A stretch of DNA of 46,291 nt. Source: Parcubacteria group bacterium GW2011_GWA2_47_26 (GTDB taxonomy: Bacteria; Patescibacteriota; Patescibacteriia; GWA2-47-26). The notes under the pieces are model-generated. The model was not told the DNA's origin. It ran no database searches and saw nothing but the letters and a program-made list of their open reading frames with translations. The translations under genes were made by a program, and so were the position numbers. Of the stretch, positions 1 to 46,291 are shown in pieces (within the stretch, counting starts at the first letter, position 1; every line of letters begins with the position of its first letter). The stretch is taken from positions 1-46,291 of the forward strand of contig LCOG01000003.1 in NCBI GenBank assembly GCA_001001705.1. Reading direction: 5' to 3'.

Positions 1-28
1 TTGATGAAAGAATGATACGATCAACGCC

Positions 29-211
29 TCACAGAGGCGATGTGTATGATAATCGCATTATTGTTTGATCAATTTGGGGATTCGGCAACAGTCCCATCAT
101 GAAGAGGGGCAAGAGCCCCAGCATGAGGTAGAACGAGAACCGCTCCCACATCTCCGTGAGAAAGAGCTGGAGAAGCTCTTTCGGGTGTCTCTCTCTGTTA
201 TTCACAGCCAC
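29..211 (-). pseudogene. 5' remnant of a POT-family peptide:H+ symporter
   Basis: The 60-residue frame starts with GTG behind a good Shine-Dalgarno (GAGGTG, about 5 nt upstream). It opens like proton-dependent oligopeptide transporters: a basic N-terminus, then HPKELLQLFLTEMWERFSFY, the conserved first-helix signature with the E-x-x-E-R-F-S core. Family members are about 450-600 residues with 12-14 helices, but here similarity stops after the first helix and the frame ends within about 22 unrelated residues. The break falls on a CTGTTGCCGAAT-like sequence also found in a repeat near 43.63 kb, so a repeat-associated deletion or insertion probably truncated the gene. It could instead be a rearranged gene whose remainder lies elsewhere. 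The start looks genuine; the product is almost certainly non-functional as a transporter. Confidence 0.7.
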
Positions 212-280
212 GGTTCACCTCTTCTTCCGCCCATGATGGGCGTACTTTTCTGGATTTTGAGTTTGTATTAGGAACAATTA

Positions 281-307
281 TAAACGCGGGTGGGTTCCTC
301 CTACCCG
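281..307. other. GC-rich hairpin upstream of the POT remnant
   Basis: The arms AACGCGGGT and ACCCGCGTT form a 9-bp stem around a short loop. No T-run follows, so it may be an attenuator or a decayed repeat rather than a terminator. The rest of 212-472 holds no gene I can support. Confidence 0.35.
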
Positions 308-472
308 CGTTATGTCCTTACCTTAGCAAATCGCCCACTTAGCTGTCAACGCCCCGTACGAAAGGAGACGCATAAATACTGCCGCCCAGATAAACATGAT
401 ATGCTATTGCTTTGCGATTGGCGTTCTTGCTTTGTACCAGATTTCGTTCGGGGTCAACCCCGCGCAATCATT

Positions 473-634
473 AGACTTGTCCCTGAATAAGCTTTTGCGA
501 TAATTTTTTATGTTTTCAAGCGAAAACCGTTTCGCAGGAATGAGGCGTAATGGCTTAATTACGGCGAATTCCGAGAAGCGGTTTGCAGCCGAAAATCGGG
601 GAAATTAGCCAGAATGTTATTCAGGGACAAGTCT
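473..634. repeat. 162-bp inverted-repeat element, copy 1 (MITE-like)
   Basis: The terminal arms AGACTTGTCCCTGAATAA and its reverse complement bound the element, and inner arms (GAAAACCGTTTCGC... and ...GCGGTTTGCAGCCGAAAATC) pair across a TTACGGCGAATT core. It contains no ORF. Copy 2 is at 7785-7945 and a half copy starts at 43450. Copy 1 ends one base before the stop codon of the kinase-like gene, so on the minus strand it is that gene's immediate 3' flank. Confidence 0.85.
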
Positions 635-635
635 A

Positions 636-1910
636 TTATTCTCCACGAATTGATATCAGCTGTTGAGTCTTGGCCCAACCTAGACCTTCATTAAAAATTT
701 TTTCATCGTCTTTGATCAAAAATGCATAATCAGGAAATTCCCTTTTTTCCAGCAACTCTTGCACCCGTTTTTGAAAACGATCAAATAACTCATTTGAATG
801 CCATCTCAACGCAAAATTAAATACCTCCTTAAGAAGTGCGCTAATCTGCGGCTCAAAAAGAACCTTCAAACGAGCTTGAACCTCTTGATCAATAGGTTGT
901 TTCCGCTGCAAGCGCAAGGGGAACGAACGAATAAGTTGTTCAGACTCGTGAAGCGGCGCGGGCGTCAAGGTAAGCGCCTGATCAATCGCGCGTACCTTTC
1001 CATCCGCGGTAATCATAAAATTATTATTCTTTCCGTCTAGATTCTCTAATATATAGTCCATCGCGGAAAGAAGCTGCAACTGTTTTCCATCGGCATCCAT
1101 CCAGCTAAACCCATAGGCCTCTTGTGCTGTGGCCGCTATAACCCCGTCCACAAAATCCTGCGCAGATCCTATGCGCCCATCAACTAAACGAATAACTGTG
1201 GCTGGCACCATAGGTTCTTCTTCTCCTCGGCTTAGCGCTTCGGATATAAACCCCGCGAGCCACTCATGGCGATATTGAGTCTGCGGATCCATTCCGTACA
1301 CTCCATGGATTTTTCCTTCCTTATCAATCATTAATGGTTCTCCCTCTTCTGATTTCCAAATTGCTTTGTGCAAACCTTCTTTGCTTTTGAGAGAAATTTC
1401 CGCCACCTCATTGCTAACCCATACAGGCTCCTCTGTTCGCAAATCGGCATCCCTGCGATGCTTAAACACTCGCGGTTCTCCCTGAAGTTCTGCATCTCGC
1501 AATTCGCGTTTTAGCTCAAGCCGCTCAAGAATTTTGCGCCCTGCCTCTGGTCCACTCTTCTGGACAGCCATTCTATAGAGAACCTCGGTCAACTTACCCT
1601 CAAGTTTTGCGGCCTGATGCACTTCGCGTTGCACTAGTCGCTCGCGCAGCTCCTCTTTCACGCGTGCCGCACGCTCCTCCTCTTCAGGACTCACTTGAGG
1701 GCCATGAACGACGGCTTCGACGCGAGTTCTACGCTCCGAAGTGGTCGTTGCCTCAAGCGTGTCCTGCCCTGAATGCACTACTATTACCGCGTGACTTTCT
1801 CTTAGAGGGACTGTTGCTAAATACGCTTTCGTAGCGAAAGGTAAGAATTTTGAGCGAGACGAAGTGAAACATTTGAAGCATATACGGCGTATATGTTGAG
1901 AATGTTTCAA
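636..1910 (-). CDS. PI3/PI4-kinase-like protein (hypothetical)
   Basis: The reading frame has up to 424 residues. The N-terminal third is charged and helix-rich (many E/R/K). The C-terminal half resembles the PI3/PI4-kinase-like fold: a region around WVSNEVAEISLKSKEG, then a catalytic-loop-like stretch AMDYILENLDGKNNNF followed by DGKVRAIDQAL, matching the family pattern D-x-x-x-x-N-x-D-x-x-x-x-N then (A/G)-I-D. The substrate is unknown; bacterial members may phosphorylate proteins. The listed start is a TTG directly after the TAG of the upstream ORF in the same frame, and the first ~36 codons lie in a repeat shared with 43.63-43.74 kb, so the true start is probably further in (for example a GTG near 1770). 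The stop abuts the 162-bp repeat. Family assignment is moderate; activity is unproven. Confidence 0.55.
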   Translation of the reverse strand: MKHSQHIRRICFKCFTSSRSKFLPFATKAYLATVPLRESHAVIVVHSGQDTLEATTTSERRTRVEAVVHGPQVSPEEEERAARVKEELRERLVQREVHQAAKLEGKLTEVLYRMAVQKSGPEAGRKILERLELKRELRDAELQGEPRVFKHRRDADLRTEEPVWVSNEVAEISLKSKEGLHKAIWKSEEGEPLMIDKEGKIHGVYGMDPQTQYRHEWLAGFISEALSRGEEEPMVPATVIRLVDGRIGSAQDFVDGVIAATAQEAYGFSWMDADGKQLQLLSAMDYILENLDGKNNNFMITADGKVRAIDQALTLTPAPLHESEQLIRSFPLRLQRKQPIDQEVQARLKVLFEPQISALLKEVFNFALRWHSNELFDRFQKRVQELLEKREFPDYAFLIKDDEKIFNEGLGWAKTQQLISIRGE

Positions 1911-1912
1911 CT
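1805..1912. repeat. Repeat with ACGCCGTATATG palindrome, copy 1
   Basis: This contains AAGAATTTTG...GTGAAACATT followed by a palindrome centred on CATATACGGCGTATATG flanked by AACATT-type arms. A related copy, with the terminal palindrome in the opposite orientation, occupies 43626-43735. Copy 1 covers the junction between the 102-aa ORF and the kinase-like gene and supplies the TAG/TTG boundary between them. Confidence 0.7.
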
Positions 1913-2219
1913 ATCCCCCTTGAATGTTTGTAGCGTAAAGATAGGCAGTTCGGTAAGCCATCGAAAGCGCCTTGAGAAACCGCTCCCCATCTTCACACGT
2001 AAAAGTACGCGGCGCGGCGCCGGATACTGGATCCAGAAACGTAACGCCGTGACTGTTCAATTGCTCCGCAATACGCGGCTCTCCCACGCATCGCACAACT
2101 CCGTCTTGCCCCAGCGTACAGCGGACAACCCTGCGTTCTCCCCCTTTAGGAGTCCGCTCAATGATCTCAACAAACGCGCCAGCCCGCGGATCATCAGTTT
2201 TGCGTTGTGCGGTTTGCAT
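1911..2219 (-). CDS. Small hypothetical protein preceding the kinase-like gene
   Basis: The product has 102 residues from the ATG of MQTAQRKTDD, chosen because an AGGAG lies about 12 nt upstream and a promoter (TTGACA at 2268-2273, TTATAT at 2245-2250, 17-bp spacing) would start transcription near 2238, downstream of the alternative ATG at 2246. It has two short beta-like stretches (AFVEIIERTPKGGERRVVRC and QDGVVRCVG) and a helical tail, with two cysteines. It ends at TAG and the next gene continues in the same frame without a gap, so the two were perhaps once one protein or are translationally coupled. I do not recognise the family. Confidence 0.55.
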   Translation of the reverse strand: MQTAQRKTDDPRAGAFVEIIERTPKGGERRVVRCTLGQDGVVRCVGEPRIAEQLNSHGVTFLDPVSGAAPRTFTCEDGERFLKALSMAYRTAYLYATNIQGG

Positions 2220-2244
2220 GGTTTTTTTAGACTCCTCTTTCTTC

Positions 2245-2273
2245 ATATAAACATAGTATACACAAACTGTCAA
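2245..2273 (-). promoter_or_regulatory. Sigma-70-type promoter for the small ORF/kinase-like pair
   Basis: On the minus strand TTGACA (2273-2268) and TTATAT (2250-2245) are separated by 17 bp. Confidence 0.5.
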
Positions 2274-2280
2274 GGCTTGG

Positions 2281-3552
2281 CTAGAGACCGTTGCAAAACT
2301 CAATTTTCGTCATCCCCGCGAACGCGGGGATCCAGCAATACCAATAAATCGTGGATTCCCGCTTCCGCTGGAATGACAGCAGAGAATGATTTGGGAGTTT
2401 TGCAATGAGCTCAACTATGTGGTTATTCGTCAAGTAGCGGTCTTTTGAATGTAGCGGTCTTTTGATAAAAATTTTAACAAGAGCCGTGGCCTCTCTGCTA
2501 TTTTTTACCCAGCGCACACTTCCATCTCTCCTCATCCACGCCATCTGTCTCCGCACATAAGCATGTGTATTGTATTTAATACGCTGGGCAACCTCTTTTA
2601 GCACAGCCACTTTCTGCGTGCCCGAAACATTGCGCGGCAATTCAAAATACGGCTTCCATTCCCGATAACCTATACCGGTAAAAGCAGGCAGTTTCCACAC
2701 ACATCCTGTCATTACTAGCATACTAGCTAGTATGCTAGTTTTTTTATCATGTAGAGTTCTTCGCAGATGTTTGTATGTCTTATGGTATACCCTTTTAACT
2801 TCATCAAATAATCCTGCTCGCAACATCTTTTCTACCCGCGCATCAATTGCCGGATAAAGTTTTGCCCTCGGCACATCAACACCGATTTTTAGCACCTCAA
2901 AAAGCGGCTGGCCTTTTTTTCGCAATTTAGAAAACGGCTTGCCTGTGGCTAGGCACACCTCCAGCGCCCGAATAATCCGCCGTGGATTATCTTTTGGCAC
3001 AAACTGCTCCGCATCCAGATCAAGTTTTAAAAGCCGCTTGTACCACTTTTCTAAAACCCGCGATTCTTGCCTGCCCCGTACTGAACTTGTTCTAGTGCGG
3101 GGATTCTTGCCTGCCCCGTACTGAACTTGTTCTAGTGCGGGGATTCTTGATTCTTGCAACGCGCGTTCAAACTCCTCTCTTAATTTTTTATTCGGTGGCA
3201 CATTTGGAATATCTAAATTGTCCACAACTGCCTGAACCCATAAATTTGTTCCGCCTACTAAAATCGGAAGCTTCCCCCTCCTTAAAATATCTTGAATAAT
3301 TGCCAGCGCATCGCACTTAAAATCAGCCACATTGTATTCTTCCCACGGCTCCACAATATCAAGCAGATGATGAGGCGCTCCACTTGTATTCATCACCTTC
3401 CCGGTCCCGATATCCATACCTTTATAAATCTGCCGCGAATCCGCGCTGATGATTTCCCCATTAAACTTTTTTGTCAAATCAATAGCCAGATTACTTTTCC
3501 CCGATCCCGTCGGACCGACTATGACAATCAGTTTAGATAAGTCAAGTTTCAT
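2281..3552 (-). CDS. miaA: tRNA dimethylallyltransferase with repeat-derived inserts
   Basis: MiaA transfers a dimethylallyl group to N6 of A37 in tRNAs reading UNN codons. The start at MKLDLSKLIVIVG gives the P-loop GPTGSGKS, then SADSRQIYKGMDIGTGK and the GGTNLW motif, all diagnostic. At 423 residues it is longer than the usual ~300. The excess maps to repeats: a directly duplicated ~41-bp palindrome (about 3062-3145) encoding NPRTRTSSVRGRQ, a 26-bp perfect palindrome (2714-2739) encoding part of TSILASMLVM, and a C-terminal tail (FQRKREST...WIPAFAGMT) encoded by a widespread intergenic repeat. All keep the frame and the core motifs survive, so I expect a functional enzyme with added loops and tail. 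The ~11 upstream codons in the open frame (to 3585) are not part of the protein. Confidence 0.93.
   Translation of the reverse strand: MKLDLSKLIVIVGPTGSGKSNLAIDLTKKFNGEIISADSRQIYKGMDIGTGKVMNTSGAPHHLLDIVEPWEEYNVADFKCDALAIIQDILRRGKLPILVGGTNLWVQAVVDNLDIPNVPPNKKLREEFERALQESRIPALEQVQYGAGKNPRTRTSSVRGRQESRVLEKWYKRLLKLDLDAEQFVPKDNPRRIIRALEVCLATGKPFSKLRKKGQPLFEVLKIGVDVPRAKLYPAIDARVEKMLRAGLFDEVKRVYHKTYKHLRRTLHDKKTSILASMLVMTGCVWKLPAFTGIGYREWKPYFELPRNVSGTQKVAVLKEVAQRIKYNTHAYVRRQMAWMRRDGSVRWVKNSREATALVKIFIKRPLHSKDRYLTNNHIVELIAKLPNHSLLSFQRKRESTIYWYCWIPAFAGMTKIEFCNGL
2305..2382. repeat. WIPAFAGMT-type repeat forming the miaA 3' end
   Basis: The hairpin-prone repeat (CATCCCCGCGAACGCGGGG ... TTCCGCTGGAATGACAG) encodes FQRKRES...WIPAFAGMT on the minus strand, a peptide commonly seen when this repeat class reads through into genes. 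It replaces or extends the natural C-terminus of MiaA. Confidence 0.7.
2714..2739. repeat. 26-bp perfect palindrome inside miaA
   Basis: ACTAGCATACTAG is followed directly by its reverse complement, with a T-run after it on the plus strand. It lies inside the coding frame just before the conserved GIGYREW segment. Confidence 0.8.
3062..3145. repeat. Tandem duplicate of a ~41-bp palindromic repeat inside miaA
   Basis: Two consecutive copies of a unit containing CCCCGTACTGAACTTG and TTCTAGTGCGGGG (a hairpin with CCCCG/CGGGG ends). Related hairpins occur in pgk (16054-16149) and between tRNA genes (42979-43020). Confidence 0.85.
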
Positions 3553-3599
3553 AATATCCGCGACTTTATGATATACTTTGAGCATAGTATCTCGTCTTC

Positions 3600-3693
3600 G
3601 TCATCCTGAGCGAAGCGAAGGATCTCTGGCGAATGCCAGATCCCCGCACATTCGTGCGAGATTCTTCAGTCGCTTTGCTCCTTCAGAATAACA
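3600..3693. repeat. ERSEGS-type repeat, intergenic copy
   Basis: The repeat is bounded by GTCATCCTGAGCG and TTCAGAATAACA with an internal GATCC...CGCAC hairpin. It fills the divergent gap between miaA and the CDF gene. Other copies lie at 13392-13482, 16756-16831, 32824-32904, 34495-34570 and 41184-41272. Confidence 0.8.
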
Positions 3694-3724
3694 CATAGCC
3701 GTGTTTTGCCACTCTATCCTTTCT

Positions 3725-4615
3725 ATGTCTCACACAACACATTCAATGAGTAAGACCCTCGCCACCGCTATCATTTTAAGCCTAGCCACTTTGATTTTGG
3801 AAGTAGCGGGCGGCATTTACACCGGCAGCCTTGCTCTTTTATCCGACGCCAGCCACCTATTTTCCGATTTTTTAGCCTTAACCATAACCCTCATTGCCCT
3901 GCGCATTGCGCGCCGCCCTGCTACTGCCAAACACACTTTTGGCTACCACCGCGCCGAGGTTTTTGGCGCGCTTATAAACGGTTTGCTTCTGCTTATTATG
4001 GCCGCATCCATTGGAGTCGCGGCGTGGCAACGTCTAAATATGCCGCATGAAGTTAAAGCTGAACTCGTCTCAATTATCGGTTTAATCGGCATCCTGCCCA
4101 ACATCTGGACTGTAATTCGTTTGAGGCAATCCCGCAATATCAACATAAAAAGCGCGTTTCTGCACGCTTTAGGCGATACTGCCTCATCAGTCGTTGTTGT
4201 CGTAAGCGGAGTTGTCATCGCACTTACGGGCCTAAACCAGTTTGACGCACTAGCTAGCTTTGTTGTCGTCGCTTTCCTGCTAATCGGCGCAATTCGTCTT
4301 ATCAAAAATGTCGCAATTATTTTTTTGGAGGGCGCGCCGCCGAATCTCAATCGCGAAAAAATTTCAAAAGCCGTCTGCGGTTTGCCTGGAGTTGTCTCCA
4401 CCCATGACGTTCATCTTTGGACCCTTTGTTCCGATGTAGTTTATTTTACGGGACACCTTATAATAGATGGCAAACCGAATTTACGCGAGGCGCAGGAAAT
4501 TGTAGCCAAAGCCGCAAAAACTTTGGACCATTTAGGCGTCCATCACACGACTTTGCAAATTGAGACTCCAGACCACGCCTGCACAAAAATCGAGATCTGC
4601 GAAATCGCCTACTAA
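3725..4615 (+). CDS. Cation diffusion facilitator, Zn/Co/Cd exporter (CzcD-like)
   Basis: The protein has 297 residues from MSHTTHSMSK; an alternative start is the ATG seven codons later. Six hydrophobic segments are followed by a cytoplasmic C-terminal ferredoxin-like domain (about residues 210-290, LPGVVSTHDVHLWTL). The Zn site is visible: LLSDASHLFSDF in helix 2 and HALGDTASS in helix 5 give the paired H-x-x-x-D motifs of this family, and the HTFGYHRAEVFGALING stretch is typical of CzcD/ZitB members. It would exchange cytoplasmic divalent metal for protons across the inner membrane. It is transcribed divergently from miaA and convergent with thrS, whose stop is only 2 bp away. Exact metal specificity cannot be read. 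Confidence 0.92.
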   Translation: MSHTTHSMSKTLATAIILSLATLILEVAGGIYTGSLALLSDASHLFSDFLALTITLIALRIARRPATAKHTFGYHRAEVFGALINGLLLLIMAASIGVAAWQRLNMPHEVKAELVSIIGLIGILPNIWTVIRLRQSRNINIKSAFLHALGDTASSVVVVVSGVVIALTGLNQFDALASFVVVAFLLIGAIRLIKNVAIIFLEGAPPNLNREKISKAVCGLPGVVSTHDVHLWTLCSDVVYFTGHLIIDGKPNLREAQEIVAKAAKTLDHLGVHHTTLQIETPDHACTKIEICEIAY

Positions 4616-4617
4616 AC

Positions 4618-6486
4618 TTAAGGCGCTACTTTTCTCCCCTCTATCTCTTTTTTAATTTTTTTTATAAACGCGCTCACACTCATCTGTTTCATGACTGCTG
4701 CTTGTCCGACTGAACTTTTGCCCCTGGCAAAAGTTGGGCGGGTTTCCTGGCCGCGAATGCGCACTGTTAATTTTTGGAGATTTTTTTCGCGATCGCCTAT
4801 AACTAAGATATAGGGTATTTTTTGCTTCTCCGCTTTGCGCACTTTATAAGGCACGGTCTCGCGCGCTTCATCAACCTCAACCCGGATGCCCTGATTGCTC
4901 AACATCTTGCCTAGCTTGCGCGAAGTTGCGCAGTGCGCTTTGCCCACCGGCGCGACATAGGCCTGTACAGGCGCAAGCCAAACCGGAAACGCGCCGGCGT
5001 ATTTTTCAATCATAAATGCGATGGTGCGCTCCAGCGCGCCAATTGAAGAACGATGCACAACAACAGGTTGCTCCTTTTCGCCTTTTTCATTAATATATTC
5101 CAGATTAAATCTCGCTGGCAGACAAAAATCATACTGAACAGTAAAAACAGTCTCTTCTTTAGCCATGATATTTTTCATCTGTATGTCAATCTTGGGTCCA
5201 TAAAATGCCGCCTCGCCTTTAGCTTCCACAAATGGAGCATGCAGATCTTTTAACACACTGCGCAGAACCGCCTCCGCTTCATCCCATGCTTTTGGAGCAT
5301 CATAATATTTTTCTTTATTCAACCGATCTCCCAGCGACAACCGATAAGAATAGTCCGTGCCTTTTTTAAAACCTAATATACCTACCGCATAATCAATGAG
5401 GTTAATCACCCGTTTAATTTCATCTTCTGCTTGATCCGTACGGCAAAAAATATGCGAATCCGCCAAACAAAAACTCCGTACCCGCATCAGTCCCGTTAGT
5501 TCTCCGGATTTTTCATAGCGATAGAGTTTAGCGAGCTCGGCAAAACGTATTGGCAGTTCGCGATAACTCCGCATCTTGTCCTTATACAACATAAAATGAT
5601 GCGGGCAAGTCATTGGGCGCAGAACTAGTTTATCCTCATCAACTTGCATAACCGGATACATCGTATCTTTGTAATAAGGATAGTGTCCGGAAATCTCATA
5701 AAGCTTCACGCGGGCAAGATCGGGAGTTATGACATGGCGATAACCGCGCTTTAGCTCTTCATCAACGATAAACCGTTCAAGTTCGCGGCGTATTGTTGCG
5801 CCACGTTCAGTCCAAAGCGGGAGTCCGGGTCCGACTTCTTCAGCCATCACAAATAAATCCAGGGCTTTGCCAAGCTTGCGATGATCCCGCTTCTCCGCTT
5901 CAGCCATCATGGCAACATACTGCTTTAATTCTTCCTCTGTCAAAAAAGCCAAACTGTAAATTCTCTGCAATTGCTTATTTTTCTCGCTGCCGCGCCAATA
6001 AGCTCCCGCAATACTTGTAAGCTTAAAAGCGCCAATCTGCCCCGCGTTATCAACATGCGGCCCTCGGCAAAGGTCCACAAATTTTCCAGTTTCATAAATA
6101 GTAACATCTTCCACCTTGCCCGATGCCGGAACATCCGCGGTTTCCTCTGGCCGAACTTTAGTCGTGCCATGCTTTTTTAAGTCTTCCAAAAGAGCTACTT
6201 TAAATTCTTGCTTGTGCTCCTTAAAATACGCAATCGCCTCTTCAAGCGACATTTCCTTGCGCACAAACTTTTCCTTGCGTTTCATAATCTCACGCATCCG
6301 TTTTTCAATGCGCGGCAAATCATCCGGCTTAAACGGCCGCGGCGGATCAAAATCATAAAAAAATCCATTTTCAATAACTGGTCCAACCCCTAGTTTAGTG
6401 CCCGGAAACAATTCCAAAACCGCCGCCGCCATAACATGGGCGGTGGAATGACGAATAGTTTCAATAGGTAATTTTGTCTCTCCCAT
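4618..6486 (-). CDS. thrS: Threonyl-tRNA synthetase lacking the TGS domain
   Basis: The product has 622 residues from MGETKLPIETIRHSTAHV. The editing (SAD) domain Zn ligands are present (HSTAH, and the DLCRGPH stretch). The class II catalytic core carries the TCPHH motif with RPMTCPHHF and the motif 2 arginine region (RYEKSGELTGLMRVRSF). The C-terminal anticodon-binding domain ends in KKIKKEIEGRK. Typical bacterial ThrRS begins with a ~60-residue TGS domain; here the protein starts directly at the editing domain, and the few codons upstream in the open frame do not encode it. It follows the baseplate-J-like gene by 54 bp on the same strand, probably one transcript. Confidence 0.95.
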   Translation of the reverse strand: MGETKLPIETIRHSTAHVMAAAVLELFPGTKLGVGPVIENGFFYDFDPPRPFKPDDLPRIEKRMREIMKRKEKFVRKEMSLEEAIAYFKEHKQEFKVALLEDLKKHGTTKVRPEETADVPASGKVEDVTIYETGKFVDLCRGPHVDNAGQIGAFKLTSIAGAYWRGSEKNKQLQRIYSLAFLTEEELKQYVAMMAEAEKRDHRKLGKALDLFVMAEEVGPGLPLWTERGATIRRELERFIVDEELKRGYRHVITPDLARVKLYEISGHYPYYKDTMYPVMQVDEDKLVLRPMTCPHHFMLYKDKMRSYRELPIRFAELAKLYRYEKSGELTGLMRVRSFCLADSHIFCRTDQAEDEIKRVINLIDYAVGILGFKKGTDYSYRLSLGDRLNKEKYYDAPKAWDEAEAVLRSVLKDLHAPFVEAKGEAAFYGPKIDIQMKNIMAKEETVFTVQYDFCLPARFNLEYINEKGEKEQPVVVHRSSIGALERTIAFMIEKYAGAFPVWLAPVQAYVAPVGKAHCATSRKLGKMLSNQGIRVEVDEARETVPYKVRKAEKQKIPYILVIGDREKNLQKLTVRIRGQETRPTFARGKSSVGQAAVMKQMSVSAFIKKIKKEIEGRKVAP

Positions 6487-6540
6487 AATAAAAAATCGCA
6501 AACAAAATAGCGTGTTTTCGGGCGGGTAGGGCAAGGGTTT

Positions 6541-7695
6541 CTAACGTTTCATCACTATCTTCACCCTATCCGGAATCGTGGGTATCCGTTTTTGCCAAGA
6601 CGGAAATAATCTTATCTCAACGCGCTCTATTGCGTCAAAGCTCTGCAAATAACGCTCGGCCTCCTCCGGCATCATCCCCGCGATTTTTGCCGGATCCAAA
6701 ATCGGGCTGGACGGCGTTATGCGCACCTCGCCATCAGCGTAGACCTGTAATTGAACTTCTCCCCGCTGCGTATCAACATTTTTCAATCTCAAAATCATAG
6801 CCTCCCCATTAAACACAACGAGCTCTCGATCAACCGGAATAGCTTCTTTAACCTTATTTAATGCAAGAATTTCCAACTGCATTTTGTCATAAGCTAGAAG
6901 TTTAGCGCGCACCTTAACTTTTATTGTAAAAGTCTGTTTTGCCTCGCCTGCTCGCGCGTTAGCTGTAGCCTCTAAAATCTCATGGCTCGCCATTAAGCCT
7001 TGAAAACCCGCCGCGTTTGCCGATTGCCTTGCGTCGTCTTGCGCCTTCTTCACTGCTTTTTCAGCAACTTCCGCCTTTGCCCTTTCTAAATCCGCCGCGC
7101 CGACTACCCGCATTTGTCCGGAACTGCCTTGCATAGCTTCCTTGCTTTCACCATAAATTAATTTTTGCTTTGCGGCATTAAGGCCGGGAATAGTAAATCG
7201 CGTTGGTCCAATATCACCTTGCGATCCCGGCTGATCAGCATAAACCTCCACCTCAACACTGCCATTAGCCGGCACAGTCGCCCCGCTCTTCATCCTAAAA
7301 AGCACATTGCTCGGCGACAATAAGCGCGTCGTAGCTACAAGCGGCTGGGCCACTCCGCTAGTATTCATTAGAGTAACGCGGCCAGTGGCTCTCCCCTCCC
7401 TGGTTTCAAGTTGAGTGGATTCAAATTGCCCTTCCTCTTCCATAATCTTTTCTTCATACTTGCCGGAGATAGTGCCACTACCGTCACCTGCCACTGTTAT
7501 ACCTTCTATCACTGTCACCAAAAACTCCGCGCTCCGGATTTCCTTTTTAGGCGTTATAACAACTGTGGCTTTGGACATTGAAAAAAATACAATAATCCCT
7601 ACCAAAAGCACAGTCAAAACCACAAAACTTATGGCGATTTTGCGATAAATAGTAGAAAGGGGTGGAACTACAATGGGCTTTTTTTGTTTTGACAT
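6541..7695 (-). CDS. Membrane-anchored baseplate-J-like protein
   Basis: The protein has 384 residues: a basic cytoplasmic N-terminus (about 1-20), a single transmembrane segment (about 22-44, IAISFVVLTVLLVGIIVFF), then an all-beta extracytoplasmic part. Residues ~105-185 (GRATGRVTLMNTSG ... VEVEVYADQPGSQGDIGPTRF) resemble the barrel region annotated as baseplate J-like in many CPR proteins. A helical Ala/Lys-rich stretch at ~200-240 separates it from further beta segments. A strong AGGAGG lies 3 nt before the ATG, with TATACT about 40 nt further up. The role is unknown; the topology suggests an envelope or surface assembly part. Family assignment is by general resemblance only. Confidence 0.6.
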   Translation of the reverse strand: MSKQKKPIVVPPLSTIYRKIAISFVVLTVLLVGIIVFFSMSKATVVITPKKEIRSAEFLVTVIEGITVAGDGSGTISGKYEEKIMEEEGQFESTQLETREGRATGRVTLMNTSGVAQPLVATTRLLSPSNVLFRMKSGATVPANGSVEVEVYADQPGSQGDIGPTRFTIPGLNAAKQKLIYGESKEAMQGSSGQMRVVGAADLERAKAEVAEKAVKKAQDDARQSANAAGFQGLMASHEILEATANARAGEAKQTFTIKVKVRAKLLAYDKMQLEILALNKVKEAIPVDRELVVFNGEAMILRLKNVDTQRGEVQLQVYADGEVRITPSSPILDPAKIAGMMPEEAERYLQSFDAIERVEIRLFPSWQKRIPTIPDRVKIVMKR

Positions 7696-7784
7696 AGGCC
7701 TCCTATAAATTATGGATTATTAACATTACTAGTATAACAAACTAACCCCATAGTAAGCAACACCAATTTCAACCTGTCAAAATT

Positions 7785-7945
7785 AGACCTGTCCCCAAAT
7801 AAGCTTTTGAGATAATTGTCCTGATTTTTGAGCGAAAACTGTTTCGCAGGAATGAGGCGTAATAGATGATTACGGCGAATTCCGAGAAACGGTTTGTAGC
7901 CGAAAATCAGGAGAATTAGCCAGAATGTTATTTGGGGACAGGTCT
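7785..7945. repeat. 162-bp-type inverted-repeat element, copy 2
   Basis: The terminal arms are AGACCTGTCCCCAAATAA and its reverse complement, with the same core as copy 1 at 473-634 (TTACGGCGAATTCCGAGAAA). Its right end supplies two bases of the TAG stop of the WecA-like gene, so like copy 1 it sits exactly at a gene's 3' end. Confidence 0.85.
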
Positions 7946-9029
7946 ATTTTATAACTTCCGCCCTGCGTCTAAACACTGCCCATATACCCAACCCGACCAT
8001 CACTACCAACAACATTCCCAACGCAATCAATTTATATCTACTCTGCAAAAACAGCGTAGTAATTCCAAACAAAGCCGAGACTAACCATAATGAAAGCACA
8101 GCGCCGCGATGTGAAAAACCAGCATCCAGCAAACGAAAATGCAAATGCTTTCTATCCGGAAGCGTTGGCGATTTTCTTTCCCAAAACATGCGTCGCCCAA
8201 TTACCCACAACGTATCAAGTATGGGAATGCCTAATACCAAAAGCGCGGTCGCAATCTTGCCTCCGGAGACAATGGCCAGCGTGCCAAGCATAAACCCCGC
8301 CAAAGTACTCCCTCCTGTGCCTAAAAAAATTTTGGCCGGGTGCCAGTTCCATACCAAAAATCCCATAAACGCCCCTGCCGTAAGAATAGCCAGCATCCCA
8401 ACCTCGGGCTGAAAAAATTTCGTGGTTGTGGCAAGAAAAAAAATCATCATCGCTCCAATCGCAGTAATACCCGAGGCCAAACCATCGAGCCCGTCCAGCA
8501 ATTTGGTCGTGTACATAATAACCATAAGCCACACCAAGGTAAAAAAATCAGCCGGCAGAGTCAAGCGGTAGCCGATCCCCTGCCACCAAAATAAAACCCT
8601 TTCCCAAGATACTAATGATATAGTTCCGCCAAATGGATTGGTAATTTGACGAATCCCGATACCGCTCGCAACGACTATAAGCGCGGCGGCAATGGCAAAC
8701 AAAATTTGCCGCGACGGCTTTAAATCATATTTATCGTCAAGCCAGCCGCCCGCGATAAGCACTAGCCCACCCGCAAAAATCCCCCAAAGATTTTTAATTT
8801 TTATAGAGGTGTCCAGAATATAAGGGGTAGTGAGCGCCATATACCACAACACTAAAAAAAGTCCGGCAAAAATTGCAAGCCCCCCTAAAAGCGCGGTGGG
8901 ATTTTTATGAATCTTTCTGGCTTCCCCGGGCCAATCAACAATACGCCACTTTAAAGCCAGCGCCCGCACTACGCGAGTCAACAAAAACACCGCCAAAAAC
9001 GAAGCAGCTAACGCAAAAATATAACGCAT
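7944..9029 (-). CDS. WecA/TagO-type polyprenyl-phosphate sugar-1-phosphate transferase
   Basis: The protein has 361 residues and about ten hydrophobic helices. Family signatures: GGWLDDKYDLKP (the DD pair), KLLDGLDGLASG (the Mg/nucleotide-binding D-G-x-D-G-L loop), GIPILDTLWVI and the C-terminal RKHLHFRLLDAG (H-x-H motif typical of WecA/TagO rather than MraY). It would start a lipid-linked glycan by moving a sugar-1-phosphate from a UDP-sugar onto undecaprenyl phosphate at the inner face of the membrane, feeding wall polymer or surface polysaccharide synthesis. Sugar specificity is not readable. A promoter (9073-9101) precedes it, and the stop codon merges with repeat copy 2. Confidence 0.9.
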   Translation of the reverse strand: MRYIFALAASFLAVFLLTRVVRALALKWRIVDWPGEARKIHKNPTALLGGLAIFAGLFLVLWYMALTTPYILDTSIKIKNLWGIFAGGLVLIAGGWLDDKYDLKPSRQILFAIAAALIVVASGIGIRQITNPFGGTISLVSWERVLFWWQGIGYRLTLPADFFTLVWLMVIMYTTKLLDGLDGLASGITAIGAMMIFFLATTTKFFQPEVGMLAILTAGAFMGFLVWNWHPAKIFLGTGGSTLAGFMLGTLAIVSGGKIATALLVLGIPILDTLWVIGRRMFWERKSPTLPDRKHLHFRLLDAGFSHRGAVLSLWLVSALFGITTLFLQSRYKLIALGMLLVVMVGLGIWAVFRRRAEVIK

Positions 9030-9072
9030 TTTATCAGCCCCGTACGAAATGGAGTAATTTAAGAGTGTTCCT

Positions 9073-9101
9073 AATATACCACATCTCCTTATCTAAAACA
9101 A
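9073..9101 (-). promoter_or_regulatory. Promoter of the WecA-like gene
   Basis: On the minus strand TTGTTT (9101-9096) and TATATT (9078-9073) are 17 bp apart. The predicted leader is about 37 nt. Confidence 0.5.
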
Positions 9102-9155
9102 CAATTATCTTAGCGGCCTTTATCCTCAACGCCCTCCGCCCCACCCTGCATGGCT

Positions 9156-9201
9156 AACTCGTCTTGCATTTAGCGCGATCGCGCTAAATGCAAGACGAGT
9201 T
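9156..9201. repeat. 46-bp perfect palindrome, left border
   Basis: All 23 base pairs match around the centre at 9178/9179. It lies 26 bp past the stop of the PaaX/Cas2-like gene and about 125 bp upstream of the WecA-like start. Confidence 0.97.
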
Positions 9202-9227
9202 GGAAAGCATATTTCGACGCCATCCAT

Positions 9228-9815
9228 TTACATCCTATTCACTTCTGCAAACTTACGCAAAAGTCGCGGGCTGCATTTTTTACAATCCGCTTCAATCAGC
9301 TCATAGTATTTTTCAATCCCCAAATACTGAAATAAGTTTGAAAGATGTGGTTCCGGATTATATGGCGAAACCCACACCGAAAGCTGCCACATACGAAAGC
9401 CGTTGACGCGCATGAGCTTTCGTAAAAAATCGCGATACTTTTTTTGAATCTCCGGCACATCAAACAGAATCAGCCGCCACTTCCGATCCCATGCTCGTTT
9501 TCTTTGTGCTTGCATATGCAATGCAAATTGCAGCCGCAATATTTCGTACTTGGCTTTCGTAGTCAGACGAACCAATCGCTCCTCTCCCTCCTTCTTCGTT
9601 TCAATATAATGCCTGCTCTTAAGATAATCAATGTGTTTACGAAGCTGTGCTTGTTCTTTCTTTGCTCGCCGGCGCCCTTTCTCGATAAAATAAGTGGGCT
9701 CATACTTTAAACTCGGATATAGTGGCCGATAAGACGCCAGTGCATCATCAATATCCCTGTAGGCCGCGAGAAGCTCAAGAAGCGTAATCTGTACTTTGGT
9801 CAATTTCGAGCCCAT
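9228..9815 (-). CDS. PaaX-like protein with winged-helix-like N-terminus and Cas2-like C-terminal domain
   Basis: The protein has 195 residues. About 1-90 look like a winged-helix DNA-binding region (LTKVQITLLELLAAY ... LRKHIDYLKSRHYIETKKEGEERLVRLT). About 110-185 resemble the ferredoxin-like Cas2/PaaX C-terminal fold: WRLILFDVPE, with the first-strand Asp that is catalytic in Cas2, then YRDFLRKLMRVNGFRMWQLS and VWVSPYN, then a helix and LIEAD. PaaX proteins regulate phenylacetate genes, but no such pathway is here and there is no CRISPR array, cas1 or effector. Flanking palindromes make an element-encoded nuclease or repeat-binding protein equally plausible. A second homologue is at 35320-35883. 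Confidence 0.8.
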   Translation of the reverse strand: MGSKLTKVQITLLELLAAYRDIDDALASYRPLYPSLKYEPTYFIEKGRRRAKKEQAQLRKHIDYLKSRHYIETKKEGEERLVRLTTKAKYEILRLQFALHMQAQRKRAWDRKWRLILFDVPEIQKKYRDFLRKLMRVNGFRMWQLSVWVSPYNPEPHLSNLFQYLGIEKYYELIEADCKKCSPRLLRKFAEVNRM

Positions 9816-9863
9816 AGCTATTTACGCAAAAATTATTACCATCCTAACTTTTAAACGTTTCCA

Positions 9864-9909
9864 ACTCGTCCCGCGATTGGCGCGATCGAGTCAAGTGCAG
9901 GACGAGTTA
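9864..9909. repeat. 46-bp degenerate palindrome, right border
   Basis: Same length and outer arms as the palindrome at 9156-9201; 17 of 23 arm positions still pair. It lies about 50 bp upstream of the PaaX/Cas2-like start and could act as operator or as the second end of an element. Confidence 0.9.
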
Positions 9910-9966
9910 GTTATTTACCGTTTTTCTTCTTCTCTTCTCACCCAACCGCGCGAGTAGATCACCCAT

Positions 9967-10344
9967 TTAAAAATAACTAACCATCTTTGGCGATTCATTC
10001 TTAGTAATCTGCTCTTGATAATCAGGGTCGTAAATTTGAATGATTTTATACTTGCCGGAGGTAGTCTGATTACCACTACTTCCCTGTTTTATAGTTTGCT
10101 CCAATACCACTATTTTCCCCCAATACAACCATTTCCCATTTATATTATGCACTAAAAAACATCTTGTTGACGGCGGGTGATAAATCCTCGCGCCTGGTTT
10201 ATCGTGAAATTCAAATATCTTATCTTTGACATCATTCAATTTTATCGGATTCTTTTTGTGCCTGTTTAAATTCAACACTCTCACCGGAAACCCCTGTTCT
10301 TTAGTAATTTGGAGAGTATCATTAAATTCTATAAAACTTCCCAT
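9967..10344 (-). CDS. Hypothetical protein downstream of glyS
   Basis: The product has 125 residues with no signal peptide or membrane segment. It is rich in beta-prone stretches with aromatic residues (IFEFHDKPGARIYHPPSTRCF, NGKWLYWGKIVVLEQT, GKYKIIQIYDPDYQEQ). The ATG is only 3 nt after the glyS stop, so it is almost certainly translated from the same mRNA. I do not recognise the family; the compact beta pattern might suit a small nucleic-acid or ligand-binding fold, but nothing in the sequence fixes a function. Confidence 0.6.
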   Translation of the reverse strand: MGSFIEFNDTLQITKEQGFPVRVLNLNRHKKNPIKLNDVKDKIFEFHDKPGARIYHPPSTRCFLVHNINGKWLYWGKIVVLEQTIKQGSSGNQTTSGKYKIIQIYDPDYQEQITKNESPKMVSYF

Positions 10345-10347
10345 ATG

Positions 10348-11685
10348 TTAGAGACTAAACTTCTCTTGTAAATACTGCTTTAATTCTGCTACCACCACTC
10401 GCTCCTGCTTCATAGTATCTCTATCCCTCACCGTCACCTTTTTATCTTCCAAACTTTCAAAATCCACTGTCACGCAATATGGAGTGCCGATTTCGTCTTG
10501 GCGGCGATAGCGGCGGCCAATAGAGCCGGCCTCATCATATTGAATAATCCAGTTTTTGCGTAACATCTGCGCGACATCTTGAGCCAGCGCAATAAGCGCA
10601 TCTTTCTTTGAAAGCGGCAGTACGGCTACTTTAATCGGTGCAAGACGGCGGTCAAAACGCAACACTGTCTCAATTTCTTTTACTGATTTGGTAGTAGTTG
10701 TGCGTCCCCCCTCTACCTCCTCATACGCATCAATAATAAACGCCAGCGTCGCACGATCAGCACCGGCAGACGTTTCTATAATATAGGGAATAAATTTTTC
10801 CCCAGTCTTCTCATCCTGATAAGATAAATCTTGACCGCTAAATTGTGAATGTCGTGATAAATCCCAATCGCCGCGATTATGAATCCCTTCTATTTCATGC
10901 CAGCCAAAAGGAAACAGATACTCAATATCTTCTGCTGCTTTTGCATAATGGGCAAGTTCACTTTTTTCATGCGGTCGGAAACGAAGATGATCGGGATTTA
11001 TACCCAAATCCACATACCATTTCATACGCTCTTGTCTCCAATAAACGAACCACTTATCAGCCTCGCTGTGATGCACAAAAAATTGCATCTCCATCTGCTC
11101 AAATTCGCGCATACGATAGGTAAAATGACCGGGGGTAATCTCATTGCGAAAGGCTTTTCCTACTTGTGCAATCCCAAAGGGAATTCTCATACGCATTGTT
11201 TCCACCACCGAAGCGAAATTCACATAAATGCCTTGCGTTGTTTCACCGCGAAGATATGTTAATGTAGAGTCATCTTCCACCGGACCAAGATGCGTCTTGA
11301 CTAGCAAATTAAAGCGTTTTGTTTCCGTAAGCGCTCCGCCGCATTCCGGACATTTTGTTTTACCCTCCTCGGTAAGATGATCTGCACGCCATCGCTTATG
11401 GCATTTCTTGCATTCCTGCAACGGGTCAGTAAATCCCGCCGAAGTATGTCCCGAGGCATCCCACACCTTACGCTCCATCAAAATACTGGCGTCAACTTCA
11501 ACAATGTTATCGTGCATGTGCGTCATCGTATACCGCCACTGATCCCGTACGTTTTGCTTCAAATGCGAACCAACTGGACCATAATCATAAGTTCCAGCCA
11601 ATCCTCCATAGATCTCGGAGCCGGGGAATATAAACCCACGCCTCTTACAAAGCGACACTATCTTTTCCATTATATTCTCGTTCAT
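10348..11685 (-). CDS. glyS: Glycyl-tRNA synthetase, alpha2 (eukaryote-like) type
   Basis: The product has 445 residues. The N-terminus KIVSLCKRRGFIFPGSEIYGGL and YDYGPVG are hallmarks of the single-chain homodimeric GlyRS, unlike the alpha2beta2 GlyQ/GlyS enzyme. A four-Cys zinc-like insertion (CKKCHKRW ... CPECGG) lies at about residues 92-118. Motif 2 is in the FRNEITPG stretch, and motif 3 lies near SAGADRATLAF. The C-terminal anticodon-binding domain includes VTVDFESLEDKKVTVRDRD. The start overlaps the frr stop by 4 nt (ATGA type), indicating coupling in an frr-glyS-hypothetical operon. Confidence 0.95.
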   Translation of the reverse strand: MNENIMEKIVSLCKRRGFIFPGSEIYGGLAGTYDYGPVGSHLKQNVRDQWRYTMTHMHDNIVEVDASILMERKVWDASGHTSAGFTDPLQECKKCHKRWRADHLTEEGKTKCPECGGALTETKRFNLLVKTHLGPVEDDSTLTYLRGETTQGIYVNFASVVETMRMRIPFGIAQVGKAFRNEITPGHFTYRMREFEQMEMQFFVHHSEADKWFVYWRQERMKWYVDLGINPDHLRFRPHEKSELAHYAKAAEDIEYLFPFGWHEIEGIHNRGDWDLSRHSQFSGQDLSYQDEKTGEKFIPYIIETSAGADRATLAFIIDAYEEVEGGRTTTTKSVKEIETVLRFDRRLAPIKVAVLPLSKKDALIALAQDVAQMLRKNWIIQYDEAGSIGRRYRRQDEIGTPYCVTVDFESLEDKKVTVRDRDTMKQERVVVAELKQYLQEKFSL

Positions 11686-12233
11686 ACCGTCATTATTTCT
11701 TTCTCTTTACCCTCCCCTATTTTTTTAATTTGCTCATTATACTCCCCGACCCTTTTATCCAATTTTTCCAACTGCCTGAATTTCTCATCTTCGCCAATTT
11801 CTTTTTTCTTTTCGCTCTCCAAAACCATTTGCCGAAGCTTCTCGCGCAACGTGCGCACGCGATCGCGCACCTCTTCAGTCTTATTGCGCACAATCTTCAC
11901 TAACTCCTTCCGGCTCTCCTCGGTCAACGGCGGCAAAACTATACGCAAAAGCTGTCCTTCATTAACGGGATTTACGCCGACATTCGCTAGATGGATCGCT
12001 CGTTCGATCTCCTTAATAACGGACTTATCCCAAGGCTCAACCACTAAAGTTTTTGGGTCCAAAACAGAAATTGACGACAACGCTTTAAGCGGCTGTCTGC
12101 CGCCATAAACATCTACCTGAACGCCCTCAACCAAAGCCGGGGTAGCTCGCGTGCCTCGCAAAGCGCCTAATTCAGATCTTAAATAGCTGACTATTTTCTC
12201 AAAATCCGGTTTTGATGATTCCAGATTTAACAT
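11682..12233 (-). CDS. frr: Ribosome recycling factor
   Basis: The product has 183 residues, the normal length. It carries the ribosome-binding helix pattern (LRSELGALRGTRATPALVEGVQVDVYG), the domain II strand region (LSSISVLDPKTLVVEPWDKSVIKEIERA) and the closing helices (LTEESRKELVKIVRNKTEEVRDRVRTLREK). RRF with EF-G splits post-termination ribosomes. It is first in the frr-glyS operon. The gap upstream (12234-12288) holds simple repeats of TTCTAGA. Confidence 0.95.
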   Translation of the reverse strand: MLNLESSKPDFEKIVSYLRSELGALRGTRATPALVEGVQVDVYGGRQPLKALSSISVLDPKTLVVEPWDKSVIKEIERAIHLANVGVNPVNEGQLLRIVLPPLTEESRKELVKIVRNKTEEVRDRVRTLREKLRQMVLESEKKKEIGEDEKFRQLEKLDKRVGEYNEQIKKIGEGKEKEIMTV

Positions 12234-12261
12234 ACAAATATCAATGCTTAATTCTTAATCC

Positions 12262-12292
12262 TTAATTCTAGATTCTAGATTCTAGATTCTAC
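12262..12292. repeat. Short TTCTAGA tandem repeat
   Basis: Four near-perfect TTCTAGA units sit between frr and the BNR lipoprotein gene, overlapping the latter's stop codon. This looks like replication slippage. Confidence 0.7.
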
Positions 12293-13344
12293 TGCTTTAT
12301 CGTAGCTGCACCTAAGTAAATTATCTGGGGAGTATCAAAATCCACAAGCAATGCACTCGTCGCTCTAGTGCTAGGCAATTTTTTAGTTGACCAGTTCTTG
12401 CCTCCATCCGCTGTTTTGTAGAAAGTCGTAGCCGTCCCATAATAAATTTGCGCGGATGAGCGCGGGTTAACCGCTAGGGCAAATATTTCCACAGTGGATG
12501 GACTGATAATTGGCAAAAGTGCCCATGTTAAACCGCCGTCAGTTGAGCGCAAGAGTTTAGATCGCGATGCCAATAAAAATGCGTTGGCCGTGGCGCGATC
12601 CGCTATAAGATGCCGCGCGTCCTGCGCTCCCTCGTGCTTACGTAATCCTTCGGATATATCTTTGTAATTCGCGCCGTCATTTTCAGTTTTCCAAAGCCCG
12701 CGCCCAGAAATCGTCAACAGCCGCGTTGAGGAATTCCGCGGATCAGCAACTATGTCAAGAATCCGGCCCTGAAAATTGTATTCCAACGCCCAAGTCCTTC
12801 CTGCATCCCTCGTCCTCAAAAGAGTGCCCGTCGCTGTGCCCGCATAAAGAAACAACGGATTAAACGGATTAATAGTAAGCGCCGTGATAAAAGTCTGCGG
12901 GGACGGTTCGCGATAAATTTCAGCAAAGGTGCGATTGCAATCCGTGGACTTTAAAATGCGATTGCCAGTCGCCGCGTAAATCGTGCACTTATCCGCCGGA
13001 TCAATCGCAATAGCCGCGACAAAACCCGCAGTTATATCTTTTGGCTGACGCCACGAATCTCCGCCGTCAAATGAATAAAACATTCCATTTTCCTTGGTTC
13101 CCGTATAAATAGCCATGTGATCCTGCGGATCTATAGCAAAAGTATTGATGTTAACGCCGGAAAAATTCCGAATACCAGCGGCAGTAGGAATCGCCACTTT
13201 TTGCTGCCACTCCTCGCCGCTATTTTGCGATTTGAATACTCCGCCGTCTACACCTCGCCCTGCGCCGCGCTGAAAACTGATGCACCCCTGACCTAAAAGC
13301 GCCACCGCACTAAAGAAAATACCAATTTTATAGAATCGCGACAT
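12289..13344 (-). CDS. BNR/Asp-box (Ycf48-like) beta-propeller lipoprotein
   Basis: The product has 351 residues: an N-terminal lipoprotein signal peptide with lipobox ALLGQGC (Cys about residue 21), then a beta-propeller with repeated Asp-box motifs: SFDGGDSW, STDGGLTW, TADGGKNW and variants TRDAGRTW and TENDGANY. Repeating segments with IYAATGN, LYAGTATG and IYYGTAT mark the blades. Such propellers in the VPS10/sialidase/Ycf48 superfamily act as extracytoplasmic scaffolds. It is expected to sit on the outer face of the membrane. No catalytic residues can be assigned and no target can be inferred from the neighbours. Confidence 0.85.
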   Translation of the reverse strand: MSRFYKIGIFFSAVALLGQGCISFQRGAGRGVDGGVFKSQNSGEEWQQKVAIPTAAGIRNFSGVNINTFAIDPQDHMAIYTGTKENGMFYSFDGGDSWRQPKDITAGFVAAIAIDPADKCTIYAATGNRILKSTDCNRTFAEIYREPSPQTFITALTINPFNPLFLYAGTATGTLLRTRDAGRTWALEYNFQGRILDIVADPRNSSTRLLTISGRGLWKTENDGANYKDISEGLRKHEGAQDARHLIADRATANAFLLASRSKLLRSTDGGLTWALLPIISPSTVEIFALAVNPRSSAQIYYGTATTFYKTADGGKNWSTKKLPSTRATSALLVDFDTPQIIYLGAATIKQ

Positions 13345-13391
13345 AAGTTTTGAGATTAACTTTTAATATCTAATTACAATACCCCTCAACT

Positions 13392-13482
13392 GTCATTCTG
13401 AAGGAACAAAGCGACCGAAGAATCTCGCACGAATGTGCGTTCGCGCATACGTGCGGGATCCTTCGCTACGCTCAGGATGACA
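13392..13482. repeat. ERSEGS-type repeat between holB and the BNR lipoprotein gene
   Basis: Bounded by GTCATTCTGAAGG and CTCAGGATGACA, with the inner hairpin CGCACGAATGTGCG. It ends 2 bp before the holB stop codon. Confidence 0.85.
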
Positions 13483-13484
13483 CT

Positions 13485-14450
13485 TCACTCACCAACCAGC
13501 ATATACTCTATTGCAAGCCGCGGATCAACATTAGCCCTAATCAAATGTTTTGCCTCTTGCACACGTCGCAAACTGCGTACAATCTGAAACGGCGTCATCT
13601 TCCCTGCGCACTCTGCGATCTTGTCTCCCATAAATCGATGCACTGGCTCTATTTTATATAAACCTAGCATTGCATCGCGCAATACGGATTCAAAAATTTC
13701 CATCAAACTACGCGCTTGATCCCGGCGTTCGTTCATCTTTGATATAGAACCAAGATTCTCTGCCGCCCATATCAATTTTTCACCATCATCTCCAGACAAT
13801 ACTTGAAGCGCCGCCGCGGACCTTGACTCATATTCTTCATACTGCGCACGCTCTGCCAAACGTATAGCCAATCCTGGCCTCCCTGCCGCAAGACTGGCGA
13901 TTTCCATACTATGCGGATGCTTACCTAAGTGCTTTATGATCTCGCGAGAACCTACAAAGCCAAACCTAATTCTCTGGCACCGCGAAGTAATCGTAGGCAA
14001 AAGCTCGCCATGCGTCACTAAAAACAACACCACATGAATGCCCGGCTCTTCCAATGTTTTCAGTAGGGAATTAGCGGCTTCAGTCGTCAACAAAGCCGCC
14101 TCTTCTATCATACCAATTCGGAGCGATCCGAGCAACGGCCGCGTTGACAACACAGAAATCAATTCGCGCGCCTTTTCAACAGATATGTGGGGGTCTTCGC
14201 CAATATCAAGCAAATGAAAATCCGGATGCGCATTATGCTCAAAAGTAGTGCAAGCGCGGCAAAACCCGCAAGGAATACTTGTTGCGCCCTCGCATAAAAT
14301 AGTTTTGGACAAAATTTTTGCAAAGGTAAATTTGCCAACATGCTCCGGACCCTGAAATAAATAAGCATGGTGCAATTTTCCGCTCCCTAGAGCTTTGGAA
14401 AAACAACCCTTGATGTTCTCGTGCCCAATAATCGGCCAATCAAATCGCAT
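13485..14450 (-). CDS. holB: DNA polymerase III delta' subunit / gamma-tau-like clamp-loader ATPase
   Basis: The product has 321 residues. It opens with FDWPIIGHENI, then HAYLFQGPEHVGKFTFA, a P-loop with an altered spacing (GPEHVGK). The four-Cys zinc module follows (C-x8-C-G-F-C-R-A-C, about residues 52-66). DEAD-type Walker B is replaced by MIEEAALLTTEAANSLLKTLEEP, and the SRC motif is TITSRCQRI, as in clamp-loader subunits. It would be a subunit that opens and loads the sliding clamp. The ATG is directly abutted by the right end of a ~123-bp repeat (TAACGGG-ATG), so its upstream context is repeat-derived; a nearly identical junction precedes recR. Confidence 0.9.
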   Translation of the reverse strand: MRFDWPIIGHENIKGCFSKALGSGKLHHAYLFQGPEHVGKFTFAKILSKTILCEGATSIPCGFCRACTTFEHNAHPDFHLLDIGEDPHISVEKARELISVLSTRPLLGSLRIGMIEEAALLTTEAANSLLKTLEEPGIHVVLFLVTHGELLPTITSRCQRIRFGFVGSREIIKHLGKHPHSMEIASLAAGRPGLAIRLAERAQYEEYESRSAAALQVLSGDDGEKLIWAAENLGSISKMNERRDQARSLMEIFESVLRDAMLGLYKIEPVHRFMGDKIAECAGKMTPFQIVRSLRRVQEAKHLIRANVDPRLAIEYMLVGE

Positions 14451-14573
14451 CCCGTTAGAAGCAGGTCGCGGTCATCCCGTCCTGCTTATTATTATTTATA
14501 TTTGATAAATTGATCTTTCGCATAAATATCATGTCCAGCAACTATCGCGACCGCGGCTTCTAACGGGATGCAT
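14451..14573. repeat. ~120-bp inverted-repeat element abutting holB start, copy 1
   Basis: The ends CCCGTTAGAAGCAGGTCGCGG and, in the other orientation, CCCGTTAGAAGCCGCGGTCGCG flank an AT-rich middle. On the minus strand the order is gene end, element, then TAACGGG-ATG of holB. It overlaps the last ~27 codons of the GT4 gene. Copy 2 at 38789-38905 has the same orientation relative to its downstream gene recR; a half-size relative lies in the giant gene at 29128-29175. Confidence 0.85.
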
Positions 14574-15721
14574 AAACTCGTTATTGTGTTCCACGTCTCC
14601 CTCGCCGCCTTGTCCCAGCTAAATTCGCGAGCGCGTTCCTTGCCTTTACTAATCATTTCTTGTCGTAATTTTGTATTATGCAATACTTCCGCCATGCCTC
14701 GCGCAATATCCTCGCTGTTTTGAGAATCAACATAATAGGCTGCCTCGCCGCCAACCTCGTGTAGCGCCGGAATAGCTGAACATACGACCGGCACGCCCGC
14801 GGCCATGGCTTCCAAAACCGGCAAACCAAAACCTTCTCCAAATGACGGCAACATCAGCAGCGCCGCATTTTTAAGCAACTCAAAATATTGCTCCCGCGAA
14901 GTCCAGCCTAAGTGTAGCACATGATCTTGAAGTTTTAAAGTATTGATGGCGTGTAATATTTCATCTCCACCATAGCCAAGTTGGCCGGCAAGAATAAGCT
15001 TCAAATCGGATGTAACTCCTCCATTCGCCTGCAGCGAATCTCCCCCTCTTAAGGTAAGAGGGGGTTGGGGGGCGTTATCAATCAATCTCCTAAATGCCCG
15101 AATCAACCCAAGCACATTTTTCTTTTTCTCCAGGCGGCTGATGAATAAAATGAACCCAGAAAAAGGGGACAGACCCCTTTTTGAATCAAAAAGGGGTCTG
15201 TCCCCTTTTTCCACTCCATGCGGGATCACTGCAATTCTTTCTTCTTTAACTCCCACGTGTACTAAATCATCTCGCGTTGCTTTTGAGGGCACAATTATCT
15301 GCCTTGCGCCTTTTAACGCCATGTTCAAACTTCGTCGCTGTCGTTTTAGATCTGCGGCATCATAAAGATCCGGCTGCAACAAAAAAATCACATCGTGAAT
15401 AGTTACCACCGTATTTTTAGGATGAACAAATGGAATTGTATAAGCAGGGACGAAAAGAACGTCCGGCTTGTTAAACATCATCTCTAAAGACAACCGTCCC
15501 TGCGTCCAACCCCGTCCAATCCATTTAAGTACTTTCCACTCCCAATTCCCATTCTTCATTCTCCATTCTTCATTCTCCATTTGCGGCGTATACAATCTAA
15601 CTTTCCACCCCTCCGGCGTACATTTTTCCATGGCTCGTAATAAAAAATAAGAGTACCACTCTACTCCTGTTTTCTCTTTCTTTATCGCGCGTGAAGCATC
15701 AATTCCCAAAACCTTTGGCAT
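14492..15721 (-). CDS. GT4-family glycosyltransferase with repeat inserts
   Basis: The product has 409 residues. The N-terminal Rossmann half begins MPKVLGIDASRA. The C-terminal half has the GT-B signatures GFILFISRLEKKKN, LGWTSREQYFELLKNAALLMLPS and the E-x7-E motif FGEGFGLPVLEAMAAGVPVV that binds the nucleotide sugar. It would transfer a sugar from an activated donor at the cytoplasmic face. At least three repeats are in frame: a MENEEWRMKNGNWEW simple repeat (~15540-15585), a GDRPLFDSKRGLSPF palindrome (15160-15210) and a PQPPLTLRGGD hairpin (15040-15073); the C-terminal tail is also repeat-encoded. It overlaps the end of pgk by 23 bp, so it is co-transcribed. Confidence 0.88.
   Translation of the reverse strand: MPKVLGIDASRAIKKEKTGVEWYSYFLLRAMEKCTPEGWKVRLYTPQMENEEWRMKNGNWEWKVLKWIGRGWTQGRLSLEMMFNKPDVLFVPAYTIPFVHPKNTVVTIHDVIFLLQPDLYDAADLKRQRRSLNMALKGARQIIVPSKATRDDLVHVGVKEERIAVIPHGVEKGDRPLFDSKRGLSPFSGFILFISRLEKKKNVLGLIRAFRRLIDNAPQPPLTLRGGDSLQANGGVTSDLKLILAGQLGYGGDEILHAINTLKLQDHVLHLGWTSREQYFELLKNAALLMLPSFGEGFGLPVLEAMAAGVPVVCSAIPALHEVGGEAAYYVDSQNSEDIARGMAEVLHNTKLRQEMISKGKERAREFSWDKAARETWNTITSLCIPLEAAVAIVAGHDIYAKDQFIKYK
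15040..15073. repeat. PPLTLRGG-type hairpin inside the GT4 gene
   Basis: The arms CCCCCTCTT and AAGAGGGGG frame a short loop. Read on the minus strand it encodes PQPPLTLRGGD between conserved GT-B segments. Confidence 0.75.
15160..15210. repeat. 51-bp palindrome inside the GT4 gene
   Basis: AAAAAGGGGACAGACCCC and its reverse complement surround a 5-bp loop. The 51-bp length equals 17 codons, preserving the frame. A related shorter hairpin is at 19537-19566. Confidence 0.92.
15538..15588. repeat. CCATTCTTCATT simple repeat in the GT4 gene
   Basis: Imperfect repeats of CATTCTTCATTCTC encode the low-complexity MENEEWRMKNGNWEW stretch at about residues 48-62 of the glycosyltransferase. Confidence 0.7.
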
Positions 15722-17081
15722 ATGTGAGTGCTGTAATTCCCGGCAGCGGTTTTCCGCTCATGAACTGGAGTATCGCCCCGCCTCCCGTAGAAACAAAATC
15801 CACATCCTGCATCATGCCAGTCTGCTTCAGCGCGTCAATTGTCTCCCCCCCTCCAGCCACTCCAAAAGCCTTACCCCTTGAACGCGCCGCAAAAAGCCGC
15901 CCCAAAGCCGATGTCCCATGCGAAAAACGTTTTACTTCATAAAATCCCATTGGGCCATTCCAGAGTAACGTCGCCGCACTCTTGATATAATGCGCAAATT
16001 CTAAAATCGTCTTCGGCCCAATGTCCAAAATGGCGTATGGCTTAGAGCAAATCTGTAGGGCCGGGCCTTGCCTGCCCCGCACCGAACTCTGTTGCCGTGC
16101 GGTGGATGCCACGTCCCGCCCTGGCGGGAGGACAAGCCCCGGCCCTACATGTTGCATTTCCACCACTCGCGCCCCTTCCCCATCCTCTTTCCCCACCACT
16201 ACATCCAGCGGAAGCACAATTTTTCTATTCCCCACCAACTTTTTCGCCAGCCGCACTCCTTCCGCCTCGATCCGCGAACCGCCCACTCCATAGCCCATAG
16301 CCTTAAAAAAATGTAAAGCCAAAATGCCGCCAACGAGCACTGCCTCGGCTTTTCTCGTCATTATCTGCATCATAGCAATCTTATCCGTTATCTTAGCTCC
16401 ACCCATCAACACAATAAATGGCTTCTTTGGCGCCTTGAGAATGCTCCCGAGTGTATCTACCTCTTTTATAAGCGTAAATCCGGCATAGCTTGGTAAAAAT
16501 TTCGGTACACCTACAACTGAAGCATGCTTGCGATGACATACCGAGAATGCCTCATTGACATAAAAATCCGCCAACCCAGCTAACCCTTGAGCAAACGGTT
16601 TGCTATTCTTTTCTTCACCAGTCTGCAAGCGCAAATTCGGCAGCATCAACACTTGGCCACCCTTCATCGCTTTGATCATCTGCCCAATTTCTACCCAATC
16701 CCATTTATCTGCCATCTGCACTTTCTTTTTTAACAACTCACCCAAGCGAAAAATTGTCATTCTGAGGCCAGATGCCGAAGAATCCCGTAATTCTCTTCTT
16801 GAACGAGATCCTTCGCTACGCTCAGGATGACGAGAGAGAATCGGTCTTCCAAAATGCGACATCAAAATCACCTTCGCCCCTTTTTGTGCTAGCCACTCAA
16901 TCGTCAACACAGTCGTCCTAATCCTCGTATCATCCTCAATCTCACCATGTACGACCGGAACATTAAAATCCACGCGCACCAGCACTCGCTTCCCGCGAAT
17001 ATTTTTTAATTCATTCACCGACTTCATAGTTTGCGTCTTTTGCGCAGACTTCCCACGCACGGCCACACTCCCCTTAGTCAT
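15699..17081 (-). CDS. pgk: Phosphoglycerate kinase with two in-frame repeat inserts
   Basis: PGK converts 1,3-bisphosphoglycerate and ADP to 3-phosphoglycerate and ATP in lower glycolysis. Signatures: KRVLVRVDFNVPV, ILMSHFGRP, FYVNEAFSVCHRKHAS, PFIVLMGGAKITDK, LWNGPMGFYE and the Gly-rich FVSTGGGAILQFMSGK near the end. The product has 460 residues against the usual ~390-400. The excess is an ERSEGS repeat (16756-16831) after the SHFGRP motif and a 96-bp palindromic insert (16054-16149) in the second domain. Catalytic motifs are intact. The ATG at 17081 overlaps the ndh stop; the ATG at 17027 (MKSVNELKN) matches the usual N-terminus better and is an alternative. It is part of a gap-ndh-pgk-GT4 run. 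Confidence 0.95.
   Translation of the reverse strand: MTKGSVAVRGKSAQKTQTMKSVNELKNIRGKRVLVRVDFNVPVVHGEIEDDTRIRTTVLTIEWLAQKGAKVILMSHFGRPILSRHPERSEGSRSRRELRDSSASGLRMTIFRLGELLKKKVQMADKWDWVEIGQMIKAMKGGQVLMLPNLRLQTGEEKNSKPFAQGLAGLADFYVNEAFSVCHRKHASVVGVPKFLPSYAGFTLIKEVDTLGSILKAPKKPFIVLMGGAKITDKIAMMQIMTRKAEAVLVGGILALHFFKAMGYGVGGSRIEAEGVRLAKKLVGNRKIVLPLDVVVGKEDGEGARVVEMQHVGPGLVLPPGRDVASTARQQSSVRGRQGPALQICSKPYAILDIGPKTILEFAHYIKSAATLLWNGPMGFYEVKRFSHGTSALGRLFAARSRGKAFGVAGGGETIDALKQTGMMQDVDFVSTGGGAILQFMSGKPLPGITALTYAKGFGN
16054..16149. repeat. 96-bp palindromic insert in pgk
   Basis: The outer arms TGTAGGGCCGGGC and GCCCCGGCCCTACA pair; inside is a CCTGCCCCGCACCGAAC hairpin related to the miaA tandem repeat. 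The length is 32 codons, so the frame is kept. Confidence 0.85.
16756..16831. repeat. ERSEGS-type repeat in pgk
   Basis: Bounded by GTCATTCTGAGGCC and GCTCAGGATGAC. Read on the minus strand it encodes RHPERSEGSRSRREL...SSASGLRMT within the N-terminal domain, directly after the substrate-binding SHFGRP. Confidence 0.9.
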
Positions 17082-18375
17082 TTTTAGTATACACCCTCAC
17101 TCCCCTAAAAAAAAAATTCAGCGCCGCAAATAACGGCATGATGGATAAAAAGTAACGCAAATCCGCGGCCTGCCGCACTACCCATCCCACAAATCCATCA
17201 AAAATCAAATTTTTAAAAACAATAATAGCGCGTTTTCCGCCAATAGGATTTGCTGTTGGAAATTCAGGAAATGAATAATTGATAAGCGCCATGCCCTGAA
17301 TCAAACTCGCAATATTTTTTGCGGCAATTTTAGCTTCCGCAATTGCGGCTTGAGCAAGCATCGGCACCGCTTGATTATTTTGCGGGTTAATCAATAATGC
17401 ATTATCCCCCAACGCAAATACGTCTTCCATATCTTTAACCCGCATCTGCGCATTTACCTCAACTCGACCCTTGCGATCAGTCGTGAGTCCGCACTGCGCC
17501 AAAAGTCCATTGGATTTTATTCCACCAGCCCACACAATCAAATCCGCTTTCATCTTTTTTTCATGCTCCGGCAAAAACTCACATACCAAATCGTTCTCTT
17601 TCTCTCCGGATTTAAGCGGTCTAGGAGCAAGAATAATCTCGCCGGGAGCCGCGCTCTTGATACAGGTGTCCAACATTATTTTAACGCCTTGTTTTTCTAA
17701 GCGTGCCAGTGCCAGCGCCGAAGCCTTGAGCGATAAAACAGAGAGCAAGCGCGGCAAAGCTTCAACCAACGTAATCTGCCAATCGCCTGCCCTTAATACT
17801 CCATAATTTTTTAGGCACAAAAACGACTGTACTAATTCCGCAGCAAACTCTACCCCGGTGGCGCCCCCTCCACCAATTATAATATTAATTTTTGATAGCT
17901 CTCCTTTACGCTTGCGTTCAATAAAATCAGAAATGCGCCGACGCAGCTTCAGGGCATCCGCCAGTCCGCCAAAGGTGCAGGCATTTGCCTCCAGTCCGGG
18001 GACTCCAAAATAATCCGGCGCCGAACCAAGAGCTAAAACTAAATATGAAAACTGCAAAGTTTTTCCGTCACGCAAGCTAATTGATTTCTTCTTGCAATCA
18101 ATCCTTACGACCTCGTCTTGCAAAAATTGCACCCGCTTGCCAAGCAATTGAGAAATGTTAAGGCAACAGCCCTGGGCCAGGATTTCTTCTGTAGGTTTAT
18201 TGTTACCAAAATATCCCGTGGCCACCTCATAGAGCAAAGGTATATAAAGATGACAATCGTTGCGATCCACTAAATAAATCTGCCACTCCGGACTTGGCAG
18301 TTTTTTCTGCAAATCTAAAGCCACGCGCAACCCACCAAACCCCGCCCCAAGAATCACTATATTGTTTTGCGTCAT
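17074..18375 (-). CDS. ndh: Type II NADH dehydrogenase-like FAD oxidoreductase
   Basis: The product has 433 residues with two dinucleotide-binding folds: FAD motif IVILGAGFGGLRVALDL at the N-terminus and the NAD motif INIIIGGGGATGVEFAAEL at about 160. DVFALGDNAL is the second FAD contact near residue 330. The C-terminal ~60 residues hold a hydrophobic stretch (YFLSIMPLFAALNFFF) suited to monotopic membrane attachment, as in NDH-2. It would oxidise NADH without proton pumping, passing electrons to a quinone or other acceptor. Its place between gap and pgk suggests NAD+ recycling for glycolysis, an inference in a lineage usually lacking a respiratory chain. Confidence 0.88.
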   Translation of the reverse strand: MTQNNIVILGAGFGGLRVALDLQKKLPSPEWQIYLVDRNDCHLYIPLLYEVATGYFGNNKPTEEILAQGCCLNISQLLGKRVQFLQDEVVRIDCKKKSISLRDGKTLQFSYLVLALGSAPDYFGVPGLEANACTFGGLADALKLRRRISDFIERKRKGELSKINIIIGGGGATGVEFAAELVQSFLCLKNYGVLRAGDWQITLVEALPRLLSVLSLKASALALARLEKQGVKIMLDTCIKSAAPGEIILAPRPLKSGEKENDLVCEFLPEHEKKMKADLIVWAGGIKSNGLLAQCGLTTDRKGRVEVNAQMRVKDMEDVFALGDNALLINPQNNQAVPMLAQAAIAEAKIAAKNIASLIQGMALINYSFPEFPTANPIGGKRAIIVFKNLIFDGFVGWVVRQAADLRYFLSIMPLFAALNFFFRGVRVYTKND

Positions 18376-18448
18376 ACTCCCTAACTATTATACTCGCCCG
18401 GTGCCACAACTTCGATTGTGGCAGGCCGGGCTTCGCTTTATATATCCA

Positions 18449-19477
18449 TCACCTCTTGCTAATCATATTTCCAATATGTTGCACCATATCCATAAGGTGT
18501 ACCGAGTAGCCCCATTCGTTGTCATACCAAGCCATGACTTTGACTAGGTCGCCATCAACGACACGCGTCATTTCTAAATCCACTACCGAAGAATAGGACG
18601 AACCAACAAAATCACTGGAAACTAGCGGCTTATCCGTTACCCCCAGCACGCCTTTCCAACGTGCGCTCTTGGCCGCTTTTTTAAATGTCGTATTAATTTC
18701 TTCTACCGTGGTCTTGCGCTTCAAAAGCAAGGTGAAATCTGAAAGCGAAACATCAATTGAAGGCACGCGCACTGCAATACCATCAAAAAGTCCTTTAAGC
18801 TCTGGCACTGCTTCAGTCGTTGCCTTAGCCGCGCCAGTAGAGGTAGGCACAATGTTGATCATGGCCGAACGCGCCCTACGCAAATCCGGATGCAAGGCCG
18901 GCGGAAGACCGTCAACCAAGTTTTGCTCGGCAGTCACGGAGTGCACTGTTGTCATCATGGCTTTGCGCACTCCAAAAGTCTCATTCATAATCGCCACGAC
19001 TGGCGCAATAGAGTTTGTTGTACAAGAAGCGTTATTGATGACTTCTGCATTTTTGGGACAAGCCTCGTGATTTACACCCATTAAATACGTAGGCACTTCT
19101 TTGGCCGGCGCGGAAATCACCACGCGCTTTGCGCCAGCCTTCAAATGCTCTCGCGCAGATTCCATATTTGTAAAACGCCCAGTTGATTCAATAACCACAT
19201 CCACATTGTACTGCTTCCAAGGTAGCTTCAGCGGCTCTTTTTCCGCCACAATCGGAATTTTCACGCCATCAACAATTATATGCGTCTCATCAAACCCAAC
19301 CTCGCGCTCCCAAGTCCGGAACACCGAATCGTATTTCAAAAGATGAGCGAGAATCTCCGGCTTGGTTAAATCATTAATAACCACAAACTCCACTCCCGGC
19401 CTCCCCCATCCGGCTTTAAAAGTTGTCCGGCCAATTCGGCCAAAACCATTGATCGCCACGCGAATCTTTTTTGCCAT
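18449..19477 (-). CDS. gap: Glyceraldehyde-3-phosphate dehydrogenase
   Basis: The product has 342 residues from MAKKIRVAINGFGRIGR. The NAD-binding N-terminus is followed by the catalytic cysteine motif NNASCTTNSIAPV (Cys ~158), the general-base His region (MTTVHSVT) and the WYDNEWGYS motif near the C-terminus. It oxidises and phosphorylates glyceraldehyde-3-phosphate with NAD+. The 18 extra upstream codons in the open frame are not typical, and the ATG at 19477 gives the classical start. It heads the gap-ndh-pgk-GT4 cluster. A TATACT -10 candidate lies at 19513-19518 with a weak -35. Confidence 0.96.
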   Translation of the reverse strand: MAKKIRVAINGFGRIGRTTFKAGWGRPGVEFVVINDLTKPEILAHLLKYDSVFRTWEREVGFDETHIIVDGVKIPIVAEKEPLKLPWKQYNVDVVIESTGRFTNMESAREHLKAGAKRVVISAPAKEVPTYLMGVNHEACPKNAEVINNASCTTNSIAPVVAIMNETFGVRKAMMTTVHSVTAEQNLVDGLPPALHPDLRRARSAMINIVPTSTGAAKATTEAVPELKGLFDGIAVRVPSIDVSLSDFTLLLKRKTTVEEINTTFKKAAKSARWKGVLGVTDKPLVSSDFVGSSYSSVVDLEMTRVVDGDLVKVMAWYDNEWGYSVHLMDMVQHIGNMISKR

Positions 19478-19536
19478 ATTTTTCAATGAATAATTAGTTA
19501 ATCGCCACTCCCAGTATACCAAAATTCTCAAAATAC

Positions 19537-19566
19537 AAAAAGTGGGGACAGAATCCCCACTTTTTT
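19537..19566 (-). terminator. Terminator after tsf (repeat-type hairpin)
   Basis: AAAAAGTGGGGA and TCCCCACTTTTT form a 12-bp stem with a T-run on either strand. It lies 18 bp past the tsf stop and separates rpsB-tsf from gap. It belongs to the same GGGGACAG-containing palindrome class seen inside the GT4 gene. Confidence 0.75.
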
Positions 19567-19583
19567 ATGTGGATATTATTAGT

Positions 19584-20186
19584 TCAGCACACCGAGGTGC
19601 CACCATCTTGCAAACTATACCGTACAAATCTGCGGACTTGGATATTTTCACCCAGTTTGGCAATCTTACTCTGAATTAACTCGCCAATGGTCGTATCCTC
19701 ATCTTTGATAAAAGGCTGATTCATCAAACAAACCTCCGAATACCACTTTTCTAACTTTCCCTCTACAATCTTGTCTACTATATTCGCCGGCTTCTCGGCC
19801 ACCTCTTCGCTGTAAATTGACTTTTCTTTCTCCACCACTTCTTGCGGAATATCCTCGGATTTAACATATAAAGGATTAGCCGCGGCAATTTGCATGGCCA
19901 AATCATGTGCTAAATTTTCAAATTCAGGATTGCGCGCAACAAAATCTGTTTCGCACAAAAGCTCCAAAAGCACTCCCACTTTTCCGCCGCCATGAATATA
20001 CGCATGAACAAGCCCCTCATTAGTGGCTCGCTCGGATTTTTTGGCTGCTTTGATAGCCCCGCTTTTGCGCAAAACCTCTACAGCTTTTTCAATATCGCCG
20101 CCCGATTCTTCAAGGGCATGCTTTGCCTCAAGAACCCCTGCGCCAGTTTGAGCGCGCAGTTGCATGACTAATTTTGAATCAATCAT
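19584..20186 (-). CDS. tsf: Elongation factor Ts, short form
   Basis: The product has 200 residues from MIDSKLVMQLRAQTGAGVLEAKHAL, whose N-terminal UBA-like domain carries the RAQTGAG motif. It is followed by the core with LLCETDFVARNPEF, the TDFV loop that touches EF-Tu. A single core subdomain makes it like the compact Thermus-type EF-Ts rather than the ~280-residue E. coli protein. It exchanges GDP for GTP on EF-Tu. It follows rpsB by 13 bp, the usual order. Confidence 0.95.
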   Translation of the reverse strand: MIDSKLVMQLRAQTGAGVLEAKHALEESGGDIEKAVEVLRKSGAIKAAKKSERATNEGLVHAYIHGGGKVGVLLELLCETDFVARNPEFENLAHDLAMQIAAANPLYVKSEDIPQEVVEKEKSIYSEEVAEKPANIVDKIVEGKLEKWYSEVCLMNQPFIKDEDTTIGELIQSKIAKLGENIQVRRFVRYSLQDGGTSVC

Positions 20187-20199
20187 AATCTTTACTACT

Positions 20200-20940
20200 T
20201 TACACGGCCGCCTCGGACACCTTTGGCTCCTCTGCCACTTTGATTGCATTCCTCTCTCCTGCCCCTTCCTTATACGCCTGGGTCATAAGTTGAGTAACTA
20301 ATTCAATAGATTTAAGCGCGTCGTCATTGCCCGGAATAGGATATTGAACCAACTCCGCATTCACATTAGTATCACATAATGCCACAACCGGCACGCTCTT
20401 TTGACTCGCCTCGCGCACTACTATATCTTCTCGCTTAATATCAATAATATAAATCGCGTCCGGAATTTTAGTCAGTGTTGATATGCCGCCAACCAACTGC
20501 GACATCCGTTCAATATCTTTGGAAAATTCAGACTGTTCCTTTTTCGTATATTTTTGCAGTCCGCCCTTTTCTTGCTGACCCTTAAGATCCACATATTTTT
20601 TAATCAGCTTAAAAATCTCCATCCAATTCGTAATAGTTCCGCCCAGCCAGCGATGCTCAACATAAGGCATGCCGCACTCCATCGCGCACTTTTGAACAAT
20701 AGCCGCGGCTTGCTTTTTGGTCCCGACAAATAAAAGCACCTTGCCCTCTTTGCCTAGATTTTTTACAAAATCCATGGCCTCTTTGAGCTTCGCTTGCGTT
20801 TGCTCAAGATTAACAATATGCACTCCTCCGCGCTCGCCAAAAATAAAAGGCTTCATTTTGGGATGCCAGCGCGAAGTTTTATGCCCAAAATGAACCCCAG
20901 CTTTTAGCAAATCAAGTAATTCAGGAATAATTGTTGTCAT
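20200..20940 (-). CDS. rpsB: Ribosomal protein uS2
   Basis: The product has 246 residues. Signatures include the start LLDLLKAGVHFGHKTSRWHPKMK, GVHIVNLEQT, VLFVGTKKQA, YVEHRWLGGTITNW, and PDAIYIIDIKREDIVVREA near the end. It is a small-subunit head/platform protein. It heads the rpsB-tsf operon. The predicted promoter (20953-20982) would start transcription about 5-6 nt upstream of the ATG, so the mRNA may be nearly leaderless. Confidence 0.97.
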   Translation of the reverse strand: MTTIIPELLDLLKAGVHFGHKTSRWHPKMKPFIFGERGGVHIVNLEQTQAKLKEAMDFVKNLGKEGKVLLFVGTKKQAAAIVQKCAMECGMPYVEHRWLGGTITNWMEIFKLIKKYVDLKGQQEKGGLQKYTKKEQSEFSKDIERMSQLVGGISTLTKIPDAIYIIDIKREDIVVREASQKSVPVVALCDTNVNAELVQYPIPGNDDALKSIELVTQLMTQAYKEGAGERNAIKVAEEPKVSEAAV

Positions 20941-20952
20941 AGTGTTTGGAGC

Positions 20953-20982
20953 AGTCTACCATGACCTGCTTTTATCTGTCAA
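20953..20982 (-). promoter_or_regulatory. rpsB-tsf promoter
   Basis: On the minus strand TTGACA (20982-20977) and TAGACT (20958-20953) are 18 bp apart. The -10 box ends 12 bp before the ATG, leaving a 5-6 nt leader and no room for a Shine-Dalgarno. Confidence 0.6.
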
Positions 20983-20984
20983 TT

Positions 20985-21053
20985 ATGTTTGTGGGGTTGA
21001 ACATTATACGTATGTTTGTGGGGTTGAACATTATGTTCGTGGGATTGAACACT
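20985..21053. repeat. Three short direct repeats (ATGTTTGTGGGGTTGAACAT)
   Basis: Copies start at 20985, 21012 and 21033; the first two match over 23 bp, the third is degenerate. They lie between the rpsB promoter and the HEPN gene; copy 3 encodes the last residues of HEPN. The short, unequal spacing argues against CRISPR; slippage or operator sites are possible. Confidence 0.8.
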
Positions 21054-21363
21054 CACTCTTGGAAAGAAATCCAAGGGCGCGGATCACTTGGACCAGTCGA
21101 GTTATAACCTGATTATCGGTTACTTGCACCGCAGGTTTGAACACGCAGTAACCGGCACAGAGTAAAACCAGCTCTTCAAGATCGTGAATTTTGCGAACAT
21201 GCTGCTCGGAAAAAGCAAGGAAAGCTTTGAGACATTTTTCTGCCGCTTGCTGGGCAAGAAAACAGATAATTGATAATGAACCGCCTTCGCGCGCCAATAC
21301 ATCAGCGGAATCCAAATCGTCATTGGCGCGTTCAAGCCATTGCATCACATACTTAGTTTTTGG
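21031..21363 (-). CDS. HEPN-domain protein with repeat-altered C-terminus
   Basis: The product has 110 residues from MPKTKYVMQWLERANDDLDSA; the start overlaps the MNT gene end by 11 bp. Residues 1-70 are typical HEPN helices: WLERANDDLDSADVL, then CFLAQQAAEKCLKAFLAF and HVRKIHDLEELVLLC. The last ~40 residues do not look like the family: AGYCVFKPAVQV comes from a repeat also present in the giant gene (22697-22744), and the final residues come from the short direct repeats. The R-x4-6-H ribonuclease motif of HepT toxins is not evident. With the upstream MNT gene it forms a HEPN/MNT pair, often a toxin-antitoxin module; the altered C-terminus makes activity doubtful. Confidence 0.75.
   Translation of the reverse strand, partial: PKTKYVMQWLERANDDLDSADVLAREGGSLSIICFLAQQAAEKCLKAFLAFSEQHVRKIHDLEELVLLCAGYCVFKPAVQVTDNQVITRLVQVIRALGFLSKSECSIPRT
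21110..21157. repeat. VFKPAVQV-type repeat, HEPN copy
   Basis: Similar over ~47 bp (about 70 percent by eye) to 22697-22744 in the giant gene, in the same reading frame, encoding AG(Y/C)CVFKPAVQV-x-DN. The DNA can pair GGTTAC with GTAACC at its ends. Confidence 0.7.
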
Positions 21364-21682
21364 CATACAAAATCTTTCCGTTTTTAACGATATCTTCAAT
21401 AAAAAGATTGCGATCTTGTCTGATCATATTCTGAACTTCTGTTGGCGTATATACTAATAAGTCCATCGCCATGTCACTACCCCAAAGCAGATCGCGCAAG
21501 GTTGTCATCCTTTTTATCGGGGGTATTTTTGTATCTTTAACAATCAATAAGTCCACATCGCTATCCGGCCCGGGTTTGCCCCAGGCATAAGAACCAAAAA
21601 GTATGATCTTTTCAGGATCAAACTTCTCCACAATCTTTTTTGTAATTTCATTGATTTGGTGATTTTTGTACTTTATGGTCAT
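21353..21682 (-). CDS. MNT-type minimal nucleotidyltransferase
   Basis: The product has 109 residues. The nucleotidyltransferase signature IILFGSYAWGKPGPDSDVDLLIV contains the G-S-x(n)-D-x-D catalytic pattern. A helix-rich tail follows (LRDLLWGSDMAMDLLVYTPTEVQ). In MntA/HepT systems this protein AMPylates the HEPN toxin to silence it. Promoter TTGTCA (21722-21717) and TACACT (21699-21694), 17-bp spacing, would yield a leader of only about 5 nt; its -35 overlaps that of the divergent lipoprotein promoter, so the two genes may compete for polymerase. Confidence 0.88.
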   Translation of the reverse strand: MTIKYKNHQINEITKKIVEKFDPEKIILFGSYAWGKPGPDSDVDLLIVKDTKIPPIKRMTTLRDLLWGSDMAMDLLVYTPTEVQNMIRQDRNLFIEDIVKNGKILYAKN

Positions 21683-21693
21683 ACCATGAGTTT

Positions 21694-21744
21694 AGTGTAC
21701 ACGCTTTAAGCCGCCTTGACAAGATCGGGATATTTTGCTAGGCT
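21694..21744. promoter_or_regulatory. Overlapping divergent promoters for MNT/HEPN (-) and lipoprotein (+)
   Basis: Plus strand: TTGACA (21716-21721), 17 bp, TAGGCT (21739-21744). Minus strand: TTGTCA (21722-21717), 17 bp, TACACT (21699-21694). The two -35 boxes share five bases. Confidence 0.65.
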
Positions 21745-21796
21745 CAAGGTAGGAGAAAACAGAACCCCCGAAGGCTTTCGGGAGAGGAGGAAGCTC

Positions 21797-22399
21797 ATGC
21801 AACGCTCTTTGAGACATCTGACGAGACATCTGACGGTGGTCGGTAGTCTGTGTGCGGTCGTCGGCCTTGCCGCCTGTGGCGGGGGGGATACGACCAATCC
21901 CCCGGTGGGTGATGGGGGGGTCGGTGATCAGGTAATGGGCGACAACCTCGCCGACGCCGGTGGCGACAATACGCACGGCGCCTGTGACAATTGGTACGCC
22001 GGCAGCTGCATGGCCTGGTTCTTTGACTGTTTCAGGGCTGAAGGAGCTTGCACCATACACGTTACCTCCCGGAGACCCGACGGCGGAGTGCTGTATAGCG
22101 AGGCGTGTTGGGACAGTGGATCACGGGTAAGAAGAAGCAGTAGCGACACCATCGACTTCTACAGTCCGGAAGGCAGAATCTGTGCCAGTTTCATCTTTAA
22201 CAACCCTCCCTACTTTGACTTTACTTTCAGGCGCGACGACGGTAGAGAATACCGAATCGCGGTTTCTCATCAGTACGGCTGGAGAATCTACTGTCCGGAC
22301 GGCCGAATAGAAGAGTATAGTGAAGACATCGTCACGAACTGCTGGTGGGGAGGCTGGTATCCGCGAGGGCCTAGGTGTCAGGAAGGCACTTGCCCGTAA
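21797..22399 (+). CDS. Cys-rich lipoprotein in a self-contained cassette
   Basis: The product has 200 residues from MQRSLRHLTRHLTVVGS, chosen for the strong GGAGGAAGCTC-ATG ribosome site. A lipoprotein signal ends at VVGLAAC (lipobox); a Gly/Asp-rich linker follows (NPPVGDGGVGDQVMGDNLAD), then a domain with about ten cysteines and many aromatic residues (CDNWYAGSCMAWFFDCF ... YGWRIYCPDGR ... NCWWGGWYPRGPRC). I do not recognise the family. The cassette has its own promoter, a CCCGAA/TTTCGGG hairpin before the SD, and a terminator at 22417-22452. GC content and codon choice differ from nearby genes, suggesting acquisition or strong expression. Confidence 0.8.
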   Translation: MQRSLRHLTRHLTVVGSLCAVVGLAACGGGDTTNPPVGDGGVGDQVMGDNLADAGGDNTHGACDNWYAGSCMAWFFDCFRAEGACTIHVTSRRPDGGVLYSEACWDSGSRVRRSSSDTIDFYSPEGRICASFIFNNPPYFDFTFRRDDGREYRIAVSHQYGWRIYCPDGRIEEYSEDIVTNCWWGGWYPRGPRCQEGTCP

Positions 22400-22416
22400 G
22401 AAGGAGGAGCACAAGA

Positions 22417-22452
22417 AGCCGGTTCTGCGTTTGCAGGCCGGCTGTTTTTTTA
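22417..22452 (+). terminator. Rho-independent terminator of the lipoprotein gene
   Basis: AGCCGG and CCGGCT (with extra pairs CTGC/GCAG inside) form the stem, followed by a seven-T run. Confidence 0.85.
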
Positions 22453-22459
22453 AGGAGTG

Positions 22460-22515
22460 AAAAAAGGGACCACTTCTAAATTTTGCAAAGCAAAATTAGA
22501 GGCGGTCCCCTTTTT
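22460..22515. terminator. CTTCTAAATTTTG palindrome, convergent copy (bidirectional terminator)
   Basis: AAAAAAGGGACC-type left arm and GGTCCCCTTTTT right arm surround the paired CTTCTAAATTTTGC/GCAAAATTAGA inner stem. It lies between the convergent lipoprotein and giant genes, with A-run and T-run on opposite sides, so it could terminate both. Confidence 0.8.
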
Positions 22516-22534
22516 CAAAACGATCTCTTTTATC

Positions 22535-25500
22535 CTATTCCCTAACCCTCGGGGCCACGGCAATTACGCCTTGGAACGGAATCCAAGGCTGATCAGTATT
22601 AACAGCACCGTCAGGGTCATATTCAGCATAACACTCATCATCGCGGCATCCAACAGCTTGTGGCTCGCCCGGGCATACACCAACACAAATATCCCAGTTA
22701 TCTCTAACCTGCACTGCGGGTTTGAACACACAACAGCCAGCGTAACGATCGCGGAAATCAGCAACAGGACAGGCAGAGCCTGCACGCCAAGATGGGCTTA
22801 ACCGATCGCAGGTGTAAATGTAATCGTATTTGTAATATCCTTCAAAACAAGACTTTGGGTCATTTTGCGTAGCGAGGAGTGTACCAAAGTCTGAATTATT
22901 GCACCCTGAAGTGCCGGCCCCACTTCCAGTTCTGCCCCGCGCGTTGCGATACAAACCCTGACCCGTAAGAGAGGATAGACCATCACCCCAATTAATAGCA
23001 ATACTGCGTATGGGCATCTGATTAGAATTGGCCCAGGCAAAAAACTTCATTGTTACTGCCATGAATCCATCAGCTCCTTGAACAACATCTTCAGGGGCAT
23101 ATTTATCATTAACAGTGAACCCCTGACTCAATTCCTCCAAACCGTTAAACCCAGCCCCAACCGAATTAACAGCCGGTGCCGTACCACTAGTACGATTATC
23201 CCAGTAAGCAGCGGCCAAGTCACTGACACCACGGAGAGTATAACTAGTGTCAGTTGGCCTCATCCACTGATAACTCTGGTACCGGCGAGCGAATAATTGA
23301 CTAAAAGAGTTGCGCGCCGCATCCGGAGTATTTGGATCACTTGTGCTCTCAAACGCGTTCAGGGGCACAACAGGATTCTCACCGCCACCTCCCAGAGGAA
23401 CATTTGGCAAGGCTCTCGCATGAACACTGCAGGCAGTTTCTGCTGTTTCGCAACCATAAGGCCAGCCGGCAAAAGGCACAGCGTCTAAAGGGCCTACTGG
23501 TGGCGCGGACTCTAATAAGTTATGATTTAAAAACCACGGATGATCGGGGGGGACAGAGGTTGGCGCTTCAGTGGAAGTGGAAGCGCCCCAGGGTTGGGGT
23601 TCAAGTGAATAACTGTAATCAATACGCTCCGGGGGCAAACAATCCCCCCCCTCTACATTGTCATCCATAGACGGACACGCCCAACAGCCACGAATATCAT
23701 CCTGACGTAAATTATTATCATAGCCGAGCACTCGAATCCCTCTTTGTGACGGTGGGTTGAGGGCACAATTCCCTCCAACTGCTGGTTTTGGTACACAAAA
23801 AGTCGGGGATGTTGTTCCAGGGTATATACGTGGCGAGGCTAGATTGCAAAGAGGCGCCCTGGCTCTGCTGTGTATTATGGGACGACTACCTGCCCAAAAT
23901 CTATTTGTCTGCGGCGCACTGCCCGGTGAGGCGGGCAACTGATCAATTTGGGTAACTTCAGTGCAGTGAGGATAGGTGTTAATTAAAACCCGGACCCTTA
24001 AAAGCTCTGTCTCGTGATTACCATCATTATAAAAACCAAAACGAATATACTCTAACTTTTTGGTTGTAGAATTGAATTTGAATATCGTGGTAGCTTGATC
24101 GGAGTCATTAGAAGTTGTTGCATCATCAAAGTTCTCTACTGTCATCCCTCCGAAAGAATTCCAAGTGGCTATTAAACCCATGCCTGTATCACCCTCATGA
24201 ATGCCCTGCACGTTATTTAAACTTGAAACAAACAACGGACTGCCGCCACTGCTAGTATCTGTATTGATAAGTCTTGCAAACAAAGCCATATTTAACCCGT
24301 TCCCATCATCAGCTCCCCACCACCACCAACTATGATTATTGTCTACACCTGACGGATCATTCTCGTCTTCAAAATCATAAGCCCAGCGATAGTTTCGCAC
24401 TCCCAATATCCAATCTTCTCCAGTGGTCCTGGTCCAGGATGGTTTCTCGGTAAATGCCCCCATTGGTCCATAAATAGTTGCTGGATTTCTAGGCGCAACT
24501 CTCGCTGTATCTATTATCTCCCCTTGGGGGCAAAAAATCGGATCTGAACAAACCGCGTTCATGTCACTAATCTCCACTAATATGCCTTGAATATCGTGCT
24601 GATAAATATCCGCTCCTGATGGCCTTTTAGTAAGAACATTTATGTAACTATCCGCGACACTGAAGCGCTCATCAAATACAACTCGCTGGTTTTCTGCTCC
24701 GCTTGCGAAGATGCAATAGAATTGCCGATCATTTGCCGGTATGTATCCGGCCGAATCAAACTGATTATAAACATCTGGCGCACCGGAAAGGCGATCTACG
24801 GGCCACCAGGTTAAACAGGGATTTTGATCTGGGGCCGCGTTGATATTGCGCGAGGAGTCGCGTTCAAGACAATAACCTTGCCAACCCACGGCCGTGCTGG
24901 TGCGACCAAGACCTTGGCAAGCGCCGCCGCCGGTTGTGCATTCACTCTCTCTCACTTGTAATGCAGTGGGTGTATCGGCATCGGGGACGCAGGTCTTGCC
25001 AGCCACGCTCCCCGACCCAGTTGCGGACCCTCCCACGCAAATTCTTGGAGGAAGGTCCGTAGCCATCTGCCGGCGATAAACTGGCTGTCCGCCATATTCG
25101 GCTTTAATGTAACTGCATTCGCAAGCTAGGGGTTGATTAACCGATGGCGTACCACTTGGCGGCTGACTGCAACGCGAAGCATTATTAAAGGCTGATGCTT
25201 CGCTACGCACCTCCCCGCGCACCTCGGCGGTATTGGGAAAGGGCGAGCTAGTCTCGGGATAACCGCGGCATTGCAGTTGATCTTGGGCCATGATGTTTGG
25301 CAGCGCGGCAGGAGCGCTCGGTTCACCACTACCGTTTGGATTAACAGCGCAACCGGCGCTGGTACAAGTCTGATCTGTTGGACAAGAGACCGTGGCACTG
25401 CACGGTTGACCAGTGGGATGGGCAAGACGAAAGACGTTGGAGCCGCCCGAGCGAATATTAACCTCTCTTAACTGATCAATGGCGTAAATGTTCGGGACAG

Positions 25501-28500
25501 AATAGCCGGTATATTCATGCCCTTGAAAACGGCGGTCGCGAAGAAGGTAGGTACGATCAGTCAGCCTGCCCAGCATACAAAGTCCGTTAGTTTCAGATGG
25601 CGACGCACCTTGACCTTGCCAAACGCCACCCAATTGCTCACAAGCATTTTTATCACTAGCGGACCCCGTGGCTAGATCGCAATAATATTCTAATTGCCCC
25701 GCGGTAGTGGGCCGAGATAACCACGCGCCGTTGATCACCTCGCAAGTCGCCTGACTGACATTAGGGGCTTGGGTTAGCACAGGATTGGGACTCCAACTTC
25801 CGCACTGCACAATTGATCCGCTAGGAAGCGCTCTGGTTGGATTCAACTCATCGCACCGCGCCACAAGAGCGCAAACGGCTCTAAATCCTCCGCCACTGCT
25901 CACGGTTGGATCCCAAACCCACTGGGCCGAGGCGCATTGGAACCATTCGGCGCATTCGCGGTCGCGCAAAACGCGCAAAACGATATTCGTGTCATTTACA
26001 GATTGACAGCGGCCGCCGCTTGTTGTACATGCGGTAGTCAAGACTTGGGTGGACGCGTCATTTACCGTTGCCACGCAAACCTTGCCATTATTAATTGCGG
26101 TACTGCTTCCCCGACACATCTGCCGATTATCGAATTGCGCCGCGACTCGGCCGCCGGGATTATTGCGCAGATTGTCGCTTTCATAATAAGTCTGTTCCGT
26201 TCCCCATAATTTCTGCACATTCTCGGTTTTATCAAACAAGACACAGCCTTCTTTGCGTGAAACTTGGCCGTTGCAAGCCCGCCGCGCTTCGTCCAGCCGC
26301 GCATTTTCCTTAAAGTAATAAGCTTGGCCGCGAGAGCTTTGGGTTCGGTCAGTCGGATCAATAAATTCGGTGCAGGTGGCTTGATCCTGCGGGCAATCTC
26401 CAGAACGATTTTGATAAAGCGCGTCGCCATTGCGGCGGATACCAAAGGTTGTGCCGCCGATAAGATAGGTTCCGGTTACATTTATGGCCACGCGCGGCAA
26501 GTCATCCGTGCCCGTAACTTGCACACTGCCATAACAAGGGGTGTCAGCCACACAGGTTCCGTTAGTTGCCCCGACACCGGTCGGGGCGTCTTCTTGCCAA
26601 GTTCCTTGCGCGCCGCTATTACAAAGTCGGGCGCAGTTAGCGCAAGCTGCACCAGTGCAGGTTCCGGGAGTGCACGAGGCCGGCCAGTCAGCCCAAATTC
26701 CCGAAGCTAATGGAGCGGGCGGAGTAGCGCCGCGTGTTATTGAGGCGCCGCCGGGAGCCACACAAGTTTTAGTCGCGTTGTTCCATGTTCCATAACCACT
26801 GCATTCTTCGCGACGATCAATTTTGTCATCATCCACCACCGCCTGTTTATTTTTTCTAAACCAGCCAGAATAACTCGTGCCACCGATGTTTACATTTGTG
26901 CGCCACTCGCAACCGAGCGCTCCGGGATCTTTAAAGTAAGCCAGACTTTGATCGGTGCGCTGCCAGGTGGCACAGCCTTCGGCTTCAAATTGGCAAAGTG
27001 TGGAAGAATAAAGATTGGGGTCGTCTTTAAGATAGGCTGTGGTATAGGCGCCCGAGCTATCGGAACGCCCGAGGGCGCGGCAACCTTTTTGCGCCGCTTG
27101 GCAGGCTTTGGTTGGGTCAACTACGACATAGCGATGTTCGTCAGCCGGGACAGTCCAGTCATCAATTTGAATATTCCGACTATAACTACAGGAGGTCTCG
27201 CCTGCGGCTACAGTACAGACGACAGTATCACTGCTATTCACAACGCCATCGCCATTGGTGTCTACACGACATTCGCCCGGACTGCCGCGGCAGGTGCCGC
27301 TGTTTGTAGTATTAAATTGCTGCGCGGCCTGGTTATCTGAACCTTGAGTATCAATCAAATCCTGACAGCCCACAGCTTCGTTGCGGCAAAGCGCGTTAAA
27401 GGATTTGAGATTATGGGTAGTATTAGCCCTATCGTTATAGCTAGCACAGCCAACCATGGCTCCGCGCAAACGTCCGCCGCCGAGCTCGGCAGGTAGGGTA
27501 TTGCAAGAATCCGGAATGCTCCATGAGTTTTTTACGAGGTAGATGGTGTCGGATACGCGCCTTAAACTAATATCATCAAGATAAAAGTTAATATTGCCGC
27601 CAGTGTTCACCGCCGCATTGCGGAAGAATAATTCTGGGTCATCAAGATACGTGCAGGAAGTTGCGCCGACAGGCACTGTGCAGACTTCTGCCGCGGGAGA
27701 ACCAGCAGAACAACGGGTTGGCGCGGTTGCGGGCGTAGCGGGGCTCAATGTGCAGATGCTCGGCGTTAAGTCGCTAATGGTGACGGGTCCCAATTGGAAC
27801 AGACGCCAGTCCGGCGTAAGCGAGACTGAACCCAAAGACCAGGTTGGCGGGCTTGTGCCGCTATTGTTGCGAAAAACTGACTCAATATTCGCGCCAAGCG
27901 TACCTTTAGCTATAAAGGATACCAAGAAAGTCTGGCCAGTTTGAATTTGGGGAGAAGAACGACTGGGCGCCGCCAAATTATACGCCGCGCCAGAGCCGGG
28001 CCCGGGCGGAGCGCCGGCGACTCTTGGCGCCGCGTTTTGCACGCGCAAAGAATGGCCGCTTACAGTCAGGGCTTCAGATGATGAACTCACAGTTGTGCCA
28101 CCAGGCGCGTCCCAGTTGGCAACCCCGCCTTCAAAATTTTCAGTCAGTACCACTTCCACGTTTGATCCAGTATTGCCTTTATATCCACGACAACCGGAGA
28201 CTTGGCTGCTGCAAGAGCGCGACTGCGAAGGCACGCCAAGATAAATGCATTGATTAGTCGCGATATTCCAGGAGCCATGACCGTGGGTACAGGCTTCACG
28301 TTCTAATTCCACACGGGTGGCGGCAGGAGTGCGGGTAACTTCCGGAAGAGTTGGAAAACCGGTCCAGCGGTAAGCTCGACATTCACTTGTTGAAAGAATG
28401 GTGCGCGAGAGCAAGCGATAGAAAATATTGCCGGCCGCATCATAAAACGCGCGGCAATCCGACCGATCCGGATTTAAGCTGTCAGCCTTGGTACAAAAGG

Positions 28501-31500
28501 CTTGTGTTCCGAGCGGAAATCCTCCGGCTGGCGGTGTTAGAAGCGAAACTGTGTCCGCGCTTGTGCCAGACATGGATATATCAGTGCAAGTTACATTGAT
28601 GCCCCCAGCCGCTGTCACAGCCACTTGATAGTTTGTACAGGGTGGACGCGCCGGGGTCGCTGTAGATGTAATAGTATTTACCACGCAATCCGCACCCGAT
28701 GAACAAACGCTTTGATAGCCATTGGTACAACGGCGCAAAGTACCGGCTGACGGCGCACTACATAAGCCGCTCACGGCAGTAGAAGCAGAAATAGCGGCGG
28801 CATCAGCGATACGCTTCAAACTCCAAGTTTTTAATTGATAACCCGCAGTATCTGAACCCTCCCAAGTGTAGTAAGTTTGCGAGTCAGGCGCGGGCTGCTC
28901 ACAAGCGCGCAGTTCTGAATAGTATTCGCGTTGCTCGGTTTGTAAATTAGTAAATTCATCGCAACCATTATCTTGCGCACTGCATTCACGCGTGCGAGAC
29001 GGAATAATTAAGTAGAGATTTTCGCCAGCGAGTTTAGGCTCAAAAGTTGAGGCCTGTTTAATATAAGTATTGTAACCAAGGCATTCGGAAGGACAGCGAT
29101 CCGCGGCTGTAACAATACCCGGCACTGCCCCGTTAGAGCCCGCGGACGCACCAGTGCGTCCTGCCTCTAACGGGGTGTAACGCTCGCATCCAACTTCTTC
29201 ACGGCGGCAAAGACGGCTATAGGTTGCGCATTCCGCGCGGTCAGTAACCTCGCCCGTACAACCAAGATAAGCCGGCGGCACGCGGAAATAAGCTTTTTGC
29301 GCGTCAGAGGCATAGCTCTCGCGGTAATTGGTGGCCGTTGTGCCGGACTCAAGTTGGACCGCGTCAACATACACATCGGCAACGGCGCCAGTATTTTTCT
29401 TCAGTTGCAACTCGGCGCTGCGCGCTTGCGCTGGAACAGTTAAAGTGCAGGATTGTCGTACATAAGTTGCGGCGTTGTTGCCCGCCAAAAAATAAGGGGC
29501 GAAAACCAGCGCAGTGTAACCACTGCCTCCTCCATCCGAAACGCAACTAGACGCTTCATCTACTACTGTAAGGGTAGTTCCGCTTCCATCTTTAATTGTG
29601 AGCATCGCCAGGGCCTGGTCATCTGGTGCAGACGCGTCTCCTCCTTTGGCATACATTGATAGCGTATAGGTTGTGCTGCCCTGAATTGGTATCTGTAGAG
29701 TATGGCGAGCGGCTGTCATATTTAGCTTCAAGGCTCCTCTTCCTTCAAAAGCCTGTGTTCCATCCGATATCCAATGTCCTTGGGCGGGAGTCCAGCTATC
29801 TGGCTCTCCAGTTGGCGCCGCCTCATCCCTTTCAAATCCCGGATTTTGGATTAAGTTCGCTGAACCAGAAGTGATAAATTCTCGACAGCCGTCGGCGGCG
29901 GCAGTGCAAGCGCCAGCGTCTTTGTCCAGATAAAGCCGCCGCAGCGGTGAAGAGTCGCTCCACGCTAGCGCTCCGCTAGCGCCCGAGGGCGTCTGGCTTG
30001 TTAAATAGCCAGTGCACCCGGCGTTATCCGCATTGCAAATTCCAAAATTTAAAGTATTTTCTAAAAGCGAGACTTGTTGGGCCGCCGCAACAGTCGCGCC
30101 CGGCGGGGCCGTCTGCTTTCTAAAGGTATCGCAAGAGGCATACTGGCTGTCGCAAGCATCACCATCAAAACGCCAGATATTTTTCTCCCGCGTGCAATAG
30201 CCCCAAGCGTGACAATTGCCTAATTCATCTTGAGAAACACAATGGCGGACATCCGCGCAAATTTCTTGCCGACCAATTCCAGAACCATCTAGCAAAGCGC
30301 CCCAGACTCGGGCTCCACAGCTTGCCACTGGCGCTTTCAAAACCCAATTTTCATCAACTAAACCGCAAAATCGCGATTCTCCGGGATCGGTTGGAACCCC
30401 TCCCGCGCCTGGCCCTTGGCACCCGGGCGTATCGCCTTCTTGCCTATAACCATTAAGCACATCGCCAAGCGTGGCGGGAGTGCCATCAGCCAGAATACGT
30501 TCGGCGGCCAACTCCCAGCCAATCGGAATAATTCGCAACAGCCGCAGTTTTTTCATTGATGAATAAGAATAGCCAGCAGTATAGTCGGGTTCTTGAGGTG
30601 GAGTGCCGCGCGGCTGTACATAACCAAAAGGTTTGGCGCGATCAAGATAACCTCCTTGGGCTGGGCCAGCGGCTTCTTTAACGGTTAGGGGCGAACCGGC
30701 GCTTGCGCGCTGAATGGCCACCATGAATTGCTGATCTATGGCGCAGTTAAATTGAGTGGCCATTTTGCGATCTTGCGGGCAGGCTCCCAGCTCGCTTAGA
30801 AAATCATACGCGCCAGTTGAAGTTCTAATTTGCGGAGCAAGCAAGGCCGAGGCCGCGGCAGAAAGACCCGCGCCGCCCCGCCTTCCGCGCGCTCCACCGG
30901 AAAAGGGCGCCATAAGATCCGGCCGCGTCTCATCGCCGGCGCCAAGACTGAACAGTCCCTGAATAGCCATTTTTAACATGCGCGCCGCTAAAGTATTTAC
31001 AAAAGTAGAAAGCACGGTCGTGCCCACTGCCAGCCAAACATCTCCGCCGCCAATGGCGCCGGCCAATGCTAAAGCTGATGGTGGCTGTGTTGATGCTTCG
31101 CCAGTTCTGGCAAGCTTATTAAAATTCTCACGCATGACTTGAGCCGGTGTTTTTACTCCACCACCAATAATGCTCTCCTTTGGTAAAATGCCGCCGCCTT
31201 CCAAACGTTTAGTAAATTCGCCTAGCTTTTTAGCTTCGTATTGGATGCGAAATGCCTCATTAGCTTTAAAGGCCTGACCTAAATCAGTCTGCCCCGGATC
31301 AAAATTAACTGAAAGATGGCGCAACAGGGCCTGCGGATCGCGGGCTTCTGCCACGACCGACTGCCAGTTTTGAACAGTTTGCGCAAAATCGCATCTCGGT
31401 GCCGGACGCTGAAATTGTTCAGCAAGCCCCAAAGCAATGGAAAGCCCGACATCCGGTATACGCGGGCTGCACAGGTCTAGACCGAGGCTTTCCCAAGGTC

Positions 31501-31879
31501 CGGCAAGATTGCCAATAAACTCGCCAGCGGCATCAAAAGCCACATCAGTAAAATACTCTTTGGGATTTTTGGCAAAAGCGCAGGCTTGCTCTCCTTTGCA
31601 CCCCGTAGAAAGTCCGACCGCCATGTCATAAGCCATTTGTTGGGCGAAAAGAGTGGTCGCATTGATTATGCCCACCAACGCTGAAGACCATATTGAACGC
31701 CACCAACCTTGTTGGATCGGTTCTCGCAAAATTGCGGTCAGGAGCGGACCCGGGGCTTCCTCGGTAAAGAGTTGTGCGCGAACTGGACGCGGAATTGCTA
31801 TTGCACTTACCACAAAAACAAAAGCAAAGCAGAAGAGAAGGATTTTAAGAATAGCGCGCTGGAAAAACCTGTGATACAT
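22535..31879 (-). CDS. Giant Cys-rich secreted surface protein (3,114 aa)
   Basis: A basic start and hydrophobic core with RPVRAQ processing site form a signal peptide (about 1-35). Residues ~40-470 are helical and contain hydrophobic stretches (e.g. VWLAVGTTVLSTFVNTLAARML). From ~480 to ~2,600 the chain is dense in cysteines, often as CC-spaced short loops (C-x5-GC). Two jelly-roll-like segments resemble carbohydrate-binding modules (NLIQNPGFERD at ~670 and VLTENFEGGVANWDAP at ~1,240). A dockerin-like calcium loop DTNGDGVVNSSD lies at ~1,540 and a PKD-like INWGDG at ~2,960. No sorting signal is seen. It follows the TSP3 membrane protein, probably a partner. Two repeats are in frame (29128-29175, 22697-22744). 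It may be a cell-surface or host-contact protein; function unknown. Confidence 0.85.
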   Translation of the reverse strand: MYHRFFQRAILKILLFCFAFVFVVSAIAIPRPVRAQLFTEEAPGPLLTAILREPIQQGWWRSIWSSALVGIINATTLFAQQMAYDMAVGLSTGCKGEQACAFAKNPKEYFTDVAFDAAGEFIGNLAGPWESLGLDLCSPRIPDVGLSIALGLAEQFQRPAPRCDFAQTVQNWQSVVAEARDPQALLRHLSVNFDPGQTDLGQAFKANEAFRIQYEAKKLGEFTKRLEGGGILPKESIIGGGVKTPAQVMRENFNKLARTGEASTQPPSALALAGAIGGGDVWLAVGTTVLSTFVNTLAARMLKMAIQGLFSLGAGDETRPDLMAPFSGGARGRRGGAGLSAAASALLAPQIRTSTGAYDFLSELGACPQDRKMATQFNCAIDQQFMVAIQRASAGSPLTVKEAAGPAQGGYLDRAKPFGYVQPRGTPPQEPDYTAGYSYSSMKKLRLLRIIPIGWELAAERILADGTPATLGDVLNGYRQEGDTPGCQGPGAGGVPTDPGESRFCGLVDENWVLKAPVASCGARVWGALLDGSGIGRQEICADVRHCVSQDELGNCHAWGYCTREKNIWRFDGDACDSQYASCDTFRKQTAPPGATVAAAQQVSLLENTLNFGICNADNAGCTGYLTSQTPSGASGALAWSDSSPLRRLYLDKDAGACTAAADGCREFITSGSANLIQNPGFERDEAAPTGEPDSWTPAQGHWISDGTQAFEGRGALKLNMTAARHTLQIPIQGSTTYTLSMYAKGGDASAPDDQALAMLTIKDGSGTTLTVVDEASSCVSDGGGSGYTALVFAPYFLAGNNAATYVRQSCTLTVPAQARSAELQLKKNTGAVADVYVDAVQLESGTTATNYRESYASDAQKAYFRVPPAYLGCTGEVTDRAECATYSRLCRREEVGCERYTPLEAGRTGASAGSNGAVPGIVTAADRCPSECLGYNTYIKQASTFEPKLAGENLYLIIPSRTRECSAQDNGCDEFTNLQTEQREYYSELRACEQPAPDSQTYYTWEGSDTAGYQLKTWSLKRIADAAAISASTAVSGLCSAPSAGTLRRCTNGYQSVCSSGADCVVNTITSTATPARPPCTNYQVAVTAAGGINVTCTDISMSGTSADTVSLLTPPAGGFPLGTQAFCTKADSLNPDRSDCRAFYDAAGNIFYRLLSRTILSTSECRAYRWTGFPTLPEVTRTPAATRVELEREACTHGHGSWNIATNQCIYLGVPSQSRSCSSQVSGCRGYKGNTGSNVEVVLTENFEGGVANWDAPGGTTVSSSSEALTVSGHSLRVQNAAPRVAGAPPGPGSGAAYNLAAPSRSSPQIQTGQTFLVSFIAKGTLGANIESVFRNNSGTSPPTWSLGSVSLTPDWRLFQLGPVTISDLTPSICTLSPATPATAPTRCSAGSPAAEVCTVPVGATSCTYLDDPELFFRNAAVNTGGNINFYLDDISLRRVSDTIYLVKNSWSIPDSCNTLPAELGGGRLRGAMVGCASYNDRANTTHNLKSFNALCRNEAVGCQDLIDTQGSDNQAAQQFNTTNSGTCRGSPGECRVDTNGDGVVNSSDTVVCTVAAGETSCSYSRNIQIDDWTVPADEHRYVVVDPTKACQAAQKGCRALGRSDSSGAYTTAYLKDDPNLYSSTLCQFEAEGCATWQRTDQSLAYFKDPGALGCEWRTNVNIGGTSYSGWFRKNKQAVVDDDKIDRREECSGYGTWNNATKTCVAPGGASITRGATPPAPLASGIWADWPASCTPGTCTGAACANCARLCNSGAQGTWQEDAPTGVGATNGTCVADTPCYGSVQVTGTDDLPRVAINVTGTYLIGGTTFGIRRNGDALYQNRSGDCPQDQATCTEFIDPTDRTQSSRGQAYYFKENARLDEARRACNGQVSRKEGCVLFDKTENVQKLWGTEQTYYESDNLRNNPGGRVAAQFDNRQMCRGSSTAINNGKVCVATVNDASTQVLTTACTTSGGRCQSVNDTNIVLRVLRDRECAEWFQCASAQWVWDPTVSSGGGFRAVCALVARCDELNPTRALPSGSIVQCGSWSPNPVLTQAPNVSQATCEVINGAWLSRPTTAGQLEYYCDLATGSASDKNACEQLGGVWQGQGASPSETNGLCMLGRLTDRTYLLRDRRFQGHEYTGYSVPNIYAIDQLREVNIRSGGSNVFRLAHPTGQPCSATVSCPTDQTCTSAGCAVNPNGSGEPSAPAALPNIMAQDQLQCRGYPETSSPFPNTAEVRGEVRSEASAFNNASRCSQPPSGTPSVNQPLACECSYIKAEYGGQPVYRRQMATDLPPRICVGGSATGSGSVAGKTCVPDADTPTALQVRESECTTGGGACQGLGRTSTAVGWQGYCLERDSSRNINAAPDQNPCLTWWPVDRLSGAPDVYNQFDSAGYIPANDRQFYCIFASGAENQRVVFDERFSVADSYINVLTKRPSGADIYQHDIQGILVEISDMNAVCSDPIFCPQGEIIDTARVAPRNPATIYGPMGAFTEKPSWTRTTGEDWILGVRNYRWAYDFEDENDPSGVDNNHSWWWWGADDGNGLNMALFARLINTDTSSGGSPLFVSSLNNVQGIHEGDTGMGLIATWNSFGGMTVENFDDATTSNDSDQATTIFKFNSTTKKLEYIRFGFYNDGNHETELLRVRVLINTYPHCTEVTQIDQLPASPGSAPQTNRFWAGSRPIIHSRARAPLCNLASPRIYPGTTSPTFCVPKPAVGGNCALNPPSQRGIRVLGYDNNLRQDDIRGCWACPSMDDNVEGGDCLPPERIDYSYSLEPQPWGASTSTEAPTSVPPDHPWFLNHNLLESAPPVGPLDAVPFAGWPYGCETAETACSVHARALPNVPLGGGGENPVVPLNAFESTSDPNTPDAARNSFSQLFARRYQSYQWMRPTDTSYTLRGVSDLAAAYWDNRTSGTAPAVNSVGAGFNGLEELSQGFTVNDKYAPEDVVQGADGFMAVTMKFFAWANSNQMPIRSIAINWGDGLSSLTGQGLYRNARGRTGSGAGTSGCNNSDFGTLLATQNDPKSCFEGYYKYDYIYTCDRLSPSWRAGSACPVADFRDRYAGCCVFKPAVQVRDNWDICVGVCPGEPQAVGCRDDECYAEYDPDGAVNTDQPWIPFQGVIAVAPRVRE
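22697..22744. repeat. VFKPAVQV-type repeat, giant-gene copy
   Basis: Partner of 21110-21157; encodes AGCCVFKPAVQVRDN near the C-terminus of the giant protein. Confidence 0.7.
29128..29175. repeat. CCCGTTAGAG palindrome inside the giant gene
   Basis: CCCCGTTAGAG and CTCTAACGGGG arms enclose GGACGCACCAGTGCGTCC. It shares its ends with the elements at holB and recR and encodes LEAGRTGASAGSNG, a low-complexity loop. Confidence 0.8.
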
Positions 31880-31900
31880 ACTGGATCACTTTTGGTTAGG

Positions 31901-31958
31901 AGAAAATAGGGACACTTCTAAATTTTGCTACGCAAAATTAGAGGCGTCCCTATTTTCT
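31901..31958. repeat. CTTCTAAATTTTG palindrome between the TSP3 and giant genes
   Basis: GAGAAAATAGGGAC and GTCCCTATTTTCTC arms with the CTTCTAAATTTTG/CAAAATTAGAG inner stem. Here the neighbours are co-directional, so it may attenuate transcription into the giant gene. Confidence 0.8.
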
Positions 31959-31983
31959 CACTAGAATGACAATACTTCATACA

Positions 31984-32748
31984 TTAATTTTGATTTTTAT
32001 TTACATCCATCAAAGTCTCTCGATATAATCTCAAAAGTGTGGCATCATCAAATTTTTTCAACATGTCTTCGTCCATTCCAGCTGACTTTAGCAAATCGCG
32101 AATTTCCTGCGGGGTGGGATTCTGCGGCAGGGCGCTTGAATTTCCATCCCCAACCGTTTGCTCGCTTGATGAAACGCTCGGCGCCTGTTGCGCCTCTTGG
32201 AACATTCTTATTAGGGCTTCGTCATTAAATTGATTCAGAACTGTTTCCGAAACTCCGCCTCGGCGCAAAAAAGTACGGATGGAATTCGCATCACTGATAC
32301 CCGGCACGCCTGTTTGCTGAAGTCGCGAGATAATTGTCGCATCATATAAACTGCTACCCATTTGCTGTCTTTGCACTTCTTGCGCGGAAGGCAAGATTGC
32401 AAGGCGGCAATCTTTGCCAGTTGGACAATTTGGATCAGTCCCAGCCTCAATCTCGAATTTATCAGATAGACCATCGGAATCAGAATCTTCTAAAAAGGGG
32501 CTGGTTTTGTAAACTTGCAATTCTTGAGCGTCCGTCAGACCGTCGCGATCAGTATCTTTGGTGCTAGTCAATAAATCTTCCACTGTAAAACTCGAATTGG
32601 CGCGCGGAGGCGGAGGCGGCAAACGGAACGGAGCCTGTAAGCGCGTTTTGAATGTTGACAAAGCCAGAGTCAAGGTTGACGCGCCTAATATAAAAAGAAC
32701 AATAACCGCAATAGTAATACCCAAGCGCGTTTTCCGAACCTGCTCCAT
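31984..32748 (-). CDS. Membrane-anchored thrombospondin-type-3-repeat protein
   Basis: The product has 254 residues: a short basic N-terminus, one transmembrane segment (about 10-32, ITIAVIVLFILGASTLTLAL), a Pro-rich linker (PPPPPRAN), then calcium-binding TSP3-like repeats DTDRDGLTDAQELQVYKTSP and DSDSDGLSDKFEIEAGTDP. A helical C-terminal region follows, with two related segments (ISRLQQTGV...FNDEALIRMFQEAQ and IRDLLKSAG...FDDATLLRLYRE), probably a duplicated small helical domain. It precedes the giant Cys-rich gene on the same strand, suggesting a shared surface structure. Its promoter (32756-32784) puts the start of transcription at or next to the ATG. Confidence 0.88.
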   Translation of the reverse strand: MEQVRKTRLGITIAVIVLFILGASTLTLALSTFKTRLQAPFRLPPPPPRANSSFTVEDLLTSTKDTDRDGLTDAQELQVYKTSPFLEDSDSDGLSDKFEIEAGTDPNCPTGKDCRLAILPSAQEVQRQQMGSSLYDATIISRLQQTGVPGISDANSIRTFLRRGGVSETVLNQFNDEALIRMFQEAQQAPSVSSSEQTVGDGNSSALPQNPTPQEIRDLLKSAGMDEDMLKKFDDATLLRLYRETLMDVNKNQN

Positions 32749-32755
32749 ATACCAT

Positions 32756-32784
32756 ATTGTATCAAAAGATAAAGCTGGTGTAAA
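32756..32784 (-). promoter_or_regulatory. Promoter of the TSP3-giant gene pair, leaderless type
   Basis: On the minus strand TTTACA (32784-32779), 17 bp, TACAAT (32761-32756), then 7 nt and the ATG. The expected start site coincides with the start codon. Confidence 0.65.
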
Positions 32785-32798
32785 TTAGGAGGAGTGTG

Positions 32799-32804
32799 TA
32801 TAAT
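32799..32804 (+). promoter_or_regulatory. Candidate -10 box for glyA
   Basis: A perfect TATAAT with no good -35. Transcription from about 32811 would place an ERSEGS repeat in a ~120-nt leader. Confidence 0.4.
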
Positions 32805-32823
32805 TCACAAAATGGCAAATTTT

Positions 32824-32904
32824 GTCATCCTGAGCGTCAGCGAAGGATCCCGCACTTTTACGCACGAGATTCTTCGCCCCGCCAAGGCGGGGCTCAGAAT
32901 GACA
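32824..32904. repeat. ERSEGS-type repeat upstream of glyA
   Basis: Bounded by GTCATCCTGAGCG and GCTCAGAATGACA, with an internal CCCCGCC/GGCGGGG hairpin. It lies in the probable glyA leader and opens the frame upstream of the real start, which misleads ORF callers. Confidence 0.88.
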
Positions 32905-32933
32905 GTATTTCAACAGACACTAATTCCACTTCT

Positions 32934-34226
32934 ATGTCCCATCTCTCTCAATTCGACCCCGAAATCGCGAACGCCATTGAAAGCGAACTTATTCGCCAGC
33001 GCCAGGTTTTGGAAATGATCCCGTCAGAAAATTTTACCTCGGAAGCGGTACTTGAAGCAATGGGTAGCGTGCTTACCAATAAGTACTCTGAAGGTTATCC
33101 TGGCAAGCGCTACTATGGCGGCAATGAATATATTGATCAGATAGAAAACCTCGCCCGTGACAGAGCTAAAGCTTTGTTTGGCGTAAGCCACGCCAATGTG
33201 CAATCCTACTCCGGCTCGCCGGCTAATCAAGCGGTGTGCTTTGGACTGGTCAGCCCGGGCGATAAAATCATGGGCCTGCACCTTTTTTACGGCGGGCATT
33301 TGACGCACGGCTGGAATGTTAATTTTTCCGGAGTGTATTATACATCGGTGCAGTATGTTACCGGGCGCGATGGATATATTGATTATGACGCGCTTGCTAA
33401 GCAAGTTTCCGAGGAGAAACCCAAATTGATCTTTGTGGGCGCCACGGCGTACCCGCGTAAATTTGATTTTTCCACACTGGCGCAAATCGCAAAAAGTGTT
33501 GATGCCTACCTTGTTGCGGATATTTCGCATATTGCCGGACTTGTAATTTCCGAAGACCATCCTTCACCAGTAGGACACGCTGATGTCATAACTACGACGA
33601 CGCACAAAACTCTGCGCGGACCGCGCGGAGCCATTATTCTTTGCAATGGCGAATCAAGCGAACCATTAAAAGCGCCGCCAGAGCGCTCACGGAAATATTT
33701 GCCCACTATGATTGATCGCGCGGTCTTTCCGGGGCTACAAGGCGGGCCGCACAACCACCAGACTGCCGCGATTGCTGTTGCCTTAAAAGAAGCCGCTACG
33801 CCGGAATTCAAAGAATATGGCCATCAAGTTATGCGCAATGCTAAGGCTTTGGCTCAAGCCTTGCTTGATGAAGGCATTGCCTTGATAACCGGCGGCACAG
33901 ACAACCACCTTATCCTTGCGGATTTAACACCATTAAATATTGGAGGCAAGCAAGCGCAAAATGTCCTTGATGAAGTTGGCATCACGCTTAATAAAAATAT
34001 GATACCTTTTGACACGCGCAAACCTTTTGACCCTTCGGGGATTCGTTTGGGAACTCCGGCTTTGACTACCCGCGGATTTAATGAAGAGGACATGCGTGTT
34101 ATTGGAAAAATAATTGGCGAGGTTTTGAAGGATTCCACTAATGAAACAATAAAAAACAAAGCGCGAGACACCGTACGCGAGCTTACGGAAAAGCATCCGC
34201 TGTATCCGGGACTGACCGTATTGTAG
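32934..34226 (+). CDS. glyA: Serine hydroxymethyltransferase
   Basis: The product has 430 residues from MSHLSQFDPEIANAIESEL, the family start; 46 further in-frame codons upstream are repeat. PLP enzyme signatures: MIPSENFTSEAVLEAMGS, NKYSEGYPGKRYYGG, VADISHIAGLV and the lysine motif VITTTTHKTLRGPRG that forms the Schiff base, and FPGLQGGPHNH. It interconverts serine and glycine while loading tetrahydrofolate with a one-carbon unit. folD follows 52 bp downstream, giving a one-carbon unit: glyA makes 5,10-methylene-THF and FolD oxidises it. Confidence 0.97.
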   Translation: MSHLSQFDPEIANAIESELIRQRQVLEMIPSENFTSEAVLEAMGSVLTNKYSEGYPGKRYYGGNEYIDQIENLARDRAKALFGVSHANVQSYSGSPANQAVCFGLVSPGDKIMGLHLFYGGHLTHGWNVNFSGVYYTSVQYVTGRDGYIDYDALAKQVSEEKPKLIFVGATAYPRKFDFSTLAQIAKSVDAYLVADISHIAGLVISEDHPSPVGHADVITTTTHKTLRGPRGAIILCNGESSEPLKAPPERSRKYLPTMIDRAVFPGLQGGPHNHQTAAIAVALKEAATPEFKEYGHQVMRNAKALAQALLDEGIALITGGTDNHLILADLTPLNIGGKQAQNVLDEVGITLNKNMIPFDTRKPFDPSGIRLGTPALTTRGFNEEDMRVIGKIIGEVLKDSTNETIKNKARDTVRELTEKHPLYPGLTVL

Positions 34227-34278
34227 TAAAAAGGGAACGTTTCTCTTTTTACTTCCTTTTTACCCTTTTTACTTCCCT

Positions 34279-35295
34279 ATGCAACTCATTGACGGCCGCG
34301 CAATTGCTGACAAAATCCGCCAAGAAGTAAAAGAAGAAATTACACGGCTCGGGATTACCCCGGGTCTTGGTGTTATTTTGGTTGGCAACGATCCGGCCTC
34401 GTATCTCTATGTGTCGTTGAAACAAAAGGCCTGCCAAGAGGTCGGCATTAAATTTGAAAAATATGTGTTGCCAACGACTGATACGCACAAAGGTGTCATT
34501 CCGAGGCGCGCAGCCGAGGAATCCCGTGCTGACCAGAATAACGAGATTCTTCGCTACGCTCAGAATGACAATGTGTGTGGATGCGAACAGTGTATTATTA
34601 ATCTAATTAGAAATCTCAATGTGCGTCCTGACATTCACGGCATTCTTGTCCAGGTGCCGCTACCGCCGCCATATAACAAAAATAAAATAATCAGCACTCT
34701 GGAACCAGACAAAGACGTTGATGGATTTCACCAAGTTAATCTGCGCGCCACTTTGGAGGGAGAGGCGCGCATCATTCCGGGAGTGGCTTTGGGGGTTGAT
34801 GCGCTTATTGGCGAGACATTGCGAGTAAAAGGAGCCGCCTCTAATTTTACGGAGCAAAATTTAGAAGTGGGTCCTTTTGCTAACTCACTTACAAATAAAA
34901 AAGCGGTATTGCTCATGAACAGTACCACTTTTGCATTGCCAATTGAATATTTACTGGAGGGGCGCGGAGCACTTGTGCATATTATTTTACGCCCTAGCGA
35001 GATTACCCCCGAGATCATCGCACAATTAAAAACTGCGGATATTTTTGTCGTGGCAATAGGGCGGCCGCAGATCATTAAGGGCGACATGCTTAAAGACGGC
35101 GCAATTGTTATTGATGTCGGCACTAATCGTTTACCGGATGGGAAGCTCGTTGGTGATGTAGATTTTGAAACTACCCAAAACAAACCCGGCTTTATTACAC
35201 CCGTGCCCGGAGGAGTGGGCCCGATGACTGTAGCGATGCTACTACGGAATACTATAGAGCTTGCCAAGGCGCAATCGAAGGCGCAAACGCGCTAA
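34279..35295 (+). CDS. folD: FolD: methylene-THF dehydrogenase/cyclohydrolase with repeat inserts
   Basis: The product has 338 residues against the usual ~285. The start is MQLIDGRAIADKIRQEV; the catalytic region has SYLYVSLKQKACQEVGI (Tyr...Lys pair), ILVQVPLPP and PDKDVDGFH, and the C-terminus ends TPVPGGVGPMTVAMLLRNT, all typical. An ERSEGS repeat (34495-34570) encodes HKGVIPRRAAEESR...RYAQND, and a CTTCTAAATTTTG palindrome (34830-34877) encodes GAASNFTEQNLEVGPF. The usual dinucleotide-binding G-R-S-x-x-V-G-x-P reads MNSTTFALP here, so cofactor binding may be altered. It follows glyA in the same direction. Confidence 0.92.
   Translation: MQLIDGRAIADKIRQEVKEEITRLGITPGLGVILVGNDPASYLYVSLKQKACQEVGIKFEKYVLPTTDTHKGVIPRRAAEESRADQNNEILRYAQNDNVCGCEQCIINLIRNLNVRPDIHGILVQVPLPPPYNKNKIISTLEPDKDVDGFHQVNLRATLEGEARIIPGVALGVDALIGETLRVKGAASNFTEQNLEVGPFANSLTNKKAVLLMNSTTFALPIEYLLEGRGALVHIILRPSEITPEIIAQLKTADIFVVAIGRPQIIKGDMLKDGAIVIDVGTNRLPDGKLVGDVDFETTQNKPGFITPVPGGVGPMTVAMLLRNTIELAKAQSKAQTR
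34495..34570. repeat. ERSEGS-type repeat in folD
   Basis: GTCATTCCGAGGCG...CTCAGAATGACA; the insert is in frame between the substrate-binding helix and the QVPLPP loop. Confidence 0.9.
34830..34877. repeat. CTTCTAAATTTTG palindrome in folD
   Basis: Diverged copy: GGAGCCGCCTCTAATTTTAC and GCAAAATTTAGAAGTGGGTCC. It lies just before the Rossmann region of FolD, in frame. Confidence 0.85.
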
Positions 35296-35323
35296 TTCGT
35301 ATTGCCATGGCAATTTGAATTAG
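35292..35323. repeat. 32-bp palindrome overlapping the PaaX/Cas2-like stop
   Basis: 14 of 16 arm positions pair around CCATGG. It begins immediately before the folD stop codon (TAA at 35293-35295), so it touches both convergent genes' ends. Confidence 0.92.
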
Positions 35324-35883
35324 GGGTGAAGTTTAAAATGATAACATACCGCCTTTTCATGCAGGCCAAGGGAAGTCGCAAGTAAAAGTGAGACATGCTT
35401 CTCGATCTCATAAAACTTACAAACACGGCACAATTCCTCCTCGCACGGATATGGACACACAAAGATACTCTTCTGAATATGGTAAAATCCTAGTGCTTTT
35501 AAATGTTGGCGAAGGAACTCGCGGGAGACTTTTTTAACAGTTGGCACATCGAACGCAACTACCCGCCAGAGGCCATCCCATTTAACTGGCTTTTTGAGAT
35601 TCATTTGCCAAAGCTCTCCTCTCTCCAGTGCTGCCTTACCTTTTGGCGCAAGTTTTGCAATAATTCGCCCTTCATGATCCTCTCTTAGCGCAATCAGTTT
35701 CAAGCGCTGTAATCTTTTGAGTTGCTGACGTATATACCACATCTTATACTTTGCAAACCGTGTAAGTAGTTTTGGCGCCAATGGTCCGGCAAAGCCCGCG
35801 AGCGTGATCACAAGCACAGAATCCCGCAACGTTTCAAGAATTAGCTTTGTTAGTTCTCGTTTGTAAGGTTTTTTCTTGTTCAT
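35320..35883 (-). CDS. Second PaaX/Cas2-like protein
   Basis: The product has 187 residues from MNKKKPYKRELTKLILETLRDS; six further in-frame codons to a GTG are possible. N-terminal ~85 residues form a winged-helix-like region (YIRQQLKRLQRLKLIALREDHEGRI). The C-terminal domain shows the Cas2/PaaX-type pattern WDGLWRVVAFDVP (Asp at the end of strand 1), SREFLRQHLKALGFYHIQKSIFVCPY and two C-x-x-C-like cysteines in EEELCRVCKFYEI. It is only distantly similar to the protein at 9228-9815 but has the same domain order. No CRISPR components are nearby. Binding or nicking the flanking palindromes is an attractive, unproven role. Confidence 0.8.
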   Translation of the reverse strand: MNKKKPYKRELTKLILETLRDSVLVITLAGFAGPLAPKLLTRFAKYKMWYIRQQLKRLQRLKLIALREDHEGRIIAKLAPKGKAALERGELWQMNLKKPVKWDGLWRVVAFDVPTVKKVSREFLRQHLKALGFYHIQKSIFVCPYPCEEELCRVCKFYEIEKHVSLLLATSLGLHEKAVCYHFKLHP

Positions 35884-35947
35884 ATATATTACCAGCGCCA
35901 CGCATCAGCAGGCTATGACAGGACTTTAGCCACAGGTAGTCCACAAT

Positions 35948-35995
35948 CATCATAGCTAATTCGTATTGCCATGGCAATACGAATTAGCTATGATG
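35948..35995. repeat. 48-bp perfect palindrome upstream of the PaaX/Cas2-like gene
   Basis: All 24 arm positions pair around the centre at 35971/35972 (CCATGG). It lies 64 bp upstream of the ATG. Confidence 0.97.
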
Positions 35996-36062
35996 TGTCA
36001 TCCCTGTCAGTAAAGCATAAGGCTGAACCTTAAATCCGTGGAGCATATTCGGCAATAATCCT

Positions 36063-37226
36063 TTAAAGCAGGCCCGCTAATTTTTGAATGACGCCGACCA
36101 GTAGCAGAGCAATCATCGCGAGGCCAAGAATGGTTTTTAGATTACGGCTGCGAACATGTTTCCGTTTAAAAAACGCCAACGCGACTAAAATAATCATAAT
36201 TGCATCAAACCCACCAAAGACACTGCCTACAATATCAATGACTTGCACAAAATTACGCGCTCCGGCCAGGAAAAGAAAAAATGGAACCCAGACCGCGAAA
36301 ATCCAGGCCGGTATAGCCTTGACTCTAAAATCATAGGCAAAAGTTTCCTTAAGGTACAGCGCGACAACCAAATAAGAAGTGACTACCGCAAAAAAGCCAA
36401 AGAGCGCGCCAAGCCAGATTATATTGCTACCGAGCGTGCTTCTTAACCCTTCAAAAGCTTCTTCAGTAGTTGCCGTGCCAGAAATACCTACGACGACTAG
36501 AGCAAAAAGTAAGGTAATTATTACTGGTACGATAGTCCCGACAATAATGCTGCCACGCATAACAAAAAGGGAACGTTTCTCTTTTTTCCGAAAAAAGAGA
36601 AACGTTCCCTTTTTGTTGACCATATCCCACATCTCCGGGATTGCCGCGGCGCCACTTAAAGCAAAAAGTATAATGCCATAAGGAAAAAATAATCCCGCAC
36701 CTGTGCCAGCGCCAATCAAATTGCTGGCTTCAATATGGGGAACGCCTAAAACAAGAATCACCGCTATAATCGCAAGCAGAAGCCAAGTCATCCAAAATTC
36801 AACCCGATCAAAAATACGCAAGCCTAAAAAGGTTATAGTAGCCACAAAGCCGAATAATAAAATTGTATAAAAGAAGCTACTGCTCCCATTGCCGCCTTGG
36901 AAGAGTATTTTTAAAAACGTTCCTCCAACCAACATGTAGGCTACTTGCGCGCCCCAAAAACTTAGGGTTTGAGAAATGGTAACAATTTTTTTTGCCGAAT
37001 GACCGAGATAGCGATCCGCATAGCCAACTAGACGATGCTTGCCCGGCGTTCCCGCTACTACTTCGCCAAAATACAGATTAATCAGAAGTGAAACTGCGCC
37101 TAAAAGCACAATCCAAAAAAGTCCAATGCCAAATCCGGCCCGCGCTGAAACATAAGGCACGGCAAAAAGCCCAACACCAATAATCATGCCCATTAAAATG
37201 ATTGTACCGTGTAAAAATTGCCGCAT
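36063..37226 (-). CDS. Amino-acid permease (aromatic/HAAAP-like)
   Basis: The product has 387 residues and about eleven hydrophobic helices. The start HGTIILMGMIIGVGLFAVPYVSARAG matches the first-helix G-x-x-I-G-x-G-x-x-x-(I/L)-P region of APC-superfamily amino-acid transporters, especially the tryptophan/tyrosine permease group. A 57-bp perfect palindrome (36561-36617) inserts the charged peptide NKKGTFLFFRKKEKRSLFV between helices, probably as a cytoplasmic loop, in frame. The substrate cannot be read. Amino-acid uptake would suit an organism with few biosynthetic genes. No operon partner is visible. Confidence 0.8.
   Translation of the reverse strand: MRQFLHGTIILMGMIIGVGLFAVPYVSARAGFGIGLFWIVLLGAVSLLINLYFGEVVAGTPGKHRLVGYADRYLGHSAKKIVTISQTLSFWGAQVAYMLVGGTFLKILFQGGNGSSSFFYTILLFGFVATITFLGLRIFDRVEFWMTWLLLAIIAVILVLGVPHIEASNLIGAGTGAGLFFPYGIILFALSGAAAIPEMWDMVNKKGTFLFFRKKEKRSLFVMRGSIIVGTIVPVIITLLFALVVVGISGTATTEEAFEGLRSTLGSNIIWLGALFGFFAVVTSYLVVALYLKETFAYDFRVKAIPAWIFAVWVPFFLFLAGARNFVQVIDIVGSVFGGFDAIMIILVALAFFKRKHVRSRNLKTILGLAMIALLLVGVIQKLAGLL
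36561..36617. repeat. 57-bp perfect palindrome inside the permease gene
   Basis: Two 27-bp arms (starting AACAAAAAGGGAACG) with a CCG loop; 57 bp equals 19 codons. The partial sequence AAAAAGGGAACGTTTCTC also occurs after glyA at ~34228. Confidence 0.95.
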
Positions 37227-37291
37227 ACCCGGCGCTACAACACTTCATTAAAACCCTTAACTTGATCTATTAAATATGCTTGCTTGGCGCC

Positions 37292-37303
37292 GGCGCCGCT
37301 TTA
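37292..37303. repeat. GGCGCCGGCGCC palindrome upstream of the permease
   Basis: Short perfect palindrome in the divergent gap between the permease and dnaB; a possible operator. Confidence 0.35.
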
Positions 37304-37376
37304 CTTTCTATAGTTGTAGCACCTGGCATACCCCTTTAGTGTATCACATTCCACAATCCACACACAGGAAAACCAC

Positions 37377-37405
37377 TTGACGCCCTCTTCCCTACAAGAT
37401 AAGGT
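37377..37405 (+). promoter_or_regulatory. Candidate dnaB promoter
   Basis: TTGACG (37377-37382), 17 bp, TAAGGT (37400-37405). The -10 overlaps an AAGGTGGA Shine-Dalgarno-like string, so either this is a leaderless promoter or the -10 match is chance. Confidence 0.35.
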
Positions 37406-37414
37406 GGAATGAAT

Positions 37415-38788
37415 ATGCCAAAACCTCTTTCCCTTGCCGAACGCGTTCCTCCTCAAAATATTGAGGCCGAGCAGTCTCTTTTAGGATCCCTGCTCATTGA
37501 CCGCGACGCACTTATAAAGATCGCGGACATTGTTACAGTGGAAGATTTTTACAAAGACAGCCATCGCATGATCTTTGAGGCCATGCTGGATTTGTTCAAA
37601 AATCGCGAACCAATTGATCTCCTCTCTTTAGGCAATCGTCTGGAAGAAAAACGCCAACTTGAAACTGTCGGAGGACGCACTTATCTTATTGAACTATCAA
37701 ACATCGTCCCAACTGCGGCCCATGTTCCACATTACGCTACCATTGTACAAAAAAAAGCGACCTTGCGGCGCTTGCTTGCGGCGGCAGCGGAAATTACGGG
37801 TCTCGGATTTGAGGAAGCGGAAGAAGTAGACAATATTCTAGACAAAGCTGAACAGAAACTCTTTGGGGTATCCCAAAAATATCTTAAGCAATCCTTCATC
37901 CCAATTCACGATGTGCTTTCCGAGGCCTTTGATCGCATTGACGAGCTGCACCGAGAAAAAGGCAAATTGCGCGGGCTTTCAACCGGCTTTGCTGAACTTG
38001 ATAACATTCTAGCGGGATTGCAAAAATCAGATTTAGTTATTTTGGCGGCGCGGCCATCAGTTGGAAAAACCAGTCTTGCCTTGGATATTGCGCGCTATGC
38101 CGCCACGCGACAAAAAATTCCAGTGGGCATCTTCAGTTTGGAAATGTCCAAAGAACAACTCGTGGATCGCCTCATCTGCGCGGAAGCCGGTGTTGACCTC
38201 TGGCGCATGCGCACCGGAAGACTTTCCGATCATCCGGAACAAGATGATTTTCCGCGAATTGGACACGCGCTCGGCACTCTTTCCGAAGCCGCGCTATATA
38301 TTGATGATTCCGCTTCCTCATCAGTCATGGAAATCCGCACCAAATCCCGCCGCTTGCAAATGGAAAAAGGCATGGGGTTGCTGATCGTTGATTATTTGCA
38401 ACTCATGGAATCGCGCACTAGAATTGAGAACCGCGTGCAAGAAATCGCGGAGATAACGCGCGCGCTCAAATCCATTGCGCGAGAACTTAACATTCCTGTG
38501 CTCGCGCTTTCCCAGCTTTCACGCGCTGTGGAGGCGCGCTCGCCCGCAATTCCCAAACTTGCTGATCTGCGCGAAAGCGGCAGTATTGAACAAGATGCGG
38601 ACGTGGTGCTTTTTATCTATCGCAAAGCCATGGATAGAAGCATACAATCCTTAAGCCCGGAAGAACGCAGTATCGCTGATATTCACATTGCCAAACACAG
38701 AAACGGCCCGACCGGACAAGTACAGCTTTATTTTGACGAACAAAAAGTCAGCTTCCGCAATCTGCAAAAAACGAGTCAGCCGTTCTAG
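37415..38788 (+). CDS. dnaB: Replicative DNA helicase
   Basis: The product has 457 residues from MPKPLSLAERVPPQN; the ATG two codons earlier is possible but lies too close to the AAGGTGG site. The N-terminal primase-binding domain starts PPQNIEAEQSLLGSLL. The RecA-like motor has Walker A AARPSVGKTSLAL, Walker B-type LLIVDYLQLM, the ALSQLSRAVEAR segment, LRESGSIEQDADVVLFIYR and the arginine-finger region HRNGPTG. It unwinds DNA at the fork as a hexamer. No intein or repeat insert is visible. recR follows, separated only by a ~120-bp repeat starting right after the stop codon. Confidence 0.97.
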   Translation: MPKPLSLAERVPPQNIEAEQSLLGSLLIDRDALIKIADIVTVEDFYKDSHRMIFEAMLDLFKNREPIDLLSLGNRLEEKRQLETVGGRTYLIELSNIVPTAAHVPHYATIVQKKATLRRLLAAAAEITGLGFEEAEEVDNILDKAEQKLFGVSQKYLKQSFIPIHDVLSEAFDRIDELHREKGKLRGLSTGFAELDNILAGLQKSDLVILAARPSVGKTSLALDIARYAATRQKIPVGIFSLEMSKEQLVDRLICAEAGVDLWRMRTGRLSDHPEQDDFPRIGHALGTLSEAALYIDDSASSSVMEIRTKSRRLQMEKGMGLLIVDYLQLMESRTRIENRVQEIAEITRALKSIARELNIPVLALSQLSRAVEARSPAIPKLADLRESGSIEQDADVVLFIYRKAMDRSIQSLSPEERSIADIHIAKHRNGPTGQVQLYFDEQKVSFRNLQKTSQPF

Positions 38789-38905
38789 TCCCGTTAGAAG
38801 CCGCGGTCGCGACATACTGGAAAGCTAAATATACGCAAAAGGTCTCTATTATAATACTAAATATTAATCAGCAGGGTAGCACGACCGCGACCTGCTTCTA
38901 ACGGG
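38789..38905. repeat. ~120-bp inverted-repeat element between dnaB and recR, copy 2
   Basis: It starts with TCCCGTTAGAAGCCGCGGTCGCGA immediately after the dnaB stop and ends GACCGCGACCTGCTTCTAACGGG just before the recR ATG. The middle is AT-rich. The orientation relative to the downstream gene is the same as at holB. Confidence 0.88.
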
Positions 38906-39505
38906 ATGAATTTTCCTCCTCCAATAACACGCTTAATCCAGCACTTTCGGGGTTTGCCGGGCGTAGGTCCGCGCACCGCCACGCGTTTTGTTTTTGCATT
39001 GCTTAATAAATCCGAAGACGAGCTGCGCGCTTTTGGCCATACTCTTGTAGATTTTAAACACAGCATCCGCACCTGCAAAGAATGCTTTAATATTTCCCTG
39101 CAAGACCCCTGCGAAATTTGCAGTAACCAAAAACGCGAACGTACTCTTCTTTGCATTGTTGCGCGCCCCCAGGACATTCAAGCTATTGAAGAAACGCGTG
39201 AATATAACGGCCTATATCACGTCTTGGGCGGAGTTTTGAATCCGATTGACGGCGTAACGCCCGAGCAATTAAGAATCAAGGAGTTGCTTACGCGACTTGA
39301 GGGGGAACAAAAATTTCAAGAGATCATACTGGCGCTGAACCTAGATATTGAAGGTGAGGCGACCGCGCTGTATTTGGCAAAGCTGCTTAAATCACGCGTG
39401 CCAAAAGTAACGCGGTTGGCGCGCGGTTTGCCTCAAGGCGCTGATCTTGAGTATGCTGACGAGGTTACGCTTATAAACGCCTTGAAAGGCAGACGCGATA
39501 TTTAA
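38906..39505 (+). CDS. recR: Recombination protein RecR
   Basis: The product has 199 residues, the normal length. The N-terminal helix-hairpin-helix has LPGVGPRTATRF; the four-Cys zinc finger is CKECFNISLQDPCEIC (about residues 58-73); the Toprim domain begins LLCIVARPQDIQAIEETREYNGLYHVLGG; and the C-terminal Walker B-like part includes VTRLARGLPQGADLEYAD. RecR works with RecO/RecF to load RecA on gapped DNA. The ATG is directly preceded by TAACGGG of the repeat, with no Shine-Dalgarno, so its translation start context has been supplied by the repeat. Confidence 0.96.
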   Translation: MNFPPPITRLIQHFRGLPGVGPRTATRFVFALLNKSEDELRAFGHTLVDFKHSIRTCKECFNISLQDPCEICSNQKRERTLLCIVARPQDIQAIEETREYNGLYHVLGGVLNPIDGVTPEQLRIKELLTRLEGEQKFQEIILALNLDIEGEATALYLAKLLKSRVPKVTRLARGLPQGADLEYADEVTLINALKGRRDI

Positions 39506-39510
39506 AAAGA

Positions 39511-39565
39511 AAAAAAGAGAACACTTCTAAATTTTGTAAGCAAAATTAGATGCGTTCTCTTTTTT
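39511..39565. terminator. CTTCTAAATTTTG palindrome at the recR/rplU convergent junction
   Basis: AAAAAAGAGAACACTTCTAAATT and its pairing arm ending CGTTCTCTTTTTT lie between two convergent genes and have opposite A/T runs, so they can serve both directions. Confidence 0.8.
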
Positions 39566-39582
39566 CTATTGTAACGCGAATG

Positions 39583-39903
39583 TTATCTAGAAATCTTTTC
39601 GATCTTGATCTTTGTATATTCTTGACGGTGGCCGTGCTCTCTCTTATAACGCACCTTGCGCTTGAATTTTATGACAGAAACTTTTTTACTGCGGCCTTGT
39701 TCAATTATAGCTCCGTCTACACTAGCTCCCGATACAAATGGCGCGCCAATTTTTATTTCGCCGCCTTCATCACCCACCAATAATACCTGATCAAAATTAA
39801 TTTTATCTCCGGATGCACCGGGCAATTTTTCTACTTTCAAGACACTGCCATCTTTGACAATGTACTGTTTTCCTCCCGTACTAATTACTGCGATTGTGGC
39901 CAT
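39583..39903 (-). CDS. rplU: Ribosomal protein bL21
   Basis: The product has 106 residues from MATIAVISTGGKQYIVKDGSV. The family signature GGKQY near the start and the basic C-terminal VIKFKRKVRYKREHGHRQEYTKIKI, which contacts 23S rRNA, are clear. The usual partner rpmA (bL27) is not downstream: the next gene is convergent recR. A strong promoter precedes it (39941-39969) with a ~30-nt leader and no clear Shine-Dalgarno. Confidence 0.96.
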   Translation of the reverse strand: MATIAVISTGGKQYIVKDGSVLKVEKLPGASGDKINFDQVLLVGDEGGEIKIGAPFVSGASVDGAIIEQGRSKKVSVIKFKRKVRYKREHGHRQEYTKIKIEKISR

Positions 39904-39940
39904 ACAAAACAAAATTCGTGAGATTAAAACGTAAGGTTAA

Positions 39941-39969
39941 ACTATACCAGCCCAGAAAAGATACGTCAA
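39941..39969 (-). promoter_or_regulatory. rplU promoter
   Basis: On the minus strand TTGACG (39969-39964), 17 bp, TATAGT (39946-39941). The -35 box overlaps the smc stop codon. Confidence 0.65.
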
Positions 39970-42314
39970 GTGGCTATTGCCGGGGCTTTTATCGCCTCCT
40001 CTAATTTAAGCGACAGGATTTTGGAAATGCCCTCGGCCGCCATGGTAACGCCGTAAAGCACTTGCGCGACGTGCATGGTCGCACGATTATGCGTTATAAC
40101 AATAAATTGGGTGCGGTTGCTTAACTCTTGAAGTATTGAAGCGAAACGCGCCGAGTTAGATTCGTCAAGAGCGGCGTCAACTTCATCAAGCACTACAAAC
40201 GGCGGCGGATTTAACGCAAGAATCGCCGACAAAAGCGCGATCGAGGTCATGGCGCGCTCTCCGCCAGAAAGCATGGCGATTGATTTGAGTTTTTTGCCGG
40301 GCGGAGTCGCGGAAATTTCCACGCCGCGGTAGGTATTATTTTTAGTGAATTTGTCTAGAAGCGACGGCCGCTCTGCTTGTCTGGATCCAGCTAGCGGGGA
40401 CGCTTCTAAATTTTGTTGCACAAAATTAGAAGCGTCCCCTTTCTCGCTTGCCGTCTCTGACTCCTTGGCAATGATCTTTGAAAGCTTGGCCTGTCCGCCG
40501 CCAAAAAGAATTTTGAAATAATTGCCAAACTCTTCATTGATTTTATCAAAGGCTGTTTCAAACTGGATTTTTATTGTTTGGTCAAGTTCTTCAAGCAAGG
40601 TTACCAATGATTTCAAAGAATTCTCTAAATCCCCTATTTGGCTGGCTAAAAATTCGTACCGTTCGCTGACTTCTTTATATTCCTTAACGACCTCGGCATC
40701 CACTCCGCCAATTGCTTCAAGCTGGCGTTTTAAGCGCTGAATTTCAGGCAAGATAGTCTGGGGATCGGCGGAACGCGATTCTTCATGATCCAGACCTTGG
40801 CGGGATTCGTTTAAAACGGCCAGATAGTTCTCCCCCATCTCCTGTTGAGCTTCAGCTTTCAAGGTTTCATAACGCGTTTCGATTTTGGCAATTTCGATTT
40901 TGGCGTTGTTCAAGTCTGCTTCGAGCGCGTGCACTTCCGACTGCTTGGCAGACAACTTTCTCTGTATATCAAAAAAGGATTGCTTTTTTTCTTCAGCCAG
41001 CCGGCCAACTCTTTGCAATTCCAGACGCAGCTTTTCAAGCTCTTGATCAATTGTGTTAAGATTGGCCACAATAGCGTCCAACTCTTTTGTAATTGCCGTA
41101 GCGCTTGCGGGAGCCTTTTCACCTTTAAGGCGGGCGAGGAGATCGGAAACAGTAGTATAGAGTGTGCGAAGATTACTTTTTATGTCATCCTGAGTTAACG
41201 TAGCGAGCGAAGGATTTCCTAAGGATGCGGAGCGCGTATTCATGCGAGATTCTTCGCTACGCTCAGAATGACGAAGCAAAACGTCGAGTTCCGTGCGCAC
41301 CCCTTCCAATATCTGCGCTATCTCATATACTGGCACGGACACAGCTTCTTTTTTAGTCTCTAGGAGCTTGCGCTTGAGGTCAAATTCTTTTTCGCGCATT
41401 TTTTCTTTGCGCGCGATAAGCGCCGAATACTCATCCTGGATCTTTAAAAGTTCTGCAGGCTTGGTTTCGCTTTTTTCCAGTACGCGCATCTCTAATTCAA
41501 TTGTTTTAAGCTCGGCGGTCTTTGAATCCAGTTTTGATTGCGCTTGTTCCATTTTATCGCGCCATGTTTTTGCTTCAGTTTCACCGCTTTGCAATAGGCG
41601 ACCGTAATACTGGATTTGTAAACTGCGCAGGTCCCGTTCAATATCGCCGCGCTGCTCTAGGCGGCGCACTTGACGGGTAAGCGATTTAAGACGCGGCGTA
41701 ATTTCTTCTTCTAGCATACGCGCCTGATATAGATTCTCCTCGGTCGCGGCTAGCTTTTTCAAAGCTTGCTCTTTTTTTAATTGCAGGGGGCGGACCCCTG
41801 TTGCTTCATCAAAAAAAACTTTGCGCTCCTCGGGCGAGGCAATTAAAATCTGATCAATCTGGCCTTGTCCGATTACGCTATACCCTTCTTTGCCAAACGC
41901 GGCTTTGGCCAAAAGCATTTGGATATCCATTAAACGCGTGGTCTTCCCATTTAAAAGATACTCGGACTCGCCATCGCGATAAAGCCGGCGCGTAATTGTT
42001 ACTTCTGCAATATCAAGCGGAATCCGGCCGTCTTCATTATTGACGGTTAATTGCACCTCGGACAGGCCGGCTCGCGCTCTTCGGGCTGATCCGCTAAAGA
42101 TAATGTCTTCGGATTTTTTTCCTCGGATCGCTTTGATGCTCTGTTCGCCCAAAACCCAACGTACGGCATCGGCGATGTTTGACTTTCCAGAACCATTTGG
42201 GCCAACAATAGCGGTGAGTGTAAGTTGCCCAGAAGCATCGGGAGAAGAAAATAAGAGCGTGGTCTTATCAGCAAAAGATTTAAAACCTTGGAGCTGGATT
42301 TGTTTGAGATACAT
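39966..42314 (-). CDS. smc: Short SMC protein without recognisable hinge
   Basis: The product has 782 residues against ~1,150-1,200 for canonical SMC. The N-terminal head has Walker A VGPNGSGKSNIADAVRWVLG and FGKEGYSVIGQGQIDQIL; the C-terminal head has the ABC signature LSGGERAMTSIALLSA, Walker B PPFVVLDEVDAALDESN and the D-loop. Between them lie two coiled-coil blocks (about 170-330 and 380-560). The Gly-rich hinge is not visible; the centre instead holds a linker and an ERSEGS repeat. A CTTCTAAATTTTG palindrome (40396-40439) inserts KGDASNFVQQNLEASP near the second head. It should fold chromosomes or act in repair. Confidence 0.9.
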   Translation of the reverse strand: MYLKQIQLQGFKSFADKTTLLFSSPDASGQLTLTAIVGPNGSGKSNIADAVRWVLGEQSIKAIRGKKSEDIIFSGSARRARAGLSEVQLTVNNEDGRIPLDIAEVTITRRLYRDGESEYLLNGKTTRLMDIQMLLAKAAFGKEGYSVIGQGQIDQILIASPEERKVFFDEATGVRPLQLKKEQALKKLAATEENLYQARMLEEEITPRLKSLTRQVRRLEQRGDIERDLRSLQIQYYGRLLQSGETEAKTWRDKMEQAQSKLDSKTAELKTIELEMRVLEKSETKPAELLKIQDEYSALIARKEKMREKEFDLKRKLLETKKEAVSVPVYEIAQILEGVRTELDVLLRHSERSEESRMNTRSASLGNPSLATLTQDDIKSNLRTLYTTVSDLLARLKGEKAPASATAITKELDAIVANLNTIDQELEKLRLELQRVGRLAEEKKQSFFDIQRKLSAKQSEVHALEADLNNAKIEIAKIETRYETLKAEAQQEMGENYLAVLNESRQGLDHEESRSADPQTILPEIQRLKRQLEAIGGVDAEVVKEYKEVSERYEFLASQIGDLENSLKSLVTLLEELDQTIKIQFETAFDKINEEFGNYFKILFGGGQAKLSKIIAKESETASEKGDASNFVQQNLEASPLAGSRQAERPSLLDKFTKNNTYRGVEISATPPGKKLKSIAMLSGGERAMTSIALLSAILALNPPPFVVLDEVDAALDESNSARFASILQELSNRTQFIVITHNRATMHVAQVLYGVTMAAEGISKILSLKLEEAIKAPAIAT
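40396..40439. repeat. CTTCTAAATTTTG palindrome in smc
   Basis: GGGGACGCTTCTAAATTTTG and its exact reverse complement flank a short loop. Read on the minus strand it encodes GDASNFVQQNLEASP. Confidence 0.92.
41184..41272. repeat. ERSEGS-type repeat in smc
   Basis: GTCATCCTGAGTT...GCTCAGAATGAC; encodes RHSERSEESRMNTRSASLG in the middle of the protein, where a hinge would normally lie. Confidence 0.9.
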
Positions 42315-42323
42315 AATTGAAAT

Positions 42324-42352
42324 ATTTTAGCGCATTGATAACAAATAGTAAA
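42324..42352 (-). promoter_or_regulatory. smc promoter, leaderless type
   Basis: On the minus strand TTTACT (42352-42347), 17 bp, TAAAAT (42329-42324), then 9 nt to the ATG. The predicted leader is 2-3 nt. Confidence 0.55.
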
Positions 42353-42374
42353 TACGCGCATATAACATCCACAT

Positions 42375-42413
42375 AAAAAGAAAAGAGGGGCCGGCACGCA
42401 GTGGCAGCCCCTC
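42375..42413 (-). terminator. Terminator of the small Pro/Ala-rich ORF
   Basis: On the minus strand GAGGGGC...GGCCCCTC forms the stem, followed by TTTTCTTTTT. It lies about 60 nt after the stop of the 39-aa ORF and ahead of the smc promoter. Confidence 0.75.
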
Positions 42414-42471
42414 GGCGGGAACGAAAAAGAGCGGCTTCCGGCGGTGTGGAGACGAGCTTGTGGAGGGTCTT

Positions 42472-42591
42472 CTACCCGGCGGGCGTGGGCGCGGGTTCGG
42501 GCGCGGCGGTCTCGGCGGGCGGCGCGGGTTCGGGCGCGGCGGTCTCGGCGACGGGGGTCTCCTCGGCGGGGGGCGTGCCCTGGTCGTCCAT
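42472..42591 (-). CDS. 39-aa Pro/Ala/Glu-rich peptide in its own cassette
   Basis: The frame begins MDDQGTPPAEETPVAETAAP and contains two copies of PAETAAPEPAP before the TAG. The start has a very strong GAGGAGGAGG ribosome site 7 nt upstream. Upstream lie a palindrome (GAGGCG...CGCCTC, about 42630-42667) spanning a TATATA -10 candidate and a CCCTTT/AAAGGG hairpin; downstream is a terminator. GC content is very high with C/G-ending codons, unlike neighbours. No signal peptide. The layout parallels the lipoprotein cassette at 21.7-22.4 kb (hairpin, strong SD, terminator). Function unknown; it could be an abundant disordered protein. Confidence 0.65.
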   Translation of the reverse strand: MDDQGTPPAEETPVAETAAPEPAPPAETAAPEPAPTPAG

Positions 42592-42629
42592 GGCGATCCT
42601 CCTCCTCGGGTTGAGTCCCTTTTCTAAAG

Positions 42630-42667
42630 GGTTCCGAGGCGCTAGACTATATAAAAATATGGTCTAA
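42630..42667 (-). promoter_or_regulatory. Palindromic promoter/operator region of the small ORF
   Basis: GAGGCG-x-TAGAC and GTCTA-x-CGCCTC arms enclose a CATATTTTTATATA core. TTGAGG and TATATA at 16-bp spacing give a plausible promoter inside the palindrome. Confidence 0.4.
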
Positions 42668-42763
42668 CGCCTCAAAACCAAGGAATGCCAACTGTTTTCA
42701 TTGCCCCTATAAACAAGTACCACCGCTATTCTACTAGGTTGGCAAATTTAGTCAATGGGCCTC

Positions 42764-42792
42764 TTGCACAGCTTAATATGCTAGTGTATGCT
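42764..42792 (+). promoter_or_regulatory. tRNA operon promoter
   Basis: TTGCAC (42764-42769), 17 bp, TATGCT (42787-42792), reading toward tRNA-Lys. Confidence 0.6.
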
Positions 42793-42812
42793 ACCAACAG
42801 TTTTGCGAGGCC

Positions 42813-42847
42813 AAGACTAAGCCTTGGGTCGCCCAAGGCTTAGTCTT
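42813..42847. repeat. Perfect 16-bp inverted repeat in the tRNA leader
   Basis: AAGACTAAGCCTTGGG and its reverse complement surround a TCG loop, between the promoter and tRNA-Lys. No T-run follows, so it is not a classical terminator. Confidence 0.9.
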
Positions 42848-42867
42848 AAACTGGTCCCGTACCGTTT

Positions 42868-42940
42868 GCGCCCATAGCTCAATTGGCAGAGCAGGGGCCT
42901 CTTAAGCCCAAGGTTCCAGGTTCAATCCCTGGTGGGCGCA
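42868..42940 (+). tRNA. tRNA-Lys(CTT)
   Basis: Acceptor GCGCCCA/TGGGCGC, D-arm GCTC/GAGC, anticodon loop CTCTTAA giving CTT, T-arm CCAGG-TTCAATC-CCTGG, discriminator A; CCA is not encoded. The top anticodon-stem pair is G-A. CCCGTACC before and GGTACGGG after the gene could extend the helix beyond the acceptor stem. Confidence 0.93.
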
Positions 42941-42978
42941 AAAGGTACGGGGTAGACGCCGCAGCAAGATAGTTCTGG

Positions 42979-43020
42979 GCCTGCCCCGCATTTAACGCGA
43001 AGCGTTATAGTGCGGGGTTC
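42979..43020. repeat. CCCCGC hairpin repeat between tRNA genes
   Basis: CCTGCCCCGCA...TGCGGGG with an inner AACGC-GAA-GCGTT stem; related to repeats inside miaA and pgk. A TTCGACC string follows but no complete tRNA can be folded here. Confidence 0.75.
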
Positions 43021-43120
43021 GACCCACAGCGGATGCACCATAATAAAACTATTGCGTACTTGCGCTTACGCAATTATGCAATATCATAATAGCATGGCAT
43101 AGTCCCGTATAAATGCTTGG

Positions 43121-43192
43121 GCCTGGGTAGCTCAGTGGTAGAGCGCAGGCCTGAAGAGCCTGGCGTCGTCAGTTCGATCCTGACCCCAGGCA
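43121..43192 (+). tRNA. tRNA-Phe(GAA)
   Basis: Acceptor GCCTGGG/CCCAGGC, D-arm GCTC/GAGC, anticodon stem CAGGC/GCCTG with loop CTGAAGA giving GAA, T-arm GTCAG-TTCGATC-CTGAC, discriminator A, no encoded CCA. Flanks TCCCGTATAAATGC and GCATTTGTACGGGA are complementary apart from one pair and enclose the gene. Confidence 0.96.
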
Positions 43193-43263
43193 TTTGTACG
43201 GGATAAATTTAACCTGAACAGTAGCACCCTGATAGGCATCGGGGTTCTCACTCTAGGCATTTT

Positions 43264-43447
43264 GCCTGTGTAGCTCAATGTAGTTAGAGCGAGGGATTTT
43301 CACCCGCCCAAATTTTTGGCTGGATAGCTCAGTTAGTTAGAGCGAGGGACTCATAAGCCCTAGGTCGGTGGTGCAATTCCACCTCCAGCCAAAAATTTGG
43401 GCGGGCAAGTAAGCCCTAGGTCGGTGGTGCAATTCCACCCGCAGGCA
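43264..43447 (+). pseudogene. Split tRNA-like shell enclosing tRNA-Met
   Basis: The 5' half (43264-43302) has acceptor GCCTGTG, D-arm and the start of an anticodon arm (AGGGATTTTCA). The 3' half (43406-43447) has AAGCCCT, T-arm GGTGG-TGCAATT-CCACC and acceptor CGCAGGC plus A. The acceptor halves pair (six Watson-Crick and one G-T). Between them lies tRNA-Met with perfect 15-bp flanks CCCGCCCAAATTTTT/AAAAATTTGGGCGGG. Both halves closely match tRNA-Met itself. If joined, a TTTTCA-type loop would suggest anticodon TTC, but the junction is uncertain. It may be a duplication relic, an unusual intron or an assembly artefact. Confidence 0.55.
43318..43391 (+). tRNA. tRNA-Met(CAT), nested
   Basis: Acceptor GGCTGGA/TCCAGCC, D-arm GCTC/GAGC, anticodon loop CTCATAA giving CAT, T-arm GGTGG-TGCAATT-CCACC, discriminator A. 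It resembles elongator tRNA-Met more than initiator because of the acceptor G-C first pair; an isoleucine CAT tRNA is not excluded. The innermost anticodon-stem pair is A-G. The T-loop has TG where TT is usual. Confidence 0.9.
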
Positions 43448-43449
43448 TT

Positions 43450-43533
43450 AGACTTGTCCCCAAATAACATTCTGGCTAATTTCCCTGATTTTCGGCTACA
43501 AACCACTTCTCGGAATTCGCCGTAATTAAACCA
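43450..43533. repeat. Half copy of the 162-bp inverted-repeat element
   Basis: AGACTTGTCCCCAAATAACATTCTGGCT... matches the reverse complement of the right half of 473-634 down to GAATTCGCCGTAATTA, then stops. Confidence 0.85.
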
Positions 43534-43540
43534 CTAACAT

Positions 43541-43594
43541 AAAAAGGGACCACTTCTAAATTTTGCTGCGCAAAATTAGAGGCGGTCCCTTTTT
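43541..43594. terminator. CTTCTAAATTTTG palindrome between tRNA genes (+) and 16S (-)
   Basis: AAAAAGGGACC and GGTCCCTTTTT arms with the family's inner stem. It lies at a convergent junction, as at 22460 and 39511. Confidence 0.8.
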
Positions 43595-43601
43595 GATTCC
43601 G

Positions 43602-43620
43602 TTTCTCTCTGCAAGTACAT
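43602..43620 (-). other. Pre-16S processing stem, 3' strand
   Basis: TTTCTCTCTGCAAGTACAT is complementary over 19 positions (one G-U in RNA) to 45824-45842 in the 16S leader. The pair would close a loop around the whole 16S precursor, as RNase III stems do. Confidence 0.65.
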
Positions 43621-43625
43621 CGTCT

Positions 43626-43735
43626 GGGGCCTGTTGCCGAATACCATTTCTACTGCAAGATAAGAATTTTGGCTGCGACTTTGTGAAACATTCTCAACAT
43701 ATACGCCGTATATGCTTCAAATGTTGATGATCCGA
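43626..43735. repeat. ACGCCGTATATG repeat, copy 2
   Basis: CTGTTGCCGAATACC...AAGAATTTTGGCTGCGAC...GTGAAACATTCTCAACATATACGCCG; related to 1805-1912. It lies in the 16S trailer. Confidence 0.7.
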
Positions 43736-43909
43736 AGTTATTCGGACCAATACATCTCCTTAGAAAGGAGGTGATCCATCCCCAGCTTCCGCTAGGGATG
43801 CCTTGTTACGACTTAGCCCCTCTCACGAGGCCTTCCTTGGACGCCGGCTCTTACCCCGGCGGCTTCAGGAATTCCCCGCTCGCTTGGCTTGACGGGCGGT
43901 GAGTACAAG

Positions 43910-44193
43910 CATCTTTTTCCATTGTTACCAATGGGATGGACTATATCTTCTTCCATCGTAGTGCGCAGGCTAAAGCCTGCAGCTACCACGTTTAGGAAGG
44001 TGAGCGTATAATTGTAGTTTGTTTTCCCCATTATGGGGCACCTACAATATAAGTCTCTACGGGGTCCGACTTTGGTCGGACTTCCCACGGTATTGACCAC
44101 AAAGTCTCACCAGACTGTTATGGCGTTCACCGTTATTAGCTCACTTTGCATCTCGACATTACTGCCGAGAGGGGCCTTGCGCACTTTGCGCTA
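43910..44193 (-). other. ORF-less group I intron in 16S rRNA
   Basis: It interrupts the conserved TTCTCGGGT^CTTGTACTCACCGCCCGTC region, about E. coli 1388/1389. The upstream exon ends in T and the intron ends in G (omega-G), as group I introns require. The catalytic-core S strand AAGATATAGTCC is present near 3', with an R-like GTAGAGACTTATATTGTAGG upstream. The 284-nt length leaves no room for a homing endonuclease. Confidence 0.85.
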
Positions 44194-44494
44194 ACCCGAG
44201 AACGTATTCAACGCACCGTGGCTGATGCGCGTTTACTAGCGATTCCGGCTTCATGGGGGCGAGTTGCAGCCCCCAATCCGAACTGGGACCGGTTTTGATG
44301 GGATTGGCTCCATCTTGCGACTTGGCGTCCCATTGTACCGGCCATTGTATCACGTGTGTAGCCCAGGACGTAAGGGCCATGCTGATTTGACGTCATCCCC
44401 GCCTTCCTCTCCGTATACCGGAGCAGTCTCGTCTGACACAGTAACAGACAATAGGGGTTGCGCTCGTTACCCAACTTAATGGAACGCCTCACGG

Positions 44495-44526
<32 letters not shown>

Positions 44527-44646
44527 CTTCACCCTCGAAGGTCACACGTTTCCGTGCGCTTGCAGAAGCATGTCAAGCCCTGGTAAGGTTCCTCGCTTAT
44601 CGTCGAATTAAACCACATGATCCACCGCTTGTGCGGGTCCCCGTCT

Positions 44647-44678
<32 letters not shown>

Positions 44679-45092
44679 TCCCAGGCGGGATGCTTAACGG
44701 TTTCCCTTATGAAAACGCCACTGGAAGGGTCGATACTTCCAATAGCTAGCATCCATCGTTTAGGGCGTGGACTACTAGGGTATCTAATCCTATTCGCTCC
44801 CCACGCTTTCGTCCATGAGTGTCAGAGCCGTTCTAGCAAGCTGCCTTCGCCTTTGGTGTTCCTACCGATATTAATGCATTTTACCGCTACACCGGTAGTT
44901 CCACTTGCCTCTCCCGGCCTCAATCCACCCAGTTTTTTTCGCAGCTTCAAGTTGAGCCTGAAGATTTAACGAAAAACTTAGGTGGACACCTGCGGACGCT
45001 TTAAGCCCAGTAAATCCGGGTAACGCTTGAGGTCTCTGTATTACCGCTCCTGCTGGCACAGAGTTAGGAACCCCTTATTCTCCGCCTACATT

Positions 45093-45197
45093 CAGCCCGC
45101 CTAAGTTTCGCCAAAACTAGATTATTCATTTATCAGCACTCTCTTAGGTTATGTTTTCGCCTTGTATTTCTTTCGCTTAGCGAAATTTAGGCGGGCT
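45093..45197 (-). other. Enlarged helix-17 arm of 16S rRNA
   Basis: AGCCCGCCTAA and TTAGGCGGGCT close an arm of ~105 nt, continued by GTTTCGC/GCGAAAT. This variable arm is ~60 nt in E. coli. It may be an expansion or a repeat inserted in the rRNA. Confidence 0.65.
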
Positions 45198-45781
45198 TAT
45201 TCGGCGGCAAAAGCAGTTTACACCCCGAAGGGCTTCTTCCTGCACGCGGCGTCGCTGGGTCAGGCTTTCGCCCATTGCCCAATATTCCTGACTGCAGCCT
45301 CCCGTAGGAGTGTGGACAGTGTCTCAGTTCCACTGAGGCGGGTCGTGCTCTCACACCCGCTACCCGTCGTAGCCTTGGTAGGCCGTTACCCCACCAACAA
45401 GCTGATAGGCCATAGGCCCCTCTTGAAGCGTCTTTTGGACTTTACATGAGAATGGCTTGCGCCCCCTCATGTCCATCGGGAATTAGTTCGCCTTTCGGCG
45501 AATTATGCCCGTCTTCAAGGCAGGTTGCCAATGTGTTACTCTCCCGTCTGCCACTCGCGCGCCCCTTGCGGGGCACACTCGTTCGACTTGCATGCCTTAG
45601 GCACGCCGCCAGCGTTCACCCTGAGCTAGGATCAAACTCTCAAAGAATTGAGAATCATAATCCCACCAAAACGAATCTTGTTCAAGACCCGCTGGATAGG
45701 ATCTCCGCCTCCTCGGCGGATGCGCCGTTGAGGCGCAAAACTCTCAAAAAGATTTTTTGAAGTAATAGATCGGTTAATCCG

Positions 45782-45799
45782 CTTGCCCGCCCAAATTTT
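45782..45799. repeat. CTTGCCCGCCCAAATTTT, 16S leader copy of the tRNA-Met flank
   Basis: Reverse complement of 43392-43409 and, over CCCGCCCAAATTTT, direct copy of 43303-43316. It lies in the 16S leader. Confidence 0.75.
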
Positions 45800-45823
45800 C
45801 TTACGAAAACTTGAGAGGGCTAG

Positions 45824-45842
45824 ATGTACCTGCAGAGAGAAA
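45824..45842 (-). other. Pre-16S processing stem, 5' strand
   Basis: Pairs with 43602-43620 across the 16S gene. Confidence 0.65.
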
Positions 45843-45866
45843 AAGAATTTCTACTCTCTGCTCGTT

Positions 45867-45968
45867 AAATTGTCAACGAGCTTCTGGGGCCTAGTGCCCC
45901 TTCTTTTCTTCAAAACTGGAGTGAAGAAAAGACAGAGAAACCCGTAAAGGCACCTCTGTCTTTTCTTC
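45867..45968 (-). other. Leader hairpins upstream of 16S
   Basis: GCTCGTT/AACGAGC (45867-45887) and a perfect 15-bp stem GAAGAAAAGACAGAG/CTCTGTCTTTTCTTC (45923-45968) lie in the transcribed leader and may guide processing or antitermination. Nothing coding is seen in 45648-46103. Confidence 0.6.
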
Positions 45969-46033
45969 CTATTAGATTTTCAATATTTTAAAGCGAAACT
46001 TTAGATCATACGCTTTAAGTTTTGAACATCACT

Positions 46034-46062
46034 ACTATACAACACCCCAAAAAACATGTCAA
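46034..46062 (-). promoter_or_regulatory. Strong 16S rRNA promoter
   Basis: On the minus strand TTGACA (46062-46057), 17 bp, TATAGT (46039-46034): near-consensus, as expected for rRNA. Confidence 0.85.
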
Positions 46063-46103
46063 GCCGCTGTATTCCGCAGGGTGAAAATTTGAAATTAGAC
46101 AAG

Positions 46104-46291
46104 TTAGATGGCTACCCTCCCCATCCCCACCTCCAACTTCACAATCTGGGAAGCACGAGGCGGGGTAAGGTCCAGGATAGTAGAACGGTAATGGAGGTAA
46201 CCTTGTTTTTCCAGGGTAATGTAGTATTTGCTCCGGCCCACCAAGAAAGCATACTTGCCAGAGTCATCCGTGATTTGGGTTTCCAGGAGTT
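46104..46291 (-). CDS. C-terminal part of a carboxypeptidase-regulatory-like (Cna-B-type) domain protein
   Basis: The frame is open from the window edge to a TAA at 46104-46106 and encodes about 61 residues. The pattern TDDSGKYAFLVGRSKYYITLEKQGY matches the T-D-x-x-G-x-Y-x-F ... Y-x-(I/L)-x-(V/L)-x-K-x-G-Y strands of CarboxypepD_reg/Cna-B-like beta-sandwiches, found in extracellular proteins as stalk or adhesion modules. The tail (IVKLEVGMGRVAI) looks like a final strand. The start and the rest of the protein lie outside the window. Confidence 0.75.
   Translation of the reverse strand, partial: LLETQITDDSGKYAFLVGRSKYYITLEKQGYLHYRSTILDLTPPRASQIVKLEVGMGRVAI

Follow-up and report, generated by a model that had tools for sequence, protein, structure and literature searches.

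In a 46,291-nucleotide stretch of DNA from Parcubacteria group bacterium GW2011_GWA2_47_26 (here called the window), a gene for a PaaX/Cas2-like protein lies between two palindromes of common centre. Why should such a gene be bracketed in this way, and do gene and palindromes form a unit of a known kind? We compared the locus with the rest of its genome (G000; 842 kb in 26 contigs, an assembly 80% complete, of which 778 kb were scanned for palindromes) and with other genomes of the phylum.

The first-pass annotation had described the gene as lying between a 32-bp imperfect and a 48-bp perfect palindrome with a common centre. Its coordinates agree with ours (Table 1), as does the sequence common to both palindromes, CTAATTCGTATTGCCATGGCAAT. 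The right palindrome consists of two 24-bp arms, 100% complementary and without a loop, and the left palindrome of overlapping 18-bp arms that are 89% complementary. The stop codon of the gene (TTA on the forward strand, 35320–35322) falls within the left palindrome, as had been reported, and the folD stop codon (TAA, 35293–35295) falls there too. The gene (P0001) encodes a protein of ~187–193 residues. The true start of P0001 is probably the ATG at 35883 rather than the GTG at 35901, because in the orthologue alignment the protein of G001, a genome of another genus, begins there. A Trp/Tyr permease gene lies on the side away from folD, and the gene order glyA-folD-unit-permease is identical in G001. 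The permease reading frame holds a perfect palindrome of its own (36561–36617; 28-bp arms, 1-nt centre), and another lies at 15159–15211.

Table 1. Features of the two gene-palindrome units in the window.
Feature	Position	Strand	Remarks
Palindrome of other unit (gene 3' side)	9156..9201		46 bp perfect, centre GCGATCGC
PaaX_M gene P0002	9228..9815	-	profile match; orthologues 90.6% (G002) and 86% (G001) identical
Palindrome of other unit (gene 5' side)	9863..9908		imperfect, same palindrome family as 9156..9201
folD	34279..35295	+	Pfam THF_DHG_CYH; convergent host gene, TAA within left palindrome
Left palindrome (gene 3' side)	35292..35323		32 bp imperfect, centre GCCATGGC; both convergent stop codons inside
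PaaX_M gene P0001 (wHTH + Cas2-fold)	35320..35901	-	Pfam PF20803 E=1.8e-20, CRISPR_Cas2 E=3.3e-5
Right palindrome (gene 5' side)	35948..35995		48 bp perfect, zero loop

The other unit that the annotation had noted within the 46 kb, at 9156–9908, has the same layout. Its protein, P0002, is 31% identical to P0001 over 130 residues. P0001 has an orthologue at the equivalent place in G001 (74% identical), and P0002 has one at the equivalent place in G002, again another genus (90.6% identical). P0002 is better conserved than the neighbours compared and P0001 better than three of four; dN/dS is ~0.05–0.09 for P0002, and for P0001 dS is saturated and dN is 0.20. Judged from their sequences, PaaX_M proteins are under purifying selection. 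The shared places across genera, the conservation and the dN/dS values therefore indicate that the window units are old, selected and rarely moving; because both are vertically inherited across genera, movement of a whole unit must be rare.

PaaX_M genes are present in 90 of 287 genomes of the phylum, in 1–11 copies each (gene calls are mechanical ORFs, and some long PaaX_M lengths are over-called ORFs). We counted a matched flanking pair at a score of at least 43, a score that selects for symmetry; the background in 309 ORFs of G000 has a median of 35 and a 95th percentile of 39. All five PaaX_M genes of G000 have a matched pair (scores 47–60). Across many Patescibacteria genera, 56 of 79 PaaX_M genes (related loci among them not being independent) are flanked by matched palindromes of 30–48 bp, compared with 7 of 306 size-matched G000 ORFs without PaaX_M, one of which is a TrpR-like gene. 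The family of gene-palindrome units proposed by the first-pass annotation is thus well supported for G000, for other genera and for the phylum at large, and the finding that it named as a refutation, similar palindromes next to random genes, is not borne out. Chance is indeed an unlikely explanation: zero-loop palindromes scoring at least 12 number 51 in the real genome and 0 in three Markov-1 genome simulations. The upstream palindrome is centred a median of 67 bp from the start codon, and in 16 of the 56 paired genes the downstream palindrome lies within 25 bp of the stop codon. Long PaaX_M proteins (about 236–260 residues) mostly have no palindrome pair and the two tested (L144, L160) contain PaaX_C, so they serve as an internal control, with the exception that a symmetric CGATCG or CGGCCG site lies on at least one side in 5 of the 12 long genes.

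Outside the window (G000:C2:44671–45387), palindromes of a matched family, ACTAGCATACTAGCTAGTATGCTAGT, also lie on both sides of a gene resembling the Trp repressor (PF01371). A copy of this family lies in the window at 2714–2739, in frame inside miaA; the miaA gene of G002 has no such insert. The C-terminal part of miaA (window 2281–3585) also contains SFQRKREST...WIPAFAGMT-like residues and low-complexity inserts, apparently translated repeats.

The AF2 model of P0001, a confident one (pLDDT 91.5), has E. coli PaaX (8a39; E=8e-5) as its top PDB fold match, and Cas2 structures rank further down. Four residues, D118, R127, F139 and S145, do not vary among 40 proteins. In Cas2, the Asp that corresponds to D118 (Asp8/Asp10) is required for nuclease activity in the members tested (PMC9510766). 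By sequence comparison, D118 is the Cas2 catalytic Asp at the end of strand 1, kept in PaaX_M proteins as part of a predicted nuclease site. DNA cleavage is not universal among Cas2 folds. The conserved Asp co-occurs with a conserved site centre; neither is found in E. coli, where PaaX lacks an equivalent Asp motif and the operator published for it lacks such a centre.

The centre is CGATCG in 66, CGGCCG in 17 and CCATGG in 6 of ~112 sites. To avoid the symmetry-selecting pair score, arm pairing was profiled at CGATCG/CGGCCG sites beside short PaaX_M genes with the arms unselected. Pairing is 75% at position 4, 44–60% at positions 7–10 and 74–82% at positions 13–16 (25–45% for shuffled arm partners), and base identity at positions 13–16 varies freely between units. 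Between left and right copies, the per-side rate of change is 2% for central, 22% for middle and 15% for outer positions. From these patterns we infer that the centre is a conserved contact, that the outer half-sites are specific to each unit and that the middle is under loose constraint. The claim that each unit has its own palindrome sequence therefore applies to the arms; the centre is common to most units. The suggested coevolution of protein and palindrome is detectable (Mantel r = 0.22, reached in 0 of 2000 permutations) but weak in the arms.

Within palindrome families, substitutions occur symmetrically in both arms, and left and right copies differ symmetrically even at the free middle positions (e.g. 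L146, L153, K3). Dimer binding alone is insufficient to account for symmetric changes at free positions; arm-templated copying of a fold-back at the birth of a palindrome explains them, and quasi-palindrome correction during replication could contribute. Where flanking copies are asymmetric, 18 are direct and 1 is inverted. Arm mismatches on the sense strand (54 GT, 76 AC, 219 other) have no G-U bias.

Palindromes of the unit families also occur as solo copies, a feature absent from the first-pass annotation, as are the empty sites described below and the retained Cas2 Asp; the layout and the family that it described are upheld. Solo palindromes are exact 34–36-bp copies with unrelated flanks, and copy numbers are small (3–8 per palindrome family). 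In G000, families F1 (CGCGCAAAATCCTACGATCGTAGGATTTTGCGCG), F2, F3 and F4 have copies away from the PaaX_M genes; counting flanking copies, F1 has 6, F2 has 5 and F4 has 3. On the same count, family K1 of G002 has 8 copies, of which 7 agree in every base over exactly 36 bp; most have unrelated flanks, and two share a right flank. For some G000 palindrome families no gene was found in the 778 kb scanned of this 80% complete assembly. Zero-loop palindromes scoring at least 15 number 31 per 778 kb in G000 and 33 per 799 kb in G002, both of which have PaaX_M, versus 0 in 380, 2 in 200 and 1 in 95 kb of three PaaX_M-free relatives (3 in 675 kb), densities of ~40 and ~4 per Mb, respectively.

Most solo palindromes fall between genes that converge or run in tandem; some are inside ORFs, and few are in divergent promoter regions. 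We saw no orthologous position at which G000 and G002 both carry a solo of one family, and near one gene end common to the two genomes the palindromes belong to different families. Whole units also differ in presence: a G002 palindrome-gene-palindrome unit separates comEC, whose stop codon its palindrome provides, from an MBL-fold gene, and these two genes abut in G000; in G242 a unit lies between rnhB and tRNA-Ser at a place where the congeneric G318 (flanks ~75% identical) has none. No target-site duplication was recognised. At G002:C6:44041–50775, five K1 palindromes within 6.7 kb delimit several genes around a PaaX_M gene, rather like a row of cassettes.

Among known systems, REP/RAYT offers a close parallel in layout: a distinctive, vertically inherited gene lies between two palindromes, with solo relatives in extragenic DNA (PMC2817692, PMC3116915). 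The gene flanked by two palindromes and the solo copies elsewhere are both present here, and a single genome holds several distinct families of gene and palindrome, as it does in REP/RAYT (PMC2817692, PMC3116915). However, P0001 and P0002 match PaaX_M and Cas2 and lack the Y1 (HUH) domain PF01797; the palindromes are zero-loop and 30–48 bp long; asymmetric flanking copies are direct (18:1), whereas the REPs of RAYTs are inverted; the gene evolves more slowly than most neighbours, whereas rayt genes evolve faster; and solo copies are few. Because they have no Y1 domain, direct copies and slow evolution, the units are not members of REP/RAYT; they would work like it without homology to it. A single Y1/RAYT-type transposase was found in G000, elsewhere in the genome (C5:68001–68600), with looped hairpins GTGGCTAGGCCAC/GTGACCAAGTCAC close by or overlapping its ends (68087–68130 and 68570–68604 on C5). 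Hairpins of a separate repeat family, TTCTAAATTTTGC...GCAAAATTAGA, which have a loop and in most cases outer arms resembling GGGAC/GTCCC, are dispersed over many places in the genome, including window positions 22458–22517, 31900–31959, 39502–39574, 40396–40439 and 43541–43594.

PaaX (TIGR02277) shares with these proteins the winged helix-turn-helix, the Cas2-like core and the overall fold, and its E. coli inverted-repeat binding site spans ~39 bp; the E. coli operator, TGATTC(N27)GAATCA (PMC9493321), has a spacing similar to that of the outer half-sites here. Yet P0001 and P0002 score 22 and 32 bits against a TIGR02277 cut-off of 264.55, they keep the Cas2 Asp motif, and the phenylacetate context is absent. 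PaaX_C (PF08223) has no match in P0001 or P0002 (E up to 1) or in L014 or L152 (E up to 0.1). An identity as an ordinary PaaX transcription factor was rejected on the missing PaaX_C of the short proteins tested and the missing Asp motif of E. coli PaaX. With Cas2 the proteins share a ferredoxin-fold domain, the catalytic Asp, a QxS(V/I)(W/F) motif and weak HMM matches, but they are fused to a winged helix. Cas1 (PF01867) was not found in six genomes tested, including G000, which rules out a part in CRISPR-Cas adaptation. Ordinary terminators are ruled out by the zero loop, the conserved CGATCG centre and the absence of a T run, and a terminal-inverted-repeat transposon by the direct asymmetric copies and the lack of a visible target duplication. 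Carriage by phage was rejected on the absence of relatives of P0001 and P0002 from viral contigs in a search for close relatives. Since the units disagree with each known family tested in at least one defining feature, they would fall outside known kinds; as repressors they would be only a variant within one. Our literature search found no paper connecting PaaX/Cas2-like genes with palindromes and no described role for such genes in Patescibacteria.

The bracketed genes, the scattered solos and the recurrence in the phylum together suggest an undescribed self-spreading (or self-regulating) DNA unit. From the analysis as a whole, we put at even odds the reading that the PaaX_M unit is a palindrome-spreading or palindrome-processing element, REP/RAYT-like, in which a Cas2-fold protein replaces the HUH transposase. 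Slightly short of even is the chance that the units constitute a class of minimal mobile element whose Cas2-fold protein, acting without Cas1, would recognise and spread perfect palindromes that also bracket its own gene. We infer that binding, cleavage and spread of the palindromes are the work of the PaaX_M protein and not of another enzyme. A unit would comprise a single gene, whose winged-helix/Cas2-fold product binds the palindrome, and on each side a copy of the site that this protein binds or processes. The winged helices of a homodimer would read the outer half-sites (~12–17 bp from the centre), placing the Cas2-like pair of active sites over the conserved centre (CGATCG, CGGCCG or CCATGG). 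Cutting at the centre, or processing of a folded-back form, would lead to copying or movement of the 34–36-bp palindrome; solo palindromes would be left at gene ends, and the whole unit would move only rarely. Against this reading count the vertical inheritance of both window units, the lack of a recognised target-site duplication, the small copy numbers, the G000 palindrome families for which the 778 kb yielded no gene, and the existence of Cas2 folds that do not cleave DNA.

The main rival, possible but doubtful in our estimate, is an autoregulating PaaX-type repressor, for which the upstream palindrome would be the operator, the downstream one a roadblock or insulator, and the solos further regulon or decoy sites. 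E. coli PaaX, the best structural match of the P0001 model, acts as a repressor at its own promoter, and the inverted repeat to which it binds has N27 spacing (PMC9493321), near the strongly paired outer positions 12–18 here, so that the outer half-sites fit a repressor equally well; the upstream distance from the start codon and the purifying selection on the proteins are also consistent with one. However, an operator would hardly be expected to have a further copy downstream of the gene, in many cases at the stop codon, and most solos lie within genes or between convergent or tandem ones, with none found at orthologous places. The effector domain PaaX_C is undetected in the short proteins tested and present in two long relatives, which as a group mostly lack palindromes. 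A repressor also leaves unexplained the symmetric changes at free middle positions and the presence of a Cas2 Asp, which is missing from E. coli PaaX.

It is improbable that another enzyme, such as the single Y1/RAYT transposase encoded in G000, or replication slippage spreads the palindromes and that the PaaX/Cas2-like protein only binds them. Template switching perfects quasi-palindromes, but the hairpins near the G000 transposase are looped, unlike the zero-loop families, the palindrome pair goes with PaaX_M genes in genome after genome, and PaaX_M-free genomes have few zero-loop palindromes. Least probable is an RNA-level function, in which the encoded Cas2-like RNase would regulate its own mRNA by cleaving transcript hairpins, in the manner of CRISPR repeat processing: the direct orientation of asymmetric copies would suit it and some Cas2 proteins are RNases (PMC9510766), but the lack of G-U bias, the zero loops, the solos between convergent genes and a central CGATCG more conserved than hairpin stability requires argue against it.

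If the proteins are repressors instead, they would represent a phylum-wide regulator with sites bracketing its own gene. If PaaX/Cas2-like genes drive the spread of palindromes, Cas2 folds would gain a DNA-mobilising or palindrome-processing function outside CRISPR. That would bear on the origin of Cas2, as a candidate glimpse of the roles of its fold outside CRISPR, and would mean that one of the largest radiations of bacteria has a type of mobile DNA peculiar to it.
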